Of a DNA stretch of 20,857 nucleotides, positions 1-20,857 are shown one piece after another. Every line of letters starts with the position of its first letter. The first letter of the stretch is position 1. Origin of the DNA: Cyanobium sp. M55B138 (lineage in GTDB: Bacteria; Cyanobacteriota; Cyanobacteriia; PCC-6307; Cyanobiaceae); the NCBI GenBank assembly GCA_018400215.1, contig JAGYNF010000006.1, positions 1 through 20,857 of the forward strand, read 5' to 3'. The notes beneath the pieces were generated by a model. It had not been told where the DNA came from. It was given only the letters and a program-made list of their open reading frames with translations, and did no database searches. The position numbers and the translations under genes are program-made.

Positions 1-362
1 GCTTCTGGGGCGACCTGGCCCGCAGTGAGCTGCACTAGTCGTGCCGGGCGCTGCTGCAGGCGGAGACGGCGAGCTCGGGGCGGGTGGAGAACCCGGAGGA
101 TCTGCCGCCGCTGGAGCGCCGCGCCTGGTACCAGTCCGAGCGGGAGCGCGTGCATCTGGAGCGGGAGCAAGAGCACCTGGTCCCCGCCGAGGAGGTTCGC
201 GAGCAGCTCGCGCTGGTGATCAAGATCACCAACCAGTTTCTCGACACGCTCCCCGATGTGCTCGAGCGCGATTGTCGGCTCCCGACCGATGCGATCGCGG
301 TCTTGGAGAAGCGCCTGTCGTTGGCGCGCTCCGACTGGGCCGAACGGCTGGAGGCGGCATGA
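1..362 (+). CDS. Phage terminase small subunit (Nu1/DUF1441-like), 5' partial
   Basis: The C-terminal part of a small terminase subunit, which recognises phage DNA for packaging and recruits the large subunit. The reading frame enters from the left edge. It contains an in-frame TAG at 36-38 and is then open from a GTG at 84 to the TGA at 360-362. The open part is rich in charged helices (residues like RAWYQSERERVHLE), followed by LVPAEEVR and FLDTLPDVLERD. These match the DUF1441 type of small terminase as I know it. The next gene starts inside its stop codon (ATGA at 359-362), as expected for a terminase pair. The TAG is either a base error or marks an upstream fragment; the true start is probably outside the window. 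Confidence 0.72.
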
Positions 363-2393
363 GCTACGCCAGCGCCGTCTCGATCCGCCGCGAGGTCGCC
401 CGCTCCGCCCGCCCGCAGGAGCACATCAGCGTGTCCGAGGCGGCGATGCGTCATCTGCGTCTGCACACCGATTCCGGCGGCTCCGAGCCCTGGAACCCGG
501 ACCTGACGCCCTACATGGTCGAGCCGATGGACCGTCTGATCGATCGGCGCTACGAGGCCGTGATCTTCATCGGCCCCGCCCGGACCGGCAAGACGGGCGC
601 ACTCCTGGGCTTTCTCGCCTACATCATCACCTGCGATCCGTCCGACGCCATGGTCCTGCACATGAGCCAGGACAAGGCCGGGAAGTTTTCGAAAAAAGAC
701 CTCCGCCGCATGTACCGCGAGAGCCCGACCCTCGGCGCCGAGCTGACCGGCCGGGCCAGCGACAACAACGTCTTCGAGAAGACCCACAAGTCCGGCAACG
801 TGCTCTACATCGGCTGGCCGTCCGCCTCCCAGCTGTCCGGCGAGACGATCAAATACATGGCCATCACCGACATGGACCGGATGTCCCTGTCGGTGGAAGG
901 GGAGGGCAGCCCCTTCCTCATGGCCAAAAAGCGCACCCAGACGTTCCTCAGCCGGGGGCGCACCTACGTCGAGACCTCCCCTGGCTACGAGGTCACCGAT
1001 CCCAAGTACAGCCTGAGACACCCGCACGAAGCCCCGCCCGCACCCGGCGCCGTTGCGCTCTACAACCAGGGCACCATGTGCCGCCGCTACCTGCCGTGTC
1101 CGCACTGCGGCGAGTTCTTCATGGAGCCGAGCGACTTCAGCGGCTTCAGCTTCGCCCACAATCGCGACCTCCTGGGCGCCACCATCCCCGAGGCCATCGG
1201 CGAGGTGCACCTGATCTGCACCGCCAACGGCTGCCTGATCGACCCCTCGCACAAACAGGCCATGTCGCGCGCCGGCCTGTGGGTGCCTGCCGGCGGTCGA
1301 ATCGAGGACGGCCGTGTCGTCGGCGAGCCGCGTGACGCACCCTACGCCAGCTACTGGCTGACCGGCGTGTCGGCCGCGGCGGTGGCGAGCTCCGCGGCGC
1401 TGGGGAATTCCTGGGCCAGGGCCTTGGCGTTCACCTCGCCCACGTGGTGGATGCCCAGGCCGTAGAGCTGGCGGTGCCAGGGCTGCTGTTTCGAGCTGGC
1501 CAGGGCGGCCACCAGGTTCTCGGTAAGGGATCATGGTCAAATTTTTCCGCACGGCGTGCGCTTCATCCTCGCGGCCGTCGACATCCAGGGCGGGCGCGAT
1601 CGGCGCTTCGTGGTCCAGATGATCGGCTACGGCGAGCACCTGGAGAGTTGGATCATCGACCGCTTCAACATCCGCCACCTCGACGCCGACGACGACAGCA
1701 TCCGCCTCGACATGAGCACCCATGTGGAGCACTGGGACGTGCTGATCCACCAGGTCATCGACCGCACCTACCCCTGGCCGACGGCGGCGGCCGACACATG
1801 CCCGTCCACCTCACCGTCTGCGACACCGGCGGCGAAGACGGCGTGACCGACCGCGCCTACGCCTTCTACCGATCGCTGCGCCTGCGCGGCCTGTCCAACA
1901 AACTGATGCTCGTGAAGGGCGCGAGCGGCCGCTCCGCCCCCAAGCTCGGGCGCTACCCGGACACCACCAAGCGCAAAGACCGCAACGCCGAGTCCCGCGG
2001 CGACGTGCCCGTGTGGTTCATCAACACCAACACCCTCAAGGACATCATCAACAACAACATGGGCCGCACCGACCCCGGCCCCGGCTACATGCACTGGCCC
2101 GCATGGCTCGGGACCTGGTTCTTCGACGAGCTCACCGCGGAGAAGCGCAAAGACGACGGCACTTGGGAGCAGGTCAGCCCCGTAACGAGGCGTTCGACCT
2201 CTACACCTACGCCCACGCCGGCCTGATCCGCCTCGGCGCCGACAAGTTCAACTGGCAGCAGCCCCGCACCTGGGCCGCCGACTGGGACGACAACCCCGAG
2301 ATCGTCATGCCCGACAGTCAGGCCGTCGACCCGCTACCGCGCGCCGTGGTGCCGACGGCACGGCCGGTGCGGTTTCGGCAGAAGGCCAGATAA
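359..2393 (+). pseudogene. terL: Phage terminase large subunit (lambda GpA family), interrupted by foreign DNA and frameshifted
   Basis: The ATPase/nuclease motor that packages DNA into the prohead. It starts at ATG 359, overlapping the small-subunit stop. A Walker A motif GPARTGKT lies at 572-595. The Walker B-like segment ITDMDRM is near 863-883, with the usual acidic pair altered to D-M-D. A CPHC...C zinc-finger-like segment is near 1097. The protein is normal through YWLTGVSAA (about 1378), then runs into about 150 bp of unrelated inverted DNA (see the ligA-like feature). It resumes near 1544 with GVRFILAAVDIQGG, the start of the nuclease domain. Roughly 70-90 residues that normally join the ATPase and nuclease domains are absent. 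Further frame changes lie near 1785 and 2180, and the C-terminus ends at TAA 2391-2393. As written it cannot encode a working terminase. A chimeric assembly is as likely as a real disruption. Confidence 0.85.
1380..1530 (-). pseudogene. ligA: Fragment resembling NAD+-dependent DNA ligase (LigA), helix-hairpin-helix region, inside terL
   Basis: Reading the minus strand from 1530 down to about 1380 gives a continuous peptide: [20 protein letters not shown], then [20 protein letters not shown] and [12 protein letters not shown]. This matches the helix-hairpin-helix part of bacterial LigA (compare ENL..A.E.SK....R.LY.LGI..VGE..A..LA..F). The SKQQPW and YGLGI wording is, from memory, typical of cyanobacterial LigA. 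The minus-strand frame is bounded by stops at 1531-1533 and 1351-1353. Only about 50 residues of a roughly 670-residue protein are present, with no start and no catalytic domain. It lies exactly where the terminase loses similarity. The identification rests on motif recall, not a database search. Confidence 0.68.
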
Positions 2394-2398
2394 CCGGC

Positions 2399-4132
2399 AT
2401 GACAACCCCGTTGTGGTCGGGAAGGCCGTGCTGCACCTCGGCGACTGTCTCGACGTGATGCGGGGATGGACCCCGCATCTGTCGACTCGATCGTCTGCGA
2501 TCCGCCGTATGGCCTTGGGTTCATGGGGAAGGAGTGGGACAGCGGAAAGTCTTTTGTCGAGCGCAAGGCGGCAAAGCCCAACACGTTCGATCACGTCGGC
2601 GGCAACCACAATCCGGCGAACAGCAAGGATCAGCAGCGCACAAGGCATCGCGAGGGCATTGCTTACCAGGAATTCATGCACGACTCATTTACGGAAGCCC
2701 TGCGTGTCGCCAAGCCCGGCGCCCATCTGCTTGCGTTCGGCGGCACCCGCACGTTCCACCGGCTCGCTGTCGCGATCGAGGATGCAGGATGGGAGATCCG
2801 CGATACGGTGATGTGGGTTTACGGGTCGGGTTTAGCAAAGGCTTTAACCTGCGCAGAGCTGGCGTATGTGTTTGTTCTGAAAGTGGGAATGCTGTATCAT
2901 GTATCCATCACGAAACTGGAGATGGGCATGGCAAACAGACAACCAAACACGACGTGCGACTTGTGCGGGAAGCGATCTACCGACGCCCGAATCTGCTCCT
3001 CAAGAACAAGGGAAAGTTTTGCTCTACGGCTTGCAGGAACAAGGTTCACAAGGCGTTTGGCCCGGGGGTCGAATCCGAAGCTGGCAGGAGAAAACAATCC
3101 GGCGTGGAGCGGGGAGCTATATCGAGCCGGAGAAAGGGTATCGGATGATACGGAATCCGAGCCATCCGCGAGCGCGACAGAATGGGTATGTTCTGGAGCA
3201 CATTCCGGTAGCCGAGAAGATACTTGGCCGATCGTTGACGGCGGAGGAGGAGGTCCATCACATCAACCGGGATCGGGCGGACAACAGGCCGGAGAACCTG
3301 AAGGTCTACGCGAGTCATCTGGAGCACTGGATGGACGAGCATTACACGGACGTGGCCAATGCCCGCGATGCGGCAAATTACTCAAAGAATACGAAGGATT
3401 CGGGACATCTCTAAAACCAGCGTTTGAGCCGATCATCGTCGCGCGCAAACCCCTCGACGGCACCGTCGCCGGGAATGTGCTCAAGCACGGCTGCGGGGCG
3501 TTGAATGTGGATGGGTGTCGGATTACTGCGGATGGCGGTCGCCCGTTGCGCGAGATCGACCCGAAACAGACGAACAACAACGCCTATGCCGGGCGCATGG
3601 ACGGATCGCTTCAAGGGGGATCGAAAGCCGTTGGCGAGACGACTCTTGGCCGGTTCCCCGCGAACCTCATTCACGACGGCTCGCCCGAGGTGGTCGCGCT
3701 GTTTCCGCAAACGGAATCGGGCACACTGAATCAAGGATCGATCACGTCGGAAAACCGGATCTACGGCAAGCGCGGAGGGTACGACAACCCGACGCTGTAT
3801 CAAGGCAACCAAGGCAGCGCCGCCGCTTCTTCTACTGCGCCAAAGCCAACAAGTCCGACCGCGACACCGACAACACGCACCCGACCGTAAAACCCGTCGA
3901 GCTGATGCGCTATCTGGTGCGCTTGGTTACCCCGCCACGCGGCGTCACGCTGGACCCCTTTATGGGCTCAGGTTCTACCGGAGTCGCCGCCGTCCTCGAA
4001 GAGGCCCGGTTCATCGGCATCGACTACGAACCAAGCTATTTCGAGATCGCCAGCCGCCGCATCGACGACGCCCAACGCCAGCAGACCCTAGACCTGGATC
4101 CGCCCGACCCGCGCGCCCAAACCCCTCAATAA
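2399..4132 (+). CDS. DNA adenine/cytosine-N4 methyltransferase, beta class, interrupted by an HNH endonuclease insertion
   Basis: An S-adenosylmethionine-dependent DNA methyltransferase. Phages use such enzymes to protect DNA from host restriction or to regulate genes. The start is ATG 2399, six bases after the terminase stop; one lost C near 2410 then brings the frame into VVVGKAVLHLGDCLDVM. The catalytic DPPY lies at 2499-2510, followed by GLGFMGKEWD. The AdoMet-binding DPFMGSGST lies at 3953-3979, near the C-terminus. The order DPPY then FxGSG defines the beta class. The first part is good to about GSGFSKGFNL (near 2850). The protein resumes at about 3370 with KLLKEYEGFGTSLKPAFEPI. The intervening ~520 bp carry an HNH endonuclease. 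Other frame changes lie near 2463, 2831 and 3825. The stop is TAA 4130-4132. The target sequence is unknown. Confidence 0.87.
2928..3414 (+). CDS. HNH homing-type endonuclease inside the methyltransferase gene
   Basis: A site-specific DNA nuclease of the phage HNH type. A good Shine-Dalgarno, GGAG at 2918-2921, precedes ATG 2928. The N-terminus has a zinc-ribbon-like module (CDLCGK, about 18 residues, then FCSTAC). Next come GENNPAW and a core reading GYVLEHIPVAEKILGR, EEVHHINRDRADNRPENLKV and HLEHW. The HH pair, the DNRPENL motif and the final H are the usual HNH_3-type signature. The frame changes at about 2965, 3065 and 3115 through single-base losses. The reading frame runs past the likely insertion end into methyltransferase sequence, with the TAA at 3412-3414. 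Base composition is visibly less GC-rich than the neighbours, which fits a mobile gene. It probably arrived by homing into the conserved methyltransferase gene. Confidence 0.85.
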
Positions 4133-4159
4133 AAAATCCCGGTTTTCGTCTTCGCCCCC

Positions 4160-4190
4160 TTGCGCTCTTATAATTACATGCTAGTATTAT
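4160..4190 (+). promoter_or_regulatory. Candidate promoter in an AT-rich island
   Basis: The 100-base gap after the methyltransferase is strikingly AT-rich for this window. It holds TTGCGC at 4160-4165 and TATTAT at 4185-4190 with a 19-base spacer. A perfect TATAAT also sits at 4169-4174, but only a weak -35 precedes it. The next gene begins at 4233 after a GGAGAG ribosome site. A sigma-70-type promoter for the small-gene cluster is plausible, by sequence match only. Confidence 0.4.
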
Positions 4191-4232
4191 ATTCAAGCAG
4201 GGGCAACGACGACAACCAACCGGAGAGACGCC

Positions 4233-4663
4233 ATGCAGACCATCATCAACCGCAGCCCGCTGACCATCTCGATCGACACGGACGGCGCAATCACCGTGAC
4301 ACTGAACAGCGCTCCGCTGGCGATGCCTTTCGGCACCAAGATCAAGGCGCTTTCCGAGGTGAAAGGCTCCGGAACGGCTGCGCTGGTTGCAGCAGCCAAG
4401 GCCAAGGGCGGCACGCACCTGATGGGATCGCGCGTTGCGCTGCTCCCCGGCGAGGCCGATCTGATCGCCGCAGCGCTTGCGTCGCATCCCGCGCTGATCG
4501 CCAAGGATGCCGCATTCAGGCTGAGTGTGAGCGGCTCGCCGCGGCCGAGCGCAAGATCAACGCCGAAAACGCATGGCAGACCGACCCCCGCTACGGCTTT
4601 GCAGAAGGCGCCGAGACCCCGGATCGCGCAGACAACACGCCGAGCCACAAGCGGGATTATTGA
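4233..4663 (+). CDS. Hypothetical phage protein, about 143 aa
   Basis: No family recognised. It starts at ATG 4233 behind GGAGAG (4222-4227) and is the first gene after the promoter-like island. The N-terminus (MQTIINRSPLTISIDTDGAI) is beta-rich. The middle is alanine-rich (SGTAALVAAAKAKGG). The C-terminal third continues in a shifted frame from about 4518 as AECERLAAAERKINAENAWQ and a polar tail ending SHKRDY. Restoring one lost C (TTCAG to TTCCAG) gives 143 codons plus the stop at 4661-4663. The intact N-terminal part reads like a small soluble accessory protein. It could be an early or regulatory protein inserted in the late operon. Confidence 0.6.
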
Positions 4664-4704
4664 TCACAACCACGGCCCCGCAATGGGCCAAGAGGATAGG
4701 CGAC

Positions 4705-5060
4705 ATGACCACAATCAACATCACCGGAACCATCCTTTCAGGCAACCTCGGCGAAGGCTGGAGCGACCAAGACGAGGCGGCCGAGGCTTACGCAGAGTTC
4801 CTTTCCGCGCGGTATCGCGCGGCAGCCAGATCAAGTTTCCGGGCGCAGAAATCAGCGTCGAGATCGAAGTCGAGTACAACACGGAGGGATGTTCCCCCGA
4901 TGCGATCGCGACCGGAGACGCCGGCACCCTCGAAATGGCGCGGCGAGGACATGCTGACCAACGACGGCGCATGGAACGAGTTCCTCGACTCCGACGCCGC
5001 GCGCGAAGCTGGCCTAATCACCCCAACCGCCCGGCTCCGTCTGGGCAGGACACCACATGA
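4705..5060 (+). CDS. Hypothetical acidic phage protein, about 119 aa
   Basis: No family recognised. It starts at ATG 4705 after an AAGAGGA ribosome site (4690-4696). It begins MTTINITGTILSGNLGEGW, followed by DEAAEAYAEFL. It then continues in shifted frames as QIKFPGAEISVEIEVEYNTE and LTNDGAWNEFLDSDAAREAG, ending SGQDTT at the TGA 5058-5060. The frame changes lie near 4825, 4935 and 5037. The acidic alpha/beta composition suggests a small soluble protein. Its stop overlaps the next start (ATGA), so it is co-translated with the following small genes. Confidence 0.55.
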
Positions 5061-5248
5061 ACACCGAGAGCCTGATCCGAGACACCATCGCCGGCACATG
5101 GCGCGCCGGCCACTACGATACGGCGATCGACCGGCTCAGTGGCGCGCGGATGGCGTTGCTGTACGTCGAGCCCAAGAGTGCCGCCATCGACGATTTGACC
5201 GATCTCATCAACGTGGCGCTACGGCTCTACGCTGAGGATGCGACATGA
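5057..5248 (+). CDS. Hypothetical small protein, 63 aa
   Basis: An unbroken small frame overlapping both neighbours by ATGA (5057-5060 and 5245-5248). It begins MNTESLIRDTIAGTWRAGHY and ends VALRLYAEDAT. It is predicted mostly helical and acidic, with no cysteine or membrane segment. I do not recognise a family. The tight coupling to the ribbon-helix-helix gene that follows is the only hint of its role; it could be an accessory to that regulator. Confidence 0.6.
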   Translation: MNTESLIRDTIAGTWRAGHYDTAIDRLSGARMALLYVEPKSAAIDDLTDLINVALRLYAEDAT

Positions 5249-5425
5249 CCGAAACCAAACGCGGCCGGGCCGGCCGCCCGCGGACAACCCGATTGCGACA
5301 CGGCAGATCTCGATTCTTTTGCCGCTGAACCTGGTCGAGAAGGCGCGGCGAATCGGCGACGATAACCTGACCGAGGGCGTGCGTCGCGCGCTGCGGGCGT
5401 ATCGGGAGAAGGAGAAAACCCATGA
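5245..5425 (+). CDS. Ribbon-helix-helix-like DNA-binding protein, about 60 aa
   Basis: A small probable transcriptional regulator. It starts at ATG 5245 (overlapping the previous stop). The N-terminus is basic and proline/glycine-rich (MTETKRGRAGRP). After one lost base near 5280 it continues ADNPIATRQISILLPLNLVE, then KARRIGDDNLTEGVRRALRAYREKEK. A short beta strand (RQISILLP) followed by two helices separated by GDDNLTEG is the Arc/CopG pattern. Adding one A to the run at 5416-5419 ends it at the TGA of the ATGA that starts the next gene (5422-5425), giving 60 residues. Such proteins usually act as dimeric repressors. The operator is unknown. Confidence 0.65.
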
Positions 5426-5842
5426 CCATCATCAAAACAAAGGCCAAGCCATCGACTGGACCGACTACTGGACCAGCGAGCACGCGCGCGCCGGGCTGTT
5501 CTTTCTGAGCTGGAACGCCGGTTGCGCCCGCCTGCTGATCCCCGACAGCCAGAAGCACTGCCTGCGCGAGATGCGCAACGCGACCGAGGTCATCGTCTCG
5601 CGCGGACCTTGGACCGACCAGGGCGGTCGGGATGCGCTCGAGCTGATGTGGGAAGACGGGACCGACTACCCCTTTGCCGTGCACCTGGTCGCCGAGCAGA
5701 CCGACCGGTTGATCCCGACACGCAGCAAGGCGCGGGGTTTGATGTTGCGGCCTGGACCCGTGGAGGGCTTAAAGCACGCTGGCCGGGGCGGTATCGCGTG
5801 GTCGATGCGATTCCGGATCTGCGGCCGTGGAGTCAGCAATGA
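5422..5842 (+). CDS. Conserved-looking hypothetical phage protein, about 140 aa
   Basis: No named family. It starts at ATG 5422 after GAGAAGGAG and shifts frame near 5450. It then reads AIDWTDYWTSEHARAGLFFL and SWNAGCARLLIPDSQKH. The middle is acidic (ALELMWEDGTDYPFAVHLV). The C-terminus continues from about 5725 as FDVAAWTRGG, then PGRYRVVDAIPDLRPWSQQ. Two single-base repairs give exactly 141 codons ending at TGA 5840-5842. The compact beta-rich ending and the lack of signal or membrane segments suggest a cytoplasmic or virion accessory protein. Confidence 0.6.
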
Positions 5843-6041
5843 ACGACGAAAAAGTACAAAAAGTGTGCAATTTATGCACTGCGCAGACTGCGGCCGCGAG
5901 ATCGAGCTAAACAAACGACCGTGCGAGGATTGGCAACTCGAAGACGGCCGAACCGTCTGCCCTGAGTGCTGCATCGCCGACATGCAGGCGATCGTAGAGC
6001 GTGCCCGGGAGGAAGTCGGTCAGCCCCGCACAAAACACTGA
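5839..6041 (+). CDS. Small zinc-finger-like protein, about 67 aa
   Basis: It starts in the ATGA overlap at 5839. Adding one A in the AAAAA run near 5858 joins MNDEKVQK to SVQFMHCADCGREIELNKRP, then CEDWQLEDGRTVCPECC and a helical tail ending TKH. Two CxxC pairs about 30 residues apart (CADC and CPEC) form a probable treble-clef or zinc-ribbon metal site. Alternatively translation starts at ATG 5875 directly before the first CxxC. Proteins of this kind are common in phage accessory regions; nucleic-acid binding is an inference. Confidence 0.6.
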
Positions 6042-6052
6042 CCGACAAGCAA

Positions 6053-6170
6053 ACCATTTCCCTGCCCCCAAGAAAATGGTCCCACCCCTCACAAACACTA
6101 GATATGGGGTTACACAGTGACCCCAACCACAACCACACTATGCGCAGACCTCAAGGAGCCGTCTGCGCAT
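6053..6170 (+). promoter_or_regulatory. Structured leader with three inverted repeats before the gpW-like gene
   Basis: The 127-base gap before the joining-protein start has three inverted repeats. ACCATTT/AAATGGT lie at 6053-6059 and 6074-6080. TGGGGT/ACCCCA lie at 6105-6110 and 6120-6125. A perfect 10-bp pair, ATGCGCAGAC/GTCTGCGCAT, lies at 6140-6149 and 6161-6170. The 11-base loop of the last contains AAGGAG (6153-6158), a strong ribosome site. Its 3' arm ends on the first two bases of ATG 6169. This could control translation of the joiner. No T tract follows, so none looks like a terminator. Confidence 0.5.
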
Positions 6171-6376
6171 GCCTCCACCACCGAGGACCGTGACCGTCTA
6201 CGCGCTGCCTTAACCGGCGGCGAGATGATGGTCAAATTCGCCGACGGGCGCCTCGTGCAGTACCGCTCCGTCTCGGAGATCCGCCAGGCGCTCGCCCTGG
6301 TCGACTCGGGCTTGACGCCGCATCCGGACAGCGTCGGCCCGCGGCCTTCCGCGTCAACGTGAGCAAGGGCGTCTGA
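6169..6376 (+). CDS. Head-tail joining protein, gpW-like, about 69 aa
   Basis: A small connector protein that in lambda completes the head before tail attachment. I chose ATG 6169 because AAGGAG (6153-6158) lies ten bases upstream. One lost C just after the ATG gives STTEDRDRLRAALTGGEMMV, then KFADGRLVQYRSVSEIRQAL. A second lost base near 6345 gives the basic tail RVNVSKGV ending at TGA 6374-6376. The repaired length of 69 residues is close to that of lambda W, about 68 from memory. Its place just before the portal is the lambda position. Without repair, a GTG at 6117 would give an open frame ending at 6362; I think this is less likely. Confidence 0.72.
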
Positions 6377-6378
6377 CG

Positions 6379-7822
6379 ATGGCCCTGGTCCCCGCCGTCC
6401 AGCTTCTCGATTCCCGCGGCCGCCCGATGCGCAACAGCGCCTACGAGTCCGCCACCGTCGCGCGCCGCGGCTCCAGCTGGAACGCCCCCGGCTCCGGGCC
6501 GAATCAGGCCCTCAGCTACAGCCTCACGACCCTACGCAACCGCGCCCGCGCAGCCGAGCGCAACAACCCCTGGCTGTGGTCCGCGATCGACCGCCTCGTC
6601 TCCAACGAGGTCGGTGTCGGCGTGACCTTGCGCCCGCGCGCCAAGGATCCGGAGTTCCGCAAGGCCGCCGTCTCCCTCTGGGAGCGCTCCCGCCGCGAGC
6701 TCGACCCCGAGGCACGCTCGACTTCGGCGGCCAGCAGGCCAGGCCGTGCGCGCCCGCCGCGTGGCCGGCGAGGTCTTTGTGCGCCGTCGGCGCCGCACCA
6801 ACGACAGCGCGTTTGCCGTGCCGCTGCAGGTCCAGATCCTCGAAGCGGAGTTCATGCCCGTCGGCGATCATCGCGACCTGCCCAACGGCAACAGCATCCG
6901 CGACGCCATCGAGTTCGACCCCCGCGGCGCCCGCGGCGCCCGCGTCGCCTACTGGCCCTACATCGCACACCCGAGCGACGACACCCGCGGCAGCGGCTGG
7001 AACCGACAGGTGCGCGTCCCGGCCGAGGACATCATCCATCACTACCTGCCGACCCGCCCCGGCCAACGCCGCGGCGAGCCCACGGCCGTGCGCTCCCTGC
7101 TCCCCGCGCGCACCTTCGACACCTACGAAGACGCCGAGCTGATGCGCAAGCAGACCCGCGCCGATCACCACCCAGGAGCTGCCTACCGCGAGGCGTTCAC
7201 GGACCAGGACTGGCACTTCGACCCCTTCACCGGCGCGCCCATCACCAATCTGGACGCACCCCAGATCGACGTGGAGCCCGGAACCTTCCTCGGCCTCGCC
7301 CCGGGGGAGAAGCTGCAACTGTTCGACGCCGACGACAACGGCGCCGGCCTGGACGCCTACAGCCGCACAGTCCTGCTCAAGATCTGCGCCGGCTTCGGCG
7401 TGCCCTTCGAGCTGGTCACCGGCGACTGGTCCAAGGTCAACGACCGCCTCGTCCGCGCCGTGCTCAACGAGTTTCACCGATCCATCGAAGCCGCCCAAGA
7501 CCACCTGCTGATCTTCCAGGTCTGCCTCGGTGTGTGGTCCTGGTGGATGGACGCCGCCGTCTTCGCCGGCCGCCTCCCGGCCCCCGGCTACGCCACCACC
7601 CGACACGACTACCTCGCCGTCCAGGCCCGCCCGCACGGCTGGCGTTACGTCAACCCGGCGCAGGATGTGGAGGCCAAGATCAAGGCCATCGGCGCCCATC
7701 TGACGTCGCGCATCACCGCGATCGACGAACAGCCCGGGCCGTCGGCTGAGGAGATTGACGCGCAGATTGCCGACGACCCTTGGGCGATGACGCCCGCACC
7801 GACCACGCCGGGTGCCGCATGA
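6379..7822 (+). CDS. Portal protein (lambda gpB family), frameshifted
   Basis: The dodecameric ring at the capsid vertex through which DNA enters and leaves. It starts at ATG 6379, two bases after the joiner stop. It begins MALVPAVQLLDSRGRPMRNS. Next come an N-terminal helical region, RNNPWLWSAIDRLVSNEVG, and a region interrupted at about 6715 and 6745. It continues as AVPLQVQILEAEFMP and EDIIHHYLPTRPGQRRGEP. A long clean stretch includes GFGVPFELVTGDWSKVNDR, the family's typical segment (GVPYE.L.GD.S..N). The C-terminus is acidic and ends at TGA 7820-7822. Two one-base repairs give 481 residues, within the family's usual range. A local frame disturbance is also likely near 7165-7180. Confidence 0.9.
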
Positions 7823-7914
7823 ACGCGTGCGCAGCATCCCCGAAAACGACGAACCCCCGAGCGGCTGTCACCGCGCGAGGGCTCTTGCCACAACCAGTAA
7901 AGCAGGTACCGATC
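7823..7914 (+). promoter_or_regulatory. Short intergenic leader before rha with an imperfect hairpin
   Basis: A gap between the portal stop and rha. CCCCCGAGCG near 7856 and CGCGCGAGGG near 7872 pair at eight of ten positions. The arms flank a short loop. No T run follows. It could attenuate readthrough or be a transcriptional boundary for the inserted rha gene. The portal-side ATG at 7819 reads in frame into rha through this gap, so an N-terminally extended Rha (270 aa) cannot be excluded. Confidence 0.3.
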
Positions 7915-8592
7915 ATGGCTAAGCAAAGTGTAACCCATCACGAGATCGCGGGCGTGATCGAGATCCATCGCAACAAGCCGATGGTGTCGAGCCTGAAGAT
8001 TGCGGAGTTGTTTGAGCGTCCGCATAAAAACGTTCTCGCAGCCATCCGCCGCGAGCTCGCCGACGATATTTCGCGGCTTAAACTTGAGCCGCGAGACTAC
8101 ATAGATGCCCGCGGAAAGTCGCAGCCCGTGTTTTGGCTTGACGAGCGTCAAGCGCTTGTCGTGATGCCGTTCCTAGGAGGCAAGAAATCCCGCGAAGGCC
8201 AGCGCAAGCTTGTCGACGCCTACCTCTACTACCGCGACGCCTTCAAGAACCCGCCCCGCGCCGACCTGGTCCGGGGCAAGCGCGACGCCAGCCGAGTGCT
8301 GACCGACTCCATCATCGACATGCGTTCCGAGCACGGCAAAGACACGACCGCCGTGCACTACATGAGCGAGCAGAAGCTGTGCAACTGGGCCGTGAACGGC
8401 GCCTTCAAAGCACTGGACGAATCGAGCCTCAGCAACGAAGACCTTGAGCTGCTGCGCCTGGTGCGCGAACGCAACGCCGCGCTGATCGCCGCCGAAATCG
8501 ACTACCCCGAGCGCAAGGCCCGCCTCGCGCAATACGCCATCCGCCAGCGCACCAAGCTGATCGCCACCGCACCAGGAGACCAAGCCCTATGA
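7915..8592 (+). CDS. rha: Rha-family phage regulatory protein
   Basis: A Rha-type regulator, known from phage phi80/P22-like elements as a DNA-binding anti-repressor or regulatory protein. It starts at ATG 7915 behind AGCAGG (7901-7906). The N-terminal domain reads PMVSSLKIAELFERPHKNVL and AAIRRELADD, followed by RDYIDARGKSQPVFWLDERQ and ALVVMPFLGGKKS. This is the characteristic pRha pattern (the S..IAE.F...H.NVL motif, Y.L..dg..L..mGF.G.kA-like end). A helical C-terminal region (about residues 115-225) follows. The frame is unbroken, unlike most neighbours. The gene sits between portal and protease, where lambda has none, so it looks like an inserted moron. It overlaps the protease start by ATGA. 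Confidence 0.85.
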   Translation: MAKQSVTHHEIAGVIEIHRNKPMVSSLKIAELFERPHKNVLAAIRRELADDISRLKLEPRDYIDARGKSQPVFWLDERQALVVMPFLGGKKSREGQRKLVDAYLYYRDAFKNPPRADLVRGKRDASRVLTDSIIDMRSEHGKDTTAVHYMSEQKLCNWAVNGAFKALDESSLSNEDLELLRLVRERNAALIAAEIDYPERKARLAQYAIRQRTKLIATAPGDQAL

Positions 8593-9818
8593 GCTGGTAC
8601 CGCATCGTCAACGCGTCCAAGAACAAGGCGCGCATCGACATCTACGACGACATCGGCGAATTCCAGGACTGGTGGACCGGTGAGAAAACCGGTCTTGCCG
8701 CGCGCGACTTCTCCGCGACCCTGGCAGCGCTGGACGTCGGCGAGATCGAGCTGCACATCAACTCGCGCGGGGGCTCGGTCCCGGACGGGATCCAGATCTA
8801 CAACGAGCTGCGTCGGCACAAGGCGCGCGTGACCGTCGTCATCGACGGACAGGCCGCCTCGATCGCGTCCATCGTCGCGATGGCCGGCGACGAGGTCGTG
8901 ATGCCCTCGAACACGACGCTCTGGATCCATGACCCGATGGCGTTCCTCGACATCTGGGGCTACTCCAACGCCGACGAGCTGCGCGCCGCGGCGACCAAGA
9001 CCCTCAACCTCGCCGACGATCTCGACACCACGCGCGACATCCTGGTCAACACCTACCTGACCCGCGCCAACGACACCCTCACCCGCGACGAGCTGATTGC
9101 GATGATGGCCCGCGAGACCACCATCACTGCCGAGCAAGCAATCGCGTGGGGCCTCGCCGACCGGATCGAGGAGCCGCTCAAGCAGGCCGCGTGTCACGAC
9201 ATGCGCCCGATGCGCGAGCGTGCCCGCGACGCCGTCCAGGCCCGCGCCGATGCGATCGCCGCCGAACCCGAAGAGCAGGACACCGCCGATGTTCCCGAGA
9301 CACCCGCCCCCGCGCCGGAGCCGGAGCCGGAGCCCGAGCCCGTACCGGCCCTTGATCCCGATGCCGTCGTTATCCCCGCGACCGTCACCGCCGCGGATCT
9401 GCCGGCCCTGAACACCGCCCTTGCCGCGCGCGGCGTGACGCTCCACGCCGCCCAGACCGCGATGGATCCGCGCACCCTGGTCGACCTGTGCCAGACCGAG
9501 GGCTTCCTCGCCCTGGTCCCCGGCCTGTTGGCGTCCAGGGCCACCGAGACGGAAGTCCGCTCCCAGATCGCCCAAGCCGCCCGGCTGCGCGACCGCATGC
9601 AGGCCGCCGGGCTCGCCGCGCACTTCGATGCCACCCTGAACAGCCTGCGCACCGACCCCGTCGACGCCATCTGCCTCGCCTACTCCTACCGCATGGTGGA
9701 GGGCGAGAGCGCGATCCGCTCCGACCACGGCGCGCTCAACGGCCCCCCGAGCAAGCCGCCCCCCAACGTCCTATCGATCCAGGCCGCGCGTAAGGCGGCA
9801 CAGAGGAAACAGCCATGA
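8589..9818 (+). CDS. Capsid maturation protease of ClpP/S14 type with C-terminal scaffold-like region
   Basis: The head-maturation serine protease. The ClpP-like domain spans about residues 1-200. It contains ELHINSRGGSVPDGIQIYNE, then DGQAASIASIVAMAG with the catalytic Ser at about residue 91. WIHDPM follows with His at about residue 114, and LDTTRDIL offers the Asp. A repetitive proline/glutamate linker (PAPEPEPEPEPVP) lies near residue 240. It leads to a C-terminal helical region (to residue 409) resembling a scaffold fused to the protease, as in lambda C/Nu3. The frame is unbroken and overlaps both neighbours by ATGA. The processing targets are probably its own scaffold and the portal or capsid N-termini. 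Confidence 0.92.
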   Translation: MSWYRIVNASKNKARIDIYDDIGEFQDWWTGEKTGLAARDFSATLAALDVGEIELHINSRGGSVPDGIQIYNELRRHKARVTVVIDGQAASIASIVAMAGDEVVMPSNTTLWIHDPMAFLDIWGYSNADELRAAATKTLNLADDLDTTRDILVNTYLTRANDTLTRDELIAMMARETTITAEQAIAWGLADRIEEPLKQAACHDMRPMRERARDAVQARADAIAAEPEEQDTADVPETPAPAPEPEPEPEPVPALDPDAVVIPATVTAADLPALNTALAARGVTLHAAQTAMDPRTLVDLCQTEGFLALVPGLLASRATETEVRSQIAQAARLRDRMQAAGLAAHFDATLNSLRTDPVDAICLAYSYRMVEGESAIRSDHGALNGPPSKPPPNVLSIQAARKAAQRKQP

Positions 9819-10480
9819 CCATGATCACTGAAGGCCCCCGCGCAGGCGACTACCTGCTCTCCGAATCCAACGGCGCGCAGTCGCGCGAGTCCGCCGTCAT
9901 CGCCGCCGGGGCCGACCTGGTCGCCGGCACCGTGCTCGGCCAGCTCACCAAGAGCGTGGTGGCCCTGACGGCCGCCGCATCCGGCAACACGGGCGCCGAT
10001 ACCGGGCTCGCCTCGGTCACGGTCACGCTCGGCGCCCAAGCGCTGCCGGGCCGCTACGTCCTCGAATGCACGGCGGCCGTCGTTGTCGACCCGGCGACCC
10101 CGGCGCAGTGGTCGATCACCGCCCCCAACGGTCTTGCCCTGCAGTCCGCCGCGAGCGGAGTCGCTTACGCCGGGTCGCACCTCAACCTCACCCTCGGCGT
10201 CGGGACCACGCCCTGGGCCGCGGGCGATCTGTTGTATGTGGATGTCTCCGGCACCGGCCAGTACATCCAGCACAACCCAGACGCCGTGACCGGTGCGGAG
10301 ATCGCCGTCGCCGTGCTCTACGAGAGCGTCGATGCCGCAGAGGCCATCGCCGACGGCGTGATCACCGCCCGCCTCGCCGAGGTCGACGACGCCGCCCTGA
10401 CCTGGCACACCGGCATCACCGACGCCGAGAAAGCCGCCGCCGTTGCCTCCCTGGCAGCTCGTCACATCATCGTCCGCTGA
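9815..10480 (+). CDS. Head decoration protein (lambda gpD-like), enlarged
   Basis: A capsid-stabilising decoration protein, 221 aa. The N-terminal part has the family pattern SESNGAQSRESAVIAAGADL and VAGTVLGQL. The C-terminal part has AARLAEVDDA-like sequence: ITARLAEVDDAALTWHTGIT, then DAEKAAAVASLAARHIIVR. Between them lies an extra beta-rich domain of about 110 residues (from SGNTGADTGLASVTVTLGAQ), so the protein is about twice the length of lambda gpD. The start at ATG 9815 overlaps the protease stop. The frame is unbroken. The inserted domain may be surface-exposed. Confidence 0.88.
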   Translation: MTMITEGPRAGDYLLSESNGAQSRESAVIAAGADLVAGTVLGQLTKSVVALTAAASGNTGADTGLASVTVTLGAQALPGRYVLECTAAVVVDPATPAQWSITAPNGLALQSAASGVAYAGSHLNLTLGVGTTPWAAGDLLYVDVSGTGQYIQHNPDAVTGAEIAVAVLYESVDAAEAIADGVITARLAEVDDAALTWHTGITDAEKAAAVASLAARHIIVR

Positions 10481-10491
10481 GGAGCGCCGAC

Positions 10492-11496
10492 ATGCCCACT
10501 CTCGATATTTTCAACAGCGACGCCTTCAGCGTCTCCAGCCTGACTGCCTCGATCAACCATGTGACCGAAGGCCAGGCCGTCCCGTCCGTGGTCGACGCTT
10601 TGTTCCTGCAAGGCGAGCGCGGCATCAGCACGACGACCGCCTGGGTCGAGCGCAAAGGCGACAGCCTGCAGTTGGTCCCGGCCGCCCCTCGCGGCGCCGA
10701 CGCCGACCCGGTCAACAAAAGCACCCGCGACGGCCAGACCTTCACCGCGATCCACCTGCCCACCCGTGGCGGCATCAACGCCGACCAGGTGCAGAATGTC
10801 CGCGCGTTCGGCTCCGAGACCGAGGAAGAGGTGGTCGAGCGCATGGTGCAGGACGAGCTCGACCGCATGCGTCGCAACCTCTCCGCCACCATCACCTACC
10901 ACCGCATGGGCGCGATCAAGGGTCTCGTCCTGGACGCGACCGGGTCGACCCTGCTCGACATCCACGATGCGTTCAACGTCTCCCAGCAGTCCCAGTCGAT
11001 GGAGCTCGACCAGGCCGGCACCGACATCCGCGCCCTGATCATCAAAGCCAAGCGCTTGTCCGAGAAGGCGGTCGCCGGCTCTATGGTCAACGGCTTCGTG
11101 GCGCTTTGCGGCGAGGGCTTCTTCGACCTGCTGACCAATCACGGCGACACCAAGGAAGCCTTCAATCGCTACATGGACGGCGAGATGCTCCGCAACGATC
11201 CGCGCTCCGGATTCAGCTTCGGCGGCGTGGTCTGGCGCGAGCTCTACGGCAAGGTCGGCAACACCGAGTTTATCGACGACGAGCACGCCTACCTGATCCC
11301 GTTGGGCGTCCCGGACCTGTTCATCACCCGCTGGGCACCGGCCGACTACATGGAGACCGTCAACACCCTCGGCATCCCCTACTACGCCAAGCAGGAGCTG
11401 CGGCGCATGGGCAAGGGCGTGGACCTCGAAGCGCAGTCCAACCCCATCAACCTCTGCACCCGCCCGCGCGCCGTCATCAAGCTCACCCACACCTGA
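10492..11496 (+). CDS. Major capsid protein (lambda gpE-like)
   Basis: The main shell protein, HK97 fold, 334 aa. It starts at ATG 10492 after GAGGAGCG (10480-10487). It begins MPTLDIFNSDAFSVSSLTAS, as gpE-like proteins do. Recognisable stretches include RAFGSETEEEVVERMVQDEL, GEGFFDLLTNHGDTKEAFNR and FGGVVWRELYG. The C-terminal segment YLIPLGVPDLFITRWAPADY is the typical gpE ending, followed by YAKQELRRMGKGVDLEAQSN. The frame is unbroken, the length is close to that of lambda gpE, and it follows the decoration protein as in lambda D-E. Confidence 0.95.
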   Translation: MPTLDIFNSDAFSVSSLTASINHVTEGQAVPSVVDALFLQGERGISTTTAWVERKGDSLQLVPAAPRGADADPVNKSTRDGQTFTAIHLPTRGGINADQVQNVRAFGSETEEEVVERMVQDELDRMRRNLSATITYHRMGAIKGLVLDATGSTLLDIHDAFNVSQQSQSMELDQAGTDIRALIIKAKRLSEKAVAGSMVNGFVALCGEGFFDLLTNHGDTKEAFNRYMDGEMLRNDPRSGFSFGGVVWRELYGKVGNTEFIDDEHAYLIPLGVPDLFITRWAPADYMETVNTLGIPYYAKQELRRMGKGVDLEAQSNPINLCTRPRAVIKLTHT

Positions 11497-11523
11497 GCCT
11501 GATCCGGAGCCGCAGCCGCACCC

Positions 11524-11900
11524 ATGAGCCACCTCGACGACCCTCCCAGCTGATGGTCGACAAGCTGTTCACCGTGCGGACGTTCGGCGTGCCGGTCGCC
11601 CTGCCGGGCGGCCGGGATGTCGTCGGCGTGTTCGTGCGCGCCCCGCAGCCCAAAACACCGTGGCCCGAGATCGGTGCCACGCTCAACCTACGCCACACCC
11701 CGAACCCCGAGGTCCACCTGCTCGCCGCCGACACCGTCGGCTGAGCCTAACACCCCGGTTGTCATCACCGTCAAGCGCGACACCGCCGAGCGATTCCTCG
11801 TCGTGGACGTCGATCCTCCCGCCGACGGGATGGCCCGCGTCGCCCTCCTGGTCGACCCCACCGACGCCCGCGTCCCGATCCGACCAACCGGTGGCAATGA
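11524..11900 (+). CDS. Head-tail attachment protein (lambda FII/Phage_attach-like), about 126 aa
   Basis: A connector protein binding the head completion complex and the tail. It starts at ATG 11524 (MSHLDDPSQL after one lost C near 11540). It continues MVDKLFTVRTFGVPVALPGG, then GVFVRAPQPKTPWPEIGATL. After a break near 11745 comes VVITVKRDTAERFLVVDVDP and a C-terminus ending RWQ. It ends at TGA 11898-11900, overlapping the next start. Repaired length is 126 residues, near that of lambda FII. Order after the capsid gene and the small beta-barrel-like composition agree. The family assignment is by size, place and sequence style. Confidence 0.6.
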
Positions 11901-12456
11901 TGAGCGTACCCGTCACCACCACCCTGGACGCCTACCACGCCGCGGTCATCGAGACCCTGCGCGACACCTTCGGCGACCGGATCCAGACCTACGGGCCCTA
12001 CGACCCGACGGAGCTCCTCGACAACACGCGCCCGCTCAACACCCCGGCGCTCTACCTGCAGCTCGAGACCACGGACCTGATCACCCTGCCCGACGGCATG
12101 CCCCTGCGCGCACACGTCCCCGCGCGCATCTCCCCGGTCATCCGTCGTGCTCAGCACCCGCACCGCCGGTGACCTGCAAGTCGCGCTCGATGTCCTCGCC
12201 AGCGCGGTGGCCGTGCTCGTCTCCAAAGCCGGAGCCGACGACCGCCAAGCCGCCGCCCGGGCAACCGCTGGGGCCTCGGCGCCGCCGTCACCGCCCCGAG
12301 GGCATCGCCGCCATCCCCGCCGAGTGGCGCCCCGGCGCCAACGGCTACGACTCGCGCGCCGTGCGCTTCGAGCAGACGCTTTATTTGCCGAACGATCCTA
12401 TCGCCTGCCTCGCCGAGCCCGCGCCCGAGCCGGTCGAGCCGGACCCCGAACCCTAG
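11897..12456 (+). CDS. Hypothetical phage connector or minor tail protein, about 187 aa
   Basis: It starts at ATG 11897 in the ATGA overlap (a second ATG follows at 11900). It begins MMSVPVTTTLDAYHAAVIET, with DTFGDRIQTYGPYDPTELLD. The middle, in shifted frames from about 12150, contains GDLQVALDVLASAVAVLVSK. The C-terminus reads AAVTAPEGIAAIPAEWRPGA, then DSRAVRFEQTLYLPNDPIAC and a proline/glutamate tail ending EPDPEP at TAG 12454-12456. The terminator-like arrangement (helical start, beta-rich end with FEQTLYL) resembles small tail-completion proteins, but I cannot name a family. Confidence 0.5.
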
Positions 12457-12468
12457 CCCGGAGCCGAC

Positions 12469-12725
12469 ATGCCCACGGTCCAGATCAACAAAACCGCCTA
12501 CGTCAAGATCGTCGACGCCGCGGCCGAGAGCTTCACCGCACAGTGCCGCGCGGAAACCCTCTGGGAAGTCACGTTCGCCGAAACCGAACCCGCCGTCGAG
12601 ACCGCGGGCGCCCTGGTCCCGCCCGGCCTCGAGCACGGCGTGACCCGCGCCAACGGCACCGGCCACGGCAGGGCAAGCTCCCGGCCAGCGCCCCGGTCGC
12701 AACCGCCGACGTGGTCGTGATCTGA
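12469..12725 (+). CDS. Small structural protein, about 85 aa
   Basis: It starts at ATG 12469 after CGGAGC. It begins MPTVQINKTAYVKIVDAAAE, then SFTAQCRAETLWEVTFAETE. After one lost base near 12665 it ends GKLPASAPVATADVVVI at TGA 12723-12725. The short all-beta composition resembles small capsid or fibre-accessory proteins with a receptor-type beta-sandwich. I cannot assign a family. One single-base repair yields exactly 86 codons, which supports the gene. Confidence 0.55.
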
Positions 12726-12727
12726 GC

Positions 12728-12919
12728 ATGCGCGCCTTCAACCCATTCGCCGCATTCCGGCCGTTCAGCGCGCATCGCGCGTCGGGCCACCGCCCCGCCC
12801 CCGGCTTCGAGCTATTCATGGTCCGCAAGCCCGGCGGAGTCGGCTGGGAGCCCCTCATGGTCCGCAAGCCCGGCGGAGTCGGCTGGGAAACATTTCAGGT
12901 GAAGAAAGCACATGTCTGA
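12728..12919 (+). CDS. Small protein with a 13-residue tandem repeat, 63 aa
   Basis: An unbroken frame from ATG 12728 to TGA 12917-12919. The N-terminus is basic and aromatic (MRAFNPFAAFRPFSAHRASG). The C-terminal half is two copies of MVRKPGGVGWE plus a degenerate third (QVKKAHV). The repeat period is 13 residues. Two nearly identical 34-bp DNA copies underlie it (12816-12849 and 12855-12888). I do not know a family. The repeats could be short binding peptides, and the following small gene starts within the stop region. Confidence 0.5.
   Translation: MRAFNPFAAFRPFSAHRASGHRPAPGFELFMVRKPGGVGWEPLMVRKPGGVGWETFQVKKAHV
12816..12888 (+). repeat. Tandem direct repeat, 2 x 34 bp, period 39
   Basis: Two identical 34-base copies starting tcatggtccgc, at 12816-12849 and 12855-12888. 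The five intervening bases complete a 39-base period, which keeps reading frame and encodes the 13-residue peptide repeat. Perfect identity indicates recent duplication or gene conversion. Confidence 0.9.
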
Positions 12920-12986
12920 GCCGCTACCCCACGAAGATCAGAGCCCCGCATCCGGGTTCCAGATCGAGCAGGAGGCACCGAGCTGA
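12912..12986 (+). CDS. Possible 24-residue peptide
   Basis: ATG 12912 overlaps the previous stop region. The frame reads MSEPLPHEDQSPASGFQIEQ, then EAPS, and stops at TGA 12984-12986, where TGATG starts the fibre gene. Its end carries AGGAGG (12970-12975), the ribosome site for the fibre gene. It may serve mainly as a coupling leader. Too short to identify, but the double overlap fits the operon. Confidence 0.35.
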   Translation: MSEPLPHEDQSPASGFQIEQEAPS

Positions 12987-14973
12987 TGACGGTGATTCTG
13001 GGTGCTGTCCAGCCCGACGACCTCGCCGAGCCCTATGTCGATGAAGGCACCCCCGGCGCTGACGGCCTGTTGACCGCCGCGGACAAGCTCAAGCTCGACG
13101 ACATCGAAAACGAGGCTACAGCGGATCAAACCGCACAAGAAATCGCAACCGCAATCGACGCCGACGAGACAGCGGAAGCGACGCTTAAGACCGCGCTCGG
13201 GCTCGGGTCTGCGGCTTATACCGACGATGACGACTATGCGACCGCCGCCCAAGGCGATTTGGCGAATACCGCAGAACAGCCTGCCGCGATCACAACCGCC
13301 GCGATCACAGACGGCAGCCTCGCCACCCGCTCAACGGCTCGATCCATCACGTCGCTCTAACCGAGGACGTCGATGTCGCCTGGACCGCGCCCATCCCGAG
13401 CGGCGGCAACGCTGCTACGACCGGCTACTACTGCACCGTGGTCTTCAACCCGCCCGGCACTGGCGAAGGCTCGGGCGCCGAAGACGACGGCCCGTGGATC
13501 GCCCCCTTCCCGGTCGGCTGGAATCAGGTCGGCGGTCTCGACTCCATCAACCTCGCACCCGGCGATGACCCGATTGTCTGCTCGCTCGCAAGCGTGGGCG
13601 ACGGCGTGATCCTCGTCTCGGCGGTGGCGAGCAGTGGAGATTGCAGCGTGAGTATGCAGCGGCATTTGCAGTCGATGCTGATGCGCGCAGGCCGCCGTCA
13701 CAACGACATCGGCACGCCGGGCGCCTGGGGCTTCGGCGTGGGCGTGACGCCCTACGATCGGGTGCCCGCAGGCTGGGAGCCGGCAGCGGATCACACGACA
13801 CCCGATGCGGACGGCTACGGCAATTACACCTACCTGGATGGCTCGGTCGCGGCCTATGTGCCGCGTTTTACTACAAATGGGGCACGGGCTCGAATGGTCT
13901 GTCGATCAACACGATCGACATCAAAAACATCTGGACATTCCGCGACCGCGCCCACGCCGCGCAGTCCGGCTACGCCCTGCACCGGGCCTTTGTCGACGGC
14001 GGGCAGGTTATGCCCGGCGCATTCGTGGACAAATACCAGTGGAGCGCGAACAGCTACAACGGCAACGTGGTTGCGGGAAGCATCAAAAACGGCGATCCGC
14101 TCTCGAGCAGCGCCTCGCGCAACGGCAGGGCTCCCTGCTCACCGGCCTGACGACGACGGACAACATCTATGCCGGCGCGCTCAAAGCCGCCAAAACGCGG
14201 GGCCAGGATTTCTTCTGCAACAGCCGCTTCATCTGGGCTGCGCTGGCGATGCTGTCCTACGCCCATGCACAGGCGTCGTCATCGACCGAGCGCTGCGGCG
14301 GTACATGGCCGGCGCCAACTACCCCAAAGGCAACAACAGCAATAACGCTGCGCGCACCGACGTGGACGACACGAGCTGCTCATGGACCTCGAGCGGCTAC
14401 AACTTCTGCGGCCTGACGGGCAGCGCGTCGACATTCGCAAAATCCACGCACAACGGTCAAAACTCGGGCATTGCCGATCTGAACGGCAACGTCTGGGAAG
14501 TCACGCCCGGATTCACGAGCAACGGCTCCCATTTCCTCATTTTCAAAGAGGCCGCATCGATCGTCGATGTGACGGGCGGCACGACCCTGTCTACGGATCT
14601 GTGGAGCGCAGCCGGGTATTCGGACCTTCACGACAATCTCGGCGCCACCTATGAAAGCGCAATCGCGCGCAGCGCCGTTACACGCTACGCAAGCGCCAGC
14701 CAGGCATTCAGCGCCGCCACCGAAGGCAACGCCTGGGCATTCGCAGGCATGGGCGGCATGCTCGCCGCGGGCGCCAGTACGGCGGGCACGGCCGAATTCG
14801 GAAGCGACGGTTTTGGGATTACCGGCCTGCGGCCATGTGCCGATTTCGGGCGGGAGCTGGAACACCGGGGCGAGCGCGGGGGTCTGGGCGTTGAATTGCG
14901 GCGCTGTCCGGGGCAGCTCGTCTGTCCGCGTTGGGGGCCGGGCCGCCTGTTACTTGGCTGGCCCGAGCGATAG
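12986..14973 (+). CDS. DGR target: fibre-like protein with C-type-lectin/FGE-type variable C-terminus, about 664 aa
   Basis: The probable receptor-binding tail protein diversified by the DGR. It starts at ATG 12986, behind AGGAGG. The N-terminus (MTVILGAVQPDDLAEPYVDE, then AADKLKLDDIENEA and ATLKTALGLGSAAYTDDDDY) resembles phage tail-fibre shafts. The middle reads YDRVPAGWEPAADHTTPDAD, FYYKWGTGSNGLSINTIDIK and NYPKGNNSNNAARTDVDD. GIADLNGNVWEVTPGF (near 14468) is the FGE/CLec core motif. GFGITGLRP then leads into the variable repeat: PISGGSWNTGASAGVWALNC, GAVRGSSSVRVGGRAA. Breaks lie near 13325, 13866, 14127, 14271, 14833-14842 and 14963. Restoring seven lost bases gives exactly 665 codons with a TAG at 14971-14973. 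FGE enzymatic activity is not expected. The alternative is two proteins split near 13330. Confidence 0.85.
14834..14948 (+). repeat. DGR variable repeat (VR)
   Basis: The 3' end of the target gene matches the template repeat at 15391-15505. From 14843 to 14948 there are 18 substitutions and one one-base gap. Every substituted position is an A in TR: twelve A to G, five A to C and one A to T. No other TR base differs. Twelve residues change: seven TR Asn codons become Ser, Thr, Gly, Ala or Arg, and Glu, Thr, Gln and Asp also change. The non-A framework (WN, AGVW, LNC, VGG) is fixed. The GC-rich 3' end, CGTTGGGGGCC plus flanks (14929-14948), is the likely initiation-of-homing site. Confidence 0.95.
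14939..14965 (+). other. Inverted repeat at the VR 3' end
   Basis: CGGGCC (14939-14944) and GGCCCG (14960-14965) are perfect inverted repeats. A second GCC/GGC pair lies inside (14945-14947 and 14956-14958), with one bulged T and an eight-base loop. DGRs often have a hairpin or cruciform just past the homing site that aids retrohoming. Here it overlaps the end of the repeat and the target gene's stop region. The role is inferred from position. Confidence 0.45.
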
Positions 14974-14975
14974 CG

Positions 14976-15376
14976 ATGGGCCTTCACTCGAAGCCAACCT
15001 GAATCAGCGGTTCATCGAGACCGCGCGTCAGGTCAATTTGTATTTGAATCATTTTCCGAAGCATGAAAAGTACGCGCTCGCACAGCAGATCCGGAATGCG
15101 CTGTACGACGTGTATGCGCTGATCGTCGAAGCGCAAAAGCGCTATCACAAGAAAACCACGCTAACCAACCTCGACATTCGCCACGAGCAGCTGCGGATGT
15201 TCGTTAATCTCGCGCACAGTCTCGGCTATTTTCAGTTCCGCGACGGTCAGCCGTCCGCCGAGTCGCCGGAGGCGCGGGCTATCCACAGACACCTGGTCTT
15301 GAGTCGAATGATCGACGAGCTTGGGCGGATGATCGGTGGGTGGCTGAGGCTGGAATCAGGAGGCAAAGAGCAGTGA
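14976..15376 (+). CDS. avd: DGR accessory variability determinant (Avd), about 133 aa
   Basis: A four-helix-bundle protein that binds the DGR reverse transcriptase and template RNA. The start ATG 14976 lies two bases after the target stop. One lost G in the GGG run (14978-14980) brings it into frame as MGPSLEANLNQRF. It reads VNLYLNHFPKHEKYALAQQI, then RNALYDVYALIVEAQKRYHK and HEQLRMFVNLAHSLGYFQF, ending ELGRMIGGWLRLESGGKEQ at TGA 15374-15376. The FPKHE, A...A..RY and GRMIGGWL elements are the Avd hallmarks as I recall them. Length is normal for the family. As written, the target frame runs straight into this frame without a stop. Confidence 0.9.
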
Positions 15377-15632
15377 AGGAGACGTCTTAACATGTGCCCG
15401 ATTTCGGGCGGGAACTGGAACAACGAGGCGAACGCAGGGTCTGGACGTTGAATTGCAACAATGTCCGAGGCAACTCGAATGTCAACGTTGGGGGCCAGGC
15501 CGACTCTGATTCACCTCGCATCCGGCAACGGAATGGTGGAACACAGGGAGACGTTTTCCTGCGCGCAAGCGCGAAATCAGAGTGCATCCGCCTTTCCGGT
15601 AGGGCCGGCAACGGTGTCGAAGGTCAGGCGCG
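15377..15632 (+). ncRNA. Probable DGR template RNA (TR plus flanks)
   Basis: The interval between avd and the reverse transcriptase has no convincing protein. It contains TR, then a 127-base spacer to the RT start. In studied DGRs this TR-plus-spacer RNA is the reverse-transcription template and primer. A short GCGC stem closed by a GCAA loop (15561-15572) is visible in the spacer. The RNA ends are unknown. Small open frames here (such as 15394-15636) are shadows of TR. Confidence 0.7.
15391..15505 (+). repeat. DGR template repeat (TR)
   Basis: The invariant donor copy of the VR, between avd and the reverse transcriptase. It is rich in AAC and AAT codons at the diversified positions. In VR frame it reads MCPISGGNWNNEANAG, then VWTLNCNNVRGNSNVNVGGQ. 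Of 27 adenines between 15401 and 15505, 18 differ in VR. One G is missing in the run at 15437-15439 relative to VR (four bases AGGG against five G). If real, that deletion would transfer a frameshift to VR on retrohoming, so it is more likely a base-calling loss. Confidence 0.95.
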
Positions 15633-16632
15633 ATGAAGCGCATCGGTCATTTGTTCGAGGCTGCGTTTACGCCGGAAAGCATTTATGCGGGGTATGCGGC
15701 GCCTCTCGCGGCAAGCATCACACCCGCGCCTGTTTCGAGTTCGAGCGGAGGCTTGCGTATCACCTCGACATGCTGCGCGGGCTGACCAGCGGGCGCTATC
15801 GGCCCCGGCCCTACTTCCGATTCGTCGTCAAAGAGCCGAAAGAGCGCGTGATCTACGCCCCGGCTTTTCGTGATCTCGTGGTGCAGCACGCCATCTATCG
15901 CGTCATCCTGCCCATCTTCGATCCGACCTTTATCGCCGCGTCGTTTGCCTGCCGGGTGGGCTACGGCACGCACCGCGCCGCCGATTATGCGCAGCAGGCA
16001 CTCAAGGCCAGTCCGCGCGACAGCTACACGCTCAAGCTCGACGCACGAAAATTCTTCTACAGCATCGATCGCGCGGTACTGCGCACGCTGATCGAGCGCA
16101 AGATCAAAGACCGCCGCTTTATCGGCGTGATGATGCAGTTTGCGGATTACGGGTCGCCTGTCGGCATCCCGATCGGCAACCTCCTCAGCCAGATTTACGC
16201 GCTGATCTATCTCAATCCCGTGGATCATTTCGTCAAGCGCGAGCTCGGCGTGAAGCGCTATTGCCGCTATGTCGATGATCTCATGCTGTTCGGCCTGACC
16301 CGCGAGCAGTGCGTGGAGTATCGCGAGCGCATTGCCGCGTTCATGCGCGACCGGCTGGGCTGGAGCTTTCGCGCACCACGATCGCGACCGTACAGCGCGG
16401 CGTCAACTTCGTCGGATACCGTACCTGGGCGCGCAAGCGATTCGTTCGCAAGCACAGCCTTTATACGCTGCGCCGATCCGTTGCGCGTGGAAAGCTCGAC
16501 TCCGTCGTCTCGGTGCTCGGGCACGCCAGGCGCACGCACAGTCTGCGACACATGATTGCGACGGTCAGACGCCGAACCCCGGCGATGTACCGGGCGCTCC
16601 CGCCGGCATATAGGAGGATGACATGTACATGA
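15633..16632 (+). CDS. DGR reverse transcriptase, about 333 aa
   Basis: The error-prone, adenine-mutagenic reverse transcriptase that copies the TR RNA into cDNA for VR replacement. ATG 15633 gives MKRIGHLFEAAFTPESIYAG, the usual DGR-RT opening (MKR.G.LF). After a lost base near 15705 it reads GKHHTRACFEFERRLAYHLD. Further motifs are RPRPYFRFVVKEPKERVIYA, FRDLVVQHAIYRVI, ASFACRVGYGTHRA and LKLDARKFFYSID. IGNLLSQ at 16172-16192 is the DGR-specific motif 4 (in place of the QG of group II and retroviral enzymes). RYVDDLMLFG has the catalytic YVDD at 16268-16279. A second lost G near 16364 restores LGLELSRTTIATV and FVGYRTWARKRFVRKHSLY. It ends at TGA 16630-16632. Two one-base repairs give exactly 334 codons. 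All catalytic residues are intact. Confidence 0.95.
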
Positions 16633-16809
16633 CCGAAGCTCACCGCCTAGCGATAGAGCCTCTAGACAATCGCTGGCTCGACACAAAGGTCAAAAGGCCG
16701 AAAAGCCCTACTCGCTCGACACAATTTGTCTGAGGCTACCACCTCAATATCCTCGGTTCCCGGAGCATCCTCCGGGGAGCGCGCGACATGTACATGACCG
16801 AAGCTCACC
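16620..16809 (+). repeat. Structured spacer bounded by a 25-bp direct repeat
   Basis: Identical 25-base copies beginning gacatgtacatg lie at 16620-16644 and 16785-16809. Both contain ATGTACATG and encode MYMTEAH. The 140 bases between them hold several inverted repeats. AGCGAT/ATCGCT lie at 16649-16654 and 16669-16674. CCCGGAG-CATC-CTCCGGG lies at 16759-16776. GCTCGACACAA also occurs twice as a direct repeat (16676-16686 and 16714-16724). The first copy follows AGGAGG (16612-16617) and overlaps the RT stop. Confidence 0.75.
16623..16733 (+). CDS. Possible 36-aa peptide in the repeat-bounded spacer
   Basis: ATG 16623 (or 16629) lies five bases after AGGAGG, overlapping the end of the RT gene. 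The frame starts MYMTEAHRLAIEPLDNRWLD, is basic after that (TKVKRPKSPTRSTQFV), and stops at TGA 16731-16733. It has the same first seven residues as the next gene, because both are encoded in the duplicated 25-bp segment. It could be a real small protein or a start region displaced by an insertion. Confidence 0.35.
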   Translation: MYMTEAHRLAIEPLDNRWLDTKVKRPKSPTRSTQFV

Positions 16810-17200
16810 AATTGCCGCCGAGCCACATTTTGCGCGACGGCCTGCGCCATCCGTCGCCCCGCTGATCCGTCGCGAGGATATTCATCGCCTCGCCAGTCTC
16901 GGCGTGCTGCGGCACATCACCGCCGAGGGTCCGGCCCCGCTCGGCTATGGCCCCTGGCATCTCGCCGAAGACGCTCAAGGGCCGCATTACTACCGCGAGC
17001 CTGCGGGCACCGAGCAAGAGCGACAAGCCGCGATCGATGCGGCGCGAGCGCGGCGCATGAAGCCGCACTGGCCGCCGAATGGGCGCAACAGGCCGCCGAT
17101 CGCGCAAAGCGCGAAGCGAACGAAGCGTTGGCCGAGCCGACAACGCCCGAAAACCTATCCCAACAACTCGCGGCCATTCGGCTGCTGTCAGGAAGTCTAA
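16788..17200 (+). CDS. Hypothetical tail-associated protein, about 138 aa
   Basis: It starts at ATG 16788 (or 16794) in the second direct repeat. It reads MYMTEAHQLPPSHILRDGLR, then (after a lost C near 16860) LIRREDIHRLASLGVLRHIT and EGPAPLGYGPWHLAEDAQGP, HYYREPAG. The C-terminal part, in another frame from about 17057, is a long helix: AALAAEWAQQAADRAKREAN, then LSQQLAAIRLL. Stop near TAA 17198-17200. The layout (small beta domain plus helical tail) resembles phage fibre-assembly or tail-fibre-adjacent proteins. No family identified. Confidence 0.5.
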
Positions 17201-17202
17201 TC

Positions 17203-17464
17203 ATGGCCGTCATTTGCAAGATCGACCGAAACAATGCGCGCGGGAATGAGATTGCCGCTGCCGTAGACAAGATTCGCGACGGGCTCGCCACGTTGAAAGC
17301 TCGACGGAATGCGTGCCGAAGCCGTGGGTGCAGGCGGCACCGTCTTCGCCGAGACGTTCGGCATTACCGCCGAAGCTCAAGCGATGAGCGACAGATGGGG
17401 AGCCATTGCCGGCGGAGTCTATACCGGACTGCCCGACTTCCTGAATGCGACGATTGCTGACTGA
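17203..17464 (+). CDS. Hypothetical protein, about 87 aa
   Basis: ATG 17203, two bases after a TAA. It reads MAVICKIDRNNARGNEIAAA, then VDKIRDGLATLK. After a frame change near 17300 it reads MRAEAVGAGGTVFAETFGIT and EAQAMSDRWGAIAG, ending LNATIAD at TGA 17462-17464. The next gene starts in the overlapping ATG. The helical repeat-like middle and acidic end suggest a structural or tape-like accessory. It has no membrane segment. Unassigned. Confidence 0.5.
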
Positions 17465-17553
17465 TGAGCGCCGTCTGCATCTCGCTGATCGTCACGGTCG
17501 CGGCCTTTGCATTCGCGGGCGGGATGTACGTGTCGCGGAGGATTTATCGATGA
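17464..17553 (+). CDS. Small membrane protein, 29 aa
   Basis: ATG 17464 overlaps the upstream TGA. It reads MSAVCISLIVTVAAFAFAGG, then MYVSRRIYR, and stops at TGA 17551-17553. A single N-terminal hydrophobic segment (about residues 4-20) is followed by a basic tail, a typical tiny membrane peptide. It overlaps the next start (ATGA). Such peptides in late phage operons are often holin-like or antiholin-like, but it may be an accessory to the following membrane protein. Confidence 0.5.
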   Translation: MSAVCISLIVTVAAFAFAGGMYVSRRIYR

Positions 17554-18113
17554 CCGAACGCGAAGACGGAGCTTATTTCGGCATCCTACTATTTCAGATC
17601 ATCGACGCGCATCGCGAGGCTGCGGAGTGCAACCGGCGGCAATGGGCGCGGATTTGGATCGTGCTGTGGGTGTCGATCGGCGTGCTGGCATTCGGTGCGT
17701 GGTACAGCGTGGCGCAAGCGCAGAGCGTGCCTGCGTATGAGGGCTGTACGCTCGCGTGGGATTACTCGGAGGAAGATCAAGCCAAGATCGGCGGCTTCGG
17801 GGTCTTTGTCGGGGAGCGCAGAGTGACGGGGCTAGGTCCGGCTGAGCGATCCATTCCCTGCGACGCGCTCGGGCTGACGTTCGGTGAGACGGTGCTGCTC
17901 AAGATCCGCGCATGGGGCATCAACGGCGGGCATTCGGAATGGGCAACGCTCGAAGCCGTTTATATGCCGACGCCCGTCGTCGCCCCGCCGACTCGGGTTC
18001 GGCTTCAATGGGAATGGGAGTCGAGCCATGGGCTACCCTCTCCGCATCGACAGGCTTTCCAAGGAAGAAAAGCGGACGATCCAACGGGATATGATCCGGC
18101 TTGGATTCCTTAA
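17550..18113 (+). CDS. Membrane-anchored protein with an FN3-like domain, about 187 aa
   Basis: ATG 17550 overlaps the previous stop. The N-terminus is polar (MTEREDGAYFGILLFQIIDA). A clear membrane segment follows: IWIVLWVSIGVLAFGAWYSV, near residues 35-54. Then comes AQAQSVPAYEG, which could be a signal-peptidase site. The rest is a compact beta-rich domain: CTLAWDYSEEDQAKIGGFGV, LGLTFGETVLLKIRAWGING and GHSEWATLEAVY. This matches fibronectin type III-like folds found in phage proteins. The C-terminus overlaps the next gene by about 86 bases before the TAA at 18111-18113. The real stop may lie earlier if a base has been lost. Confidence 0.6.
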   Translation: MTEREDGAYFGILLFQIIDAHREAAECNRRQWARIWIVLWVSIGVLAFGAWYSVAQAQSVPAYEGCTLAWDYSEEDQAKIGGFGVFVGERRVTGLGPAERSIPCDALGLTFGETVLLKIRAWGINGGHSEWATLEAVYMPTPVVAPPTRVRLQWEWESSHGLPSPHRQAFQGRKADDPTGYDPAWIP

Positions 18114-18428
18114 GCCAACTCTTTCAAACGGCGATCCCGCTGACGACGGCATTTGGGGGCCGGTGACAATCCGGGCTTATTCCCAATACTGGGCCTCGCG
18201 CCCGTCTGTCGAGATCAGTATTCCGGTCGTAAGCCCGGCACCAGCTGAACCGTGGTGGGTCTCGGGAACGCACTGGAGCTTGATTGCGGGCCTGGCGTCG
18301 ATGCTGCTCGGATTCGCGGGCATGGCCGTCGATGCCGGGGATTGTCGCAAGCACTGGCAATGGGCGCGGCAACGGTGGCGACGCTGATAGGACTCTACCG
18401 CAATGCGGCGCGTAAAGAACCCGATTGA
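18028..18428 (+). CDS. Peptidoglycan-binding protein with two membrane segments, about 133 aa
   Basis: It starts at ATG 18028: MGYPLRIDRLSKEEKRTIQR, then DMIRLGFLKPTLSNGDPADD and GIWGPVTIRAYSQYW. This is a peptidoglycan-binding type 1 domain (the IQ..L...GF....DGI.G..T pattern). A linker leads to a membrane segment, SLIAGLASMLLGFAGMAV, near residue 90. One lost G near 18338 restores a second helix, GLSQALAMGAATVATLIGLY, ending RNAARKEPD at TGA 18426-18428. It could anchor a wall-binding domain to the inner membrane. It may be a holin-like or lysis-accessory protein. The combination is unusual. Confidence 0.65.
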
Positions 18429-18613
18429 TCCAACTCTCGTTGCTCGCGTCGGCACTCACGATATCCGTCTGCCTAGCCGGCTGCGCCGTGACCCAGTGTC
18501 GACCGGGAGCGACACCGGACACAAAGACCCTCGCGGGCTATTCGGCGAGTGAGCTATCCATGATCCAGACGCTCATGGCGTTTGGTCCTTTCGTTCGATG
18601 CGAGGTGGAATGA
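18425..18613 (+). CDS. Small lipoprotein, Rz1/o-spanin-like
   Basis: A TTG start at 18425 overlaps the previous TGA. It reads MIQLSLLASALTISVCLAGC, with LAGC as a lipobox, so the mature protein would be lipidated at Cys 20. The mature part is short: AVTQCRPGATPDTKTLAG, then SELSMIQTLMAF and FVRCEVE, ending TGA 18611-18613. Length, lipobox and position in a lysis-like cluster fit an outer-membrane spanin subunit, although proline content is low for Rz1. The inner-membrane partner would be the coiled-coil protein at 18910. Confidence 0.6.
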   Translation: MIQLSLLASALTISVCLAGCAVTQCRPGATPDTKTLAGYSASELSMIQTLMAFGPFVRCEVE

Positions 18614-18908
18614 TGCAACAACTTCTGGTCAACGCCTTAATCGCCATAGCTTCGCGCCTCGATCTCTTTGCGCTGGCCGAAGCCATTTACCGGATGCTGG
18701 AGCCGAAGATCCCCGCCGAAGTGAAGATGCGGATCAATACGCTGGTGCGTACTGTCGATGAGCTTGATCTCCCGGCGAGGAGAAATTCCGAGAAGTGATA
18801 ACGGCGCTGAAAGATCCGAATTCCTCCGTGCGCGGAGCCATTGCCGGCATTCCGCAGCGCGTATTGCTGGTAGCAATTCAAGCTGCTTACGAGCGCATGG
18901 AAAAGTGA
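18610..18908 (+). CDS. Hypothetical helical protein, about 99 aa
   Basis: ATG 18610 overlaps the previous TGA. It reads MMQQLLVNALIAIASRLDLF, then ALAEAIYRMLEPKIPAEVKM and RINTLVRTVDELDLP. One lost C near 18775 restores GEEKFREVITALKDPNSSVR, GAIAGIPQRVLLVAIQAAYE, RMEK, ending TGA 18906-18908. It is entirely amphipathic helix. Unassigned; perhaps a soluble regulatory or structural partner in the same operon. Confidence 0.5.
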
Positions 18909-18909
18909 G

Positions 18910-19257
18910 ATGGGCAATGACGAAGTCGAAACCTACCGACGCAGACGCGAACCCGGCGACTCTCGCGAGCGGACATTCGCATCGCTCGCATCCTTGGTGG
19001 GCGCTCTCTCGTTGGCATGGGTACTATCATCGGCCTGGGTTGGTTTTCGTGACAGTGTTCTTGCTGAACTTGGGGCTTGCGCATCTCGCGCTGAACTCCT
19101 TGGCGCCAAAGTGGAGCAGTATTATCGCGAGCGAGATCCGTGGCTCAGGCGCATTGAGATGCTCGAAAAGCAGCGGGATCAGCTTAATGAGCGAGTGCAG
19201 ATCTCCTTGATCGGATTCGGGATCTTGAACTCGGCGGAGGCAAGCGGCCGTGAGTAG
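18910..19257 (+). CDS. Membrane-anchored coiled-coil protein, i-spanin-like, 115 aa
   Basis: An unbroken frame from ATG 18910. The N-terminus is basic (MGNDEVETYRRRREPGDSRE). One membrane segment (SLVGALSLAWVLSSAWV, about residues 28-45) is followed by a charged coiled coil: AKVEQYYRERDPWLRRIEML, then EKQRDQLNERVQ. This is the layout of Rz-type inner-membrane spanins (N-terminal anchor, periplasmic coiled coil), although the orientation signal and length are only suggestive. It stops at TAG 19255-19257 and overlaps the next GTG. Confidence 0.5.
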   Translation: MGNDEVETYRRRREPGDSRERTFASLASLVGALSLAWVLSSAWVGFRDSVLAELGACASRAELLGAKVEQYYRERDPWLRRIEMLEKQRDQLNERVQISLIGFGILNSAEASGRE

Positions 19258-19503
19258 CCTCATGCAAACCCCTTGCGCCAACCTCATCGAGCGCGACCCG
19301 CCCGAATGCGCGATGAGCCGCAAGGTCCCCGAGGACTGTCATCGGGCGTGCGCGTATTACTCCCCGGACTCACGGACAGCGAGCGCACCCGCTGCGAGAT
19401 CTGGACCCGCGTCATGGGCTACCACCGTCCCGTGTCGGCCTTCAACGCAGGTAAGCGGGCCGAGCACGACGAGCGGCGTTACTTCAAGGAGCAACAGCCA
19501 TGA
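19250..19503 (+). CDS. Small Cys-rich protein resembling an NrdD C-terminal zinc ribbon, about 84 aa
   Basis: GTG 19250 lies in the overlap with the previous TAG; an ATG at 19262 is the alternative. It reads MQTPCANLIERDPPECAMSR, then KVPEDCHRACAYYSP. After a frame change near 19365 it reads RTRCEIWTRVMGYHRPVSAF, then NAGKRAEHDERRYFKEQQP. The RV.GY.RPVS.FN.GK..EH.ERRYF run is that of the anaerobic ribonucleotide reductase C-terminal region, which phages often carry as a free small protein. Several Cys may bind zinc. The catalytic large domain is absent, so it is not a reductase. Confidence 0.65.
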
Positions 19504-20000
19504 CCCGCGTCAATTCAAGATCGAGATTTTGTTGCCCGGTCTGCGTCAGCTGGAAACCGCCGTGCTGGGGCAGATCAGCGCCGATCCGGGATGCCGCGCT
19601 GCAGATGCTGCTGACGATCGCGCTGCAGGAATCCGCGCTCGAGCACCGCGCCCAAGTCATCGCGAGCGGCAACCCGGGCCCCGCGCGGGGCTGGTGGCAG
19701 TTCGAGCGCGCGGGCGGCGTGGCCGGCGTGATGAGGCATCCCGCATCCGCCGCGCTTGCGCGGAATCTGTGCCAGGCATGCCATGTCCCCTTCAGCGCGC
19801 CACATATCTGGCGATGCCTGGAAGGGCACGACGTGCTCGCGGCCGGGTTTGCGCGCCTGCTGCTCTGGACCGACCCTACGCCGCTGCCGACCGACCATGC
19901 CGGCGGGTGGGACTATTACTTAAATAATTGGAGACCCGGAAAACCACACCCCGCGAAATGGCCGGGCTATTGGCGTCAGGCCGGCGAGGCACTGGCATGA
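19500..20000 (+). CDS. Lysozyme-like phage protein, about 167 aa
   Basis: A probable muramidase or transglycosylase-like cell-wall enzyme. ATG 19500 overlaps the previous TGA. After a lost C it reads MTPRQFKIEILLPGLRQLET, then AVLGQISADP and ALQMLLTIALQESALEHRAQ. Another break lies near 19590. The core reads ASGNPGPARGWWQFERAGGV, then RCLEGHDVLAAGFARLLLWT and GGWDYYLNNWRPGKPHPAKW. The Glu in ALQES with GPARGWWQFE resembles the lysozyme-like fold used by phages. It could be an endolysin or a virion-associated wall hydrolase. It stops in an ATGA overlap at 19997-20000. Confidence 0.65.
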   Translation: MTRVNSRSRFCCPVCVSWKPPCWGRSAPIRDAALQMLLTIALQESALEHRAQVIASGNPGPARGWWQFERAGGVAGVMRHPASAALARNLCQACHVPFSAPHIWRCLEGHDVLAAGFARLLLWTDPTPLPTDHAGGWDYYLNNWRPGKPHPAKWPGYWRQAGEALA

Positions 20001-20461
20001 CCCTCCTCGGCACCGCTTCCATCCTCGCCGACGTGCCGCAGCCCGTGCGCACGCGCATCACCGCGCGCCTGGCCGCCCTGCTCGACCCGCTCGCGCACGT
20101 CACCGTCGGCCCGGACCGCGGGGCCTTCGAGGAGCGCGCGACGATCTACATCACCCCGGGCACCGAGTCGGTCGAGCGCCGCTACGGCTGCGACACCCGC
20201 GCCGCGCAGTACACCATCAGCGCGGCCGTCTATGCCCCGGACTACCTGCCGCCGCCCTACGAGATTGCGGACCGGCTGTCCGCGCAGGTCGCCCAAGTGC
20301 TCGCCACCCCCGACCCGACCCTCGCAGCCCTGGTCGAGGGCATTACGCTCGACAGCACGGCGCCCGTGTTCCCCGAGGAGCCCGGCAACATGGTCGGATC
20401 CCGCCTGACCTACACCATCACCTACTCGGCCGACCCGGTCGATCCCGACAACGCCATCTGA
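19997..20461 (+). CDS. Tail terminator-like protein, 154 aa
   Basis: An unbroken frame from ATG 19997, overlapping the previous stop. It begins with a helical MTLLGTASILADVPQPVRTR, then a beta-rich centre: HVTVGPDRGAFEERATIYIT, YTISAAVYAPDYLPPPYEIA. A helix follows (LSAQVAQVLATPDPTLAALV), then a final strand pair ending DPDNAI. The alpha/beta/alpha arrangement and the following gene match lambda-type tail terminators (gpU-like) in size. The family assignment rests on style and position. It begins the tail module after the lysis block. Confidence 0.5.
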   Translation: MTLLGTASILADVPQPVRTRITARLAALLDPLAHVTVGPDRGAFEERATIYITPGTESVERRYGCDTRAAQYTISAAVYAPDYLPPPYEIADRLSAQVAQVLATPDPTLAALVEGITLDSTAPVFPEEPGNMVGSRLTYTITYSADPVDPDNAI

Positions 20462-20471
20462 GGATATCGAC

Positions 20472-20857
20472 ATGGCATCCGCAAAAGACGCAAAAATCCA
20501 GTTCGAGGCCGGCCAAACGCCCTACGCCATGGCTCCCTTGACCGGCTCCGGGGTCGACTTCGTCGGCGCCGCGGCCCCTTGGTCGCGCCGCTCCGGCTAT
20601 GAGCCCGAGATCCTGGTCGACGGCCTGTTGACCGGCGGTAAGATCACCGCGCACGCCACCGAAAACACCGTCGCCATCGCCGGCGGCACGGCCTACATCA
20701 GCGGCAAACTGGTGTCGTTTCTGGCGACCACCAAGACCGTCGGCATCGGCTCCGAGGGCACCGCCGCGCGCATCAGCTCGGTCATCGTCGACGAGGACGG
20801 CGCCGTCTCGGTCGAGGACGGCACCGTCGGCGCGGCGTTGATCGAGACCCGCGATCC
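20472..20857 (+). CDS. Structural (tail) protein, 3' partial
   Basis: ATG 20472 follows TGAGGA (20459-20464), in which GAGGA is the ribosome site. The frame is open to the window edge. It reads MASAKDAKIQFEAGQTPYAM, then APLTGSGVDFVGAAAPWSRR, GYEPEILVDGLLTGGKITAH and AIAGGTAYISGKLVSFLATT, with DGAVSVEDG near the edge. The alternating beta strands and Gly/Thr/Ala-rich turns are typical of phage tail or fibre proteins. It may be the major tail protein or an adhesin-like accessory. Too little is present to decide. Confidence 0.55.
   Translation, partial: MASAKDAKIQFEAGQTPYAMAPLTGSGVDFVGAAAPWSRRSGYEPEILVDGLLTGGKITAHATENTVAIAGGTAYISGKLVSFLATTKTVGIGSEGTAARISSVIVDEDGAVSVEDGTVGAALIETRD

What the first reader, a model, noticed from the sequence alone, without database searches (positions are those of the whole stretch)
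12986..16632. Complete diversity-generating retroelement in a lambda-type phage
The four parts occur in canonical order: CLec-type target with VR, Avd, TR, reverse transcriptase with IGNLLSQ and YVDD. The target is fibre-like, so the DGR probably diversifies host-receptor binding. Seen: all motifs and repeats. Established: DGR architecture and RT/Avd families. Inferred: activity and receptor role.
Basis: partly seen in the sequence, partly recalled or inferred. Interest (0 to 1): 0.92.

Follow-up and report, generated by a model that had tools for sequence, protein, structure and literature searches.

The report
Phage gene-diversifying retroelement with CLec target
This stretch of a phage genome carries a known kind of element that copies a template into the end of one surface-type protein gene and scrambles it at A positions; the element is genuine and belongs to a well-known class, and the gene breaks seen in this copy look like sequencing errors.

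Summary

Corrections: ORF 12986 belongs to a separate upstream gene; target, Avd start and RT are frame-broken in this contig, most likely by sequencing error. The contig looks misbinned, so the host is unknown. Receptor binding is inferred. New member of a known kind; the lineage-wide spacer RNA is the least routine part.

The parts
12912..13651 (+). upstream fibre-like gene (separate from the target; frame-broken in this contig)
   Evidence: tblastn of P0115 in pieces between 12912 and 13632, 33-79% identical; end read from the sequence; weak tail-fibre PHROG matches (E 0.0013 and 0.0093) for ORF 12986
13654..14973 (+). DGR target gene, TaqVP-like CLec variable protein (frame-broken in this contig)
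14834..14948 (+). variable repeat (VR)
   Evidence: aligned to TR, 18/18 substitutions at TR adenines
14960..14982 (+). hairpin/cruciform downstream of VR: arms GGCCC/GGGCC, loop GATA, tandem G.A step inside
   Evidence: octamer GCGATAGC in 51 of 66 loci; arms covary
14976..15376 (+). avd (accessory variability determinant; start region frame-broken)
   Evidence: Pfam PF22296 61.6 bits, cut-off 40; phrog_3206; intact relatives P0241-P0243
15391..15505 (+). template repeat (TR)
15506..15632 (+). structured spacer RNA between TR and RT
   Evidence: covariation over 38 rows; covariance model R1 hit at 15505-15635, 122.7 bits, the window being a training row; 24 of 25 pairs standard in the window
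15633..16632 (+). DGR reverse transcriptase (two frame breaks in this contig)
   Evidence: phrog_1423 1.4e-72; tblastn of intact P0122 in three pieces; L012 runs through one of the breaks in frame

Best explanation
A Bordetella BPP-1-type DGR in a lambda-like tailed phage. The TR transcript, its 3' spacer RNA, Avd and the RT form a complex that makes cDNA of the TR with random bases opposite adenines. The cDNA replaces the VR at the 3' end of a C-type-lectin-fold (TaqVP-like) target gene, guided by VR/TR 3' homology and the GATA-loop hairpin after the VR. The product is a population of phages whose target protein differs at about a dozen positions, most likely to vary binding to host surfaces. 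Shown here: anatomy, A-only substitutions, VR differences between near-identical copies, predicted CLec fold, covarying spacer RNA and hairpin. Taken from published BPP-1 work: the biochemical steps. Inferred: activity of this very copy, virion location of the target, and receptor binding. The broken frames in the contig are most likely sequencing or assembly errors.
For: A-bias 18/18; P0001 VR vs TR: 10 of 10 differing codons contain A at position 1 or 2, p about 9e-6, while 72-, 88- and 171-residue pieces outside the VR carry 2 differences in all; L002/L003: 19 of 29 differing positions in the VR; A-biased TR/VR pairs in 8 of the 10 RT relatives L002-L011 and in 43 of the 80 target relatives L031-L110 (the 80 are the best of 186); RT and Avd families; fold; hairpin; spacer RNA; head module.
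Against: Target, Avd start and RT are frame-broken in the window. The Avd model NF033474 scores 74.2 bits against a cut-off of 80, and three intact relatives reach only 73.6-78. The target reaches no Pfam cut-off (FGE-sulfatase 15.1 of 23.3) and P0001 no Pfam or NCBIfam match at 0.01. DNA of P0001 was not available, so its VR was compared only as protein. No reads of this population were examined.
Confidence: 0.95

Rival explanations
1. A decayed, inactive DGR: the frame breaks are real mutations in a degenerating prophage.
For: Several frame changes in the target and two in the RT; terminase also runs over two ORFs. In other contigs of the same bin ABC-transporter domains are mostly whole (26 of 33 matches span nearly the full profile, none with stops inside), so the bin as a whole does not show the problem.
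Against: Length differences without substitutions: L012 has no mismatch over 702 window bases, with two one-base length differences and one longer segment missing. P0001 is intact and nearly identical. P0011, from another contig, reads through breaks seen in the window and breaks elsewhere itself, as random errors would. TR and VR differ by no substitution outside A.
Confidence: 0.06
2. The target is not a receptor-binding tail protein but a head or neck decoration, or a secreted protein, because the cassette lies between head-tail joining genes and the lysis and tail-terminator genes.
For: Gene order: major head protein to 11496, cassette 13654-16632, weak tail-terminator match (9.7e-5) at 19928. 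TaqVP is a single-domain monomer without the Mtd attachment domains (passages of PMC6328139).
Against: The upstream gene has weak tail-fibre matches. Of 29 predicted viral structures at E <= 0.001, 10 are named tail collar fibre protein and 1 tail fibre protein; the best one is a hypothetical Campylobacter phage protein. Phage DGRs seemingly diversify host-attachment proteins (abstract of PMC8144416).
Confidence: 0.2
3. The RT belongs to a group II intron, retron or DRT defence system, and the TR/VR pair is a chance repeat.
For: RT models of those systems match: group II 114 bits, Drt3a 49, retron St85 42 with P0122, and 68 PADLOC models with P0122, the best a generic RT model at 143 bits.
Against: All NCBIfam matches are far below their cut-offs (114 against 300 for group II); BPP-1 bRT is the best solved match; A-only substitution pattern.
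Confidence: 0.01

Closest known systems
Bordetella phage BPP-1 DGR (mtd-avd-TR-brt)
   Same: Same order target(VR)-gene in the avd place-TR-RT; RT 38% identical over 313 columns (P0122); hairpin after VR with a loop of the published GRNA type; structured TR-RT spacer
Thermus aquaticus prophage DGR variable protein TaqVP (5vf4)
   Same: CLec fold of FGE subtype, VR at the C-terminus, phage-encoded, avd and TR downstream (passages of PMC6328139)
   Different: 24% identity in the structural alignment; longer (441 vs 381 aa); relatives named in the searches are Pseudomonadota rather than Thermus
Phage DGR clades of the global survey (Roux et al. 2021, PMC8144416)
   Same: Phage-encoded; over 75% of mismatches facing A, as in nearly all DGRs there (passages)
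   Different: Which of the six clades this one belongs to was not tested

Membership tests
Diversity-generating retroelement | RT of the DGR group with IGxxxSQ-type motif (motif rule recalled) | tested here: met
   P0122 vs 8ub7 185 bits, next 78; BPP-1 Brt matches 8ub7 end to end, 765.5 bits; IGNLLSQ at 16172-16192; no tree built
Diversity-generating retroelement | TR/VR pair differing at TR adenines | tested here: met
   18 of 18 substitutions at A
Diversity-generating retroelement | VR at the 3' end of a CLec- or Ig-fold target | tested here: met
   VR ends 22 bp before the TAG at 14971-14973; fold of P0001 matches TaqVP and Mtd
Diversity-generating retroelement | Accessory protein Avd | tested here: met
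   PF22296 above cut-off, phrog_3206; NCBIfam NF033474 just below its cut-off
Diversity-generating retroelement | Hairpin/cruciform with GRNA loop downstream of VR (PMC3240598) | tested here: met
   GATA loop; 51 of 66 loci have the octamer; the stem here is 5 bp + tandem G.A + 2 bp, not an unbroken 7-10 bp
Diversity-generating retroelement | IMH in VR vs IMH* in TR | tested here: inconclusive
   A fixed A-to-C difference at the 3' end in 15 of 15 close pairs (9 distinct TRs), absent in the 6 distant pairs shown; function not tested
Diversity-generating retroelement | Mutagenic retrohoming in the population | tested here: inconclusive
   VR differs between near-identical copies; no reads or experiment
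lambda-like phage head module | terminase, portal, protease, decoration and major head protein in order | tested here: met
   phrog_15, 21, 94, 49, 29; contig is partial
TaqVP-like variable protein | fold match over most of the protein | tested here: met

The most novel reading that the evidence does not exclude
This DGR lineage carries its own conserved RNA family in the TR-RT spacer (five helices, four of them with compensatory changes, no Rfam match in the window), together with a VR-end hairpin built on a GA-GC-GATA-GC-GA core. The two would be the priming platform and the target-recognition signal of the lineage, distinct in sequence from those of BPP-1. They would let DGR RNA co-evolution with RT/Avd be read from sequence alone.
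Probability: 0.55. Interest if true: 0.45.

Novelty: new member of a known kind. Interest (0 to 1): 0.32.

Why it matters
It adds an environmental phage DGR with a TaqVP-like target and shows, from public copies alone, that the VR changes while the rest of the target (here) or of the phage (relatives L002/L003) stays nearly constant. The lineage-wide spacer RNA gives a concrete structure for testing how DGR reverse transcriptases start cDNA synthesis outside the model system BPP-1.

Tried and rejected
Rejected: target-Avd fusion, suggested by the uninterrupted ORF 14651-15376. Intact relatives have a separate target and a separate 132-133-aa Avd starting MGLH (P0001, P0002, P0241-P0243), so the fusion is a frame artefact. 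Rejected: fusion of the upstream fibre-like gene with the target in L031. The extra N-terminal part of that stop-to-stop ORF does not align to P0115 and precedes an ATG. Doubted: a cyanophage reading from the bin (see Noticed in passing).

No result: exact or degenerate TR and RT DNA patterns in viral contigs (0 hits); Rfam at gathering scores in the window (0); TIGR02013 in the own genome (0); other RVT_1 genes in the own genome (only this one); a second VR in the own genome (only the query itself); relatives in 292 genomes of the phylum (1 match of 31 bp besides the window). MFE folding of the single spacer was not remarkable (z -1.53, 15 of 200 shuffles as good); only the alignment gave the signal. 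Model R1 hit 22 of 54 sources (2 of them training rows, and L002/L003 near-identical) and missed BPP-1, the more distant DGRs, and also L008, an RT relative of this lineage in which no TR/VR pair was found.

Row choices: of 79 spacers, 60 hold GCGAAAT, and 46 remained at under 90% identity. 38 went into A4; 8 were dropped (L119, L148, L166, L175, L181, L182, L185, L191). Row L120x in A4 was cut from the wrong place and stayed in the count. A5 (34 rows) has it corrected and drops L149, L168, L178 and L192. R1 was built from A5. The structure counted was derived from the same alignment, which favours it over slid versions. In one search, 3 of the 24 arm pairs hardly pair (1-2 of 5).

Papers: PMC8144416, PMC6328139, PMC10743442, PMC3240598, PMC12875486, PMC8867640 and PMC6642488 were seen as passages only; others only in listings. 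I saw no description of this spacer RNA family in those listings and passages, which does not show that none exists. [quoted passage not shown]

Full report
Observation. Self-comparison of the window finds a 116-column repeat, 14834-14948 against 15391-15505, with 18 substitutions, every one at an adenine of the second copy, and two one-base length differences. Of 28 adenines in the aligned TR, 10 are unchanged. The chance of all 18 falling on A is about 3e-14. Around this pair lie, in order, a target gene, Avd, TR and RT. The RT piece 15461-16552 matches phrog_1423 'Reverse transcriptase' at 1.4e-72 and Pfam RVT_1. The Avd frame passes Pfam bAvd with 61.6 bits against a cut-off of 40 and matches phrog_3206 'Avd protein of DGR'. 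The NCBIfam Avd model stays just below its cut-off of 80, for the window (74.2) and for three intact relatives (73.6-78).

Gene boundaries and the broken frames. Target, end of target/start of Avd, and RT each change frame in this contig. The large terminase runs over two overlapping ORFs, both phrog_15, and the portal match lacks about the first 158 profile positions. I regard this as sequencing or assembly error for four reasons. P0001, from a 26.6-kb NCBI contig, is an intact 441-aa target whose 72-, 88- and 171-residue pieces differ from the window at 2 residues, one of them at the edge of a frame break. L012 (contig JAGYNU010000087.1, named Omnitrophota) matches 702 window bases with no substitution, two one-base length differences and one longer segment missing, and reads the RT end in frame. 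P0011, from another contig of withheld source, reads through the first breaks of the window and breaks elsewhere. Near-relatives P0122 (RT, 334 aa) and P0241-P0243 (Avd, 132-133 aa) are intact.

RT identity. Against solved structures P0122, the close intact relative, scores 185 bits with 8ub7 and 78 with the next chain, the GsI-IIC RT. 8ub7 is matched end to end by the annotated Brt of BPP-1, AY029185. P0122 and BPP-1 Brt are 38% identical over 313 columns. Group II, retron and DRT models in NCBIfam stay far below their cut-offs. No tree was built, so the clade within DGRs is open.

Diversification. P0001's VR differs from the TR at 10 of 37 codons. All 10 contain A at position 1 or 2, and all are reachable by changing A alone; p = 8.6e-6. 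In the same RT lineage, L002 and L003 are 99.8% identical over 14,617 columns; 19 of their 29 differing positions lie in the 120-bp VR, while their TRs are the same. L005 and L006 share one TR with different VRs. A-biased TR/VR pairs were found in 8 of the 10 RT relatives L002-L011 (all but L008 and L009) and in 43 of the 80 target relatives L031-L110 (the 80 best of 186). Some of the 37 without a pair, such as L031, L041 and L048, end at the match. In 15 of 15 close pairs (9 distinct TRs) the VR has C where the TR has A at the same 3' position, unlike the 6 distant pairs shown. I read this as the IMH/IMH* difference, so one of the 18 substitutions is probably fixed rather than random.

(a) A hairpin just after the VR: arms GGCCC 14960-14964 and GGGCC 14978-14982 around GAGC-GATA-GCGAT. 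The octamer GCGATAGC lies within 1,300 nt upstream of the RT in 51 of 66 loci (window and L005 included). In the 24 distinct arm pairs of the tandem-GA form, 4.46 of 5 positions pair on average, against 3.69 for permuted arms (0 of 2,000 permutations as high); 3 of the 24 hardly pair. PMC3240598 describes such hairpins in phage DGRs with a GRNA loop and 7-10-bp GC-rich stems (passages). The tandem-GA step is a variant of that. (b) The TR-RT spacer, 15506-15632, is a structured RNA. Over 38 rows, 95.2% of cells form standard pairs (76.0% shuffled), 118 cells are changed on both sides (34.7 shuffled), and the covariation score is 0.495 against at most 0.122 for slid structures. There are five helices; four have changes on both sides and one is almost invariant (one mis-cut row included, and the structure came from the same alignment). 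A covariance model from 34 rows finds 20 of the 52 sources that were not training rows, at the expected place, and none in BPP-1, in the more distant DGRs or in L008. 24 of 25 pairs are standard in the window. PMC12875486 states that the BPP-1 spacer folds, recruits bRT-Avd, and that an internal adenine primes cDNA (passage). I infer the same job here.

Phage and host. PHROG matches give terminase, portal, head protease, decoration and major head protein in lambda-like order, then the cassette, and a weak tail-terminator match at 19928. The nearest annotated capsids are from Curvibacter and Pseudomonas phages at under 50% identity. The target relative L031 (81% identical) sits beside a different portal family (phrog_156, against phrog_21 in the window), which suggests that the target gene moves between phage backbones. 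The bin that holds the window looks like a small high-GC cyanobacterium by its L2 protein (recalled judgement), which does not fit these relatives; misbinning is likely.

Verdict. A real DGR with good indirect evidence of activity; well known in kind. Interest 0.32; the spacer RNA family is the part a specialist would follow up.

Noticed in passing
16620-16809: A 25-bp direct repeat spans the RT end and the start of the next gene, with 140 bp between the copies; L012 has a single copy and lacks the stretch between.
   Followed up: partly
2466-3890: DNA methyltransferase ORF whose PHROG match is spread over residues 3-358 of the ORF against 116 profile positions; an HNH_3 endonuclease domain lies in an overlapping frame at 2899-3411, looking like an HNH insertion in the methyltransferase gene.
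   Followed up: partly
L012 3107-3785 and L014 8005-8062: Pieces of this phage (679 and 58 bp) sit in contigs named Omnitrophota (M55B152) and Actinomycetota (M55B165) next to unrelated sequence, suggesting chimeric assemblies, perhaps from one study.
   Followed up: partly
window as contig C347 of G000: The bin's L2 ribosomal protein looks like Prochlorococcus/Synechococcus (recalled), so the phage contig is probably misbinned.
   Followed up: partly
P0011: Near-identical target N-terminal part encoded on a 6,004,453-bp contig of withheld source: possibly a lysogen's chromosome.
   Followed up: no
12802-12879: Two tandem copies of a 39-bp unit encode a repeated MVRKPGGVGWE peptide in small ORF 12728-12919.
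   Followed up: no
7780-8592: A Rha-family phage regulatory protein lies between portal and head protease (Pfam above cut-off, NCBIfam just below).
   Followed up: no
L032, L033, L034, L036, L038: Five contigs with the same TR 3' end and the same spacer have VRs with 14-20 substitutions each, nearly all at A: a ready-made set for studying VR spectra.
   Followed up: no
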